In this document: positions 1 through 64,000 of the stretch, one piece after another | How the letters are laid out: every line of letters starts with the position of its first letter | Position numbering within the stretch: position 1 is the stretch's first letter | Assembly: GCA_015660815.1 (NCBI GenBank) | Contig: JACSDF010000002.1 | Span: 21,736 to 85,735, forward strand | DNA length: 64,000 nt | Source: Actinomycetota bacterium | GTDB taxonomy: Bacteria; Actinomycetota; Actinomycetes; Nanopelagicales; Nanopelagicaceae | Reading direction: 5' to 3' | The notes under the pieces: generated by a model | The model's database searches: none | What the model was told of the DNA's origin: nothing | The model's input: only the letters and a program-made list of their open reading frames with translations | Made by a program: the position numbers and the translations under genes

Positions 1-33
1 AATCCGAGATATCTTGGCCCGCCTGATTACTCA

Positions 34-1107
34 TTATTGCGTCTCACAAATTGTTGCCGAACCTACTACGCGATCACCATCGTAAATCACCATCGCCTGG
101 CCCGTAGCTAGCCCAAGGAGCGGTGTTTCCAGAACCGCGACAAGCAATCCATTCTCAATAAAGTATGTGCAAGTCAACGCCGCCCCGTGAGCACGAATCT
201 GAACAAATCCTTTATGTTTTTGCCCATCGACGGCCGGCCCACACCACACCGGTCTTTCACCGCGCATCGTTGTAATTGCTAAATCTTCTCTCGCACCAAC
301 GACAACAGTATTTGTGACGGGTTCAATTTTTAAAACAAAACGCGGTGAACCATCAGGAGTTGGAATCGTTAAACCTAAACCTTTTCGTTGGCCGATTGTG
401 TATGTGTAAGCACCTTTGTGTTCGCCGATTTTTGTACCGGATTGATCAACAATGGGACCAACATCGCTTCCTAAACGATCACGGAGCCACCCTGCATTAT
501 CGCCAGAGGGAACAAAGCAGATGTCGTGACTGTCAGGCTTTTGCGCAACGGCTAAGCCACGAGCTTCGGCCTCTTTTCGGATATCAACTTTAGTTGTATC
601 ACCCAGTGGAAAAACTGCGCCAGATATCTGTTCGACCGTTAGAACCGAGAGAACATATGACTGATCCTTTGAATGATCGACTGCGCGATGGAGTGTTTTT
701 CCACTCTCACTCACCTGGGTACGGGCATAGTGGCCAGTGACAACTCCATCAAAACCCATTGCACGCGCACGATCTAAAACTGCGGCGAATTTAATTTTTT
801 CATTGCACCGTAAACATGGATTAGGTGTGCGCCCGGCGGCGTATTCAGCTAAGAAGTCTTCAACGACACCGTCATGAAACTCTTCGGCCATATCCCAAAT
901 ATAGAAAGGAATTCCGATTACATCGGCAGCACGGCGCGCATCATGTGAGTCCTCGATAGTGCAACAGCCTCGGGCGCCAGAGCGATATTTTTGTGGGTTA
1001 GCCGACAGCGCTAAGTGCACACCTATTACTTCGTGGCCCGCCTCAACGGCTCGCGCTGCGGCAACTGCCGAATCAACGCCGCCGCTCATCGCTGCAATTA
1101 ACCTCAT
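34..1107 (-). CDS. mnmA: tRNA-specific 2-thiouridylase MnmA
   Basis: N-term [18 protein letters not shown]-loop, [41 protein letters not shown] motifs typical of MnmA. Confidence 0.97.
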
Positions 1108-2249
1108 AGTGAGTGTGCCGCCCTTCCACGGGCAATTACATCGGGAAGTACTGACACAACAAAATCACAGTCCTGTTCGGTACTCGTGGCGCCAAATGAG
1201 AAGCGAAGCGATGATTGTGCTGACGCTTCACTGTGACCCATAGCAAGCAGAACATGGCTGGCCTCATGTACCCCGGCACTACATGCCGATCCAGTAGAAC
1301 AGGAAATATGCTCGCCATCCATGAGTAAAAGCAGCGTATCGCTCTGAGTCCCAGGAAAAGTCACGTTAACAATTCCCGGTAGGCGCTCTGAGGCAAGGCC
1401 ATTAATGATTGCATCTGGAAATAAGCGTTGAACGGCGGATATAAAGCGATCTCTGAGCGCACTGACTGCAGCGGCGTTGTACCCGGGGCTAACCGCCGCA
1501 GTGGAAAAACCCACAATGCCAGGGGCGTTGAAAGTTCCGCTACGAATTTCACGCTCTTGTCCGCCTCCATGTAAAAGCGAAGGGATTTCGATTGTGCGTC
1601 TTAAAATTAGCGCACCGATCCCTAACGGTCCACTGATTTTATGCGCACTTAAACTCATAGCAGTGACACCCAGTTGAGAAAACGAGAGTGGAACTTTTTT
1701 AAAACTTTGCACGGCATCACTGTGAACCGGTATTTCACCGGCGATTGAAACAACTTCTGAAATTGGTTGAAGCACACCAGTCTCGTTATTAGAGTGCATC
1801 ACTGAAATAACGGCAATTTCATTTCCGCGTTTTTCAACTAAGTTAGCAAGAAATTCTAAATCAATGGTTCCGTTGTGATTGACGGGAATCTCAATAACTT
1901 CGGCCGCCTCATGTGTTGCCAACCAATGAGCCGGATCTAAAATCGCATGATGCTCGATGCTTGAAATTACAACAATATTTTTCCCTTTATCCCGGCCCGC
2001 CCAGTACAGACCTTTCAAAGCAATATTGTTCGCCTCTGTCCCTGATGCGGTAAATATGATTTCGCTGGGCAGGCATCCAATCTCTGCAGCTAAAACTTCG
2101 CGCGCATCCTCTAAAGTTTTTCTCGTTGCGCGACCATGCGCATGCAGACTTGAAGGATTACCAAGTGCCGCAGCTTGATCTGACATCGCAGCAAGTGCCC
2201 GTGCATCAATTGGCGTGGTTGCTGCATGGTCAAGGTAAATCGATGGCAT
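1104..2249 (-). CDS. Cysteine desulfurase (IscS/NifS family, class V aminotransferase)
   Basis: [41 protein letters not shown] (PLP Lys), [10 protein letters not shown] (catalytic Cys loop); overlaps mnmA by 4 nt. Confidence 0.95.
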
Positions 2250-2259
2250 GCCGCTAATT

Positions 2260-3213
2260 CTAGGGTTTACGTGCCTTTATGCCCTCAGTGGCCTTTGGTA
2301 GGACCGTAAAGAGATCACCAACTACACCAAAATCGGCGATTTCGAAAATCGGTGCCTCAGGATCTTTATTGATAACAAGGATTGCTTTACTGGTTTGCAT
2401 GCCAGCTCTATGTTGAATCGCGCCGGAAATACCACAGGCGACATATAACTGTGGACTTACGGTCTTACCAGTCTGACCAACTTGGTGAGTGTGTGGATAC
2501 CAACCGGCATCTGTCGCAGCACGAGATGCACCAACTGCCGCACCTAGTGAATCGGCAAATGCCTCAACAGCTGTGAAATCTCCATTTGTACCACGCCCAC
2601 CCGATACAACTATGTCGGCTTCGGTCAACTCAGGACGTCCGCCTTCTTCTGGTGGTTGCACCGATGTTACAACGCTCTTTTTTGCGTTCTCACCAATATC
2701 CATTGTGAGAGTTTCAATTGTTGGATGAACCTCTTGCAGATCTGGAGTTATGGAGTTTGGGCGCACAGTAATAATTGGTACTCCGTGAGAGATTTTAGAG
2801 TGCACTGTAGTTGAGCCACCAAAAACCAGCTGGGTGGCGATTAAATCCGCGCTAATGTCAACGGCATCGGTAATTATTCCAGAGTTGCTTTTTACGGCTA
2901 ATCGACCCGCGACCTCTTTACCGAATGCATGCGATGCGATTAAAACTGCACTCGGGGCTTTCAATGTAATTATTTGGTTTAGAACATCGGCCGAAGCCGC
3001 TACCCCATGCGTTGTGAAACTATCTGACTCAACGACAATAACATTAGTTATAGGACCGTGAGAAACTGCGGCTGCATATTCAGAACCTTTGCCAACTGGT
3101 GCAAGCACTACAGCAGTCACCTCTGCAATTCGTGCGGCGACAGTAGCGAGTTCGGCCGTGGTTCTGCTCAATTTTGCACCGATGAAATCGGCGAGAATTA
3201 ATACATTGCTCAT
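2260..3213 (-). CDS. etfA: Electron transfer flavoprotein alpha subunit
   Basis: C-terminal FAD domain GRGTNGDF...[41 protein letters not shown]. Confidence 0.96.
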
Positions 3214-3995
3214 ATCAGCTTTTTTTCTACTAGAAAGGCAACAACTTGATCTCCAGCGGTTCCATCATCGGTAATTATGACACCCGCAGCGCGAGCCGGT
3301 CTAAGTGATGCATCAACGACGACGGACCATTGACTTTCAATTGAAATTCCAAGGCTCGCAACATTTATCGTTTCGATAGTTTTTTTCTTAGCGGCCATGA
3401 TGCCTTTAAATGATGGGTAACGCGGTTCATTAATTTTTTCAACCACCGATACAACTACAGGAAACTCGCCGAACATCTCTTCAACTCCAGTTTCAGTAAC
3501 CCGAGTAATATTCACTTTTTTGGCCGATGAATCAACTGTTACCGCTGAGGCAAAAGTAAGTTGAGCACAACCAATCCGTTCGGCAATCATCGCCGGTACA
3601 ACACTCATTCGCGCATCTGTTGATTCAGTTCCGCAGATAATGAGATCAAACTGGCCCTGTGAAATAACTGTAGATAAAACTTTTGACGTCGTGAGTGCAT
3701 CGGCACCGGCGAGCGCGGCATCACTAATTAAGATTGCACCGTTTGCCCCCATTGAGAGCGCCTTGCGCAGCGATTCGCTCGCACGCTCTGGACCCATTGA
3801 AATCACAGTTACAGTATTAGGTCCGCCCTCATCGTTGCCGCCATGTGCTTCGACAATACGCATAGCCTCTTCAATGGCATACTCATCGAGATCATTGAGA
3901 ACCGCATCAACGTTGACTCGATCTAATAACCCATCAACCATCTTCTTTTCTGCCCATGAATCCGGGACCTGCTTGATGCAGACAGCAATCTTCAT
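3210..3995 (-). CDS. etfB: Electron transfer flavoprotein beta subunit
   Basis: MKIAVCIKQVPDSWAEK, NDLDEYAIEEAMRI, SMGPERASESLRKALSMGA; overlaps etfA. Confidence 0.95.
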   Translation of the reverse strand: MKIAVCIKQVPDSWAEKKMVDGLLDRVNVDAVLNDLDEYAIEEAMRIVEAHGGNDEGGPNTVTVISMGPERASESLRKALSMGANGAILISDAALAGADALTTSKVLSTVISQGQFDLIICGTESTDARMSVVPAMIAERIGCAQLTFASAVTVDSSAKKVNITRVTETGVEEMFGEFPVVVSVVEKINEPRYPSFKGIMAAKKKTIETINVASLGISIESQWSVVVDASLRPARAAGVIITDDGTAGDQVVAFLVEKKLI

Positions 3996-4118
3996 GGCGC
4001 ATATGTTACTGATGGGTAACTGTAATCTCCACTCCAGAGCCGTAATTTCACCCGAGATTTGCCAACACGTAACCTCTACTTTGACTTTAGTGTTTGCGCA
4101 GAGCAGACCCTTATCACC

Positions 4119-5258
4119 ATGGTGCTGCGAATTGCTCTTGTGACTGAATCATTTCTGCCTCAGATAAATGGAGTAACTAATAGCGTCCTTAGAATTCTTG
4201 AAGGATTTGCCAGGGAAGGGCACGAAGCCCTGGTCATTGCACCTGAAAGCGCTGATGCCCCCCGCGAGTATGCCGGCTTTCGAGTCAAGCATGTCCCGAG
4301 CCTTGAAATGAAAGGGCTGATTCCAGTTGGTTTTCCGCAACGCGCCTTAGAACCACTCATTGATGGCTTTGCACCAGATGTAATCCACTTAGCATCACCG
4401 ATATTTCTCGGAAGTTACGTAACCAAAATCGCAACACGGTTAGAGATTCCAACGCTATCTGTCTATCAAACCGACATCGCTGGATTTGCACGGCACTATG
4501 GAATGAGCGTGGCGCATAGTGGACTAAAAAAGTGGGTCGCAAAGATTCACTCACAAACAAATCGCACTCTAGCTCCCTCGAAGTGGTCATGCTCAGATCT
4601 TGCGAAATCCGGCGTTCCAAATGTTCACCTTTGGCAACGAGGTGTCGATAACATCAAATTCTCTCCGGTAAAACGCGATCCTGATCTGCGAAATCAACTA
4701 CTTGGTCACCGTAGTGACCGAAAAATAATTGGTTATGTAGGTCGCCTCGCCAATGAAAAACGTGTCGAAGATCTTTTGGTGCTCGATCAACGCGATGATA
4801 TTCAAATAGTAATTATTGGAGAAGGTCCTGCCCGAACCAGATTAGAGCGTTTGCTTCCTAATGCACGTTTTGTGGGATACCAAAGCGGCGAGGATTTGGC
4901 GCGCTATTACGCGTCATTAGATATTTTTGTTCATACTGGAAAGCATGAAACTTTTTGTCAATCGATTCAAGAGGCTTTAGCATCTGGAATTCCAGTAATC
5001 GCTCCGAATTTTGGTGGGCCAACAGATTTAGTTCAACATGAGTTTACGGGATACTTAATTGATACCGCCGATAGCCAAGCCCTCAGTAGAAGCGTAACTA
5101 ATATTCTAACAAGCTTTGATGCAGTATCCGTTGCAGTCAGAGCACGTGAGTCAGTCATTAAGCGCACATGGCCATTAGTCCATAAGCAACTTATCAATCA
5201 TTACTATGAAATTCTTTCGGAATCGGCTACTCGAGTAGAGAGTGAAAAAGTCGCATGA
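4119..5258 (+). CDS. Glycosyltransferase family 4 (MgtA/PimB-like mannosyltransferase)
   Basis: RIALVTESFLPQINGVTNSVLRILEGF N-term and GxxHETFCQSIQEALASGIPVIAPNFGGP GT4 signature; track ORF begins at 4059 but the homologous start is the ATG at 4119. Confidence 0.9.
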   Translation: MVLRIALVTESFLPQINGVTNSVLRILEGFAREGHEALVIAPESADAPREYAGFRVKHVPSLEMKGLIPVGFPQRALEPLIDGFAPDVIHLASPIFLGSYVTKIATRLEIPTLSVYQTDIAGFARHYGMSVAHSGLKKWVAKIHSQTNRTLAPSKWSCSDLAKSGVPNVHLWQRGVDNIKFSPVKRDPDLRNQLLGHRSDRKIIGYVGRLANEKRVEDLLVLDQRDDIQIVIIGEGPARTRLERLLPNARFVGYQSGEDLARYYASLDIFVHTGKHETFCQSIQEALASGIPVIAPNFGGPTDLVQHEFTGYLIDTADSQALSRSVTNILTSFDAVSVAVRARESVIKRTWPLVHKQLINHYYEILSESATRVESEKVA

Positions 5259-6409
5259 GAATTGTCCATGTTGCTAATTTTTATGGCCCTAAATCCGGAG
5301 GAATCCGAACCACTCTGCATGAGCTCGGTGCTGGTTATATTGCAAGGGGACATGAATTTACCTACATTGTTCCGGGTAACGGTTTTTATTGCGAAGAAAC
5401 GGCCGATGGAAGAAAGATTACGGTTCCATCAATTGAACTTCCATTTAGCGGTGGCTATCGAATCATTCGAAATAACGGTGGGATTAAACGGCTTCTCATC
5501 ACTCTAAAACCCGATGTTTTGGAGGTTTCTGATCGTTTTACACTCTCAGGTGTCGGCAAATGGGCAGGTGCGCGAAGAATTAAGACAGTGGTTTTTAGTC
5601 ACGAGACTTTAGTTGGTCTAGCAAGACAGTATTTTCCATTCCCGCTGACTCCGATTATCGATTGGCACAACAAGCGCCTGGCAAAGCGATTTAACTACGT
5701 CATAGCCACCACGGCCTTTGCGGCACGCGAATTTGAAAAATTGGAGATTGATAATTTAGTACGCGTGCCTCTAGGGGTCAATCTTGAAGTTTTTAGTCCA
5801 AAGAAAAGAGATGAAGAACTTAGAGTTGAACTGCTCAAAGGTAGTGAAGTTCTATTGGTTCACTGCGGACGACTTTCACGAGAGAAAAACCCTGCGCGCT
5901 CTATTGAAACTCTACAACTACTCCTTGATCGCGGAATAAAGGCGCGCTTGATTTATGTCGGCATCGGTCCACTCTTTAGAAAGTTAAGAGAGAAAGCTAA
6001 AGATTTGCCTGTAACTTTTCTTGGATATATTGCCGATCGCGATCGAGTTTCAGAAATTCTTGCATCGGCCGATGTCTCGTTGGCACCAGGACCGATTGAG
6101 ACGTTTTGCCTAGCGGCTCTAGAATCTCTGGCTTCAGGAACGCCAGTAGTTGCATCAAACACTAGCGCTGTTGGCGAATACCTACTCCTTGGTGCAATGC
6201 AACCCGTGGGAGCGGTCGCACACAATAATCCACAATCATTTGCCGATGCGGTTGAGGCGGTCATTGAAATGAGAAAACGAGATCGAAACTTGCCATCGCT
6301 TTGCCAACAACAAGCTGAAAACTTTCCCTGGAGTTCGACTATTTCGCTGATGCTCACACTTCACGGTGAATTACCACAACGCTTCAAACGAAGTTTAAGG
6401 GCGGCATGA
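5255..6409 (+). CDS. Glycosyltransferase family 4
   Basis: IVHVANFYGPKSGGIRTTLHELG N-term; LSREKNPARSIE; PGPIETFCLAALESLASGTPVVAS GT4 motif; 4-nt overlap with the upstream gene. Confidence 0.9.
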   Translation: MRIVHVANFYGPKSGGIRTTLHELGAGYIARGHEFTYIVPGNGFYCEETADGRKITVPSIELPFSGGYRIIRNNGGIKRLLITLKPDVLEVSDRFTLSGVGKWAGARRIKTVVFSHETLVGLARQYFPFPLTPIIDWHNKRLAKRFNYVIATTAFAAREFEKLEIDNLVRVPLGVNLEVFSPKKRDEELRVELLKGSEVLLVHCGRLSREKNPARSIETLQLLLDRGIKARLIYVGIGPLFRKLREKAKDLPVTFLGYIADRDRVSEILASADVSLAPGPIETFCLAALESLASGTPVVASNTSAVGEYLLLGAMQPVGAVAHNNPQSFADAVEAVIEMRKRDRNLPSLCQQQAENFPWSSTISLMLTLHGELPQRFKRSLRAA

Positions 6410-7258
6410 ATGAACTCAATTGCTACCTTCGTTGTTTTGGGAGATAGTGCAGCTGCAGGTACAGGCGATGCTGATGCCAATGGCGCACTTAGAGGTTGGT
6501 CGTATTATTTGGCAAGACATTTTAATCAACCACTCGTGTATGCAAATCTCTCTCGACCAGGTGCGCAATCTACTGAAGTGCTGATAGATCAACTTCCGAA
6601 AGCACTTTCACTCGATCCGACGCTAACGGCCGTAATAGTAGGTGGCAATGATGCATTGCGGAATGGCTTTAGCCCAGAACTCTTACACAATAATCTTCGG
6701 CAGGTTCTTGAAGCTTTACGTGAGAATGGTTCAGAGATAATGCTCTTGCAACTTCATGAACCAACTCAAATCGCGCCGTTGCCAAAGACACTGGGAGTCA
6801 TAATAAATCGAAGAATAAACTCAGTAAACGCGGTAGTGAGAGCAGTTGGTGCTGAGTTTGGTGCTCACATTTTATCTGCACGCGATATTCCAGATATCTA
6901 TGTCAGGAATCGCTGGCACGTAGATCGAATGCATCCTTCAAAATTTGGTCATCAGATTTTGGCGCACAATTTCCGTGAAATTCTTTTCCCACGTTGGGAT
7001 ATTTCTCCGGTACAAATAGATCCCGTAGTCGGTCGTCCAAGAAAGGATTCTTTGCTGTGGATGTTGCGACATGCAACACCTTGGTTTATTAAGCGAAGTG
7101 TCGATCTTTTACCAGCAGCGCTCATTCTAGTTATGCGTGAGTATTTTAAAATTCTTACCCGACGCAACAGAGATGTGGGAGCTACTGTGTACTTCCCTGA
7201 GTTTGTGAACCTACGCGAGGCTAAATTTCCGCTAGTTCAAGAGGTTCGCGTGTCGTAA
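6410..7258 (+). CDS. SGNH/GDSL-type hydrolase
   Basis: VVLGDSAAAGTGD (GDS block), GGNDALR (GxND block), DRMHPSKFGH (DxxHP block). Confidence 0.88.
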   Translation: MNSIATFVVLGDSAAAGTGDADANGALRGWSYYLARHFNQPLVYANLSRPGAQSTEVLIDQLPKALSLDPTLTAVIVGGNDALRNGFSPELLHNNLRQVLEALRENGSEIMLLQLHEPTQIAPLPKTLGVIINRRINSVNAVVRAVGAEFGAHILSARDIPDIYVRNRWHVDRMHPSKFGHQILAHNFREILFPRWDISPVQIDPVVGRPRKDSLLWMLRHATPWFIKRSVDLLPAALILVMREYFKILTRRNRDVGATVYFPEFVNLREAKFPLVQEVRVS

Positions 7259-7295
7259 TTCGCACATAATCTACTAATCAGGGCAGTATTGCCCC

Positions 7296-9404
7296 GTGCT
7301 TCCCGCAGACCCTCGAACCCTTGGCGCTACTGTTACCGATGGTGGAACTAATTTTGCTATCTGGTCTAATGCCGCCGATGCTGTTGAGCTCTGCTTATTT
7401 AATGAGATTAACGGCGCATTAGTGGAAACTCGCTTTGCGATGTCACATAGAAATGGACCTATCTGGCACGGTTATTTAGCTGGAGTCCGTCCTGGACAGC
7501 GCTATGGCTATCGAATGTATGGGCCATGGCATCCTCAAAACGGTGTTCGCTTTAACGCTGCAAAGCTATTAATTGATCCATATACCCATCACTTAGATGG
7601 CGATCTAACGTATGCACCTGAAATCTATGGATATGTCGCACACAATGGCACCGGCGGTGGCGATTTAAGCATGCGTGATGGCCGTGATAGTGCCGGCTTT
7701 GTTCCGTACTCGGTCGTTACTGATCATCGTGTTCGCGAAATAGCTCGCCCCTTAGTGCCGTGGGCCAAAACAGTTATTTACGAAGCTCACGTACAGGGAT
7801 TAACTGCCAAAAATCCAAATATTCCTGAGAGTGAACGTGGAACGTATAAAGCGTTGGGACATCCCAGCACGATTGCACACTTAAAATCAATTGGAATTAC
7901 CGCACTTGAACTTTTGCCCATTGCCGCATCGATAACAGAGCCAGCAATATTTGATCGTGGTCGAATAAATTACTGGGGATATAACTCAATTGCATTTAGC
8001 GCACCGCATTCAGCGTATGCCTCTAGCGCTGATCCGATCAGCGAACTTCAATGGGCAGTTGACCAATTACACAACGCGGGAATCGAAGTTATTTTAGATG
8101 TTGTTTACAACCACACTGCCGAAGGTGGCGTTGGTGGTCCAACGCTCTCTTACAAAGGAATAGATAATAAGGCTTACTACCGTCACGATAACCACGGTAA
8201 TTATGTTGATGTAACGGGGTGTGGCAATACTTTTGCCGCAAGTAACCCACACTCGGTGCGACAGATAATTGATTCACTGCGTTGGTGGATTGAAGTAATT
8301 GGTGTCGATGGATTTAGATTTGATTTAACTACCGCGCTCTACACAAGTTCAAGTGCTTTTAACTCATCCTTATTGTCTGCAATCGGATCGGACTCAGTCC
8401 TGCGCAACTTTAAAATGATTGCAGAGCCATGGGATGTTAAACGATATTCCTTAGGTGATTTTCCGCATCCGTGGCGAGAGTGGAATGATGTCTATCGCGA
8501 CTCAGCACGCCAGTTCTGGCTCGGTGATCTTGAACGCGGCTTCGGCGATGGAGTCTCTGATATAGCTAGCAGTATTAGTGGTTCCAGTTCAATTTTCTAT
8601 TATCGCGGTCCCACATCTTCAATAAACTTTATCGCCGCTCACGATGGCTTCACGCTCCATGACATGGTGACCTATAACGAGAAAAATAATTTAGCTAACG
8701 GTGAAAACAATGCCGATGGAAGTGATTCGAATAGATCGTGGAACGTAGGTAGAGAGGGTGAAAGTGATGACCCAACTATCCAAGAAACCAGACATCGAAT
8801 AAAGAAATCGCTTTTAGCGACATTAATGCTCTCTTCAGGAGTTCCAATGCTCAATATGGGCGATGAGGTCAGTCGTACACAAGCTGGATCTAATAATGCC
8901 TATTCTCTTCCGATCGAAATGCTTCAAGAAAGTGAAGAAGATTTCAATGGTGGGTGGGCGCTACCTTGGGAGTTAAATAGCCAGGCTGAAGATGTTTTGG
9001 CGACGGTTCAATCACTTGCACAGATTCGCCAAACTTATTTGGCAGATGTTGCATCCGAGTTTTTCACTGGAATAGTCGATCATGGCACGCGCCGTAAAGA
9101 TATTGCTTGGTTTTCATTGGGCGGCCGAGAAATGAGCGATGACCATTGGGCCGATGAGGAGAAACGAAGCATTACAGTCTTCATTGAAGCCGATCCATCG
9201 CGAGGTCTACTGCTATTGCTGAACTCCTCAAAGATTGAAACTCTTTTTACTTTACCTGATGCACAGTGGGGTGAAACTTTTCGATGCATTTTTGATGCAA
9301 GTAAGAGAGTTGCAACGTATGAGCCGGTCATCGCTGCGCCAAATGCAAAGATTTCAGTTCCAGCGCACAGCGCCCAAGTCTGGCTTGTTTCGCGTACTAG
9401 GTAG
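7296..9404 (+). CDS. glgX: Glycogen debranching enzyme GlgX (GH13)
   Basis: CBM48-like N-term GATVTDGGTNFAIWS; VILDVVYNHTAEG, GFRFDLTTAL, AEPWD, FIAAHDGFTLHDMVTYNEKNN. Confidence 0.95.
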   Translation: MLPADPRTLGATVTDGGTNFAIWSNAADAVELCLFNEINGALVETRFAMSHRNGPIWHGYLAGVRPGQRYGYRMYGPWHPQNGVRFNAAKLLIDPYTHHLDGDLTYAPEIYGYVAHNGTGGGDLSMRDGRDSAGFVPYSVVTDHRVREIARPLVPWAKTVIYEAHVQGLTAKNPNIPESERGTYKALGHPSTIAHLKSIGITALELLPIAASITEPAIFDRGRINYWGYNSIAFSAPHSAYASSADPISELQWAVDQLHNAGIEVILDVVYNHTAEGGVGGPTLSYKGIDNKAYYRHDNHGNYVDVTGCGNTFAASNPHSVRQIIDSLRWWIEVIGVDGFRFDLTTALYTSSSAFNSSLLSAIGSDSVLRNFKMIAEPWDVKRYSLGDFPHPWREWNDVYRDSARQFWLGDLERGFGDGVSDIASSISGSSSIFYYRGPTSSINFIAAHDGFTLHDMVTYNEKNNLANGENNADGSDSNRSWNVGREGESDDPTIQETRHRIKKSLLATLMLSSGVPMLNMGDEVSRTQAGSNNAYSLPIEMLQESEEDFNGGWALPWELNSQAEDVLATVQSLAQIRQTYLADVASEFFTGIVDHGTRRKDIAWFSLGGREMSDDHWADEEKRSITVFIEADPSRGLLLLLNSSKIETLFTLPDAQWGETFRCIFDASKRVATYEPVIAAPNAKISVPAHSAQVWLVSRTR

Positions 9405-9436
9405 TAATCGTTATTTGTGGGTAATATTTAGAAACC

Positions 9437-10345
9437 ATGTTGGCACTCATCGCACCCGGTCAGGGTTCTCAAACTCCCGGAATGCTCAACTCCTGGATTG
9501 TGGATGCGAGCACGAGAAATTTATTAAGTGCATGGTCAAAGGATATTGATTTAGATCTCGTGCACCTTGGCACAACTGCAGATGCCGATGAGATTAAAGA
9601 TACGGCGAATGCCCAACCACTCATTGTTGCAACTTCTCTATTGGCCGCACATGCACTTGCTTTAGACAATGTTGCACTCACATCTGGTCATTCTGTCGGC
9701 GAACTAACTGCCGCCGCGATTAGCGGTGCAATAAGTGCAAGCGATGCACTCACTTTGGTCAGAGCCCGGGGCGTGGAAATGGCAAAGGCCGCAGCACTTA
9801 TGCCTACGGGTATGTCGGCAGTGCTTGGTGGAGATCGAAATGAAGTTGTCGCGGCAATTACGGTGTTGGGATTAGTTGCGGCAAATGAGAATGGCGCGGG
9901 ACAGATAGTTGCCGCTGGAGATCTCACTGCGCTGGCGGCCCTCGGCGAAAATCCACCGCTCGGAGCACGAGTGCGCGCACTATCGGTTGCTGGAGCTTTT
10001 CATACCCCATACATGCTCGAAGCGGTTGCACCGCTGAGTGATTTAGCGGCCACAATTACGACGCGCCAACCAATGATTCCATTTATCTCAAATAAAGATG
10101 GTGCGGCAGTAAGAAATGGCACTGAAATCGTGGCTCGAATAGTCAGCCAGATTACTAATCCAGTCCGCTGGGATCTTTGTATGCAGAGTTTAAAAACTAT
10201 GGGAGTTACAGGTGTCATTGAACTGCCACCTGCCGGAACTCTGGTTGGCTTACTCAAACGCGCAGTTCCTGAAATTGAGAGCTTTGCTTTGAAGAGTGCG
10301 CTCGACCTAGATGCGGCACGAGAATTCGCAGGAAGGCACATATGA
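9437..10345 (+). CDS. fabD: Malonyl-CoA:ACP transacylase
   Basis: LIAPGQGSQTPGM, SGHSVGELTAAAISG (GHSxGE), GAFHTPYM; heads the fab operon. Confidence 0.95.
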   Translation: MLALIAPGQGSQTPGMLNSWIVDASTRNLLSAWSKDIDLDLVHLGTTADADEIKDTANAQPLIVATSLLAAHALALDNVALTSGHSVGELTAAAISGAISASDALTLVRARGVEMAKAAALMPTGMSAVLGGDRNEVVAAITVLGLVAANENGAGQIVAAGDLTALAALGENPPLGARVRALSVAGAFHTPYMLEAVAPLSDLAATITTRQPMIPFISNKDGAAVRNGTEIVARIVSQITNPVRWDLCMQSLKTMGVTGVIELPPAGTLVGLLKRAVPEIESFALKSALDLDAAREFAGRHI

Positions 10346-11361
10346 GTTTAAAACTTCCAGCGGTCGGCAACAGTCAAATTCTCTCAGTAGGTTCGTACCG
10401 CCCTAAACGCCTTGTTCCCAATAGTGAAATCGTGGATCGCATAGATTCCAGCGATGAGTGGATTCAGCAGCGCACTGGAATTCAAAGCCGTCGCTTTGCA
10501 GGCCCTGATGAAACAATCATTACAATGGCACAAGCTGCATGCGAGAGTGCTCTAAAGCGCGCGAATTTAACAATTGCAGAAATTGATACGTTAATTTTAG
10601 CCACAATTACATATCCATTCCAAGCACCTAGTGCGGCGACGGATTTGATTAATGTTTTAGGTAATCCAAAAGCTGCAGCTTTTGATATCAGTGCTGCTTG
10701 TGCCGGTTTCTGCTACGGCGTTGCAATGGCAAGTGACCTTGTTCGTACAGGAAGTGCAAAAAATGTTTTAGTTGTCGGAGTTGAAAAGATCTCCGATTTT
10801 ACCGATCCAGATGATAGAGCAACGGCATTTATATTTGGAGATGGCGCTGGTGCAGTAATTATTGGGCGCAGTGATGAGGCGCGTATCGGTCCAGTAGTGT
10901 GGGGCTCAGATGCCGATTCGCGCGATGCAATTTTGCTGAACCCGGCTTATACAGAGTTTAGAAATTCACCCGATAAAGGAGTTTCGGAAATTGGTTGGCC
11001 AAATATTTCGCAGCAAGGCCAAGCGGTATATCGATGGGCGGTATTTACTGTTAGTAAAGTTGGAATTAAAGCATTGGAAGCCGCTGGTGTGCGTCCTGAT
11101 GAACTTGGCGCGTTCATTCCACATCAGGCAAATATGCGCATCATCGAATCCATGGCTAAGGAGATAAAGATTCCGGCTAACGTTGTCATCGCAGATGATA
11201 TTCGGGTAAATGGAAATACTTCTGCGGCCTCGATTCCCCTTGCTATGGATGTACTACTTGAAAAACATCCGCACCTTCACGGCACTCTGGCGCTACTTAT
11301 CGGCTATGGCGCAGGCCTAGTATTTGCCGCTCAAGTAGTGCAATTGCCTCCAAAACCTTGA
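10342..11361 (+). CDS. fabH: Beta-ketoacyl-ACP synthase III
   Basis: SSDEWIQQRTGIQSRRFA, DISAACAGFCYG (catalytic Cys), FIPHQANMRI, NGNTSAASIPLA. Confidence 0.96.
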   Translation: MSLKLPAVGNSQILSVGSYRPKRLVPNSEIVDRIDSSDEWIQQRTGIQSRRFAGPDETIITMAQAACESALKRANLTIAEIDTLILATITYPFQAPSAATDLINVLGNPKAAAFDISAACAGFCYGVAMASDLVRTGSAKNVLVVGVEKISDFTDPDDRATAFIFGDGAGAVIIGRSDEARIGPVVWGSDADSRDAILLNPAYTEFRNSPDKGVSEIGWPNISQQGQAVYRWAVFTVSKVGIKALEAAGVRPDELGAFIPHQANMRIIESMAKEIKIPANVVIADDIRVNGNTSAASIPLAMDVLLEKHPHLHGTLALLIGYGAGLVFAAQVVQLPPKP

Positions 11362-11470
11362 GATTTCCGCCACTCAAGGGCGCTGGTACTCGTAAGTATC
11401 GAATTTTTCATAGACAATAACGACCTATTAGTATCATTAATTAAACCAGCTAACGGATGGAAGAAATAAA

Positions 11471-11719
11471 ATGGCACTTGCACAAGCAGATGTACTAGCA
11501 GGACTAAAAGAGATCGTTGAAGAAGTAGCTGGCATTCCTGCCGCATCAATTGAATTGGACAAGAACTTCACTGATGATTTAGAAGTTGACTCACTAAGTA
11601 TGGTTGAAGTTGTCGTTGCCGCAGAAGAGCGCTTCGGAGTGAAAATTCCAGATGAGGCTGTAACAGATCTCGTCACAGTTGGCGATGCCGTTAACTTCAT
11701 TGTCAACGCAGCTAAGTAG
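11471..11719 (+). CDS. acpP: Acyl carrier protein
   Basis: DDLEVDSLSMVEVVVAAEERFGVKIPDEA with phosphopantetheine DSLS. Confidence 0.96.
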   Translation: MALAQADVLAGLKEIVEEVAGIPAASIELDKNFTDDLEVDSLSMVEVVVAAEERFGVKIPDEAVTDLVTVGDAVNFIVNAAK

Positions 11720-11737
11720 CAAGTAGAAAACTTTCCT

Positions 11738-12973
11738 ATGTCTGCACGTCGGGTTGTCGTCACTGGACTCGGTGCGACTACGCCTCTAGGCGGTGATGTA
11801 GCAACGACTTGGTCGGCGCTCTTAGCGGGCACAAGTGGTGTTCGATTGCTAAGTGAAGAGTGGGCACAAACTATTCCTGTTCGCTTTGCCGCTCGCGTTG
11901 CCGTCGAACCAAGTGAGCAGATGGAGCGCGTTGAAATGCGCCGCTTGGATAGATCCGAGCAGTTTGCCGTTATTGCATCTCGAGAGGCATGGAAAGATGC
12001 TGGCTCTCCTGAGATGGATAAAGAGCGTTTAGGTGTTGTTATTGCATCGGGAATTGGTGGTGTAACAACAATGCTCGATCAATATGACATCTTGCGCGAA
12101 AAGGGTGCACGACTTGTTAGTCCACATACCGTTCCGATGTTAATGCCAAACGGACCAGCAGCAAATGTCGGTCTTGAACTACAAGCAAAGGCTGGCGTTC
12201 ATACACCGGTGAGTGCATGTGCATCCGGGGCTGAAGCAATTGGTTATGCGTTAGAGATGATTCGAAATAATCGCGCCGATGTAGTTGTTAGCGGCGGCGT
12301 TGAAGCTGCGATTCACGTAATGCCGATGTCAGGCTTTGCCGCGATGAAAGCGCTTTCGACACGAAATGATGATCCTGCACGTGCTTCAAGACCTTATGAT
12401 TTAAATCGAGATGGCTTTGTTTTAGGCGAAGGTGGCGGAGTTCTAGTTCTTGAAGAGTACGAACATGCACGCGCCCGCGGTGCGAAAATTTACTGTGAAT
12501 TAGTAGGTCAAGGTTTAACTTCAGATGGATATCACATTGCAGCACCTGATCCAGATGGTGCTGGCGTTCAACGTGCAATCAAATTTGCGTTGCGTGATGC
12601 CGGGCTTTCCACCAAAGATATTGTGCACTTAAATGCACATGCAACTTCGACCCCAGCAGGAGATGTTGCCGAGGCCAACGCTCTTCGCGCAGCCCTTGGC
12701 GATGATGCCGATCACGTTGCGGTATCTGCTACAAAATCGATGACGGGGCATCTACTCGGTGGCGCAGGCGCAATTGAATCTGTCTTTATTGTTAAAAGTT
12801 TGCAGGATCGATTGGCTCCCCCATCTATTAACATCGATGATTTAGATCCAGCGGTCACTATTGATGTCGTGCGCGATAAGCCTCGCGCATTGCCAGCCGG
12901 TGATATAGCCGCACTCAACGATTCATTTGGTTTCGGTGGACATAACGTTGTATTGGTATTTAAGAGCATATAG
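11738..12973 (+). CDS. fabF: Beta-ketoacyl-ACP synthase II
   Basis: RRVVVTGLGATTPLG, VSACASGAEAIGYA (Cys), NAHATSTPAGD, KSMTGHLLGGAGA. Confidence 0.97.
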   Translation: MSARRVVVTGLGATTPLGGDVATTWSALLAGTSGVRLLSEEWAQTIPVRFAARVAVEPSEQMERVEMRRLDRSEQFAVIASREAWKDAGSPEMDKERLGVVIASGIGGVTTMLDQYDILREKGARLVSPHTVPMLMPNGPAANVGLELQAKAGVHTPVSACASGAEAIGYALEMIRNNRADVVVSGGVEAAIHVMPMSGFAAMKALSTRNDDPARASRPYDLNRDGFVLGEGGGVLVLEEYEHARARGAKIYCELVGQGLTSDGYHIAAPDPDGAGVQRAIKFALRDAGLSTKDIVHLNAHATSTPAGDVAEANALRAALGDDADHVAVSATKSMTGHLLGGAGAIESVFIVKSLQDRLAPPSINIDDLDPAVTIDVVRDKPRALPAGDIAALNDSFGFGGHNVVLVFKSI

Positions 12974-14365
12974 ATGTCAACTTCGGCAGTTGATCCTCGA
13001 GATCCAGAGCTACGTATTGCCCGTTTAGTCGATGATGGGAAATTTGAATTTCTAATTCCACGTACAGCATGTGGAATGATTGCAGTAACTTCATTCATTA
13101 AAGGAAATAAAGTTGTAATTTTCGCATCCGATGCCACAATTAAAAGTGGAGCTCTCGGTGTTGATGGTTCAAAAGTTATTGTCACTGCATACAAGGCTGC
13201 AATGGGCGCTCAAGTTCCGGTCATTGGCATTTGGCACTCCGGTGGAGCACGTCTAAGCGATGGAGTTGCATCTCTGGATGCATTCGGTGAAGTATTTCAA
13301 TCGATGATTTCTGCAAGTGGTCGAATTCCCCAACTATCACTAGTGCTTGGACCAACTGCTGGTGGCGGCGCATATGGGCCAGCTCTTACTGACGTCGTAG
13401 TCCTTGCACCAGAGGGTCGCATATTTGTAACCGGTCCCGATGTAGTAAAAAGCGTTACAGGTGAAGATATCGAAATGGCATTGCTCGGTGGACCTGAAGC
13501 CCATAAGAAAAATAGCGGTCTTGCCCACATCATTGCAGGCAGTGAAGAAGAAGCATTTGAAGATATTCGCGATTTAACTGCACTCTTTGCTAATCAAGGC
13601 TTTATGCGGCCAGATGTAGAAGATACTGATCTATCTGTATTTGTTCCAGATTCAAAGATTCGAACTTACGAAGTTCGACCTTTAATTAATGAGATTTTGG
13701 ATTCCAACGCCGAACAAATAGAACTTCTTTCGATGTGGGCGCCGAATATGACGACAATAATTGGTCGATTAGGCGGAGCAACAGTAGGTGTACTTGCAAA
13801 TAACCCAGCCCACATTGGCGGAGTTTTAGATGCTGCCGCAGGTGAAAAAGCGGCGCGCTTTGTCCGCACATGTGATGCATTTGGAATTCCATTAATCGTG
13901 ATCGCAGATGTTCAAGGATTTTTACCAGGGGCTGGCCAAGAGTGGGAAGGCGCGGTCCGTCGTGGTGCAAAGTTGTTGCATGCATTTGGCGAATCCGTAG
14001 TGCCACGGGTTACTTTGATTACGCGTCGAGCATACGGCGGTGCCTACGTCGCAATGAACTCAAAGGCCCTTGGTGCAACACGAGTCTTTGCCTGGCCGAG
14101 AGCTGAAGTTTCGGTCATGGGCGCAGTTGCAGCAGTTCGCGTGCTGCATCGGCGAATTTTGGCCGACCTACCGGCAGAACAACGTGAATCCATGGAGTTA
14201 GAGCTAGCCGCTGAACATGAAAAAGTTTCAGGTGGCGTGATCCGCGCAATTGAAATCGGTGCTGTTGACGAGATGGTCGAACCGCATTTAACCAGAAGCG
14301 CACTTGCACGGACCATCGCCGATGCACCTCATCGCCGTGGAAGCCACGGAAATATTCCGCTTTAG
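12974..14365 (+). CDS. Acetyl-/acyl-CoA carboxylase carboxyltransferase subunit (AccD family)
   Basis: GIWHSGGARLSDGV, GPTAGGGAYGPALTD, FLPGAGQEWEGAVRRGAKLLHAF, RRAYGGAYVAMNSKALGA. Confidence 0.93.
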   Translation: MSTSAVDPRDPELRIARLVDDGKFEFLIPRTACGMIAVTSFIKGNKVVIFASDATIKSGALGVDGSKVIVTAYKAAMGAQVPVIGIWHSGGARLSDGVASLDAFGEVFQSMISASGRIPQLSLVLGPTAGGGAYGPALTDVVVLAPEGRIFVTGPDVVKSVTGEDIEMALLGGPEAHKKNSGLAHIIAGSEEEAFEDIRDLTALFANQGFMRPDVEDTDLSVFVPDSKIRTYEVRPLINEILDSNAEQIELLSMWAPNMTTIIGRLGGATVGVLANNPAHIGGVLDAAAGEKAARFVRTCDAFGIPLIVIADVQGFLPGAGQEWEGAVRRGAKLLHAFGESVVPRVTLITRRAYGGAYVAMNSKALGATRVFAWPRAEVSVMGAVAAVRVLHRRILADLPAEQRESMELELAAEHEKVSGGVIRAIEIGAVDEMVEPHLTRSALARTIADAPHRRGSHGNIPL

Positions 14366-15123
14366 TTAGTTTTAAAAGTTACCGAAACCGTTGCAGTAAC
14401 TGTTTTCTCAATAGTGCTCGTATCGTATGCACCGTAATCGGCAGTCATCGTTGAATCAGGTGTTGTGATTTGGATTGGTCCGGCCTTTACATTGACCAGT
14501 GAGCCAAGATCACTGCCTACCGCCTCTGTTAATGCTTGCGCACGAACTTTGGCATCTTTCATTGCATCGCTCATCAATGCTGGACGAAGCTCTGGCAAGT
14601 TAGAAATGTAGTACTGGGGACCGTAGTTATTGACGTTGATGCCCGTTTCAAGGAGTGCACCGATTCCCTGACTTAGCTTTGATACTAATGAAACATCTTT
14701 AGTACGAACCGTCACGTCGCGATTTGCGCGATATGAAAGTATCCGGCCCGTTGAATTTCCATTGACGTACTCTTCATTGGCATACGTTGATACCGCACCA
14801 AGAGTTAGTGCATCGGCAGGAATCCCGCCTTGAGTTAAATACTTAGATAGTGCCGCAACATCGGCATCGACTTTTTTAACGGCAGTACTGACGGAAGGTG
14901 ATGACAAACTTACTGAAAGCGTCCAAACCGCATTATCTGCAGTGGCGCTAGTTTTTGCCGAGCCCGTAACGGTAATTCCATCACTGCTACGTGATGCAAA
15001 ACCGGAGCCAACTTTAGTTAATCCAACACCGAGAGCTAAAGCAACGATTACTGCTGAAATAATTATTGTTACGGCTTTGCGACGTTCAACGGTGATGATT
15101 GGTGATTCTTGTAGTTGGCTCAT
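14362..15123 (-). CDS. SIMPL domain-containing protein (DUF541), membrane anchored
   Basis: N-terminal TM then GITVTGSAKTSATADNAVWTLSVS..., AMKDAKVRAQALTEAVG; C-terminal VTATVSVTFKTN. Confidence 0.85.
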   Translation of the reverse strand: MSQLQESPIITVERRKAVTIIISAVIVALALGVGLTKVGSGFASRSSDGITVTGSAKTSATADNAVWTLSVSLSSPSVSTAVKKVDADVAALSKYLTQGGIPADALTLGAVSTYANEEYVNGNSTGRILSYRANRDVTVRTKDVSLVSKLSQGIGALLETGINVNNYGPQYYISNLPELRPALMSDAMKDAKVRAQALTEAVGSDLGSLVNVKAGPIQITTPDSTMTADYGAYDTSTIEKTVTATVSVTFKTN

Positions 15124-15140
15124 ACTGCAATCATATTCGT

Positions 15141-15653
15141 TTAAATTGCGCGAAGGTGGGAAAGCTCCTGGTGATTGACCCCACGGAAACGTTCAAGTTC
15201 AATTTCCCAGTCAGTTCCAATAATTAAAGCTAACCCAACGCGTATCGACTCTTCATCAAAACTATTTCCTAGAACTGAATTAATTTGATTTTCACTCATG
15301 ACAACGGCACCAGTTAAATCGGTCAATGCTCGATGGATTCCAAGTTCTGGGGTAAATCGAAAGAGCTCTCCCCCGTCGTTAGTGTCCTCAATAACTTCAA
15401 AGTAGATGTAGTGCCAACTACGAAGCGCACTAGCAATCGCTGCAGCGACACCTTCACGATCTCGCCATGCAATCACCGATTTAAAAGTTCCGGCTTTGAG
15501 CATCTGCGGGGTCCAATGTGGCGCAAGGCTGCTACCGAGAAGCTCTGCGAGCGCCCAATCAATATGGCTGCGCAGCGCCGAGGGTGCACTGTGAATGGTG
15601 AGTTGACCTCTGACGGCCAATGCCGTCGAGGTACGGGTTAATCGTTGCATCAA
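15141..15653 (-). CDS. DUF3145 domain-containing protein (actinobacterial)
   Basis: Overall resemblance to actinobacterial DUF3145 (GQLTIHSAPSALRSHIDWALAELLG..., WHYIYFEVIEDTNDGGELFRFTPELGIHRA). Confidence 0.8.
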   Translation of the reverse strand: MMQRLTRTSTALAVRGQLTIHSAPSALRSHIDWALAELLGSSLAPHWTPQMLKAGTFKSVIAWRDREGVAAAIASALRSWHYIYFEVIEDTNDGGELFRFTPELGIHRALTDLTGAVVMSENQINSVLGNSFDEESIRVGLALIIGTDWEIELERFRGVNHQELSHLRAI

Positions 15654-15911
15654 AAACTCCTAGCAAGGACGCCGATTGCGACCTTCCCCGGCCGCCTTAT
15701 GCTCCTGCTAGTACCTTAATTAGACACCCGTTGTGCTCAAACTGTCCACTCCCACTTTAGGTATCCGAGCCTATTGGCGCTAGAGTTGGCCCCAGTCCGA
15801 CGCTTAATCAGTACCCGTTTCATGTAATACATATTCGGTATCGCTGGCGCAAGAGGAAGACCGTGGTCGAGGATCTCTCGAACACCCACATATCGAAGGA
15901 AAAGTAAAAAC

Positions 15912-16115
15912 ATGGCAACAGGTACAGTTAAGTGGTTCAACTCTGAAAAGGGTTTCGGTTTCATTGCAGTTGATGGTGGCGGACAAGATGTATTCGTTCA
16001 CTACTCAGCAATTCAAGGAAACGGTTACAAGTCTCTTGAAGAGGGTCAGGCAGTTTCATTTGAGGTCGTACAGGGTCCAAAGGGTCCTCAGGCTGATGCA
16101 GTAAACCCTGCCTAA
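15912..16115 (+). CDS. cspA: Cold-shock protein
   Basis: [34 protein letters not shown]: canonical RNP1/RNP2. Confidence 0.97.
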
Positions 16116-16130
16116 TTAACACCGCTTTAT

Positions 16131-16169
16131 AAATAACCCTCACTGGGAACAGTGAGGGTTATTTTTTTC
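16131..16169 (+). terminator. Rho-independent terminator after cold-shock gene (potentially bidirectional)
   Basis: AATAACCCTCACT-gggaac-AGTGAGGGTTATT followed by T-run; the minus-strand M23 gene ends at 16169. Confidence 0.9.
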
Positions 16170-16756
16170 TACTTCGGAACCGGTGGGATCTCACCAACTT
16201 TTAACTTTCTAGCTGCAACTTCTTTTACGGGCGATAAATCTCTGCCTATTTTCCACGCATCTAAATATTTCCAAGGCAATACCTCACCACGACGGACCCA
16301 CCATGTATCGGCCGGAGTCGGCCATGAGATTCCAAAGTGTAAATGCGGTGCAGTTCCGCGAGCGCTACCAGTCGCGCCGATACTCCCCAGCAAACGCCCA
16401 GCAGCAACCACTACTCCTGGCTCAATGCTGCGATGTATAGAACGCAAATGAGATCCGTAGTATCGAACGCCATCATCACCAATGATAGAAACATATAGTC
16501 CGCCGCGATCTATTCCTAGATTCGATTTCCCACTCCAACGATCGACTCGATTGACTTCATCAATAACACCGTTAATCGGTGAGACAAACTTACAACCTGC
16601 CTTTGCCAATATATCTGTGGCGGCATAATCATGGTGGGCGCGGGCATAGTTAACTTCGCATCCAGCTACTGGGAAAATATAGATTGGTGCTGCAAAAGCC
16701 GAGGTAAAGCTCGTCGAAGTTAGAATCAGTATTAACGAGAGTGTCAATTTCCTCAT
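16169..16756 (-). CDS. Secreted M23 (LytM-type) peptidase
   Basis: Signal peptide; YARAHHDYAATDILA and HLHFGISW metal-ligand motifs. Confidence 0.88.
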   Translation of the reverse strand: MRKLTLSLILILTSTSFTSAFAAPIYIFPVAGCEVNYARAHHDYAATDILAKAGCKFVSPINGVIDEVNRVDRWSGKSNLGIDRGGLYVSIIGDDGVRYYGSHLRSIHRSIEPGVVVAAGRLLGSIGATGSARGTAPHLHFGISWPTPADTWWVRRGEVLPWKYLDAWKIGRDLSPVKEVAARKLKVGEIPPVPK

Positions 16757-16799
16757 TGAGCGAGAATAACTTTAAAATCGCTTTAAAGCTTTGATTTAC

Positions 16800-17990
16800 T
16801 TACTTTTTAGTTTTAGAGTCGTTCTCTGCTTCAGTGCTCCGAATCACAGCCACAGTCCAGACAAGTTTGACTGACTTACCTTGAATCGAAATCGGTGATA
16901 GCGCTGGAGGCAGATTGCTTCCTAAAAAATATCCATTTTCTGTTGTCTCAATCTTATCTGGCAGACTAATGGTGTATTTAAGGTGATTTACTGAAGAAGC
17001 AGTCGTAATCATGTTGTTCATGCTTTGCGGGCTATCAATGAGTGCACGCAGATAAATCGAAAGAACTCCAGGCCCTGTTCCAATAACGTTAGCAGGGGTA
17101 CCCGTCGTACATGTTGTGGCTGTGGCCCATGTCGATGAACCACATGTTTGAACCCAAACTTTCAGCCCATTAGAAGCATCAACTAATATCCCATTAACCC
17201 CAAGTTCAGGAGTCGAAGATCCTGTTGCACTCACGTTGAGAGTTGGCGAACTCCAGCCAATATCAGCACCAGTTGTGTAATTCACAAATCTACTGATTGA
17301 GTCGGCGGGTCGTAATTTAGATAGATACGTTGCAAAGCCAACGCTCGTTTGTCCAGAAAAAAGCCCGTTGCTCAGCGTTAAACTCAAGGTCTCTGACTCT
17401 ATTTTCTTTTTCTCTTTTTTTAGTTTCTTTTCCTTAACTTCCTTTACCGGCGACAAATCCATTCCAGTTCGCCAAGCCTCTAAATACTTCAAAGGCATTA
17501 CTTCACCTTGACGCACCCACCAATTATCACTCGGCGTTGGCCAAGAGATTCCAAAGTGCAGGTGAGATGGTCCTCCTCGGGCATTGCCAGTAGACCCAAT
17601 AACCCCCAATGTGCGTCCAGCTATGACTTTGACCCCCGATTTAATATCGGCGGGTATGGCGGCTAATTGAGAACCCACGTAACGAACACCATCGTCACCG
17701 ATGATGGAAACATAAAGACCACCTCGATCATTGCCCAAATTACTCTTTGCGCTCCAACTATCGATTCGATTTACTTCATCTATTACACCATTGATCGGTG
17801 CTACAAATTTACAGCCAGCCTTTGCCAGTATGTCGGTGGCCTCAATATCGGAGTGGAAAGTGGAGAAAACAACTGCGCATCCCGTAACTGGAAAAATATA
17901 TTTAGGTGCTGCCGTTGCAATTGAACTGCCCACGGTTGTAATTAATCCAATAACAACGATCGCAAGAGAGAGTCCTGCTCGAAAGCGCAT
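16800..17990 (-). CDS. Secreted M23 peptidase fused to a C-terminal domain homologous to the 19106-19858 secreted protein
   Basis: N-term half parallels the 16169-16756 protein (FHSDIEATDILAKAGCKFVAPINGVIDEVNRIDSWSAKSNLG...HLHFGISWPTP); C-term half (LSLTLSNGLFSG...GLKVWVQTCGSSTWATATTCTTGTPANVIGTG...HLKYTISLPDKIETTENG...IQGKSVKLVWTV) aligns along its length with 19106-19858. Confidence 0.88.
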   Translation of the reverse strand: MRFRAGLSLAIVVIGLITTVGSSIATAAPKYIFPVTGCAVVFSTFHSDIEATDILAKAGCKFVAPINGVIDEVNRIDSWSAKSNLGNDRGGLYVSIIGDDGVRYVGSQLAAIPADIKSGVKVIAGRTLGVIGSTGNARGGPSHLHFGISWPTPSDNWWVRQGEVMPLKYLEAWRTGMDLSPVKEVKEKKLKKEKKKIESETLSLTLSNGLFSGQTSVGFATYLSKLRPADSISRFVNYTTGADIGWSSPTLNVSATGSSTPELGVNGILVDASNGLKVWVQTCGSSTWATATTCTTGTPANVIGTGPGVLSIYLRALIDSPQSMNNMITTASSVNHLKYTISLPDKIETTENGYFLGSNLPPALSPISIQGKSVKLVWTVAVIRSTEAENDSKTKK

Positions 17991-18030
17991 AGTCTCGCCC
18001 TAACTTTTAGAGTGGTAAATGAAGGAATTA

Positions 18031-19086
18031 TTAAGAGTTGGAGGTTGTGGCTGGTGATAGATCCGAAGTCGAGACCGATACTGAAATATTTAACGTCGTA
18101 GACCCGCTTGCAGGAGTCAGATGGGTTTTAATCCGTACTGATTGACCTGGAGTAAGCGCCAAAGTCAATTGTTGTGCCCCGGAACTTGAGGTTGTTGTTA
18201 AAACCGTGACCGCCGTCGTTGAACATGCACCTGTGGATTCCGTCCACGTGCCACTGCAGGTTGACCATGTGAGAGTGTTGCCGGCGCTTAATGCTGTACC
18301 TGTCTGCGTAATGCTCATGCTATTTATTGCTAAATCCCCCGTATTTTTCAGAGTGAAGAAACTAGAGGAGGTGCAGCCTGAAGGGCTAGTGAAGGCGATG
18401 ATTTGATTACTATCAGTATTTGGACCGGTTGCGGTATCGAATCTATTTGAGGCAGTCAATGCAACAATCGTGTTCGTACCTGAATTGAAGATATTGGCGC
18501 CTCGAAGAACCATACCTACCACCAAATCGGAAACTGATTCAACAGTTTCAATTTCTTTTCTATCGTTTACGCCACCAGTTACTGAATCTCGAACTTTATT
18601 AAGCCTTTTTGCAACCGTGAAAGTTAAGGTTGAACCACTTGCCGAAGTACTAGTTCCATTTGTCAATTCAATTCGATTTCCAGATAAAAGAGTTTTGATT
18701 CGCTGCACCGAGGATAGAGGGTCTGTCCCTACTGGATACGAGTTTGCAATTCCAACTCCAGTTACAAGATATCCGACTTGAAGACCAATGACATCATTGA
18801 GCGTGATGATTGTTCCACTCGTCCACGAACCGGATGTGGTCTTTGTAATGTCAGATCCTGAAGTACATGTAGAACTTAAGTTCATCGCATATGCACTACC
18901 AGCCCGGTCGGCGGAAGTAACGGTTTGATCCACTCCAGCGACCGCACCCCATGTCCCGCTTGAAATTCCTTGAGGGGTTACGTTACGAGTGATTGACTTT
19001 AATCCTGCATAAGCCAAATCGGCCTGAGAGGTCGTAAGCAACATCATTGATGTCACTACAACTACCCAGACCGATCGGCGCTTCAT
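18031..19086 (-). CDS. Secreted, Ser/Thr-rich surface protein, possibly TasA/camelysin-like with inserted repeats
   Basis: Signal peptide; post-signal motif TPQGISSGT matches TAQGINSGT of the neighbouring 19106-19858 protein; internal GYLVTGVGI.../GMVLRGANI... repeats. Confidence 0.65.
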   Translation of the reverse strand: MKRRSVWVVVVTSMMLLTTSQADLAYAGLKSITRNVTPQGISSGTWGAVAGVDQTVTSADRAGSAYAMNLSSTCTSGSDITKTTSGSWTSGTIITLNDVIGLQVGYLVTGVGIANSYPVGTDPLSSVQRIKTLLSGNRIELTNGTSTSASGSTLTFTVAKRLNKVRDSVTGGVNDRKEIETVESVSDLVVGMVLRGANIFNSGTNTIVALTASNRFDTATGPNTDSNQIIAFTSPSGCTSSSFFTLKNTGDLAINSMSITQTGTALSAGNTLTWSTCSGTWTESTGACSTTAVTVLTTTSSSGAQQLTLALTPGQSVRIKTHLTPASGSTTLNISVSVSTSDLSPATTSNS

Positions 19087-19105
19087 AATTTATATAGTGT
19101 CTAGA

Positions 19106-19858
19106 TTATGCGTTGGTATCTGTTGCAGCGGTCTGATCTACAGATACTGTCCAAACAAGCTCAACTGACTTGCCCTGAATTGAAAGAGCTGAGGCTGATG
19201 GAGCTGCAGATGTTCCCTGAAGATTTCCATTGGCTGTCGTCTCTGTCTTATCTGGAAGTGAGATTGAGTACTTCAAGTGATTTACAGAAGATGCAGTTCC
19301 GATGAGGTTGCTCATGCTTTGTGCTCCAGCGATTAATGTGCTGAGGTATACAGAGTTTGCACCTGCACCTGTTCCAATAACGTTGGCAGGTGTACCAGTG
19401 GTACATGTAGTTGCAGATGCCCATGTTGATGCACCGCAAGTTTGAACCCAAACCTTCAGACCGTTTGTGCCGTCAACTAAAATTCCATTGAGACCAAGTG
19501 CCGCACCTGATGGACCGGTTGCTGCGACAGCAAGAGTAGGTGTTTCCCATCCCATGTCAGCGCCAGTTGTGTAGGTAACAAAACGATTGATTGTGTCAGT
19601 TGGACGTACCTTAGTTACATAAGTTCCGAAACCGGTACTTGTTGTTGCACCAAATACACCGTTGCCTAGAGTCAAGCTCATAGTTCCCGAGTTAATTCCC
19701 TGTGCTGTTGTGTTGAATGCAGTTGCATTTAGATCCGCGCTGGCGCTTCCAACAATGTTTGCCACACCGATTAATGATGCAACGCCAAAAACGGCTACTT
19801 TGCCTGCGAGGCCCGTTAGGGACCACGAAGCTTTTACTAGATTGATCTTGCCTAACAT
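19106..19858 (-). CDS. Secreted protein, putative SipW-dependent TasA/camelysin-like surface or fibre protein
   Basis: N-terminal hydrophobic signal ending ...IVGSASADLNATAFNTTAQGINSGTMSLTLGNG; immediately downstream of a SipW-like signal peptidase; C-terminal IQGKSVELVWTVSVDQTA. Confidence 0.6.
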   Translation of the reverse strand: MLGKINLVKASWSLTGLAGKVAVFGVASLIGVANIVGSASADLNATAFNTTAQGINSGTMSLTLGNGVFGATTSTGFGTYVTKVRPTDTINRFVTYTTGADMGWETPTLAVAATGPSGAALGLNGILVDGTNGLKVWVQTCGASTWASATTCTTGTPANVIGTGAGANSVYLSTLIAGAQSMSNLIGTASSVNHLKYSISLPDKTETTANGNLQGTSAAPSASALSIQGKSVELVWTVSVDQTAATDTNA

Positions 19859-19921
19859 GATCGAACCTCTTCTTCTTTTTTATACTCACATAGCAATTTG
19901 CCAGGTGAAATTAAGTTGTGC

Positions 19922-20596
19922 TTATAGATAGTTAACTGTTCGGTTATTTTGATTTTGAGTAGGAGAAGTTGTTGTGGCGGGCACATATGTGACCGAAATT
20001 GAACTCAAATGCTCTCTAACCAAGTTCTCTACGCGCTCGGCAATTTCAGCGTCGGTAAGTGCTGCAACAACAGTTGGCTTTGCTGCTTCGACTTTGCGAC
20101 GTGCTTTTCGAATCGCGTAAATTAAATATGCAATCACGACCACTGCGCCCACTGTTTTAGTCGAAGTGGATGAAATGGCATCTAGTACAAACCCGATTTT
20201 TGGAACTGCGATTAGGACTTTCTGAATTCGAGAATCTGCATTAATGGTGATAGCAGGAGAATCAACTGCCGGGTTAGCATCACCTTTTGTTGTCATGATG
20301 GAATTCCGGTTATTGCTTATTGTCGAAACGACGCGGTGAGAAGTCTGCTCAAGGTTGTCGGGATTCACAAAGACAATAACGTCGCCGACCTGAACATCGC
20401 GTACCAGGACGGTGCCGGTGATGATTCCATCCCCGGCAGCCATGTAGGGCTTCATGCTGTCGGAGGTCACAGTAAAGATCCCCAAACCTAAGTAGACTGC
20501 TACTAGTGCCGGTACGAGCATCGAAATCATCGAGATCGCGGCGAATGCGATTGTCGAACGAAGCGTTGCACTGCCATTTTCCGTTTTCGAAGCCAT
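19922..20596 (-). CDS. Signal peptidase I, SipW/ER-archaeal type (Ser-His)
   Basis: FTVTSDSMKPYMAAGDGIITG (catalytic Ser box), GDVIVFVNPDN, TSHRVVS (His in place of general-base Lys); start at ATG 20596 preceded by AGGGGA (track ORF starts 20686). Confidence 0.85.
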   Translation of the reverse strand: MASKTENGSATLRSTIAFAAISMISMLVPALVAVYLGLGIFTVTSDSMKPYMAAGDGIITGTVLVRDVQVGDVIVFVNPDNLEQTSHRVVSTISNNRNSIMTTKGDANPAVDSPAITINADSRIQKVLIAVPKIGFVLDAISSTSTKTVGAVVVIAYLIYAIRKARRKVEAAKPTVVAALTDAEIAERVENLVREHLSSISVTYVPATTTSPTQNQNNRTVNYL

Positions 20597-20743
20597 TATT
20601 GTCCCCTTGTTCGCAGTGATGAAAGAGTGAGGTTTTTGAGAGGAACCACTCATTTGCGTAACATAAGGGTCTCGAACGTTAGACACAACTTGAAAACCTC
20701 ATCTATGAAGAATTGAGGGGTCTGCTAATCATTCTGGATCTCA

Positions 20744-20768
20744 GTCCCCGTATTTAGGGGGCTTTTTT
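20744..20768 (+). terminator. Candidate intrinsic terminator/attenuator upstream of the response-regulator gene
   Basis: GTCCCC-gtattta-GGGGGC then TTTTTT, between divergent genes. Confidence 0.6.
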
Positions 20769-20818
20769 AACTCAATTTTCCGATGAGAGCAGATTTTCTT
20801 GATATATAGTTGCTGGAT

Positions 20819-21505
20819 ATGGAGCTCAATGTGCCGGCGAAAAAGTTAGAAATCTCGGTTTTGATTGTGGAAAATGAGAGCCTTACGCGCACTTTGTTAT
20901 CCAATCTCCTCACTTCGGCAGGATTTCGAGTGGTGGGAGCGGTCTCTAGTGCAAAGGCCGCTTTGCCCCTATTTCGAAAATCCGCACCAGATGTCCTACT
21001 TCTTAACATCGACCTTAGAGAGGGGCCAACCGGCCTAGAGGTGGCCACTGCCGCCAGAAAAATCGCCCCCAACGTTGGAATCGCCTTTATTACCTCTATG
21101 ACCGACATTCGGACGATTTCGCCGGATCAGCCAGCCATGCCAGAGGCATCGGTTTATCTAAACAGTGCCGATGTTTCTACTATTGAGCAACTCGTTACCG
21201 CTATCCAAAGGGCTTTTGAGCTCGCAAAACCTGGGGCACCTATGGCTGCAAAAGCCGATGCCCTGAAAAGTGAGCCCCTTACTGATTTACAGTTTGAACT
21301 CCTGCGCCAGGTCGCACTTGGAAAATCAAATAGTGCAATTGCTGCCCTCAAGTTCACAACGGTAAAGTCCACAGAAAATGCAATCTCGCGCCTTGCAAAA
21401 AAGCTAAAGATTCCAAGTGATGACGCCAACAATCAGCGAGTTCTGATAGCTCGTGAATTTTATAAGTTAAATAGGGGCGATATTGGTGAGAATTCTCCAA
21501 ACTGA
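20819..21505 (+). CDS. Response-regulator-like protein with degenerate receiver and LuxR-type HTH
   Basis: LEISVLIVENESLTRTLLSNLLTSAGF receiver fold, PDVLLLNIDLREGPTG (Asn at phospho-Asp position), C-term LTDLQFELLRQVALGKSNSAIAALKFTTVKSTENAISRLAKKL. Confidence 0.8.
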   Translation: MELNVPAKKLEISVLIVENESLTRTLLSNLLTSAGFRVVGAVSSAKAALPLFRKSAPDVLLLNIDLREGPTGLEVATAARKIAPNVGIAFITSMTDIRTISPDQPAMPEASVYLNSADVSTIEQLVTAIQRAFELAKPGAPMAAKADALKSEPLTDLQFELLRQVALGKSNSAIAALKFTTVKSTENAISRLAKKLKIPSDDANNQRVLIAREFYKLNRGDIGENSPN

Positions 21506-21555
21506 GTGTGATCACAAAAGATGTCGAACGGTGAATTAAGTGCGATGATTTCATT

Positions 21556-22722
21556 GTGGCCAGACAAATCGTAGTGATGGGATCTGGGGAAACCAGTCCC
21601 ACGATGGTCACACCACACCAGCAAATGATTGCCAGCTTGAACTCTTCTAAAAGTGCAGTGTTAAATGTTCTTGATACGCCATTTGGTTTTCAAGAAAATG
21701 CACAGGTATTAACATCAAAGTTAACTGAGTACTTTGAACTTTCCGTTGGTCACCCGGTTGGAGTCATCTCTTTACGAAATACACATGTCAGTAGTGCGGA
21801 GTTAGCTCAAGCCGTCAATGCAATTCGAGATTCTGACTGGCTCTTTGCCGGCCCTGGGAGCCCCAGTTATGCATTGAAAGTATGGCGAGAGCTTGGAATT
21901 ACTCCACATTTTAATGAAGTTCTTTCTCGTGGAATTTTGACCTTCGCATCGGCTGCCGCATTAACGGTGGGATCACACACGATTCCAGTTTATGAGATGT
22001 ACAAAGTTGGACAAGAACCTCACTGGCTTGAAGGGTTGAACCTCCTTGAAATACATACTGGGATGTCGGCGGCAGTTGTCCCACACTTTGATAATACTGA
22101 AGGTGCAAACCATGACACCCGTTTCTGTTATATCGGAGAACAACGGTTGAGAGTATTAGAAAGTTTTTTGCCTTCGGAAACTTTTATTATCGGCGTCGAT
22201 GGACACACTGGAGTGAGTTTCAATTTAGATACACGTGTTGCGAGTGTTTTTGGTCTTGGTCAAATGACGATCCGCCATCATGGTGAATCATGGATCGTAC
22301 ATAGCGGAGAATCAGCCACTTTTGACGAGATAATTGCTCACACTGGTAGCACAATTGTTCAAGAGAAACCGGCACAGTTATTTAGAGTTGACCCCCGCCA
22401 AGTTGAAGAACTCTTAGAATCAGGCGAAGTTAATGCCGCTGTTGAAGCACTTCTGGATTTAGATGAATTAGATCGAGACATCCAAACTCGTGTAGCAGTG
22501 CACTCTTTAATCACCCGCCTTGGCAATATTGCTGCAAGCCCACGTGTTGACCTAATGTCAGTGGTCGGTCCATATATAGATGCGCTATTGCAGGCACGAC
22601 AAGCTGCACGAACGGGTGGGCGCTGGGATGATGCCGATGCCATAAGAAATCGCCTCATGGAGTTGAAAGTCACTATCAAAGATTCAGAGAGTGGCTCGGA
22701 CTGGAAAATTGAATCCTTTTAG
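21556..22722 (+). CDS. Cyanophycinase/peptidase-E-like (S51/class-I GAT-like) protein with C-terminal CysRS-tail-like segment
   Basis: N-term VVMGSGETSPTM, FAGPGSPSYALKVW, LTFASAAALTVGSHTIPVYEMYKVG; C-term LLQARQAARTGGRWDDADAIRNRLMELKVTIKDSESGSDWKI resembles the CysRS C-terminus; GTG start. Confidence 0.72.
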   Translation: MARQIVVMGSGETSPTMVTPHQQMIASLNSSKSAVLNVLDTPFGFQENAQVLTSKLTEYFELSVGHPVGVISLRNTHVSSAELAQAVNAIRDSDWLFAGPGSPSYALKVWRELGITPHFNEVLSRGILTFASAAALTVGSHTIPVYEMYKVGQEPHWLEGLNLLEIHTGMSAAVVPHFDNTEGANHDTRFCYIGEQRLRVLESFLPSETFIIGVDGHTGVSFNLDTRVASVFGLGQMTIRHHGESWIVHSGESATFDEIIAHTGSTIVQEKPAQLFRVDPRQVEELLESGEVNAAVEALLDLDELDRDIQTRVAVHSLITRLGNIAASPRVDLMSVVGPYIDALLQARQAARTGGRWDDADAIRNRLMELKVTIKDSESGSDWKIESF

Positions 22723-22759
22723 GAGTTAACCCACGTTCCTTATAAAGTACTCCCCTGTA

Positions 22760-22833
22760 GGGGCGGTAGCTCAGTTGGTTAGAGCCCAGAACTCATAATT
22801 CTGTCGTCGTCGGTTCGAGCCCGACTCGCCCCA
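22760..22833 (+). tRNA. tRNA-Met (CAT)
   Basis: GGGGCGG acceptor pairs TCGCCCC(A); D-arm GCTC-AGTTGGTTA-GAGC; anticodon arm CAGAA-CTCATAA-TTCTG; T-arm GTCGG-TTCGAGC-CCGAC; CCA not encoded. Confidence 0.93.
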
Positions 22834-22845
22834 CTACAGTTAACT

Positions 22846-23472
22846 ATGATTGCGACCCAAAGAGGTTGGAAGATAATTCTCGTTGCAGTTTTCGGCGGCT
22901 TAGTTTTAGGAGTTTCTGCGCGCCTTTGGATGAGATGGATTTCAACTGATCCAGAATTTACATGGAGCGGAACAATATTCATAGTTCTCGCTTTTACAAT
23001 TTTTGCTTCTGCGCAAGCCACTGTCTATGTCTTAAGAAGAAGAATTAAAACTAGACGTTTAACTACAGTAATTAGAGGTGGTGGAATATTACTTACCCTT
23101 CCACTTTTTACCGGAGCTGGTGGAGGAATGTTTCCAACTGTAGCTCTGGCGTCAATTGCACTGTGGCAAAAAAAGATAGATAGTAAAATACGTATTGCTC
23201 TCCTAGTAATTAGCTTGGTAATACCGGCAATTGGAATTAAAGGAATTGGTTCTGATTTTGGTTGGAATATTGCGACCTTAGGACGATCCTTGCTCGTTAT
23301 TTTCATTTACTCCGTAGTCATTCTTCTCTTGAAACCGACGGTCACCCCTTATATTGGCCCTGAATCAAGCACGTTAGCAAAGAGACGCTTCAAAAAAACT
23401 CTGACCTTCTTATCCATTGTTTTGGTAGCGTTTCTATTTCTAATCGCTACTGGAATATCGATTGACTTTTGA
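22846..23472 (+). CDS. Multi-pass membrane protein, uncharacterised family (paralog A)
   Basis: Hydrophobic segments; strong similarity to ORFs 26941-27564 and 27666-28298 (shared ARLWMRWISTDPEFTW). Confidence 0.8.
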   Translation: MIATQRGWKIILVAVFGGLVLGVSARLWMRWISTDPEFTWSGTIFIVLAFTIFASAQATVYVLRRRIKTRRLTTVIRGGGILLTLPLFTGAGGGMFPTVALASIALWQKKIDSKIRIALLVISLVIPAIGIKGIGSDFGWNIATLGRSLLVIFIYSVVILLLKPTVTPYIGPESSTLAKRRFKKTLTFLSIVLVAFLFLIATGISIDF

Positions 23473-23499
23473 TATACAAATTGATGGAATTAATACTGT

Positions 23500-23932
23500 G
23501 ACGTACACCAACAAGACACAGCCAACTGCAATTACTCCTGAAAATTATCTGAAGGAAAACTTCGCCCAGAATTCAAAAGTGCGAATAGAAGCATTGGCAC
23601 TAGTTGATTTCTATACGAAAGTTACTGGCTCACCGTGTGTAATGTGGAATAAAATTTTCGGTTTTGGAAAGTATCATTATTTAGATAGTAAGGGTGGGGA
23701 ACATGAATATTGTATGACCGGATTTACAATTTCCTCAACTGGATTTACGCTTTATAACTTAATGGGTTGGGAAGAGTATAAAAAGGATCTCGAAGACCTT
23801 GGCAAGCACAAGTTCTCCGGTCAGTCTTGTTTGGCTATAAAAAGTATAGAAGGAATTAACCTAAAGATTCTAGGACCGGTAGTCAAGAGATCACTCACCG
23901 ATATGAAAAAAAGATATAGAACAGAGAAGTAA
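23500..23932 (+). CDS. DUF1801-like protein
   Basis: FGFGKYHYLDSKGGEHEYCMTGFTISSTGFTLYNLMGW...LGKHKFSGQSCLAIKSIEGINLKIL resembles DUF1801; track start 23462 overlaps the upstream gene, GTG 23500 is plausible. Confidence 0.75.
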
Positions 23933-23965
23933 TAATAACTGTTATTTTTTTCCGTTACAAAAGAA

Positions 23966-24002
23966 ATCTGGCCTCCTGTAGTACTACCAAGAGGCCAGAT
24001 TC
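23966..24002 (-). terminator. Strong hairpin downstream of the fasciclin gene
   Basis: AATCTGGCCTC...GAGGCCAGATT 11-bp perfect stem just past the 3' end of the minus-strand gene. Confidence 0.8.
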
Positions 24003-24016
24003 GTATTTTTAGAGAA

Positions 24017-25186
24017 TTACTTCGTTGGCATCAAAACCGCATCAATGCCATGTGCTATTTGTAGATTACCTTTGTTGATATCTACCTGTGCAAGAATCAC
24101 TTTTGGATCCTTTAACTTCTTGTTGTAGTCGCCTAGAGTGATTACTGTTCCCATTACTGAGACCTTAATCATTTTGCCTGAGAGAGCTGTCTTGAGTGAT
24201 GCACCATTAGCCTTCAATGCATCTCCGGACATAATGGCTGCTCCTGGTACCACGTGGAACTTAAGAATACTTTCAACAGTAGGTATTCCAAGTCCTGCCA
24301 CAGTTGCGAACGTTGCTGCTTCCGACTTTGGCTTCTTACCTGTCAACGCTGTAACTAGGTTCATGAATGCTTTGTCATTAGGGATAAATGCTGTCACAGC
24401 GGTTTTGCCATCTGTGAGAACTTTCACTGCTGAGTTTGGCTTAGCCTTTAGGACTGCCAACACTGCTGCTGTGACAATGTCATAGTTTGCTGAGTTGCTA
24501 TCAAATGAGCTCTTTGCTGTTAGAACAGCGGCGAGCGACTTTGTTCCAGGCTTCAATAACTGTACTGGAAGTAGGACTGCGTCAATCCCGTGAGCTACCT
24601 GCGCGTTGTCCTTGTTGATGTCGACTTGCGCAAGGATTACCTTTGGATCAACTGCAATAGTGTCGTAGTCACCCAAAGTGATTGTGGTTCCAACGACTGA
24701 GACCTTAATACTCTTGCCTGAGAGTGCACTTACTAGCGAGGCACCGTTTGACTTGAGAGCATCACCTGAGAGAATCGCTGCACCTGGAACAACGTGATAC
24801 AGAAGTACCTGTTCGATGGTGTCAATTCCCAAGCCGGCTACGGCAGTGAATGTCGCCTCTTCGGTGGCTGGGGTCGCACCGGTTAGAGCGGTCACTAAGT
24901 TTTCAAATGCTTTGTCGTTAGGGATAAATGCTGTGAGCCCAACTGTGCCATCTGTGAGCACTGAGACAGATGAGGCAGGCTTGGCCTTTAGAACTGCAAG
25001 CACTGCTGCAGTAAGGATGTCGTAATTCGTTGAATCCATATCAAATGAACTCTTCGCTGTAAGAACAGCGGCGAGTGACTTTGTTCCAGTTGCGCCCTGA
25101 GCTTGAGGGGCAAGGGCGATTGCACTTACGGCAAATAGTGAAACCAGTAGAGCCTTAGACACTCTTTTAACTGGAAGGGTGTTCAT
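24017..25186 (-). CDS. Secreted protein with two fasciclin (FAS1) domains
   Basis: Signal peptide; two copies of TAFIPNDKAF...HVVPGAA(I)..., VDINK...AHGIDAVL FAS1 H1/H2 motifs; internal ATG (MNTLPVKR) at 25186 likely the start. Confidence 0.92.
   Translation of the reverse strand: MNTLPVKRVSKALLVSLFAVSAIALAPQAQGATGTKSLAAVLTAKSSFDMDSTNYDILTAAVLAVLKAKPASSVSVLTDGTVGLTAFIPNDKAFENLVTALTGATPATEEATFTAVAGLGIDTIEQVLLYHVVPGAAILSGDALKSNGASLVSALSGKSIKVSVVGTTITLGDYDTIAVDPKVILAQVDINKDNAQVAHGIDAVLLPVQLLKPGTKSLAAVLTAKSSFDSNSANYDIVTAAVLAVLKAKPNSAVKVLTDGKTAVTAFIPNDKAFMNLVTALTGKKPKSEAATFATVAGLGIPTVESILKFHVVPGAAIMSGDALKANGASLKTALSGKMIKVSVMGTVITLGDYNKKLKDPKVILAQVDINKGNLQIAHGIDAVLMPTK
24020..25087 (-). repeat. 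Tandem internal duplication (about 180-aa unit x2) in the fasciclin gene
   Basis: Both units begin GTKSLAAVLTAKSSFD and end AHGIDAVL; units start at about 25087 and 24547 on the minus strand. Confidence 0.9.
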
Positions 25187-25422
25187 ATTTTCCTCCACAT
25201 AGGTTGTGACCTGCTTCAAGATGGACGATCCACCCCGATTCGGAAATTATGCACCTTCGACAAACATTAGGCAAACCCTAGACAATGATTTCATTATGAT
25301 TCCAATCACACGCATAGAATTGAGCGTGGTTAAGTCGAATTTTTGAGGGTTTCGGGAAAACAGAGGAGATTGAGCCGAGACTTGCGTACAAGGATTGTTG
25401 AATGTTGGGCTACTCTTAGACA

Positions 25423-26301
25423 ATGTTCACGATAAAGAAGGCCGTTGAGTTGACCGGGATCGCCGCCGCGACTCTACGCGCCTGGGAGCAGCGCTACGGT
25501 GTCGGTGCGCCTCGGCGAACTGAAGGCGGATATCGGGTCTATGACCAGTCAAGCATTGATGAGATTATGGCGATGCAAAAACTGTTGGACAAAGGGTGGC
25601 GCCATCAAGCCGCCGCCGCGGAAATCCTTCTACACCGCACGACAGGCCAGATTCCTGGTCGCCCCGTAGCCGCCGATTCTTACGCAGAACTGTCAACTGC
25701 ATTTCTGGCCGCTGCACGATCTCTCGATGATGAAATGCTTGGCGCTGTTTTGGATATCGCCTTTTCACGGGGCTCGTTTGAGTCAGTGGTAGACACGTGG
25801 CTCTTTCCCACTCTGCGGATTCTGGGTCAAGAGTGGATTGCAGGAAATCTAGATATTGCGAGTGAGCACTTTGCCAGTAACGCGATTATGCGGCGATTGG
25901 GCACTGCCTTTGAAGGCACGGCGGCGGGAAGTATGAATGAAAAAGTGGTTGTAGGCACACCAACCGGCTCTTTTCATGAAATCGGTACATTGGCTTTGGC
26001 CGTAGCAATCCGCAGGCAAGGACTAGGGGTCATTTACCTAGGGGTAAATGTTCCGGCGGAAGTCTGGGTCGATGCAGTCAATCGCAATCGAGCTCTTGGG
26101 GTCGCTATTTCCGTGGTCATGGAGCACGACGTAAGCACCGCCCAAGGAATTGTAGATGAACTCAATCGATCTTCTATCGGCGTGACGATTGCCGTGGGCG
26201 GCGCATTTGCTTCATCTATTCAACACGCAACTTTGGTTTTACAAGGTGGCATCAGCGAATCTGCAAAATTAATAGCTCAATCGTTACGAGCAAAAAAGTA
26301 A
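25423..26301 (+). CDS. MerR-family regulator with C-terminal cobalamin-binding-like domain (CarH/LitR-type)
   Basis: N-term FTIKKAVELTGIAAATLRAWEQRYGVGAPRRTEGGYRVYD MerR HTH; C-term GTPTGSFHEIGTLALAVAIRRQGLGVIYLGVNVP B12-binding-type fold. Confidence 0.87.
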   Translation: MFTIKKAVELTGIAAATLRAWEQRYGVGAPRRTEGGYRVYDQSSIDEIMAMQKLLDKGWRHQAAAAEILLHRTTGQIPGRPVAADSYAELSTAFLAAARSLDDEMLGAVLDIAFSRGSFESVVDTWLFPTLRILGQEWIAGNLDIASEHFASNAIMRRLGTAFEGTAAGSMNEKVVVGTPTGSFHEIGTLALAVAIRRQGLGVIYLGVNVPAEVWVDAVNRNRALGVAISVVMEHDVSTAQGIVDELNRSSIGVTIAVGGAFASSIQHATLVLQGGISESAKLIAQSLRAKK

Positions 26302-26302
26302 G

Positions 26303-26800
26303 TTATTTCTGAGTGGTCTTTGTGTAATTTACATATGAACGTACATCTAAATCATTTAAATTAATGTGAAAGCCGTGCTGCTTTAAAATCGTGGCAATCT
26401 CGCCCTTATGTTCGGACATGTGAAACGCTGGTTGAGAAAGTATGAATGAGCGCGTTCCACTTCTTGGATTGCCACCTGCATGAAAGATAATTTCCTCATC
26501 TTCAAGTGCCAGGTGGTCAAGGAAAATCGCATCTAAATCAGCAATAATCGGTAGATATTCGAGTGCAATACTTGCCTTTGTAATTGGTTTTAATTTCGGC
26601 AATGTCCATTCAACGCCACCCTCTAAACAATATTTAAACCATCTTTGGGCATCGACTACATGAACAAGTAACTCCCCAATGGTCCACTCATTTTCTGCAG
26701 AGCGCAGAGTGAATACCTCTTCAGGCATTTCCCCAAATAGAGAGAAAAACTTCTGGTTCGACCACGCTAGATGGCGAAGCGAAATTTCAAGAGTGATCAT
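26303..26800 (-). CDS. DinB-family protein
   Basis: RHLAWSNQKFFSLFGEMPEEVF...WTIGELLVHVVDAQRWF; AFHMSEHKGEIATILKQHG. Confidence 0.75.
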   Translation of the reverse strand: MITLEISLRHLAWSNQKFFSLFGEMPEEVFTLRSAENEWTIGELLVHVVDAQRWFKYCLEGGVEWTLPKLKPITKASIALEYLPIIADLDAIFLDHLALEDEEIIFHAGGNPRSGTRSFILSQPAFHMSEHKGEIATILKQHGFHINLNDLDVRSYVNYTKTTQK

Positions 26801-26940
26801 GCCTTTACTTTAATCGTTAAGGCATCGAAGATGCTTTGGATCGATAAGCATTGATCTAAAGCGGCAATAAAACCACTCCCCGTTCGAACTCTTTCCGGCT
26901 GTTCCATACTCAAACTCCTCTCACATCAGGAAAAAGTAGA

Positions 26941-27564
26941 TTAATCGGAAGACATTACAAAAACCCTAAGCAAATTAAACACCACAAAAATAGTAAAGAC
27001 TGCTATGAGAATCAATTTAAAGCGCTTTGTTAGTTCTACTTTCGAATCGCTACCTTCATATGGGGTGAGAGTAGGTTTCAAGAGAAGAATCACCACTGAG
27101 TAAATAAGAATGAAGAGAAGGGATCTTCCTAGGGTTACAAAATTCCAACCGAAATCAGATCCTATACCTTTGATTTGAATTGCGGGAATTACAAAACTAA
27201 TTACTAAAAGTGCAATTCGAACATCTTTATATATTTTTTTCCGCCAGACTGCAATCGAGGCCAATATGACGGTCGGAAACATTACAGCTCCAGCCGCAGT
27301 AAAGAGTGGAAGGGTGAAGAAAGTTCCAACCCCTCTAATCACAGAGGTAAGGCGTCGAGAAATTACTCTCCTTCTCAAGACATAAATAGTTGCTTGAGTC
27401 GTAGCAAAAATCGTAAAGGCGATGACTATGCCTAATGTCCCACCCCAGGAAAACTCAGGGTCGGTCGAAATCCATCTCATCCAAAGGCGTGCAACAATTC
27501 CAAGGACGAGGCCGCCAAAAACAGCAGCAAGAATTATCTTCCAGCCTCTTTGGGCGACAATCAT
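26941..27564 (-). CDS. Multi-pass membrane protein, uncharacterised family (paralog B)
   Basis: MIVAQRGWKIILAAVFGGLVLGIVARLWMRWISTDPEFSW..., close match to paralog A along full length. Confidence 0.8.
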   Translation of the reverse strand: MIVAQRGWKIILAAVFGGLVLGIVARLWMRWISTDPEFSWGGTLGIVIAFTIFATTQATIYVLRRRVISRRLTSVIRGVGTFFTLPLFTAAGAVMFPTVILASIAVWRKKIYKDVRIALLVISFVIPAIQIKGIGSDFGWNFVTLGRSLLFILIYSVVILLLKPTLTPYEGSDSKVELTKRFKLILIAVFTIFVVFNLLRVFVMSSD

Positions 27565-27665
27565 CTTTGCACTTTAATCCCAGAAACGTCAATTATCAAT
27601 GAAATCTCCTAACTCTTTGTGACGAGGTCTCCGAATGCGCAGGTTCCATACGATGATGGCTAGTC

Positions 27666-28298
27666 CTAGACTCCAGGTATACCAACAGTAAAGATGAAGA
27701 AGATCCCGCCGATTGCCAGTATCGCCACGACTAAGAGAATCTTCTTTCCTTTACTCATTTTGACCAATTCAGATGATTCATTTCGAAAAGGTGACATTGT
27801 AGGTTTCGTTGCGAAAGTTACAACACTGTAAATCGCCACAAAGAGAAGGATCCGACCTAATGTTGCAAAACTCCATCCAAAATCTGAAACGATATCTCTT
27901 GAAATTGTTACTGGAATAATTAGAGATAGTAGAAGTAGTACTCCCTTTGTGCGTTTTCCGAGTGCGGGATTCCAAGTGGCCACCGATGCCAATGCCACTG
28001 ACGGAAACATCATTCCACCAGCACCCGCAAATATAGGTAGTGAAAAAATAACACCACTTATACGGATAAGGAGCACGCTTCGCCTGCTCTTGAAACGTTG
28101 ACGAAGCATTTTAACTAAAGATTGATTGACCATAAAAATCGTAAAAGCTATTACGATAAATATCGATCCGCTCCACGTAAAATCTGGTTCAGTCGCAATC
28201 CATCTCATCCATGCTCGTGCAACTACGCCTAAAACAAAGCCCTTTACTAGGGCGGCGAGAACAATCTTAATTTTTTGCCTGACGGCGCTTGCTTCCAT
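27666..28298 (-). CDS. Multi-pass membrane protein, uncharacterised family (paralog C)
   Basis: KIVLAALVKGFVLGVVARAWMRWIATEPDFTWSGSIFIVIAFTIF, same architecture, more diverged. Confidence 0.78.
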   Translation of the reverse strand: MEASAVRQKIKIVLAALVKGFVLGVVARAWMRWIATEPDFTWSGSIFIVIAFTIFMVNQSLVKMLRQRFKSRRSVLLIRISGVIFSLPIFAGAGGMMFPSVALASVATWNPALGKRTKGVLLLLSLIIPVTISRDIVSDFGWSFATLGRILLFVAIYSVVTFATKPTMSPFRNESSELVKMSKGKKILLVVAILAIGGIFFIFTVGIPGV

Positions 28299-28379
28299 AG
28301 GAAAATGGTAATCTCAAAAAATGTGACTTACAACACAACCGGTAGGCTTTTTTACAGCCACCTCAGCCTGCTTTGTCTG

Positions 28380-28901
28380 TTAGATAAAGAGTAGTTGCGC
28401 GCCTTCAGTTAATTCGATGAAATCAGAGGCACTAATAATGCCTTCGACATCATCACGTAGATCCGACTCCTCAACTTTATTCATATCCGCCGATAAACGA
28501 CAGGCCCATAAATGACCACCAGCAGCGACAATCTGTTCAAGGAAATCTGGGACCTCCGGGATGTTTAAGTCATCTAACTGTTTTTTCAACATCTTGGTCG
28601 CCATCGCAGTCATTCCTGGCACTGGCATAACAGCTTGAGGAATATGTGCATTTGTACCAGGTAAGTGCATTGCAGTGTTACCGGCAGGTGAGAATTGCAG
28701 ATCGTTCATACGAGATTTAATAATCATGTCAAAACCCCAGAAGGTAAAAAATAAATGGGTCTCTATGCCTTCTCCAAGAGCGGCGTTGCCCAAGATTAAT
28801 CCGGGATATGCCATGTCAAGATTTCCCTTTGAACAGATTATTGCCAATTTACGACCAGAATCTTCGGCACCAAAGTTCGGGACGATTGCAGGTGTTGTCA
28901 T
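28380..28901 (-). CDS. DsrE/DsrF-like sulfur-relay family protein
   Basis: KLAIICSKGNLDMAYPGLILGNAALGEGIETHLFFTFWGFDMI...HLWACRLSADM...ASDFIELTEGAQLLFI; located with dsrC-like and sqr-like genes. Confidence 0.82.
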   Translation of the reverse strand: MTTPAIVPNFGAEDSGRKLAIICSKGNLDMAYPGLILGNAALGEGIETHLFFTFWGFDMIIKSRMNDLQFSPAGNTAMHLPGTNAHIPQAVMPVPGMTAMATKMLKKQLDDLNIPEVPDFLEQIVAAGGHLWACRLSADMNKVEESDLRDDVEGIISASDFIELTEGAQLLFI

Positions 28902-28912
28902 TTCATTCTCCT

Positions 28913-29227
28913 TTAGACGCAGCCCTTAGGCTTTGGAAGTCCAGCTATATATGTCATTTTCTTGGCAGGTTTTTTTGGAAATAATGCAAACTGCTCCTTT
29001 ATAGGAAATCCACCCGCGGTTTGTGTGTGACGAGAGGTTGACGACTCTCCCTCTTTCTTATAATCCTCACGCAAGAAGTGAATAACTTCCCAGTGTCGTG
29101 GGGTTAGTTCGATCTCGATTTGAGCGGCGAGAATTTTTGCTATCTCTTCGCTCCATTCGTCATATACGGTTAAGAAGCCCTCATCATTGACGCTTACTTG
29201 TTTCCCGGCGATTTCAATTGTTGGCAT
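28913..29227 (-). CDS. DsrC/TusE-family sulfur carrier protein
   Basis: VNDEGFLTVYDEWSEEIAKILAAQIEIELTPRHWEVIHFLREDYKKEG...AGLPKPKGCV with conserved penultimate Cys. Confidence 0.9.
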   Translation of the reverse strand: MPTIEIAGKQVSVNDEGFLTVYDEWSEEIAKILAAQIEIELTPRHWEVIHFLREDYKKEGESSTSRHTQTAGGFPIKEQFALFPKKPAKKMTYIAGLPKPKGCV

Positions 29228-30485
29228 TTTCTCTCTCCTTGTTCTCTTTAATTACTAACTCTTTCCCAGCCATTGACATCAGAGCTGGGATTGGTAAATA
29301 TCGACCTTTTAACAGAATGTGCCAATAAATCCAACGAAAAGCTAGTTTTCCAATATGGTTTAAATAGCTCTCCTTTAGCAAAGGCAGAGGTCCAATTACT
29401 GGAATCGGAAAACGGCCAGTAAGTGGTTCAACCTCATAGTTAAAGTCAATCAATAACCCTTTGCGGTTTCCGGATTCAATAAAGCAGTTGGCGTGACCAT
29501 CAAAACTATTCTCCATTGGGCGGTTGTTAACGTAGTTAACAAAATTTTCTGAGAAAAGATCGATAGCAAAGTGGGCCACTGATCCAGCTTTAGAGGCGGG
29601 AATATTGGATGCATCTCCCAAGACAAAGATGTTGGGAAATTCATCTGAAAGAAAATTGTGTTTATTTGTGGGGACATAGTTGAGCTCATCGCCTAAACCT
29701 GAGCGGGCTATGAAATCAGCGCCCATGTTGACTGGAATCGTTACTAATAGATCAAAAGGAATTTCGCGCTCATCCATTGAGACCATAGTTTTAGTATCTG
29801 CATCTATATGTTCGATTACGAAATCGGGTTCTAAAGTAATTTTTCTTTCCTCGAGCATTCCCCCAAGATACTTAGAACTCACAGGCTTGGTGAAAGCTCC
29901 CTCTAAAGGTGTCACATAAACTATGTCGACTTTGTCGCGAATTCCACGTTTTTCGAAATATGCATCAGCTAAGAAAGTGAACTCCAGTGGTGCAACTGGG
30001 CATTTAATCGGCATTTCCGAGATATGAACAACTAAGCGTCCGCCAGTGAAGCTCTTGAGTGCATCACGTAAAGCGATAGAGCCAGCCAGAGTATAAAAAT
30101 CAAAGACACTCTTGTACCAGAGTGTTGGCTCATTCATACCAGGTGTTTGATCAGGCCGAGGTGTTGTTCCGGATGCAATTACTAAGTAGTCATACCCAAT
30201 TTCACGTCCATCAACCAAAAAGACTTTATTAAGAATTGGATCAACTTTTTCAATCTCTGCCTGAATAAAATCTACTCCTTTAGGAAAGAAACTTTGGCGC
30301 TTCTTAACTAACTGCTCCGGCTCGTATGTTCCAAAAGGCATTAATAACAGGCCTGGTTGATAGATATGTTCTTGGTCTTGGTCGATGACTGTAATTTCCC
30401 ACAGATCTTTAGGAAGTTTGTTTCTCAGTTTATTAACGACCATTGTTCCAGCGGTACCCCCGCCCAATACGAGTAAGTTTTTCAT
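29214..30485 (-). CDS. Sulfide:quinone oxidoreductase-like FAD/NAD(P)-dependent oxidoreductase
   Basis: LLVLGGGTAGTMVVNKL Rossmann, YQPGLLLMPFG, DYLVIASGTTPRPDQTPGM, MPIKCPVAPLEF, FVLGDASNIPASKAGSVAH. Confidence 0.85.
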   Translation of the reverse strand: MKNLLVLGGGTAGTMVVNKLRNKLPKDLWEITVIDQDQEHIYQPGLLLMPFGTYEPEQLVKKRQSFFPKGVDFIQAEIEKVDPILNKVFLVDGREIGYDYLVIASGTTPRPDQTPGMNEPTLWYKSVFDFYTLAGSIALRDALKSFTGGRLVVHISEMPIKCPVAPLEFTFLADAYFEKRGIRDKVDIVYVTPLEGAFTKPVSSKYLGGMLEERKITLEPDFVIEHIDADTKTMVSMDEREIPFDLLVTIPVNMGADFIARSGLGDELNYVPTNKHNFLSDEFPNIFVLGDASNIPASKAGSVAHFAIDLFSENFVNYVNNRPMENSFDGHANCFIESGNRKGLLIDFNYEVEPLTGRFPIPVIGPLPLLKESYLNHIGKLAFRWIYWHILLKGRYLPIPALMSMAGKELVIKENKERENANN

Positions 30486-30645
30486 TATGTTCCCCTCGTT
30501 ATTTTCAGCCTACTCCTTAGTCAAAAAAAACGTAGAAATCCTGAAGTGATTTAAGTCGCGTAGATTTTTTACGCTCAATATCAACGAATTTTCCATCAGG
30601 AATTTGGGGTTATCACTCATTACTACTTTCATGCAATAGTTACCC

Positions 30646-31500
30646 ATGGTCGAAAAATCACTTGGAGTAAAAAAGTGGAGTGCGCGCGATTCAAAGCGAT
30701 GCATCGTGGTTCCAACGGATTTGGATCATAAGTATTCACGTGGAACTCTTGGAGTAATTACTGGATCAGCACAGTATCCAGGTGCGGCGGTGCTATCAAC
30801 GTCGGCTGCTGCTGCAACCGGAGTTGGTATGGTTCGATTTCATAGCTCCTCAGGTTTGGCCCATTTAGTTCTGCATGCCACACCATCGGTAGTGGTTCAG
30901 CCCGGCAAAGTTGCGGCATGGTTAATTGGCTCTGGAATACCCTCTAAAAAATATTCAGATGTATCCACGTGGCTTCGCCATCGCTGGTTCACACTTGTAA
31001 AGTCACAATCGGTTCCCACGGTCCTAGATGCTGGAGCACTGTATTTGACTGGATCTTTGGAACAACCAACGTTGATTACTCCGCATAGCGCCGAGCTTTC
31101 AGCCTTACTTACAGCACGTGGTGTTCCAGTATCGGTTGAGGCGATTGAAGGCGATCCCAAGAAATGGGTACAAGGGGCGGCAAAAACTTTAGGTGTAACT
31201 GTGCTTTTAAAAGGAGCCATAACCTTTGTAGCAAACGATCAAATCTGCATCGAACTTCCTGTTGCAACTCCATGGTTGGCAACCGCCGGAACTGGCGATG
31301 TGCTCGCGGGGATTATTGGAGCTCTAGTTGCGACAAACACTATTGAAATCCTAAATGACACAAATCGTTTGGCAGAAGTCGCGGCAACAGGCGCGTTCAT
31401 ACATGCACAATCGGCGAAAATTGCATCTAGGGGAGGCCCTATCTCGGCAGAAATGATTGTGAAAGAGATACCTGGTGCCATCTCTCAATTACTTAATTAA
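30646..31500 (+). CDS. nnrD: ADP-dependent NAD(P)H-hydrate dehydratase
   Basis: YSRGTLGVITGSAQYPGAAVLSTSAAAATGVGMVRF; LKGAITFVAND; LATAGTGDVLAGIIGALVA. Confidence 0.9.
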   Translation: MVEKSLGVKKWSARDSKRCIVVPTDLDHKYSRGTLGVITGSAQYPGAAVLSTSAAAATGVGMVRFHSSSGLAHLVLHATPSVVVQPGKVAAWLIGSGIPSKKYSDVSTWLRHRWFTLVKSQSVPTVLDAGALYLTGSLEQPTLITPHSAELSALLTARGVPVSVEAIEGDPKKWVQGAAKTLGVTVLLKGAITFVANDQICIELPVATPWLATAGTGDVLAGIIGALVATNTIEILNDTNRLAEVAATGAFIHAQSAKIASRGGPISAEMIVKEIPGAISQLLN

Positions 31501-31547
31501 TCTGTCTAAGTTGGGGTAAGAGTTTTCTTTCTTGTTACCCTGTTTTA

Positions 31548-32216
31548 ATGAATGAACGTGTGCTTGTTGTTATTGATGATGGATTCGAACTTTCTACGTT
31601 AGTTCCTGCCCTCAGATTGCATGAGCTAGATATTATCGGTGAAGCAAGAAGTGAGAGCGTTGCACTTAATCTCCTTAATAGATTGCAGCCCGATGTAGTT
31701 CTGCTTGACATGCATATTGCAGGAGTGTCTGCAATTAGAATTGCCGTAAATATTCGTAAATTGAATCCCAAGGTAGGAATAGTTATTTTGGAGAGCTGCT
31801 CGGATGTTCGTCTTCTAGGCGACCGACATATTGATATACCCATCGGAACAAAAGTAATCCTCAAAAAATCAGCTACCGATCTCTTAGTTTTGTGTACAGC
31901 AATTGCCGACTCCAAAGTTTCGGCCAATGAAAAGCATGAAGTTTCATGGATAAATGGAAGTGTTTCTATAAAAGAAAACTCGCTACACGGCTTACTCGCA
32001 CATCTGACTGATGTGCAAGTTCAAACACTTCGTTTAGTGGCCGATGGCTTAACAAATGCCCACATTGGTCGCGTCAGATATGTAAGTGAAAAATCGGTTG
32101 AGCAGATCATCTCTCGAATGGCTCAGGAGTTTAATATTCAGCAGGACCACGACAGAAATATGCGAGTGCAGCTGGTTAATGAGTTTTACAGGTGGCTAGG
32201 CGCGCCTCACCACTAA
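31548..32216 (+). CDS. Response regulator-like protein (paralog of 20819-21505)
   Basis: NERVLVVIDDGFELSTLVPAL; PDVVLLDMHIAGVSAI (phospho-Asp retained); C-term LTDVQVQTLRLVADGLTNAHIGRVRYVSEKSVEQIISRMAQEF. Confidence 0.82.
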   Translation: MNERVLVVIDDGFELSTLVPALRLHELDIIGEARSESVALNLLNRLQPDVVLLDMHIAGVSAIRIAVNIRKLNPKVGIVILESCSDVRLLGDRHIDIPIGTKVILKKSATDLLVLCTAIADSKVSANEKHEVSWINGSVSIKENSLHGLLAHLTDVQVQTLRLVADGLTNAHIGRVRYVSEKSVEQIISRMAQEFNIQQDHDRNMRVQLVNEFYRWLGAPHH

Positions 32217-32256
32217 AATCCAAGGCTCACAGAATTGGCGGGTAAAGTCCCCCACT

Positions 32257-32514
32257 ATGGAGTTAGATGAGTTGCGAGGGCGCTGGAACGAAGTTCTCGA
32301 TGAACTATTGCTTCAAGACCGTGTTGCATGGCTGGCTTTTTTCGATGCCCGTCTAGCAGATTTTGATGGAAAGACACTCACGTTGGATTTTTCTGATAGT
32401 CGAAAGCTTGGCAGCGCCCACGAATACTCCGAGGCAAGAGATAGAGCGCAACAATTATTAACCGTCACCATACAATCTCTTTTTTCACTTGACGTTACGA
32501 TTGTAGAAAAATGA
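32257..32514 (+). CDS. Hypothetical protein
   Basis: 85-aa ORF, 4-nt overlap (ATGA) with the following GH25 gene. Confidence 0.65.
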   Translation: MELDELRGRWNEVLDELLLQDRVAWLAFFDARLADFDGKTLTLDFSDSRKLGSAHEYSEARDRAQQLLTVTIQSLFSLDVTIVEK

Positions 32515-34130
32515 AAATCCGAGCTGGTTTAACTGCAATTCTCCTTGGCTTTTTAACTATTGGAGTTCCAAACACGCAGGCTTCAATGGCTCAACTCTCG
32601 CTTACCGTGCGACAAACACCATCATCTAGTGAAGCGCTATTAACTTTTTATGGAACTATGAAGCCTGCGAGAGCGGGAACAGCAGTAACGATTCAGATAA
32701 GAAACTCCGGAGTTTGGGAGAAAACTCGATTTAGTACCAAAACTACGAAAGCTGGTACATGGAAGATTGTGGCGCTTGCAACGGCGCTTGAGTCAAGAGT
32801 GGTTTACCGAGCTAGTGCGAATGCAAGTGGAAATAATATTTACTCGCCAATGCGCACGATAACTATTAAGCAGATGGCCGAGTTTTCAGAGAGCGACCCA
32901 GCAATGGTGTTCGGTCTGTATGGCCCTGGTGGGCGTATCCATGGCGCAGACATCAGCCGATGGCAACATCCTAATGACCAAGCTATTGACTTCGTGAAAA
33001 TGTATGACGCTGGAATCCGATTTGTCATGATCAAAGCATCAGATACCCGAGACGAATCCGATGCCCTTGCTTTAAAGTATTTAGTGATGGACCACAGCGC
33101 TGCACAAGCTGCCGGTATTTATACAGGTTTTTATCACTACACAACTCTGCCTGATGTAGAAGATGCCGATTCGATTATTCGAGATGCCACAGCACAGGCA
33201 CAGAAAGTTATTTGGCGTTTAGCATCAATTGGTGGATATACCGAGCGCGATTTGCCGTATGCATTAGATCTTGAAAATAAGTGTGTCCGTGTATCGTCGA
33301 CTGGAGCTTGCCTAAAATATGCCTCACGTAACGCAGTAACGCTATGGGCAACTACATTTCTAGCACTTCTTAAAGAAAAAACTGGGAAAACTCCAATCAT
33401 GTATTCATACTCCAGTTTCCTTGAGGGCTCCATGAATCGAAGCGTTGAACTCGCACAATATCCATTGTGGTTAGCCCACTATGCAATCGATCCAGCAAAT
33501 CCCGTAAATCAACCAGGACTTAAATCCAGCGGTTGTTATGTACATTCATGGACAAGTGCAAACTGTGATTCGCAGTGGACCATGTGGCAGTACTCATCAT
33601 GTGGAATAGCACCTAAATATGGAGTACCAGGGTCACGTCTTGATCTAAATGTATTTAGAGGTACTCCGCAGGCTTTCTTAGATCTTATTCAAGGTAGTTG
33701 GACGCCAACGCCAGTTGATTTACTGCCCTTCAATGAGCCAACTTTCATGACCTTGTTAGGGCAGACCTCAACGACCACGAATAAACCGGTGAGTTTCAAT
33801 GTCACCGTTGTGCGCCCAGATTTAACTCCAGTTGTAACAGGTAGCGTAAAATTGGTTTTTGATCCACTGAATGTGCCCATTGAGAGACCAAAACAAAGTG
33901 TTGTACGTGCAACTAGCGGGGTTTGGACGCTCTCGGTTAAAGGTCTGGCCGCAGGCACATATGTGGGAAGAATTGTCTTTGAGGATATAACTCAAACACA
34001 TGCAAAAAGTTGGCTACCAGTAACTTTCACTCTTGAACAGGGTGCGATACCAACAATTACTCCAACTCCTACTGTGAAACCAACGCCAAAGCCTTCAGTT
34101 GATGGATGCAGAAACCAAATTAAGAACTAA
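32511..34130 (+). CDS. Secreted GH25-type lysozyme-like protein with flanking beta-rich domains
   Basis: HGADISRWQHPND...GIRFVMIKASDTRD...GIYTGFYHYTTL...YALDLENK...MYSYSSFLE...WMWQYSSCG: GH25 motifs; C-terminal TPTPTVKPTPKPS linker. Confidence 0.87.
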   Translation: MKIRAGLTAILLGFLTIGVPNTQASMAQLSLTVRQTPSSSEALLTFYGTMKPARAGTAVTIQIRNSGVWEKTRFSTKTTKAGTWKIVALATALESRVVYRASANASGNNIYSPMRTITIKQMAEFSESDPAMVFGLYGPGGRIHGADISRWQHPNDQAIDFVKMYDAGIRFVMIKASDTRDESDALALKYLVMDHSAAQAAGIYTGFYHYTTLPDVEDADSIIRDATAQAQKVIWRLASIGGYTERDLPYALDLENKCVRVSSTGACLKYASRNAVTLWATTFLALLKEKTGKTPIMYSYSSFLEGSMNRSVELAQYPLWLAHYAIDPANPVNQPGLKSSGCYVHSWTSANCDSQWTMWQYSSCGIAPKYGVPGSRLDLNVFRGTPQAFLDLIQGSWTPTPVDLLPFNEPTFMTLLGQTSTTTNKPVSFNVTVVRPDLTPVVTGSVKLVFDPLNVPIERPKQSVVRATSGVWTLSVKGLAAGTYVGRIVFEDITQTHAKSWLPVTFTLEQGAIPTITPTPTVKPTPKPSVDGCRNQIKN

Positions 34131-35793
34131 CTTTTTCATCCTCTTTTAAGATTTCATCCATCGCAACTGACTCGCGCTCAACAAGTGACTCGTAGGCAGC
34201 AACCGAACTCTTGCGCTCTTTTGTTGACCAACCTAAAACCGGAGCAATAATTTCAGAGATTGACTCGGCAAGGTTTAATCCATGATTGTGGGCTTCGAAG
34301 GCGATGCGAGTGCGACGAGAAATAACATCGTCAATACTTTGTGCCCCTTCGTGACTGGCTGCGTAATAAATCTCAGCTCTTATGTAAGGCAAATCGGGTG
34401 AGAGTTTCTTTCCCAAAGTAGGATTTTCCTTGATTAGCTCTAAAACCTCGCTAATCATTGAGCCATAGCGATTGAGAAGATGAGTAATCGATTCAGCCGA
34501 TATGCCGCTTTCTTCCGCTAATCGATCAACTTGTTGTACTAAAGCAAAGTAACCATCAGCGCCAACGAGCGGAAGTTTGTCGGTAACCGACTCTGGGATC
34601 AGTTTACGAAGCTCTATCGCTGCAAGATCAATTACATCCTTACTCATAATGCGATATGTGGTGTATTTGCCTCCAGCAATACTTACAAAGCCTGGTGCAG
34701 GTCTATCCACCGTATGTTCGCGAGAGAGTTTAGTAGTTGCAGAATTCTTGTTATTTGCAACTAATGGTCGAAGTCCAGCAAAAACTCCAATTATCTCGTC
34801 GAATTTTATCTGCGGAGTAAGAACTCGATTGGCTTGATCCACAATGTATTGGACATCTTCACGATTAGCGAGAGGCTCAGCGCGATCTCCTGTGTAAGGA
34901 GTATCAGTTGTACCAACAATCCATTTATCACCCCAAGGAATAATGAAGAGAACTGAAACCGGGGTTTTAAGAATAATTCCAGCGTCGGATTTAATCGCTG
35001 AGCCAGGTAACACGATATGGACACCTTTACTCATTGTGACGTTGTATCCAGGTATTAAATCAAATTTTTCGTGAAGCGCATCGCTCCAAATTCCAGCGCA
35101 CATAACCGTCACAGTTGCTTTAATCGCAATGCTCTTTCCACTCACTAAATCTTTAGCATTGACGCCAATGATCTGCTTTCCTTCTCGAATTAGTGATTCG
35201 GCGCTCATGCGAGTTGCAATGATTGCTCCATGCCGTGCTGCGGTGCGAGCAACACTGAGTGTATGGCGGGCATCATCTACTTGTGCATCAAAGTATTTGA
35301 TTGCTCCTAAAATGATATCTGGCCGTAGCGAGGGTGCGATTTCATTAATCTGTTTCTGGCTCAAATGCTTGTGCCACGGCAACGTGCGTGCAAAGCCACG
35401 AAGCGCGTCGTATAACGCTAAACCTGCACCAACATAGGTTCGTTCTTTAAACTTTTCGGTGAGTGGAAAAAGAAAGCCAACGGGTTTTACTAAATGTGGG
35501 CAGAGGGTCGAGACGAGAAGTTCTCGCTCATGTAGCGCTTCACGAACTAATTTGAAGTCATACTGCTCGAGATAGCGGAGTCCACCATGAATTAATTTGC
35601 TCGAGCGGCTAGATGTTCCTGCTGCAATATCTTGGGATTCGATCAACGCAACTTTCAATCCACGAGAAGCGGCATCTAGAGCAGCTCCGACGCCATTCAC
35701 TCCCCCGCCAATTACCAAAACATCAAAACTCTCGCTGCCAAGTGCCGCGATGGCGTTTTCGCGTTGTGTTGGGTTTAGATCAAATAAAAACAT
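34120..35793 (-). CDS. glpD: Glycerol-3-phosphate dehydrogenase (aerobic, FAD)
   Basis: FDVLVIGGGVNGVGAALDAASRGLKVALIESQDIAAGTSSRSSKLIHGGLRYLEQYDF; VGTTDTPYTGD. Confidence 0.96.
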   Translation of the reverse strand: MFLFDLNPTQRENAIAALGSESFDVLVIGGGVNGVGAALDAASRGLKVALIESQDIAAGTSSRSSKLIHGGLRYLEQYDFKLVREALHERELLVSTLCPHLVKPVGFLFPLTEKFKERTYVGAGLALYDALRGFARTLPWHKHLSQKQINEIAPSLRPDIILGAIKYFDAQVDDARHTLSVARTAARHGAIIATRMSAESLIREGKQIIGVNAKDLVSGKSIAIKATVTVMCAGIWSDALHEKFDLIPGYNVTMSKGVHIVLPGSAIKSDAGIILKTPVSVLFIIPWGDKWIVGTTDTPYTGDRAEPLANREDVQYIVDQANRVLTPQIKFDEIIGVFAGLRPLVANNKNSATTKLSREHTVDRPAPGFVSIAGGKYTTYRIMSKDVIDLAAIELRKLIPESVTDKLPLVGADGYFALVQQVDRLAEESGISAESITHLLNRYGSMISEVLELIKENPTLGKKLSPDLPYIRAEIYYAASHEGAQSIDDVISRRTRIAFEAHNHGLNLAESISEIIAPVLGWSTKERKSSVAAYESLVERESVAMDEILKEDEKVSS

Positions 35794-35862
35794 ATGCGTT
35801 GCATCTCCATTGCAGCCTTTGTAGAGTTAAGCCTAACCGAATAGAGACGGGTTTGCCTTATT

Positions 35863-37350
35863 GTGAGATACATCGGCAGTTTGGATCAAGGCACTAGTAG
35901 TACGCGATTCATGATCTTTGACCATGCTGGAAAAGTCGTCGGCCAACATCAAGTGGAGCATCGTCAAATTCTTCCTCAAGCGGGTTGGGTCGAACATGAT
36001 GCCGCCGAGATTTGGGAGCGTACCCAGGAAGTCATATCGGCCGCGCTCAGGCAGGCCGATATTTTAGGCTCAGATTTAGCTGCGGTGGGAATCACCAATC
36101 AGCGTGAAACAACGGTCGTTTGGGACATCGAGACTGGGCAGCCCTTATCAAATGCCATAGTGTGGCAGGACACTCGAACTACAAATTTTTTGGAGTCCCT
36201 CAGTGAAGATGAGCGCGAACTCATCGTATTCAAGACGGGATTAACTATTGCGCCATATTTTGCTGGAAGCAAAATGAACTGGCTGTTGGCGAATGTTCCT
36301 GCAGCTAAAGGTGCTAATGCTCGCTTCGGAACAATAGATTCTTGGCTACTCTGGAACTTAACCGGCGGAGTACGCGGCGGGGTTCACGCTACTGATGTCA
36401 CGAATGCAAGCCGTACATTGCTCATGAACCTTGAAACTCTAGACTGGGATGAAGAGCTTCTTTCAATTTTTGGCGTTGCACGAGAATCATTACCAATTAT
36501 TAAATCCTCATCGGAAAAGTATGGGTTCACCGATCCGCATGGAGCCTTCGGTACAGCGATTCCAATCGCTGGAATTTTAGGTGATCAGCAGGCGGCAATG
36601 GTTGGCCAGGTTTGTTTCGAACGCGGTGAGTCAAAGACTACTTACGGCACTGGCAACTTTGCATTGCTCAACACAGGTACTGAAGTTGTGCGATCTAAGA
36701 ATGGATTATTAACCACAGTATGTTTTAAATTTGGTGATGAGCCGGCACGTTATGCCCTTGAAGGATCAGTCGCTGTTACCGGATCTGCTATTCAGTGGCT
36801 TCGCGATCAATTAGGCGTTATTTCTAATGCGGCAGAGACTGAGATTTTAGCCTCCTCCGTCGCCGATACTGCCGGGGTCTATTTCGTTCCCGCATTCTCA
36901 GGGCTATTTGCTCCGTATTGGCGCAGTGATGCGCGCGGAGTCATTGTGGGCCTTACGCGCGCGGCAACTAAAGCGCACCTTGCACGTGCCGCCCTCGAAG
37001 CTATCTGCTATCAGACCCGCGATGTCATGGATGCAATGGTTGCTGATAGCGGAACTCCAATGAGCACGATGCGAGTTGACGGTGGAATAACTGCAAACTC
37101 TTTATGCATGCAGATGCAGGCCGATATTATGGGGATTGAAATATCTAAACCATTAATTGCAGAGACAACTGCGCTCGGGGCTGCATACGCTGCAGGTTTA
37201 GCAGTAGGTTTTTGGGGATCAAAGGATGAAGTTCGCCAACAATGGCAAGAGTCTCGTCGTTGGATTCCAACTAGCACTCTTGAAACGCGCGAGTTTGGTT
37301 ATTCACAGTGGAAAAAAGCCGTCGAACGTACGCTTAATTGGAGCGATTAA
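35863..37350 (+). CDS. glpK: Glycerol kinase
   Basis: [61 protein letters not shown] start. Confidence 0.97.
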
Positions 37351-39449
37351 ACCTCTGTAATCTCAATGAGAAATGCATTAGCCGGAGCGAGAATAGGTGC
37401 GCTAACACCAATGTGCGCCAAGGCAGATCCAGAAAGTTTTATACCATCCATCCAGGGTGGTGGCGAGATGAGCATGAAGCGAGGCTTGCCTGCTGGATAA
37501 ACCGCTTTAATTGAATATGTAGCGCTCTGATTTAATCCGGGGAATTTCAAAGCTGCAGGGTGGATGGCAACCGTTGGCGTTAACTGAACATATGCAAATA
37601 TCCCTTGAGTTTGATCGTGTGCGATAACACCGTGCAAATATCCGTGAACATCGGGATAGTCAACGCGAACCATTCGACCACTATGTAAGAGTTCGCGTTT
37701 AGTTTTGTAATAGTTCGCCCACGTCGCTAGATGTTGACGTTCTTCATCCGTCGCTTCAGTAATGTTCCATTCAATTCCAGCATGACCAAAGAGTGCGGTT
37801 GTTGCACGCATTGACAGTTCGAGAGTTCGGCCAGTTTGATGACCATGTGTCGGACCAATGTGTGTTCCTAACATTTCAGGGGGAATCACCTGAGTGGTCC
37901 ACCGTTGAATTGTTTGACGTTCGAGTGCATCATTGTTATCACTTGTCCAAAAGCGATCAACTAAATCTATAACACCTAAATCAATTCGGGCTCCACCCGA
38001 TGCACATGACTCAATCTCTAATCCCGGATGGCGCAATTTTAGTTCAGCAAATAAGCGATAAATGGCTTGAGTTTGAGTTCGCACACCTGCATGGCCTAGG
38101 TGCCCAGCATCAACTAATACTCGATTGTGATCCCATTTAATATATTCGATATTGTGATCTTTCAAAATCTGCGATGTCTGTTCTAGTACATGCTTATACG
38201 CACCTTCATGAGCTAGATCCAACACAAGTTGGTGGCGCCACAAAGGTGGAATGCGATCGCCTTCATGCAAAATCCACTCGGGGTGCGCTCGATACACATC
38301 AGAGTCTTCATTGACCATTTCGCCTTCAAACCACAAACCAAATTCAATTCCCTTTGAGTTAACATATTCAATTATCGGGTTCAATCCATCGGGCCAGACT
38401 TGCGAATCAATAACCCAGTCACCTAAACCTGCTCGGTCGTTTCGTCGAGAATGAAACCATCCATCATCTAATACAACACGTTCAATTCCGATCTGAGCTG
38501 CCACATCAACTAACTCTCTTATCGCCTTCTCGTCATGATTAAAATAAAGGGCTTCCCACATATTGAGAGTGAGTGGACGAGGGCGTTTAGGGTGCATAGT
38601 TCGAGCACGGATGTGGGAATGATAAGCGGCACTTATTCCATCTAGACCAGCATCTGAAAATACCGAAACCATGGACGGTGCTTTATATGTTTGTCCATGA
38701 GTTAAAACAACTTCGCCGGGCAATAAGAGTTCACCTGCACCAATAGATTGCTGCCCATCGAAACCGCGTTCAATTAAGTAATGAGAGTTTCCGCTCCAGG
38801 CGATGCTTGTTGCCCAAGCCGAGCCATTGTTGAAGTTTGTTTGTTTAGTCAAGGCGATTTCGGCGATTGAAAAATTATGACCGCTTCTACCTTCACGCGA
38901 TTCGCGTATCCAAGTGCCTATTGAGATATCGCGGCGTTGAGGTTGACGTTCATTTGACCATCGCCCAGCGAAATCTAAACTTTGATTTGCCTCTTGCGGC
39001 AGTGGAAGCCAATGAATAAATTCGTTGAGACAGTAATCTGTCTCGCCGATATTTTTTACCGTCGAACTTTGGGTCAAAACACCGAAAATATCTAATTCGA
39101 AAGTAATAACAACTTCGAGTTCAGCGAGAAAATCGCGAAAGGTCACGGAGCAATGGTTGTCAATATGGTGGAAGTCCGTGACTTCAAACTTAGTTGACCA
39201 TGCGCTCCCACTTCGATGTCCACTGAGCGTTGGCCGACCTAGAAATCCACGTGCGCTCTCGCGCATAATCCCTGGGTTCGGGTATAGATCCCACGAGCTA
39301 TTGGCAATTGATTGGTTCTGGGCAACTCTGGTTTCAGAAATATTGCCAACCAGAGAATGACCCCAATGGGCAATAACTAATGCGCCATCTCTCACTTCAA
39401 GAAGCAACGAACTGGTATCTGCGCTCAGGAGTGCCGATTGCTTAGTCAC
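37347..39449 (-). CDS. Alpha-galactosidase (GH36)
   Basis: [33 protein letters not shown] catalytic Asp; [25 protein letters not shown]. Confidence 0.95.
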
Positions 39450-39470
39450 ACAGGTAGAGTAACGACACTA
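39447..39470. promoter_or_regulatory. Candidate shared bidirectional -10 element between alpha-galactosidase and galT
   Basis: TAGAGTA / TACTCTA at 39455-39461; GTG at 39449(-) lies 6 nt after TACTCT, ATG at 39470(+) 9 nt after TAGAGT. Confidence 0.5.
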
Positions 39471-40582
39471 TGGCACAGAGTAAAAGACTAACTGCAGGTA
39501 TCACACGCAATAATCGAGAGATGGCCGACGGCCGAACAATTCGTTATTACGACACTGCGGGTCAATCACGCGAGGCAGTTGATCAGCGCCCTGTAGAAGA
39601 ACAGCCCGCTATTGGTGAACTTCGACTCGACCCCTTAGTTAATGAGTGGATTGCAATGGCGGCTCACCGTCAAGGGCGAATCTTTCTACCCCCCAAAGAA
39701 CTCTGCCCACTGTGTCCAACAACTGGCGAGCTTTTAACCGAAGTACCTGAATCTGATTTTGAAGTTGTTGTCTTTGATAACCGCTCCCCCTCGCTACGAC
39801 CACCAATTGGAGATTGGGCACTGCCTGATCAAGTAGGGCCTGATACCGATACAGGCACCGCAGGTGGTAAGTGCGAAGTAATTTGCTTTACTGCAGATCA
39901 CGGAAAATCTTTTAAAGATTTGACGCCTGCGCGAGTACGGGTCTTGCTCGAAGCATGGATTGATCGCACCGAAGAGCTTTCACATGAATCTTATATTGCC
40001 CATATCGCACCTTTTGAAAACCGTGGAGAGGAAATTGGCGTAACTCTCTCCCATCCTCATGGACAGATTTATGCCTACTCGTATCTACCACCCCGAGTTG
40101 AAAAAATGTTGGCCGCTGCAGTTTCATATAAGAGTTCAACGGGCAAAATCCTATTTGACGAAGTTATCGCGCGCGAGATTCGTGAAAATGAACGTATCGT
40201 CGCACAGAACGATCGCTGGATTGCATTTGTTCCGTATGCAGCACGCTATCCATTCGAAATTCATGTTGCACCTCTTTCTCCAGTTGCCGATTTGACCGGT
40301 CTCACGGCAGAGGACCGAGATGCCTTTCCTGAGTTAGCACTGGAAGTAATGAAACGACTCGATGGCGTCTTTGGCATCGAGATGGCCTATATCGCAGCGT
40401 GGCATCAAGCTCCTGTACGCATTGGGCGCGATGTCTTGCGCCTTCATTGGCAGATTACAAGTGTGCGTCGAGCACCTGGGAAACTTAAATATCTCGCCGG
40501 TTCAGAGTCTGCGATGGGAGCTTTTATTATGGACATGCGTCCTGAACAATCCGCAACGCAACTTCGAGAAGTAGTGCTCTAA
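39470..40582 (+). CDS. galT: Galactose-1-phosphate uridylyltransferase
   Basis: LCPLCPTTGELLTEVPESDFEVVVFDNRSPS; IGVTLSHPHGQIYAY (HPHxQ motif). Confidence 0.96.
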   Translation: MAQSKRLTAGITRNNREMADGRTIRYYDTAGQSREAVDQRPVEEQPAIGELRLDPLVNEWIAMAAHRQGRIFLPPKELCPLCPTTGELLTEVPESDFEVVVFDNRSPSLRPPIGDWALPDQVGPDTDTGTAGGKCEVICFTADHGKSFKDLTPARVRVLLEAWIDRTEELSHESYIAHIAPFENRGEEIGVTLSHPHGQIYAYSYLPPRVEKMLAAAVSYKSSTGKILFDEVIAREIRENERIVAQNDRWIAFVPYAARYPFEIHVAPLSPVADLTGLTAEDRDAFPELALEVMKRLDGVFGIEMAYIAAWHQAPVRIGRDVLRLHWQITSVRRAPGKLKYLAGSESAMGAFIMDMRPEQSATQLREVVL

Positions 40583-40584
40583 CT

Positions 40585-41538
40585 ATGCGCGTACTTGTCA
40601 CGGGAGGAGCTGGCTATATTGGTTCGACGGCCGTTGAAATTATGCGCCACCAAGGCTTTGAAATTAGTGTCTTGGATGATTGCAGCACGGGCCATGCCGA
40701 CTCCGTACCTTCAGGTGTGCGCTTTATTCAGGGATCACTCTTGAATGAAAAGGAGATTGCCGAAGCGCTTATGGGTGTAGATGCCGTGATTCACTTTGCC
40801 GGTAAATCCCTCGTTGGCGAGTCTGTTGAGAAACCTGATTTGTATCAACGTGTAAATGTAGGTGGAACTCGAAATCTACTTGATGGAATGCATACGGCGG
40901 GCGTAAAGAAGATTGTATTCTCATCTTCGGCGGCAACATATGGTGAGCCCGCAGTGATTCCAATTAAAGAAAACGCGCAAACATCACCAACTAATCCATA
41001 CGGTGCAACTAAATTAGAGATTGATCACATGATTCATGCTGAGTCGGAAATTCGCAACATCGCCGCGGTTTCGCTTCGTTATTTTAATGTCGCAGGCGCG
41101 CTCAATTGTGATCGAGGATGGTTATCTGAGCGCCATAATCCTGAAACTCACTTGATTCCAAATGTACTTCGAAGTTCAGGTGAAACTCCGGTAAGAATCT
41201 TCGGTGGGGATTGGCCAACTCCAGACGGCACGTGTATTCGCGATTACGTTCATGTAATTGATCTAATCGATGCCCATATTAAAGCACTCAACTCCCTCGA
41301 GCTTGGCGTGCACGAGATTTACAATCTTGGAAGTGGTGATGGATATTCAGTTCGACAGGTAATAGCTGCGGCAGCAAGAGCAAAAGGACAAGAAATACCA
41401 ACTATTGATTCACCTCGTCGTACCGGAGATCCAGCGGTATTAATTGCAGATATAAGTAAGGCTAAAAGTATTCTCGGGTGGAGCCCATCGAGGGGAATTG
41501 ATGAGATGGTTTCTGACACTTTGGCTTCATTTAATTAG
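40585..41538 (+). CDS. galE: UDP-glucose 4-epimerase
   Basis: VLVTGGAGYIGSTAVE; SSSAATYGEP; NPYGATKLEID; RYFNVAGA. Confidence 0.96.
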   Translation: MRVLVTGGAGYIGSTAVEIMRHQGFEISVLDDCSTGHADSVPSGVRFIQGSLLNEKEIAEALMGVDAVIHFAGKSLVGESVEKPDLYQRVNVGGTRNLLDGMHTAGVKKIVFSSSAATYGEPAVIPIKENAQTSPTNPYGATKLEIDHMIHAESEIRNIAAVSLRYFNVAGALNCDRGWLSERHNPETHLIPNVLRSSGETPVRIFGGDWPTPDGTCIRDYVHVIDLIDAHIKALNSLELGVHEIYNLGSGDGYSVRQVIAAAARAKGQEIPTIDSPRRTGDPAVLIADISKAKSILGWSPSRGIDEMVSDTLASFN

Positions 41539-41539
41539 T

Positions 41540-42682
41540 ATGTCGAAATTTAAAATTGAAAGGGAGTTTGTACGTACTTTCGGTCACATACCGGAGATTA
41601 TTGCGGCAGCACCCGGCCGGGTTAATCTAATTGGCGAACACATTGATTACAGCGATGGCTATGTTCTTCCCTTTGCAATTGCTGATCGAACCTACGCCGC
41701 TATAGGTAAACGCTCAGATAACTTAGTGCGAATCGCATCGGCCCAGCGTAGAAATTCAATCATCACCCTTAAAGTTGAAGAGATTCGACCTGAACTTAAG
41801 GGCTCGTGGGAACGCTATGTTTTAAGCGTTTTGTGGGCGATGGAGATTAAACATGGAGTCGATGTCATGATTGATGGACAAGTGCCTCTCGGTGCTGGCT
41901 TATCATCTTCAGCGGCTCTGGAGTGCAGCGTTGCAACTGCACTCAACGAATTATTCTCGTGCGGCTTTGATTTAGAGTCCCTTGCGAGATTGACTCAGCG
42001 AGGCGAGAATGAATATGTCGGAGTTCCATGCGGAATTATGGATCAATCCGTCTCCTTAATGGCCAAAAGTGGTTCAGCGCTTTTATTAGATTGTCGCGAC
42101 TTAACATCGCGAAACGTTGCCTTTGATGTCGCATCGCACGGACTTGAACTACTTATTATCGATACTCAAGCCCACCATTCCTTAACCGATGGTGGGTATG
42201 CAGAGCGCCGAGCATCGTGTGACCGAGTTGTTTCCAAACTCTCCATTAGGTCCATGCGTGAATTAACTTTAGAAAAACTTGAAAACTCTAAAGATGTACT
42301 GACTGAAGTTGAATTTATCCGGGCACGTCATGCAGTAACTGAAATTGCGCGTGTGTTAGATGCAGTTATCGCTCTGGAGGCGAAGAATTTCAAGCGACTC
42401 GGTGAACTTCTCAATGCATCACATGCATCTTTACGTGATGATTACGCGGTTTCTTGTCCAGAACTCAACATGGCCGTTGATGCATCTCTATCTGCCGGGG
42501 CACTCGGTGCTCGAATGGTAGGCGGGGGATTTGGTGGTAGCGCAATCGCCTTAATTGAAGCAAAAAATACTCAGGCGACGATTCAAGCAGTTGAAAACGG
42601 TTTTGCAAGTAAGAATTTTAAAGCCCCGCGTTTTTTTACTTCACTTCCAAGTCAAGGCGCAGAGATTATTCAACGGGGTTAA
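41540..42682 (+). CDS. galK: Galactokinase
   Basis: PGRVNLIGEHIDYSDGYVLPFAI; VPLGAGLSSSAALE; GARMVGGGFGGSAIAL; ATG 41540 (MSKFKIE) is the likely start. Confidence 0.96.
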   Translation: MSKFKIEREFVRTFGHIPEIIAAAPGRVNLIGEHIDYSDGYVLPFAIADRTYAAIGKRSDNLVRIASAQRRNSIITLKVEEIRPELKGSWERYVLSVLWAMEIKHGVDVMIDGQVPLGAGLSSSAALECSVATALNELFSCGFDLESLARLTQRGENEYVGVPCGIMDQSVSLMAKSGSALLLDCRDLTSRNVAFDVASHGLELLIIDTQAHHSLTDGGYAERRASCDRVVSKLSIRSMRELTLEKLENSKDVLTEVEFIRARHAVTEIARVLDAVIALEAKNFKRLGELLNASHASLRDDYAVSCPELNMAVDASLSAGALGARMVGGGFGGSAIALIEAKNTQATIQAVENGFASKNFKAPRFFTSLPSQGAEIIQRG

Positions 42683-42905
42683 TAGAGATAACTTCAACTC
42701 CACCGATTGAGTTAAGTAGTTCAATTAAGTCAGTTGGATCACTGCCGGGAACGGCAACAGTAATATCATCAAAGCCTTGACCCCCTTCAGATTTAAGTAC
42801 AACGAGCTCTCTAATATCTCCGCCCGCAGCACCAATGGCAGATGCGAGTAGACCTAAAGATCCAGGGCGATCCGGAAGAGCAACGCTTAAACGAAATAGG
42901 GCCAT
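42666..42905 (-). CDS. ACT-domain protein
   Basis: LFRLSVALPDRPGSLGLLASAIGAAGGDI ACT fold signature. Confidence 0.83.
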   Translation of the reverse strand: MALFRLSVALPDRPGSLGLLASAIGAAGGDIRELVVLKSEGGQGFDDITVAVPGSDPTDLIELLNSIGGVEVISINPVE

Positions 42906-42970
42906 GTTTAGATTCTACCCTGACCCTATTTCATCTACGTTACAGATTTCTTACAACTGGAGTTTCCGCC

Positions 42971-44077
42971 TTAGTTTGATGGAGCTGAGCCAAGAAGAAC
43001 CTTGAAGCTCTTCTGTCCCCCAGTCGGTAAATCCACAACAACGGTGACGGTAGATCCAGGTGCATATGAACGAATTCGAACGATTGCACCAACTGGATCG
43101 GCGATTTTTACACCATCAATCGACCTAATTACAGAACCGGCTGGAATGCCCGCATTTTCAGCGCCGTCACCAGGACTCAACCGTAGAATTTTTGCCCCAG
43201 TGCCCGTGTACGTTGTATCAAAAAAGATTCCCAAAACCGGTCTTGTTGATTTACCTGTCAGGATTAGCTCATCTACAACACGTTTTGCCTCGTTAATTGG
43301 TATAGAAAATCCGAGTCCAATATTTCCGGAAGTACCATCATTAGATAAAGATGCAATCGCGGAGTTGACTCCAATGATTCGACCCGAAGCGTCAAGAAGT
43401 GCGCCACCAGAGTTTCCTGGATTAATCGCAGCATCGGTTTGAATTGCGTTAACGAAAGATTCGGTGCCTAAAGTTCCGGCAGTTACAGGACGATTGAGCG
43501 CTGAAACGATCCCGCTCGTAACGGTACTAGCTAACCCAAGTGGAGAGCCGATTGCAACGACAGCCTCGCCCACACTAATTTTCGAGGAATCACCAATACT
43601 AATAATGGGAAGATTTCCCTTTTCAACTTTAAGGACCGCTATATCGTAGGTTGAATCGCGACCAACGATTGTTGCAGGAAACGTATCTCCATTTGAAAGT
43701 TCAACCAGAATTGTTCCAGTCGTGGCGGCATTTTCTATAACATGGCTATTGGTAATGATGAAAGAAGTTGTTGCGCTGCTCTTATAAATAGAGCCAGAGC
43801 CCGTGCCTGAACCATTAATCGATGTGACTTTAATTGATACTACCGATGGAGTTACAAGAGCTGCAATTGATTTAACATCGATTGTCGATCCGCCTAATGT
43901 AACCAGCGTGCGAGTTGCGGGGCAGGTTCCATTGCTAGATAAATACAGAACTTGAGTCCTTTTATCGACACAGGCCTTCGTTCCAAGTGGCTCACTTGTA
44001 GCCGCCGTTGCAACTCCACCAACTACGGTGGCACCTAACAGGAAACCTACGCTTAGTTTGGCCAGACTTGACTTCAT
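42971..44077 (-). CDS. HtrA/DegP-like serine protease (S1C) with PDZ domain
   Basis: IITNSHVIENA (His), DSTYDIAVLKVE (Asp), DAAINPGNSGGALLD (Ser), C-terminal PDZ-like segment; N-term signal. Confidence 0.93.
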   Translation of the reverse strand: MKSSLAKLSVGFLLGATVVGGVATAATSEPLGTKACVDKRTQVLYLSSNGTCPATRTLVTLGGSTIDVKSIAALVTPSVVSIKVTSINGSGTGSGSIYKSSATTSFIITNSHVIENAATTGTILVELSNGDTFPATIVGRDSTYDIAVLKVEKGNLPIISIGDSSKISVGEAVVAIGSPLGLASTVTSGIVSALNRPVTAGTLGTESFVNAIQTDAAINPGNSGGALLDASGRIIGVNSAIASLSNDGTSGNIGLGFSIPINEAKRVVDELILTGKSTRPVLGIFFDTTYTGTGAKILRLSPGDGAENAGIPAGSVIRSIDGVKIADPVGAIVRIRSYAPGSTVTVVVDLPTGGQKSFKVLLGSAPSN

Positions 44078-44160
44078 TATGAATCCTCATTTCTTTGCTT
44101 ACCATCGCAAAAGAGATTAACGGAAGCAACTTAAAATTTACTGAAAGTTAAGTTAGAAAT

Positions 44161-45042
44161 TTAAACGAGAACTACCCAAGCTCCTTCGACTGCCACTTTC
44201 ACGGAAGGTAGTTTTACGGTAGCAGGACCAGCAATTACATTGGCAGATTTAAAGGGGTCAAATTCAGAGCCATGACATGGACACTTGAGTGATTTACTCG
44301 CTGGGGTATAGCTCACGGTGCAACCTTGATGTGTGCAGATAGCAGAGTATGCAAAGACGCCGGTCTTAGTTCTAAACAATATAGCCGGTGCGCCATTTGC
44401 TAACGTGAAGTTTTTAGTGGCTCCCACTTTAAGTGCAGCCAGTTTCACAATTTTTTTCTTCGTTGCCGCGCTGGCGCTGTCCTGACTAGATTGTGGAGTA
44501 AAGAACTTTCCAACTCCCGCAAATGCAATAGCTAAAGTTCCGATGATTCCAACGCGCATAACGCCTCTACGCTCTAACGACATAGCAAAACCCTTTCGAT
44601 TATTTGTAATGTGAAGTAAGTAGGACAACCAGAGAACTGCATATGCGGTATCACTGGCTAAAAAATACGGATCAACACGGAAGCTGCTAGCTAGCCACAA
44701 TCCAATTGACATCGAAAAGCCTCCGAAGGCGGCCATGGATGGAACAACCCAAAAAATTGTTGCCAAACCAATTGAAAATTCGGAGATCATTACAAAGGTA
44801 CCCACTTGAGTTGGGTAATCAATAAGTCTTTCAAATACAAAACCAATTGGAGATTGATCTGCGTAACCAGCGAGCTGAGAGCCGATGAAAGTTGGAGAGC
44901 CTGAAGTTAAGAAGCCAGGATCTGATGCCTTATTCCATGCGGCAAATAACCATGTAAATCCAAGCCAGAAACGTATTACACGAACAGGCATTGATTGAGC
45001 CCGCCAGGAAGCTGCGGCAACTGAGAAGAATCCACGATTCAT
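44161..45042 (-). CDS. DoxX/DoxD-like membrane domain fused to C-terminal Rieske [2Fe-2S] domain
   Basis: N-term RVIRFWLGFTWLFAAWNKASDPGFL and multi-TM segment; C-term CTHQGC...CPCHGSEFD Rieske cluster motif. Confidence 0.85.
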   Translation of the reverse strand: MNRGFFSVAAASWRAQSMPVRVIRFWLGFTWLFAAWNKASDPGFLTSGSPTFIGSQLAGYADQSPIGFVFERLIDYPTQVGTFVMISEFSIGLATIFWVVPSMAAFGGFSMSIGLWLASSFRVDPYFLASDTAYAVLWLSYLLHITNNRKGFAMSLERRGVMRVGIIGTLAIAFAGVGKFFTPQSSQDSASAATKKKIVKLAALKVGATKNFTLANGAPAILFRTKTGVFAYSAICTHQGCTVSYTPASKSLKCPCHGSEFDPFKSANVIAGPATVKLPSVKVAVEGAWVVLV

Positions 45043-45087
45043 GTGGGAAATGGTAAGGGCAATGGCTCTTTCCCGCTATAAATGAGG

Positions 45088-45159
45088 CTCCCTGACTTGG
45101 ATTCGAACCAAGAACCTGCCGGTTAACAGCCGGCTGCTCTGCCATTGAGCTATCAGGGA
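45088..45159 (-). tRNA. tRNA-Asn (GTT)
   Basis: RC: TCCCTGATAGCTCAATGGCAGAGCAGCCGGCTGTTAACCGGCAGGTTCTTGGTTCGAATCCAAGTCAGGGAG; anticodon GTT. Confidence 0.96.
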
Positions 45160-45219
45160 TCAATGAGTACGAGCGCAAACTCTAGCGCACAGGGGGCGTT
45201 CTTCGAAATTTAAGAGTTT

Positions 45220-47058
45220 TTAAAGGCTTCCGAGGGCTAAATCATGCAGCGAGCGACGTTTACTCTCCAGGGCGACTAAAGCTCCAAAGGCGGCGCCATA
45301 TTCAATTTCATTCTCAACTGGATTAAGACGTTGAAGGCTTGATTTTAATTCTGCGATAGATCGAGAGATTGCAACTTCACGTAAGCGAGCAATGATACTT
45401 TCAACATATGTGGCCGTTGGTTTGCCATCGGCGCGAATCGGCTCAACCGTTAGTTCAGTAAATAGCGTTCTAATCTTTTCATCGGAGATTGCATCCATAG
45501 AAAGAGTTGGTTTTTCGTCGATCGTCTTTCTCATTTCGCGATATGCCGGATGAGTAAAAGCTGCCTGCTCAATCTCGCTCCAAAGGTTCTCGGTGAAAAG
45601 CTGAGGCTCTTGCAAGCGGGCTTTGAGAACTTCACGCTCTAAAATTAGTCGAGCATCGTTGGCATCTGGCCGCCAATTATTATCTTCACTTAAAACCCCA
45701 GACGCGGCTTCACCGCGAGGAGCTACTTTAACTCCTTGAGAAACCGCTGCAGAAACGATTTCAACTTCTACACCCAACCATCCCGCAAGCAATCGTGTGT
45801 ACTCAGGACGAAGGGATTTATCGCGAATTTGGGCAACTAAAGGCGCAGCGGCATTAAGTGCGTTGATGCGACCTTCAGCTGAATCTAATTTGTGATGTGC
45901 CAGTTCGCTGCGAATCGCAAACTCAAATAATGGGACGCGTCTTGCAATTAAATCCCTTAAAGCTAAATCACCTTTCTGCTGACGTAGATCACATGGATCT
46001 AAACCATCGGGTTCGACGGCAACAAAAGTCTGCGTAACAAACTTCTGATCCTCGTTGAAAGCACGAAGCGCCGCTTTTTGCCCAGCTGCATCACCGTCAA
46101 AAGTGAAGATAACTTCGCCTCTAAATGAATCATCATCCATAAGCAATCTACGCAGAATTCGTATGTGGTCAGTGCCAAAAGCGGTTCCGCATGTTGCAAC
46201 TGCCGTAGTTATTCCAGCAAGATGGGCGGCCATAACATCGGTGTAGCCCTCCACTATGACCGCTTGGCGCTTCTTTGCAATCTCTTTTTTAGCCACATCT
46301 AAACCATATAAAACCTGACTTTTTTTATAGACAGGCGTTTCAGGTGTATTTAAATATTTTGGCCCTTGATCTTCGGTATCACTTGCTAATTTGCGCGCGC
46401 CGAAGCCAACAACATCACCTGAAATATCACGGATTGGCCAGGTTAAGCGATTTCGAAATCTATCAATGGGGCCGCGTTGGCCCATCTTTGATAAACCAGC
46501 GGTTTCAAGTTCATCAATTGTGTAATCCATTGTCCGCAAATGTTTAGTGAGTGCATCCCATTCATCCGGGGCAAAACCAACACCGAACTGTATGCAGGCG
46601 GCTTTATCGAAGCCGCGCTTGGTTAATAAATCTCGACCGTGTTGGGCGTTAGGGCTATTGAGTTGTGTTTGATAAAACTTAGCCGCTTCAGTGTTAGCGG
46701 CGATCAAACGCGATCGAGCGCCGGCTGAAAAAGTCGGAGCGCTTCCACTTCCTTCTTCATATCGAAGCGTGTAACCCAAACGATCGGCCAAGCGTTCGAT
46801 TGTCTCTGTAAATGTTAAGTGATCTATTTTCATTAAGAAAGCGATGACATCGCCCCCGCTCTGGCAACCAAAGCAGTGAAAATATCCCTTACTTGGGGTT
46901 ACATGAAAAGAGGGGGATTTCTCGTCATGGAAAGGGCACAGACCTTTTTTCTGCCCACCACCAGCGTTTTTTAATTGAACATAATCTCCGACGATCTCAT
47001 CGATTGGCGCGCGATCTCGGATATATGCAACATCCTCGTCCCGAATACGTCCGCTCAT
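45220..47058 (-). CDS. dnaG: DNA primase
   Basis: KGLCPFHDEKSPSFHVTPSKGYFHCFGC zinc finger; VIVEGYTDVMAAHLAG TOPRIM; FTFDGDAAGQKAALRAF. Confidence 0.97.
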   Translation of the reverse strand: MSGRIRDEDVAYIRDRAPIDEIVGDYVQLKNAGGGQKKGLCPFHDEKSPSFHVTPSKGYFHCFGCQSGGDVIAFLMKIDHLTFTETIERLADRLGYTLRYEEGSGSAPTFSAGARSRLIAANTEAAKFYQTQLNSPNAQHGRDLLTKRGFDKAACIQFGVGFAPDEWDALTKHLRTMDYTIDELETAGLSKMGQRGPIDRFRNRLTWPIRDISGDVVGFGARKLASDTEDQGPKYLNTPETPVYKKSQVLYGLDVAKKEIAKKRQAVIVEGYTDVMAAHLAGITTAVATCGTAFGTDHIRILRRLLMDDDSFRGEVIFTFDGDAAGQKAALRAFNEDQKFVTQTFVAVEPDGLDPCDLRQQKGDLALRDLIARRVPLFEFAIRSELAHHKLDSAEGRINALNAAAPLVAQIRDKSLRPEYTRLLAGWLGVEVEIVSAAVSQGVKVAPRGEAASGVLSEDNNWRPDANDARLILEREVLKARLQEPQLFTENLWSEIEQAAFTHPAYREMRKTIDEKPTLSMDAISDEKIRTLFTELTVEPIRADGKPTATYVESIIARLREVAISRSIAELKSSLQRLNPVENEIEYGAAFGALVALESKRRSLHDLALGSL

Positions 47059-47067
47059 ACGTTCACT

Positions 47068-48285
47068 TTAGCAATTAGCCAATAAGCGTGCATGTAAGAC
47101 GTATGCCCCAGGGTCGGTTAGGGCTGCGACTTGGTCGATTATTACCCGCATACGTTCCCTTTCATCAGCGGCCTCATTCCATGCTTTTACGAAAATCGAA
47201 TCAAGTTCGGCAGGTGCACACGCTGTAAGCATCTCCACTAATTGCGCGATGATGATTTGTTGCTTTGCATATCGATCTTGTGAGTGCGCGGCATTGATTA
47301 AGTAATGCCCAGCAATGGCTTTAAGGAAATCAACCTCCACAACTTGTTCACGTGGGATTTCAAGATTTGCAGAGTATCGCGAAAGCGGGCCATCACCATA
47401 AACTCTACGTGTTTCAACTTCAGCGGCAAGAACGAATCGACCAATTAACTGTGAAGTCGAGTCCTTTAACCGTGCTAAAGAGCGAAGGGTTCCATCGTAA
47501 TAATGCGGCCAAGCCGAAAGTGCCGCTAAACGTTTATGTGCATCGGCGGCCTCTTGCTCGGTTGCATCACTGCCGTAATCGCTTTTCATGACGCTATAAA
47601 TATCGGCCAAATCCCCTTCAAAGTTTTTGACCGAGATTTGATCGACAAAGATCGCATCCTCTAAATCATGAACAGAGTAGGCGCAGTCATCGGACCAATC
47701 CATAATCTGCGCCTCAATACATTTCTTATCAGCCGGTGCGCCAGTTCGCATCCAGTTAAAGACCTTAAGATCATCGTCGTACACGCCGAATTTGCGGGGG
47801 TTTTGCGAGCGCGGCCATGGGTATTTTGTCGCACCATCTAGTGATGCTCGAGTTAGATTCAAACCAATGCTTTTGCCATCGCTATCAACGGTCTTGGCCT
47901 CGAGGCGAACTAATAACCTAAAGCTTTGTGCATTTCCTTCAAAACCACCGAACTCTTTAGCTATCTCCGCAAGAGCTTCTTCTCCATTGTGTCCGAAAGG
48001 TGGGTGGCCTAAATCGTGGGATAAGCAAGCAGTGTCCTGTAAATCTGGATCGGCCCCAAGTGACTCACCTAATTCGCGCCCAATCTGTGCGCACTCCAGT
48101 GAGTGCGATAGACGTGTACGTTGAAAATCATTTTCCCACGGCACTGCAACTTGAGTCTTGGCCGCTAATCTACGTAGGGAAGCCGAGTGAATAACGCGCG
48201 CACGATCTCGCATGAACTCAGTGCGCCCTGGACGTTTTGCCGGTTCATTTAAGAAGCGTTCTTTATCCTCTTCTTTATACGTCAC
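47068..48285 (-). CDS. dgt: Deoxyguanosinetriphosphate triphosphohydrolase-like (HD) protein
   Basis: RLSHSLECAQIGREL...CLSHDLGHPPFGHNGEEAL HD motif. Confidence 0.95.
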   Translation of the reverse strand: MTYKEEDKERFLNEPAKRPGRTEFMRDRARVIHSASLRRLAAKTQVAVPWENDFQRTRLSHSLECAQIGRELGESLGADPDLQDTACLSHDLGHPPFGHNGEEALAEIAKEFGGFEGNAQSFRLLVRLEAKTVDSDGKSIGLNLTRASLDGATKYPWPRSQNPRKFGVYDDDLKVFNWMRTGAPADKKCIEAQIMDWSDDCAYSVHDLEDAIFVDQISVKNFEGDLADIYSVMKSDYGSDATEQEAADAHKRLAALSAWPHYYDGTLRSLARLKDSTSQLIGRFVLAAEVETRRVYGDGPLSRYSANLEIPREQVVEVDFLKAIAGHYLINAAHSQDRYAKQQIIIAQLVEMLTACAPAELDSIFVKAWNEAADERERMRVIIDQVAALTDPGAYVLHARLLANC

Positions 48286-48935
48286 GGTATAACCTTAGTG
48301 ATGATATCTACGCCCGGTAAATGATCGCTCACTTGAATGCCTCGACGCCCGACGGTTATGTAGACCAAATATGCTGCGGTTTCACGCAGTAAATACTTAA
48401 ACCCTGAGTTTGAAATCATGTTAGGACCGGTCTGCACTGGCGAGCATGTACTCACAATCCCTTGATCATTTGCCATTGTCATCGCCCGCTGGCAGTGAAA
48501 TGGATCGGTCACGATAATGACATCGCTGACCATTTCTTTTTTCATGAATGCGGTGTAGGCCTTAGTACTTACTAAAGTGTCACGTCCTTTTTCAATCGCA
48601 ATAATTTTCGTTGTTGGAACACCTTGTGTTCGTAGCCAAGCTTTACCTGCTGCAGCCTCAGTCGTACGATCTCCTGGTGCACGCGCACCAACTGTAATTA
48701 TTTTTGGTGCAAGACCTAAATCAAAGATTCGTTTAGCTTCAACTAAACGTGCCTCTAAAGTATCTCCGGGTCTTCCGTTCAGTTGTGCCGCCCCTAAAAC
48801 GACGATCACATCGGCGCTTCGGACAATCGGGTTATGTGCAGCCCGCCAGACTTTAGAAGCGGCGTAACCAGGTGCAACCAATGCAATGATAATAATTAAA
48901 GTCAGTAAGCGGGCGACCCAGCGAAATAGAAACAT
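48282..48935 (-). CDS. YdcF/ElyC/SanA-type DUF218 membrane protein
   Basis: ADVIVVLGAAQLNGRPGDTLEARLVEAKRIFDLG; VTDPFHCQRAMTMA. Confidence 0.87.
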   Translation of the reverse strand: MFLFRWVARLLTLIIIIALVAPGYAASKVWRAAHNPIVRSADVIVVLGAAQLNGRPGDTLEARLVEAKRIFDLGLAPKIITVGARAPGDRTTEAAAGKAWLRTQGVPTTKIIAIEKGRDTLVSTKAYTAFMKKEMVSDVIIVTDPFHCQRAMTMANDQGIVSTCSPVQTGPNMISNSGFKYLLRETAAYLVYITVGRRGIQVSDHLPGVDIITKVIP

Positions 48936-50102
48936 CTATCCCCCTGAAAATGCATCTTCAAGTTCGACATGAACAAGTTCATCGGGATCATTGAGCCAAC
49001 CATCGGGCAGTGTTGGTGGACGAGAATGACTTGTTCGACCCCGTGGCTTATCTCCTACTTCAGTTGGATATGGCTGATCCTCTAATTGATCGAGCAATCT
49101 GCGCATTTCCTCTAATGAACTTACCATTCCTAAATCGTGGCGAATTTCGCGGGGAACACGAAAGCCCTTTAAGTACCAAGCCATGTGTTTGCGCATGTCG
49201 CGCATTCCGCGATCTTGCGACTCTAAATACTCAACAATTAAGTTCGCATGGCGAAACATGACTTCTCTTACCTGATGAAGTGAGGGCGTTACTTCTGTTT
49301 CGGTGCCTTGCAGAGCCGATACTAAATCGGCAAACAACCATGGACGCCCCAAGCACCCTCGCCCAACTACTACGCCAGCACATCCGGTTTCGGCCACCAT
49401 ATGTACGGCATCTCTGCCAGACCATATATCGCCATTACCTAAAACAGGCGTTCCGCTTGGCTTTAAGTGCTCCACAAGGCGAGTTATCGCCGACCAATCA
49501 GATTTACCCTCATACATTTGTGCGGCGGTGCGTGCATGAAGTGCGACCCAGGCAACACCTAAATCTGCCGCCGACTGCGCTGCCTCTAAATAAGTATGGT
49601 GATCGCTATCGATACCGATACGCATTTTTACTGTAACGGGTATTCCAAATGGCTTAGCCGCATCAACTGCGGCTTGAACAATATTTGAAAATAATTTTCT
49701 TTTATATGGAAGTGCTGCGCCACCACCTTTACGTGTAACTTTTGGTACAGGACAACCAAAGTTCATATCGATGTGATCTGCAAGGTTTTCTTTTCCAATC
49801 ATTGTTACCGCTGCGCGCATCGTCGTTGGATCAACGCTGTATAACTGAACAGAGCGCGGCCACTCACCTTTACCTGGAACAATCATTCGTAAAGTTTCTG
49901 GTCGACGCTCTATTAGCGCGCGTGCCGTAACCATTTCGGATACGAATAACCCAGCGCCTTGTTCACGACATAATGTTCGAAAAGGTGCGTTAGTTATTCC
50001 AGCCATAGGAGCAAGAACAACCGGTGGATCAATGTAATGATCACCGCTTGCCAGAGGCAGTAGAAGTGGTTTTAGCAACCTAGTAAACGTGGTGCAAGCC
50101 AT
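48936..50102 (-). CDS. dusB: tRNA-dihydrouridine synthase (DusB-type)
   Basis: [69 protein letters not shown]; exact start uncertain. Confidence 0.94.
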
Positions 50103-51451
50103 GCTTCGACATTGTCTATGCCTATGCGCTCTTGTGCCATCGTGTCGCGATCGCGAATTGTGACTGCATTATCTTCTAAGCTTTCAAAGTCGATAGTGAT
50201 GCAGTACGGGGTTCCGATTTCATCTTGTCGGCGATAGCGACGACCGATTGCACCGGCATCATCAAAATCGATGTTCCAGTTTTTACGCAGTTGGGCCGCT
50301 AAATCACGGGCTTTAGGCGATAAATCGGCGTTACGAGAGAGCGGCAATACCGCCGCTTTGATTGGCGCTAAACGATGGTCGAGCTTTAAAACAGCGCGCT
50401 TTTCCATCTCGCCCTTGCTATTGGGTGCCTCATCTTCTGTGAAAGCATCCATCAAGAAAGTAAGCGTGCAGCGATCAACTCCGGCTGCGGGTTCAATGAC
50501 AAAAGGTGTCCAACGTTCTCCCTTTTCTTGATCAAAATATGAGAGATCTTTGCCTGAGGCCGCCGAGTGTGCCTTTAAATCAAAGTCGGTGCGGTTAGCA
50601 ATACCTTCGAGCTCGCCCCATTCGGTTCCGGTAAATTCAAATTTGTACTCAATATCAGCGGTGCGCTTTGAGTAATGCGACAACTTCTCTTTCGGATGAT
50701 CATAAAGACGTAGGCGTTCAGGATTAATTCCAAGATCTACATACCAGGCCATGCGAGTGTCGATCCAATATTGATGCCAATCTTCATCGGTGCCCGGAAC
50801 AACAAAAAACTCCATCTCCATCTGCTCAAATTCACGCGTTCGAAAAATAAAGTTTCCAGGAGTAATTTCATTTCGGAATGATTTGCCGATTTGACCAATT
50901 CCAAATGGCGGCTTCTTGCGCGATGTTGTCATCACTTGGTCAAAGTTAATAAATATTCCCTGCGCAGTTTCTGGACGTAAGTAAGCCAGTCCTGATTCAT
51001 CTTCAACGGGTCCAAGGTATGTTTTTAACATTCCACTAAATTGTTTTGGCTCAGTGAACTGGCCTTTATTGCCACATGCAGGACAGTTAATCTCCGCTAA
51101 TGAGGTTGCCTCTTTTTTATGTTTTGCCTCAAAAGCCTCCATTAAATGATCTGCGCGATAACGTTTGTGACATGCGGTGCACTCGGTAAGCGGATCGCTA
51201 AAGGTTGCAATATGACCCGATGCTTCCCACACCTCTTTAGCTAAAATTACGCACGAGTCAATTCCAACTACATCTTCGCGCCCAGTAACCATGGCTTTCC
51301 ACCACTGGCGCTTCACATTGTTTTTTAACTCAACACCTAGCGGGCCATAATCCCACGATGCTCGAAGACCGCCATATATTTCAGATGATGGGTAGACAAA
51401 ACCTCTGCGTTTTGAAAGTGCGACGATATTTTCTAAGCGATCCGTTGCCAT
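50072..51451 (-). CDS. glyS: Glycyl-tRNA synthetase
   Basis: [71 protein letters not shown]; likely start ATG 51451. Confidence 0.96.
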
Positions 51452-51517
51452 GAATTCTGCTCCGTCCGGCTGGATGTCGGCGAAAAGCAACGAGCGTTAC
51501 TTTGCGTGGATTTAAGT

Positions 51518-51787
51518 TTACTCGTACGCACCAGGTTCATCGATTGCACGGGCCAAAATTGGAATTGCCTCTAACTTGGCGCGCGTTGAACTCAACGCCC
51601 TTCGATAGGATCCGACGTTTTCCCAGTTAGTCGATAAGTGCCAGAGCGTTGGGTCATCGAGGTTTTGGCCTATTACTCCATCGATAAATCCAACTGCCTC
51701 AGATAAAACAATCCTGACGCCCTCAAGTTCGGCACGAAATTCACTGGCTTGGCCAAGTGGAATAGAGAAGCGGGCGATGGCATGCAT
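51518..51787 (-). CDS. Small ABM-like (antibiotic biosynthesis monooxygenase fold) protein
   Basis: ARFSIPLGQASEFRAELEG...GQNLDDPTLWHLSTNWENVGSYRRAL. Confidence 0.6.
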   Translation of the reverse strand: MHAIARFSIPLGQASEFRAELEGVRIVLSEAVGFIDGVIGQNLDDPTLWHLSTNWENVGSYRRALSSTRAKLEAIPILARAIDEPGAYE

Positions 51788-51817
51788 GGTCTGAGCCTAG
51801 TGGTGGTCGAAATGGTC

Positions 51818-51844
51818 AAATGATAATGATAATCATTTTCATTT
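51818..51844. promoter_or_regulatory. Fur/Zur-box palindrome upstream of ZIP transporter
   Basis: AAATGATAATGATAATCATTTTCATTT: 27-bp palindrome with one mismatched pair; core close to the classical Fur box GATAATGATAATCATTATC. Confidence 0.85.
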
Positions 51845-51860
51845 GTGCTACGGTGAGGCT

Positions 51861-52601
51861 ATGAATATCGCAATCGGTCTGGCCGCTCTGACGGCTATTG
51901 CTACCGCTGCTGGTGGATTCTTGGCCATACGCTCACGAGATCGACTCCACTTAGTTCTCGGTCTTTCAGCTGGTTTACTTCTTGGATTAGTTGCTTTCGA
52001 CCTTTTACCGGAAGTTTTTGAACTTAACACCAACACTTTTGGCAATGTTCGTGTTGTTGGAATCGCATTTGTAGTGGGTTTTCTCGCCCTTCACTTTGCT
52101 GAGCAGATTTTTGGTTCCCACGAACCTGCAGAGTCTGATTACGGACATGAACACAATCACTCGGCAAATATCGCCGGAACTCTTGGTGCATTAGCGATGG
52201 GTGGACACGTCTTTCTAGATGGCGTTGCATTGGGACTCTCTTTCAAAATTAGTAATGCTTTAGGGCTAGCCGTTTTCATCGCAATTTTGTCCCATGCTTT
52301 TTCCGACGGCCTCAACACTGTCTCCCTTTTGATCAAGAGCCGGCACTGGACTAAAAGAGCGATTGCATTATTGGGTCTAGATGCCGTAATGCGTGTTAGC
52401 GGTGCCGCCCTCGGAACGTATGTCGTAATTAGCGAGGCCTCATTAGCCCTCTACTTAGCAATGTTTTCTGGCTTTGTTATTTATCTGGCAACATCACACA
52501 TCTTGCCTGAGGCGCACTCGCGTCATCCATCAAAGATGACGATGTTAGCAACGGTAACTGGAGTAGTTGCGATGTGGCTTATTGTTGGGAACGTTGGTTG
52601 A
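51861..52601 (+). CDS. ZIP-family metal transporter
   Basis: Multi-TM; GGHVFLDGVALGLSF and ILSHAFSDGLNTVSL ZIP metal-binding helices; His-rich loop YGHEHNHS. Confidence 0.92.
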   Translation: MNIAIGLAALTAIATAAGGFLAIRSRDRLHLVLGLSAGLLLGLVAFDLLPEVFELNTNTFGNVRVVGIAFVVGFLALHFAEQIFGSHEPAESDYGHEHNHSANIAGTLGALAMGGHVFLDGVALGLSFKISNALGLAVFIAILSHAFSDGLNTVSLLIKSRHWTKRAIALLGLDAVMRVSGAALGTYVVISEASLALYLAMFSGFVIYLATSHILPEAHSRHPSKMTMLATVTGVVAMWLIVGNVG

Positions 52602-52963
52602 GTCGATCTAATCCTCGAGTGCTGCTTACTCTTGAGCGCGCAGGTGGATTTGCCAGTGCTCAAGAGGTCTATCACCTCATGCAACGTGAAGGCCAAAGCA
52701 TTGGACTCACAACTGTTTATCGCGCGTTGCAATCACTCGTAAAAGAAAAAATCGTTGACATTATGCGCCGCGAAGATGGAGAAGCGATATACCGATTATG
52801 CGGAGATACCCATCACCACCACATTGTCTGCAAAAGCTGTGGAGACACTGTCGAAATTGAGGGCGGGGTAGTTGAAAAATGGGCTAAGTCACTGGCGGCA
52901 GAGCATGGTTACAGAGATGTGGGACATTCGGCAGAGATTTTTGGTCTCTGCCCTAAGTGCTAA
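52574..52963 (+). CDS. Fur-family regulator (probably Zur)
   Basis: FASAQEVYHLMQREGQSIGLTTVYRALQSL HTH; YRLCGDTHHHHIVCKSCGDTVEIE metal sites; overlaps ZIP gene; alternative TTG start 52598. Confidence 0.93.
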   Translation: MAYCWERWLSRSNPRVLLTLERAGGFASAQEVYHLMQREGQSIGLTTVYRALQSLVKEKIVDIMRREDGEAIYRLCGDTHHHHIVCKSCGDTVEIEGGVVEKWAKSLAAEHGYRDVGHSAEIFGLCPKC

Positions 52964-52965
52964 TT

Positions 52966-53718
52966 TTACGCTTTTCCGAATCTACGATCGCGCTTTGAAT
53001 ACTCTTCGATAGCTTTCCACAAAGTTTTACGTGTGACATCAGGCCACAAAACATCCATGAATACAAACTCGGCGTAGACCGATTGCCATGGCAAAAAATT
53101 ACTGGTGCGTTGCTCGCCCGAGGAGCGTAAAAACAGATCTACATCGCTCATTGTCGGTGAATCTAAATATTTTGCAAATGTTTTTTCGGTTATAGAATCG
53201 GCTCTTACTTTTCCACGCTTTACATCGCGAGCAAGTTCTGTCGCGGCATCCACAATTTCAGAACGACCGCCATAGTTAACGCACATATTTAACGTCAGAG
53301 TTTTGTTCTTCTTTGTTAACTCCTCTGCCACTTCAAGTTCATTAATAACGCTGCTCCATAGGCGCTTAGGTCGCCCAACCCAACGCACACGCACACCCAT
53401 CTCGTTCATCTCATCGCGTCTACGCCGAATAACATCACGGTTAAAACCCATTAAAAATTTAACTTCTTCAGGTGATCTGCGCCAATTTTCAGTTGAAAAT
53501 GCGTAAGCACTTATCTCTTTAACTCCGTATTCAATTGCACCGGCTACCACGTCAAAGAGCGCCGCCTCCCCTGCTTCATGACCTGCAGTGCGAGCTAACC
53601 CCCGTTGTTTAGCCCAACGACCATTTCCATCCATAACTATCGCTACGTGATTTGGAATATGTATGCTCACGCGCGTTCTACCATCGGCAAACTCCTTAAG
53701 CCCCGCTCTAGATGCCAT
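52966..53718 (-). CDS. uppS: Isoprenyl (undecaprenyl/decaprenyl) diphosphate synthase
   Basis: [72 protein letters not shown]; start may be GTG 53670. Confidence 0.96.
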
Positions 53719-54398
53719 TGTAAATATGCCGCGATTAAACCACTAGCCTCTCGGCGAAACTTGCCCGCAGTTGCCGAGGCAATCTCCCAATCACTTTTTA
53801 GAAGTGCATCCATGAGCAGCAGCGTTTCAGGTGCAGGGGTTGCACAGGCTGAAGGTCTGCAATCTGCGCACACCGATCCGCCGCCCACTAAAGAAAAATA
53901 GCGATGCGGTCCGGGCTTTCCACAATTTGAACATATGGTCATGGATGGTGCATAACCTGCGACATCTAATGAACGAAGTAAAAATGCATCCAGAATCAGC
54001 AAAGGCTCGTAACGATTTTCGGACAGAACTTTCATTGCACCGACCACTAAACCAAACTCTTTTAAGGCAGGTTCGTGTTCATTGGGACTAAATCGTTCGG
54101 CCGCTTCTAAAATCGCTGAGGCCACTGTCCAGCGCTGATAATCATTGGTCAGCGCTTCTCCGTAGTTCATCATCGCTTCTACTTGCGTGATGGTGTCAAA
54201 GGTTTTTCCAACATAGAGTTGAATGTCGATGTGACTTCCAGGTTCAAGGCGGGCACCGAATTTTGACATTGTGCGACGAACGCCTTTAGCAACTCCACGA
54301 ATTCTTCCGTGATCTCGCGTTAAAAGCGTGATGATGCGATCGGCTTCTCCGAGTTTCTGGGTACGCAGCACAATGGCTTCATCCCTATATAAACTCAT
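53667..54398 (-). CDS. recO: DNA repair protein RecO
   Basis: [48 protein letters not shown] zinc motif. Confidence 0.95.
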
Positions 54399-54420
54399 AT
54401 GGGTAAAGGTAGTACGTGGT

Positions 54421-56136
<1,716 letters not shown>

Positions 56137-56155
56137 TTACTGCTCCTTATGTACT

Positions 56156-56223
56156 CGGGGGTTGTCATCTATGTACCGATACGACAAACCCCGCGGCGAG
56201 GGGATCGGTTACTTGACCCCGCC
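56156..56223 (-). promoter_or_regulatory. Candidate leuA attenuator: two adjacent G/C-rich hairpins downstream of/overlapping the leader peptide
   Basis: On minus strand CGGGGTTTGTC...GACAACCCCCG (56193-56156) and GCGGGGTC...GATCCCC (56223-56200). Confidence 0.65.
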
Positions 56224-56253
56224 ACGGCAGCTAAGAAGCAGACTGCGCAACAT
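56209..56253 (-). CDS. Putative leuA leader peptide MLRSLLLSCRGGVK*
   Basis: 14-aa ORF with TTG + CTG CTT CTT Leu codons, 72 nt upstream of leuA and just before paired hairpins. Confidence 0.72.
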   Translation of the reverse strand: MLRSLLLSCRGGVK

Positions 56254-56311
56254 GGCTCTAGGGTAACCCGTAAACCTTTTATTGAGCAAACCTGCGCATT
56301 AAACTTATGTC

Positions 56312-56755
56312 ATGAATAACTTTGAATCTCAACTTAATGCCCTGACTGAATCAACCAGTCGCTTAACTAAATCTGCCACGGAGTGCACATTCAGCGGAGA
56401 GGGCTGGGCTCCTGCAATCACCATTGGGCATATTTCTGATGTAGATACGCAAGTGTGGATGGCTCGATTTGAGTTGATGGTTAATGCTCAACGCACTGGG
56501 CAAGAACCTCCTGCCTTAGCGTGGTGGGAGCCAGATGGTGAGAAAACCGCCGCGACGTATGCAGATTATTCATTAGATGAGTCTTTAGCCCTTTTGCATA
56601 AAAGCCGTGCATCGATGGCAGTTTTTTTGAAATCACTGACTGAAGCCGAACGCAATGCACCTGCCATTCATAAAACTTTTGGCACAATCACAATTGAGTC
56701 GATGCTACAAGTAATTTTGAACCACGACGAAGAGCATCGCGCCACCTTTAATTAA
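56312..56755 (+). CDS. DinB-superfamily protein
   Basis: LNALTESTSRLTK...TIGHISDVDTQVWMARFELM...ILNHDEEHRATF. Confidence 0.7.
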   Translation: MNNFESQLNALTESTSRLTKSATECTFSGEGWAPAITIGHISDVDTQVWMARFELMVNAQRTGQEPPALAWWEPDGEKTAATYADYSLDESLALLHKSRASMAVFLKSLTEAERNAPAIHKTFGTITIESMLQVILNHDEEHRATFN

Positions 56756-56756
56756 T

Positions 56757-58061
56757 TTAAAGAACTGGCAAATACCTATCTAATTCGTACGCACTCACTT
56801 GGCGGCTGTAGTCGCGCCATTCAGCGCGCTTATTACGCAGAACGTATTCAAAGACATGTTCGCCTAAAGTTTCGCGAACTAATTCGCTCTTTTCCATCTG
56901 AATTATTGCTTCATTTAGATCAGTTGGAAGTGAGATTGGGTCATTCGAATCACTCAATACATAGTTTTCTTCAACGCCCTTTAATCCGGCGGCCAACATG
57001 ACGGCATAGGCAAGGTATGGATTACAGGCAGTATCTGGAGATCTAAATTCAATGCGCGTTGAGTTCTCTTTACCGGGTTTATACATTGGCAGACGAACGA
57101 GTGCGCCACGATTACTTGGCCCCCAGTTAATAACCGCAGGTGCCTCTCCCCCGCCATGAAGGCGTTTATACGAGTTCACCCACTGATTAGTAATTGCGGT
57201 GATCTCTGGTGCATGTTTAAGAATGCCTGCAATAAATGATCGACCGACGTTAGATAAGTTGTACTGGGCTTTGGCATCATAGAAAGCATTTTCTTCGCCT
57301 TTAAATAATGAGACGTGCGTATGCATTCCGCTACCGGGATGATCGGTGAAGGGCTTTGGCATGAAGGAGGCATGGAAGCCCTGATCCATTGCGACCTCTT
57401 TGATGACATGGCGAAAAGTCATGATGTTATCGGCCGTTGTTAATGCATCGGCATCGCGTAAATCAATCTCTTGCTGACCTGGGCCACCTTCATGATGTGA
57501 GAATTCAACGGAGATTCCCATCGCTTCGAGAAGTGTTATTGCTTGACGCCTGAAATCATGTCCGACAACGGCTGGAGTGTGATCGAAATAGCCACCCTGA
57601 TCAACTGGAATAGGTGCAACACCGACTTCTGGCATTGATTTAAATAAAAAGAACTCTATTTCTGGATGCGTGTAACACGTGTAGCCCATTCCGGCCGCTT
57701 TATCTAAGATTCGACGCAAAACATTGCGTGGATCGGCCGGAGATGGTCTTCCATCCGGCATCGTAATATCGCAAAACATTCTCGCAGCCCCAGGGGATTC
57801 GGTGCGCCATGGCAAAACTGAAAAAGTTGTTGGGTCAGGCTTAGCCAACATATCGGATTCGGTAACGCGGGCAAAACCTTCAATCGCCGAACCATCAAAA
57901 CCGATTCCCTCATCAAAGGCGTTTTCAAGTTCGGCCGGTGCAATAGCTACAGATTTTAGAAAACCCAAAACGTCGGTGAACCATAAACGTACGAAACGGA
58001 TATTGCGTTCTTCAATCGTACGTAGAACGAACTCCTGCTGCTTATCTGTGTCTTTGGACAT
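56757..58061 (-). CDS. Glutamine synthetase family protein (GlnA2-like)
   Basis: RFVRLWFTDVLGFLKSVAIAPAELENAFDEGIGFDGSAIEGFARVTESDM; KPFTDHPGSGMHTHVSLF; NPYLAYAVMLAAG. Confidence 0.94.
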   Translation of the reverse strand: MSKDTDKQQEFVLRTIEERNIRFVRLWFTDVLGFLKSVAIAPAELENAFDEGIGFDGSAIEGFARVTESDMLAKPDPTTFSVLPWRTESPGAARMFCDITMPDGRPSPADPRNVLRRILDKAAGMGYTCYTHPEIEFFLFKSMPEVGVAPIPVDQGGYFDHTPAVVGHDFRRQAITLLEAMGISVEFSHHEGGPGQQEIDLRDADALTTADNIMTFRHVIKEVAMDQGFHASFMPKPFTDHPGSGMHTHVSLFKGEENAFYDAKAQYNLSNVGRSFIAGILKHAPEITAITNQWVNSYKRLHGGGEAPAVINWGPSNRGALVRLPMYKPGKENSTRIEFRSPDTACNPYLAYAVMLAAGLKGVEENYVLSDSNDPISLPTDLNEAIIQMEKSELVRETLGEHVFEYVLRNKRAEWRDYSRQVSAYELDRYLPVL

Positions 58062-58104
58062 GCTCGATATTCTTGCAAATGCAGGTTACGGCCGTGTTAA
58101 CTGA

Positions 58105-58611
58105 TTAAATAACGAAAAACTCGCTACTTTCAAGCGTACTCTGCGCTGGAATATCCTTTGTAATGACAACATTTGCGTTAATGCGCGCATCGTGTCCAAT
58201 CGTGATATCTCCGATGACACGAGCCCCGGCACCAATAACAACGTTGTTTTCAATAGTTGGGTGACGCTTACCCAACACATATGTGCGGGCTCCTAAAGTC
58301 ACATCGTGGTACATCATCACGTCATCTCCGATAATTGAAGTTGCCCCAATGACAACTCCCATTCCGTGATCGATAAAGAAGCGTCTTCCGATTGTCGCAG
58401 CAGGGTGAATTTCAATCCCTGTTGCAGTACGAATCCAGTTTGAAAAAATCCTAGCGACAAGTTTTAAGTTATGTCTCCACAGAAAATTAGCTACGCGATG
58501 ACCCCACACCGCATGTACACCGGGGTATGCAAGCAAAACCTCAAGTCGATTTCGCGCCGCGGGATCTTTTGTCAACGCGTTATCGAGGTCCTCTAATATT
58601 CTAGAAATCAT
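58105..58611 (-). CDS. cysE: Serine O-acetyltransferase
   Basis: [63 protein letters not shown] hexapeptide repeat. Confidence 0.95.
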
Positions 58612-58618
58612 TTAATGC

Positions 58619-59545
58619 CTACTCTGTAATATCTTCGTAGAGAATTGTTGATAGGTAGCGCTCACCAAAGGATGGGATAATTACCACGATATTTTTTCCA
58701 GCAAACTCTGGGCGGTGTGCAATAACCGATGCTGCCCACAGCGCGGCCCCTGAAGAAATGCCAGCCAAAATTCCTTCTTCAACGCCTGAGCGGCGTGCAT
58801 ATTTAATTGCATCAGCGGCAGTTGCATCCAAAATCTCATCGTAGACCGTGCGATCTAAAATCTCAGGAATGAAGTTAGCTCCAATCCCCTGGATAGGGTG
58901 AGGTCCTGGTGCTCCCCCATTTAAAATCGGCGATGCTGCGGGTTCGACACCGAATACTTTGATGGCGGGGTTGCGCTCCTTCAACAATTGCCCTGTTCCG
59001 GTAATTGTTCCGCCAGTGCCGATGCCTGCGATTAAAACATCAACTGTGCCATCGGTATCACGCCAAATTTCCTCACCAGTTGTTGCACGGTGGATCGCAG
59101 GGCCTGCCTCATTTTCAAACTGGCGAACCATAACGGCACCAGATGCGGCTAGCTCTTCAGATGCTGCGACTGCACCTTTCATTCCAAGTGCGGCAGGCGT
59201 TAATACGAGTTCTGCACCAAAGGCCTTAATTAATTTGCGACGCTCTTTGGACACTGACTCCGGCATTGTTAAAATCGCTTTATATCCGCGCGCTGCGGCA
59301 ACCATTGCTAGTGCAATTCCGGTGTTGCCAGATGTAGCTTCAACAATTGTTCCACCGGGCTTTAAAGCACCGCTTTTTTCTGCTGCATCGACCATAGCAA
59401 TGCCAAGGCGATCCTTAACTGTTGATGTTGGATTGTAAAACTCAAGCTTTGCAAAGACATTAGCCGGTGCGCCATCCATGATTTTATTGATGCGCACGAG
59501 CGGGGTATTGCCGAAAACCTCTGTAATGTTGTTATAAATCTTCAT
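58619..59545 (-). CDS. cysK: Cysteine synthase A
   Basis: [33 protein letters not shown] (PLP Lys); [20 protein letters not shown]; true start ATG 59545 (MKIYNN), not 59647. Confidence 0.97.
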
Positions 59546-59612
59546 AATTCTCCCTAGATATATAAGTGGAATGGTCTTTTGAAATTTAAAGCGGGCGAAG
59601 GTGCAATAAATG

Positions 59613-59690
59613 TCAGCAGCTGCAAGAAGTAGACAAGCAAAAATCAACTATCCGGTTGCGTGTAAAAAACCAGGTGATAATCGACTGCAT
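59613..59690 (-). CDS. Putative Cys-responsive leader peptide upstream of cys[26 protein letters not shown]
   Basis: 25-aa ORF whose last 8 codons include 3 Cys and end TGC AGC TGC TGA, 67 nt upstream of the cysK ATG; not in the ORF track. Confidence 0.65.
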
Positions 59691-59745
59691 GTGCCCAAGT
59701 TTACCGAGAATGCCGATTAAAGCCAGTTGCGAATGATTTGCAGAG

Positions 59746-61407
59746 TTAGGACTGTGACCAACGTGAAGTCATCGGCAATCTGCGATCTTTTCCGAAGGCA
59801 CGCACTGAGGTTTTAGTGCCGGGTGGATATTGGCGACGCTTATATTCGGCCCTATCTACAAGAGCAATTACGCGGGTGACCAGCGCTGGATCAAAGCCAT
59901 CTTTTATCAACACTTCATAGCCATGATCTTCATCGACGTATTGGCGCAAAAGTTGATCCAGCAGAATGTAATCAGGCAGAGAGTCACTATCTTTTTGATC
60001 AGGTCGTAGTTCAGCACTGGGCTCTTTAGTGATTGAGTGCTCTGGAATTGGAGGCGTGAGGCCTGCGCTAAGAGCCTTTGAATTGCGCCACTTAGCTAAT
60101 CTCCATACATCGGTCTTATAAATATCTTTAATCGGTGCAAAGCCACCCACGGCATCGCCATACAAAGTTGAATATCCAACGGCGAGCTCGCTCTTATTCC
60201 CGGTTGCTAAAACAATATGCCCTTCAGAGTTAGAGATGCCCATCAACGTTGTGCCTCGTACACGCGCCTGTAGATTTTCTTCAGCAATTCCTTTCAAATC
60301 CAAATTTGCCATGTAGGAATCGACCATAGGGGCAATGGGGACTGTGCGAAAGTTAATACCTGTTGCATCGGCTAGAGCTTGAGCATCTTCAACTGAGTGG
60401 TTCGATGAATACTTACTGGGCATAGCAACCCCATAAACATTCTGAGCGCCGACGGCATCAATAGCGATTGCGGCAACCAGCGCCGAATCAATTCCTCCAG
60501 ATAATCCAAGTACAACTGATGTAAAACCATTCTTTGCAATGTAGTCACGAAGTCCAACCACAAGTGCCTGCCAGATTTCGGCCTCATCACTCAATCGCCC
60601 AGCCACCGTTTCGGAAGCTTCCTTTATATGAATTGCTTCATCACTTGAAATAATTACATCTGGCTTTGAAGTGCCAACAGCGCATTCAATATCTACAATC
60701 AGAATCAGGTCATCGAACTGAGGTGCACGGGCTAGAAGGGCTCCATTTCGATCGACAACAATTGAGTCGCCATCAAAAACTAAATCATCTTGCCCTCCAG
60801 TCATATTGACATAAGCCAGAGGCGCACTGATTTCTTTCGCCCGCTTCTGTACAAGGGCCAAACGCACGTCGTCCTTGTTTCGCTCGTACGGCGAGCCATT
60901 GGGAACTACAAGCAAACCGGGAGTGCGGGCAGCGATATCGGCTATTGAGTGCCAGATGTCTTCACAGATTGCGACTGCCACATCGACACCATGAATTCGG
61001 ACTACAAGGCTCTGAGTGCCGGCGGTAAAGTTTCTGAATTCATCGAAGACACCATAATTAGGTAGATGTCTTTTTATATAGTGGGACTTTATGTGGCCCT
61101 GATGAATTACTGCAACCGCGTTTTGAGGTGCACCGTCGTGCGAAATATCTAGATAGCCAATAATTGCAACGAGATCACCATCTATGCCCTGTGCAATATC
61201 GGCAATGGCATCCTGGCTGGCGAGTTGAAATGAGAGGCGAAGCGCTAAATCCTCAACTGGATATCCCGTAACGATCATCTCCGGAAAGACCACAATATTC
61301 GCCCCAGATAATTTGGCCGAAGTAATTGACGCGGCAATCAAGGCGCTATTACCTGCAAGATCACCAACTGTTGGATTGACCTGAGCAAGGGCCACGCGCA
61401 ACTTCAT
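59746..61407 (-). CDS. nadE: Glutamine-dependent NAD+ synthase
   Basis: N-term nitrilase domain (LAQVNPTVGDLAGN, CEDIW) and C-term LGLSGGIDSALVAAIA PP-loop. Confidence 0.96.
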   Translation of the reverse strand: MKLRVALAQVNPTVGDLAGNSALIAASITSAKLSGANIVVFPEMIVTGYPVEDLALRLSFQLASQDAIADIAQGIDGDLVAIIGYLDISHDGAPQNAVAVIHQGHIKSHYIKRHLPNYGVFDEFRNFTAGTQSLVVRIHGVDVAVAICEDIWHSIADIAARTPGLLVVPNGSPYERNKDDVRLALVQKRAKEISAPLAYVNMTGGQDDLVFDGDSIVVDRNGALLARAPQFDDLILIVDIECAVGTSKPDVIISSDEAIHIKEASETVAGRLSDEAEIWQALVVGLRDYIAKNGFTSVVLGLSGGIDSALVAAIAIDAVGAQNVYGVAMPSKYSSNHSVEDAQALADATGINFRTVPIAPMVDSYMANLDLKGIAEENLQARVRGTTLMGISNSEGHIVLATGNKSELAVGYSTLYGDAVGGFAPIKDIYKTDVWRLAKWRNSKALSAGLTPPIPEHSITKEPSAELRPDQKDSDSLPDYILLDQLLRQYVDEDHGYEVLIKDGFDPALVTRVIALVDRAEYKRRQYPPGTKTSVRAFGKDRRLPMTSRWSQS

Positions 61408-61520
61408 TTTTCAAGAGTAACAGGGGTATCCTTGTGTCAAGTTAATCGGCGAGTTTACGAGCCGGTCAATTTAAATGGCCCGGGGACCTGCGTTTGCAGG
61501 CACCGAGGAGAGGAAATCAG

Positions 61521-62333
61521 ATGGAAGCCTTATATGGCGGTGCTATGCATCGACGCGTGACAATTCTGGATTTAGCTTCGGCGAAAAAACGCGGCGAAAA
61601 ATGGATAATGCTCACTGCCTACGAACAGATGAGCGCTGAGATTTTTGATGAGGCTGGTACCCCGGTTTTGCTCGTTGGCGACAGTGCTGGAAATAACTTT
61701 CTTGGTTTCGAGAACACAATTCCAGTGACGGTTGATGAACTAATCCCGCTGACCCGTGCGGTGGTGCGCGCATCCCACCAAGCCATGGTGATTGCTGACC
61801 TTCCCTTTGGTTCATATGAAACTTCACCTGAACAGGCGCTCGCGACCAGCACGAGATTTTTCAAAGAGGCCGGAGCGATGGGAGTAAAACTAGAAGGCGC
61901 TCATGTAAAAACTATTGAAAAACTGGTTGGCTCAGGAATTCCAGTTATGGGTCACGTTGGTCTTACTCCTCAGGCCCTACATCAACTCGGCGGCTATAAA
62001 GTTCAAGGCCGAAACGATGGCGATGCGATCGTAGAGGCGGCGCTTGCCATTGAAAAAGCTGGAGCATTTGCCATTGTTTTAGAGCTAATGACGGCAGATC
62101 TAGCGGCGAGAATCACTGCAGCGTTAACGATTCCAACCATTGGAATCGGTGCCGGAATCAACTGCGATGCTCAAGTTTTGGTGTGGACAGATCTGATGGG
62201 AATTACGAAAAACCCACCAAAACTGGCAAAGGCATATCGTAATTTACGGGCGGAAATGTTGGCGGCAACAAATGAGTTTTCCCAAGATGTAAAAAATGGG
62301 AATTTTCCGGGTCCAGAGCAGATTTTCAACTAA
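61521..62333 (+). CDS. panB: 3-methyl-2-oxobutanoate hydroxymethyltransferase
   Basis: WIMLTAYEQMSAEIFDEAGTPVLLVGDSAGNNFLGF; VMGHVGLTPQALHQLGGYKVQGR; GIGAGINCDAQVLVW; ATG 61521 preceded by GAGGAGAGG. Confidence 0.95.
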   Translation: MEALYGGAMHRRVTILDLASAKKRGEKWIMLTAYEQMSAEIFDEAGTPVLLVGDSAGNNFLGFENTIPVTVDELIPLTRAVVRASHQAMVIADLPFGSYETSPEQALATSTRFFKEAGAMGVKLEGAHVKTIEKLVGSGIPVMGHVGLTPQALHQLGGYKVQGRNDGDAIVEAALAIEKAGAFAIVLELMTADLAARITAALTIPTIGIGAGINCDAQVLVWTDLMGITKNPPKLAKAYRNLRAEMLAATNEFSQDVKNGNFPGPEQIFN

Positions 62334-62343
62334 TCTTCCAGTT

Positions 62344-63615
62344 GTGGCTCGAATTGCGATAGATATTTCGCCGCTTAAAAAGTCTGCAGATTTCAGAAAC
62401 CTGTGGGCTGCAGGGCTCATAACCTACATGGGCTCGATGATTACTTATGTTGCTGTGCCGTTTCAGATTAAGGAGATGACCAACTCGTACATAGCGGTTG
62501 CACTAAGCGCCACTGTCGAGATTGTCCCCCTAATTATTTTCGGGCTTTATGGCGGAGTTTTGGCCGATTATGTGGATCGCAAAAAGATGGTCTGGGCAAC
62601 CGAAGCCGCCTCACTAATCTTGACCTCGATACTTTTAATCAACGCCCTCCTTCCTCAACCCAATCTTGTATTGATTTATGTGGTCGCTGGATTATTTGCC
62701 GCAGTAAATGGATTGCAACGACCCAGCATGGATGCCGCACTTCCTCGATTGGTGGAGCATAAAGATTTGCCCGCAGCTAGCGCATTGATGAGTCTGCGTT
62801 GGCAGCTGGGGGTGATCGTTGGTCCAACTATCGGTGGAATTCTCATCTCAACTTTTTCGATTTCAGTGGGTTATGCCGTCGATGTTTTCACATTTGTAAT
62901 CTCATTAATTTTCCTTTCTCGCGTACGATCAATTCCCGCATCAAAGGAGGCTGAAAAACCATCTCTGGCTGGGTTATTAGAGGGAATCCGATATGCATGT
63001 AGGCGACAGGATTTACTAGGCACTTATCTAATAGATTTAGCTGCAATGTTTTTTGCTATGCCAACTGCATTGATTCCATTTTGGGCCGACCAACTTGGAA
63101 CCCCATGGGCCTTAGGTCTGCTTTACGCTTCAGTAACTGCGGGTTCAGTCATCGTGACTTTGACATCTGGGTGGACCAAAAACTATTCACACCATGGTCG
63201 AGCCATCATGTGGGCCGCTATGGGGTGGGGTACTGCCATCGCCCTGTCCGGTATCTGGAACTCTCTTATCTTGGTTCTGCTTTTTCTGACCCTTGCCGGT
63301 GCATTTGACATGGTCAGTGCAATATTCCGATCAACAATGTGGAATCAAACAATCCCAGATAATTTAAGAGGTCGCCTTGCTGGAATTGAACTGCTCTCTT
63401 ACTCAATTGGACCCCTAGCAGGGCAGATGCGCGCAGCCTCCATGGCCGCTGCTACAAGTTTGACCTTCTCTGTAACTTTTGGCGGTATTGCCTGTGTGAT
63501 TGCCGTCGGATTTCTTGCCTTAATTCTGCCTAAATTTCGTCGATATGATGCTAAAACCAATGAATTTGCACTGGCGAAGATTCGGGAAAATGAATTGCGA
63601 GAAAATACTCAATAG
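62344..63615 (+). CDS. MFS transporter (enterobactin exporter EntS-like family)
   Basis: 12-TM-like hydrophobic profile; FRNLWAAGLITYMGSMITYVAVPFQI; GLYGGVLADYVDRKKMVW MFS loop 2-3 motif; GTG 62344 likely start. Confidence 0.88.
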   Translation: MARIAIDISPLKKSADFRNLWAAGLITYMGSMITYVAVPFQIKEMTNSYIAVALSATVEIVPLIIFGLYGGVLADYVDRKKMVWATEAASLILTSILLINALLPQPNLVLIYVVAGLFAAVNGLQRPSMDAALPRLVEHKDLPAASALMSLRWQLGVIVGPTIGGILISTFSISVGYAVDVFTFVISLIFLSRVRSIPASKEAEKPSLAGLLEGIRYACRRQDLLGTYLIDLAAMFFAMPTALIPFWADQLGTPWALGLLYASVTAGSVIVTLTSGWTKNYSHHGRAIMWAAMGWGTAIALSGIWNSLILVLLFLTLAGAFDMVSAIFRSTMWNQTIPDNLRGRLAGIELLSYSIGPLAGQMRAASMAAATSLTFSVTFGGIACVIAVGFLALILPKFRRYDAKTNEFALAKIRENELRENTQ

Positions 63616-63780
63616 TTTTGCTCTTCGATTTTCCACGAATGCATAAAAAAAGAAAAAAAGAATTTGCGACACGCACTAAATTATTTTTCGCACAATGTGG
63701 CATTTTTCGCAAATTAGTGTCAGGCTTATCCACGAAAAGGTTTGGGTGACGGATCCGAACCATTCCGATAGGAGAAGTAC

Positions 63781-64000
63781 GTGGCCGCAGCAAAGAAAGC
63801 AGCACCTAAGAAGCGCAAGAAGGCAGCTGTGAAAGCAGCAGCACCAAAGAAGCGCAAGAAGGCAGCCGTTAAGGCAGCTGCTCCAAAGAAGCGCAAGAAG
63901 GCAGCAGCTAAGAAAGCTGCTCCAAAGAAGCGCAAGAAGGCAGCCGTTAAGGCAGCTGCTCCAAAGAAGCGCAAGAAGGCAGCAGCTAAGAAAGCTGCTC
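63781..64000 (+). CDS. Histone H1-like Lys/Ala-rich repeat protein (truncated by window end)
   Basis: GTG start after GGAGAAG; VAAAKKAAPKKRKKAAVKAAAPKKRKKAAVKAAAPKKRKKAAAKKAAPKKRKK..., open to window end. Confidence 0.82.
   Translation, partial: MAAAKKAAPKKRKKAAVKAAAPKKRKKAAVKAAAPKKRKKAAAKKAAPKKRKKAAVKAAAPKKRKKAAAKKAA
63796..64000 (+). repeat. 39-bp tandem repeat encoding 13-aa (K/A-rich) units
   Basis: CCAAAGAAGCGCAAGAAGGCAGC core recurs every 39 nt at least five times. Confidence 0.9.

Follow-up and report, generated by a model that had tools for sequence, protein, structure and literature searches.

Most work on TasA-type filaments has been done in Bacillus and some archaea, and we found no description of a TasA or camelysin system in actinobacteria in the open-access literature. 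Each subunit of a TasA fibre lends its N-terminal strand to the following one, and TapA also has a donor N terminus (PMC9674648, PMC10151520). The nearest known systems to the locus described here are the tapA-sipW-tasA operon of Bacillus subtilis and the CapP-TasA-CalY system of Bacillus cereus. Like the former, this locus has a dedicated Ser-His signal peptidase, a TasA-superfamily major subunit with a conserved mature N terminus, and a single accessory secreted subunit whose N terminus is donor-like (PMC9674648, PMC10151520). It departs from the B. subtilis operon in its gene order (SipW, TasA-like, and an accessory protein that we call sec2), in the collinearity of sec2 itself with the TasA-like profile, and in having an invariant cysteine pair, -TNS tails, adjoining response regulators and, in this genome, an M23 fusion. 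The B. cereus sipW-tasA/capP/calY region resembles it in combining camelysin paralogues with an accessory protein; in that system, where CapP is a wall-located chaperone, filaments are assembled and located at the wall independently of sortase (PMC13082335). CapP attaches via a disordered C-terminal domain, whereas in the protein in question here a filament-type subunit is linked to a folded, degenerate M23 domain. Small freshwater actinobacteria appear to carry a compact TasA-type version, which bears on how such filaments are attached to cells.

Organization of the locus

The window, by which we mean the whole 64,000-nucleotide stretch analysed, comes from a 1.59-Mb genome with a completeness of 98%. 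A scan of genome contigs gave only two named relatives, and the nearest named relatives are uncultured actinobacterium MAGs. A viral origin was considered and rejected, as a single IMG/VR scan gave no relative and sec2 has no match in PHROGs. Five codirectional ORFs occupy the minus strand between 20596 and 16169, and all five genes of the initial annotation were recovered. In 5' to 3' order they code for the signal peptidase, a TasA-like protein (P4), sec2 (P3), an M23-TasA fusion (P2), and a stand-alone M23 peptidase (P1), with intergenic gaps of 63, 19, 40, and 43 bp; all features within these genes given below are likewise on the minus strand. A terminator-like hairpin with a 15-pair stem (16131..16164, no strand assigned) lies 3' of P1, the last gene. 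Upstream of the operon and divergent from it is a response regulator gene (20810..21505, plus strand) whose product has a receiver domain (REC, PF00072) and a weak LuxR-type helix-turn-helix, and which is a probable regulator; the whole genome has 14 receiver-domain matches. At another locus (L129, 3612-5369), a histidine-kinase-like gene adjoins the response regulator that neighbours the cassette, and there is no kinase at this place in the window.

The signal peptidase (224 aa; 19922..20596, with an ATG start at 20596) contains the catalytic Ser motif SDSM (residue 45; 20453-20464) and the catalytic His motif TSHRV (residue 85; 20330-20344), and this Ser and His, in place of a Ser-Lys dyad, are kept in 47 of 47 homologues. 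It scores 74.7 bits with TIGR02228 (sigpep_I_arch, cut-off 51.85), 25.8 with the LepB-type model TIGR02227, well below the cut-off of 47, and 50.7 bits with the Bacillus SipW equivalog NF046067, against a cut-off of 190. These scores and the conserved Ser and His make it a SipW/archaeal-type enzyme that is nonetheless not a Bacillus SipW, in keeping with the Ser-His (SipW/ER-type) assignment first made from the two motifs. The alternative that the operon peptidase is an ordinary Lys-type LepB was rejected because of its low TIGR02227 score; an ordinary LepB is encoded elsewhere in the same genome.

The TasA-like protein and sec2

P4 (250 aa; 19106..19858) was initially taken to be a TasA/camelysin-like secreted protein, and its membership of that superfamily is supported by comparisons made largely through its relatives. 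By itself, P4 matches no Pfam or NCBIfam model, and it falls below the 22.5-bit cut-off of the camelysin family PF12389. This cut-off is passed by five of the eight relatives scanned singly (50.6 bits for L014, 32.0 for L106, 30.8 for L111, 25.3 for L013, and 22.7 for L107), the best match spanning nearly the whole model, and P4 is tied to these relatives by a 14-protein alignment (A4). Pfam camelysin is matched at E values up to 0.1 by 11 of the 14 family members. The TasA equivalog NF046066 (cut-off 450 bits) is not matched by P4, and the best relative reaches only 30 bits. The two best matches in a sequence-profile search of the PDB are TasA, with marginal E values, and TasA also ranks first to fourth (best E 2.7e-3) when the PDB is searched for similar folds with a model whose mean pLDDT is only 45. 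A second model has a mean pLDDT of 39. The modelling covered proteins of the window, L129, and L130; shallow alignments gave these poor models, and we therefore treat the fold evidence for a TasA jellyroll only as supportive.

The predicted layout of P4 is a donor strand followed by an acceptor sandwich. The putative donor strand and hinge span residues 41-60, ADLNATAFNTTAQGINSGTM (19679..19738), in which A41, L43, A45, A47, and G58 are invariant in A4; by a simple segment test, the donor segment is missing or eroded in just two of 66 family proteins, which are discussed below. The pair Cys141/Cys152 is invariant in all 66. The C-terminal residues are [TVS]N[SAG] in 42 of 67 TasA-like and 17 of 43 sec2 proteins. 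TasA-like proteins from other families of the class (L161-L165) have TQR..-type tails such as TQRAGEAR, and a TNS tail is therefore not found in all members.

The second secreted protein, sec2 (P3, 351 aa; 18031..19086), shares with P4 the motif after the signal peptide that had been noticed in both, and appears TasA-superfamily-like. A single hhalign comparison aligns it collinearly with the TasA-like profile (global Prob 98.0, E 1.5e-12), and the two profiles have in common a donor-like N terminus, a C..W..C pair, and the C-terminal tail. No Pfam family was matched by the sec2 set. What distinguishes P3 is a looped-out insert (18373..18867), bounded by Cys74 and Cys238 and composed of two tandem modules of about 80 residues with a GM-V-G-GI-like motif. 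Across the family the modules are about 76 residues long, and the sec2 proteins come in three sizes, with no insert, an insert of 74 to 77 aa (one module), or an insert of 154 to 172 aa (two modules), each placed inside the same further cysteine pair; P3 of the window belongs to the longest class. Such modules point to interchangeable domains for display on fibres of this kind.

Conservation of the cassette

By a profile built from P4 and its relatives, the TasA-like family is present in 44 of the 296 genomes of the order and in 8 of its 17 genera; of 395 genomes of the class, 29 match a similar profile. Forty loci were fetched and annotated together with earlier ones, and 44 loci carry a TasA-like gene. 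A signal peptidase gene lies within 1.5 kb in 43 of these 44 and a sec2 gene within the same distance in 42, as expected from the association of the peptidase with the secreted proteins proposed at the outset. All three genes co-occur in 41, most commonly in the order SipW, TasA-like, sec2, and this grouping is far beyond chance; the conserved core is therefore three genes. A response regulator lies within 1 kb of the TasA-like gene in 36 of the 44 loci. One locus (L118, G088:C11, 4681-15917) packs five signal peptidase, six TasA-like, and two sec2 genes into an array of about 11 kb, numbers far above those of other genomes.

Conservation of the order of all five genes, envisaged in the initial annotation, does not hold. 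P1 (16169..16756) belongs to the core gene set of the genus, with orthologues in most same-genus genomes and a fixed site beside DUF3145 and SIMPL genes, also in genomes that have no operon; it is probably a neighbour outside the conserved cassette. As P1 is such a resident and only one genome shows the fusion, a conserved five-gene system was rejected.

An M23-TasA fusion

P2 (396 aa; 16800..17990) joins a Sec signal, a degenerate M23 domain, a Lys/Glu-rich linker, and a TasA-like domain without a donor segment. Identity is 67% between its N-terminal M23 half and P1 and 65 to 66% between its C-terminal half and P4, which bears out the initial claim that the C-terminal half of this M23 protein is a homologue of 19106-19858. 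The Sec signal looks ordinary, so SipW need not process P2. No other M23-TasA fusion is present among the fetched loci.

The active site of the M23 half is degenerate (17553..17858; residue numbers H42, Y44, D48, and H103 are those of P1). P1 itself is intact, with HHDY..TD, SHL, and HLH making up the M23 pattern of H(x)nD and HxH, with a further His some 30 aa ahead of HxH. The corresponding parts of P2 read FHSDIEATD (H42 to S and Y44 to I) and YVGSQL (H103 to Q), with D48 and HLH retained. H103 is conserved in all 33 other M23 orthologues, and H42 and Y44 each in 32 of the 33; His41 and His42 are both conserved in those proteins, and either could be the zinc ligand. By alignment, position 103 is the equivalent of LytM His260, which we used as the mark of an active M23 domain and which P2 lacks. 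The Pfam M23 score of P2 is 28.6, against a cut-off of 28.7. The role of His260 in LytM is established, and M23 proteins with degenerate catalytic sites still have functions (PMC9662197). EnvC and NlpD, with degenerate M23/LytM domains, are comparable to P2 in keeping the M23 fold while having lost catalytic residues and in having a non-cleavage role (PMC9662197). Unlike the role proposed here for P2, theirs is to activate amidases. To our knowledge, no EnvC/NlpD-type degenerate M23 protein is joined to a filament subunit.

The TasA-like half (16803..17393) starts at ETLSLTL, has an altered C-terminal tail, and is without segment 41-58, which bears the LxAxA pattern in P4. Given strand donation in TasA (PMC9674648), P2 should be able to accept a strand and not to give one, and we read it as an acceptor-only subunit on a degenerate, putatively peptidoglycan-binding domain. 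The only other failure of the segment test among the 66 proteins is a paralogue in genome G010 (L011, 8556-9314), whose N terminus aligns ambiguously, such that the segment may be eroded and not absent. In the tree, P2 and the G010 paralogue each lie beside the normal TasA-like protein of their own lineage (support 85/80 and 100/99), which indicates separate duplications, and the G010 paralogue is also on a long branch.

P2 evolves faster than its parents, with long branches in both halves (0.44 versus 0.077 and 0.57 versus 0.12). For the M23 half compared with P1, pN is 0.23 and pS 0.73, and for the TasA half compared with P4, pN is 0.21 and pS 0.65; with pN far below pS in both, the frame has been constrained for much of its history, with the caveat that synonymous sites are close to saturated and that the fast branch would also allow for a recent relaxation.

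A possible filament and its attachment

We propose that the operon makes a TasA-type surface filament, and this part of the reading, taken alone, is likely to be right. The dedicated Ser-His signal peptidase would mature P4 and P3; P4 would join by donor-strand exchange, its freed N-terminal strand (LxAxA..SGT) filling the groove of the next subunit, and P3 would be a minor subunit, acting in initiation or display, with its modules looped out. It is very unlikely that the SipW substrates are instead monomeric or loosely multimeric surface proteins that form no donor-strand filaments: the structure models are weak and the filaments are deduced from sequence, which leaves some room for this idea, but both the extreme conservation of the mature N terminus and the relationship to TasA point to strand exchange.

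P2 would have arisen in this lineage by duplication and fusion of the TasA-like gene and the core M23 gene next to it. Having a groove and no donor strand, P2 would sit only at one end of the filament; its M23 half, with catalytic residues lost, plausibly still binds peptidoglycan, so that P2 would close off the filament and hold it to the wall with no sortase involved. This one genome offers a direct candidate anchor, a strand-accepting, non-donating fibre subunit on a broken wall enzyme. Sortase has zero matches in the 98%-complete genome, and if the fibre is attached, another anchor is therefore needed. The suggestion of a built-in wall anchor, made in the initial annotation, appears to be strengthened by the missing donor strand, the degenerate M23 site, and the lack of a detectable sortase; against it, P2 is found in one genome and evolves fast, which also fits relaxed constraint. 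We regard the whole mechanism, from filament to P2 anchor, as evenly poised between right and wrong. That the locus represents a sortase-independent anchor, in which an acceptor-only TasA-type subunit is joined to a catalytically dead M23 domain that holds the filament to peptidoglycan, and that subunits without a donor strand arose on two independent occasions, is a tentative and somewhat doubtful proposal.

The position of P2 in the filament could also be the reverse. Tip adhesins have a functional N-terminal domain followed by a pilin domain that has no donor strand, and P2 is built like the FimH-type tips of chaperone-usher fibres, whose donor-less C-terminal domain confines them to the fibre end; this is an analogy, for which we claim no homology, and there is no usher or chaperone here. 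P2 would then occupy the outer end, with its M23 half binding the peptidoglycan of other cells or debris in cell-cell or particle adhesion. If, as in the Bacillus model, a TapA-like initiator at the cell gives the first strand (PMC9674648, PMC10151520), an acceptor-only subunit would be outermost, and this makes the tip role a serious rival. We nevertheless consider it unlikely: the nearest exposed peptidoglycan is that of the cell's own wall, and nothing in the present data fixes the polarity of the filament. It seems similarly improbable that, within a TasA-type cassette, P2 is merely the product of a recent duplication, has little or no function, and is heading for loss. Its occurrence in a single genome, the long branches of both halves, and the lost catalytic residues would all be expected of such a gene, but its 396-codon frame is intact, its pN values of 0.21 to 0.23 contrast with pS values of 0.65 to 0.73 to its paralogues, it is codirectional within the operon, and the donor segment was independently eroded in parallel in G010.

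Other genes in the window

Several other genes in the window are of note. Three paralogous small membrane proteins (22846-23472, 26941-27564, and 27666-28298) belong to no assigned family, and the one scanned against Pfam, 26941-27564, gave no match. A secreted protein with two fasciclin domains (24017-25219) is a possible further adhesion protein. A second response regulator gene (31548-32216) looks, by eye, like the one next to sec2 in L011, and it adjoins a GH25 lysozyme-like gene (32511-34130).
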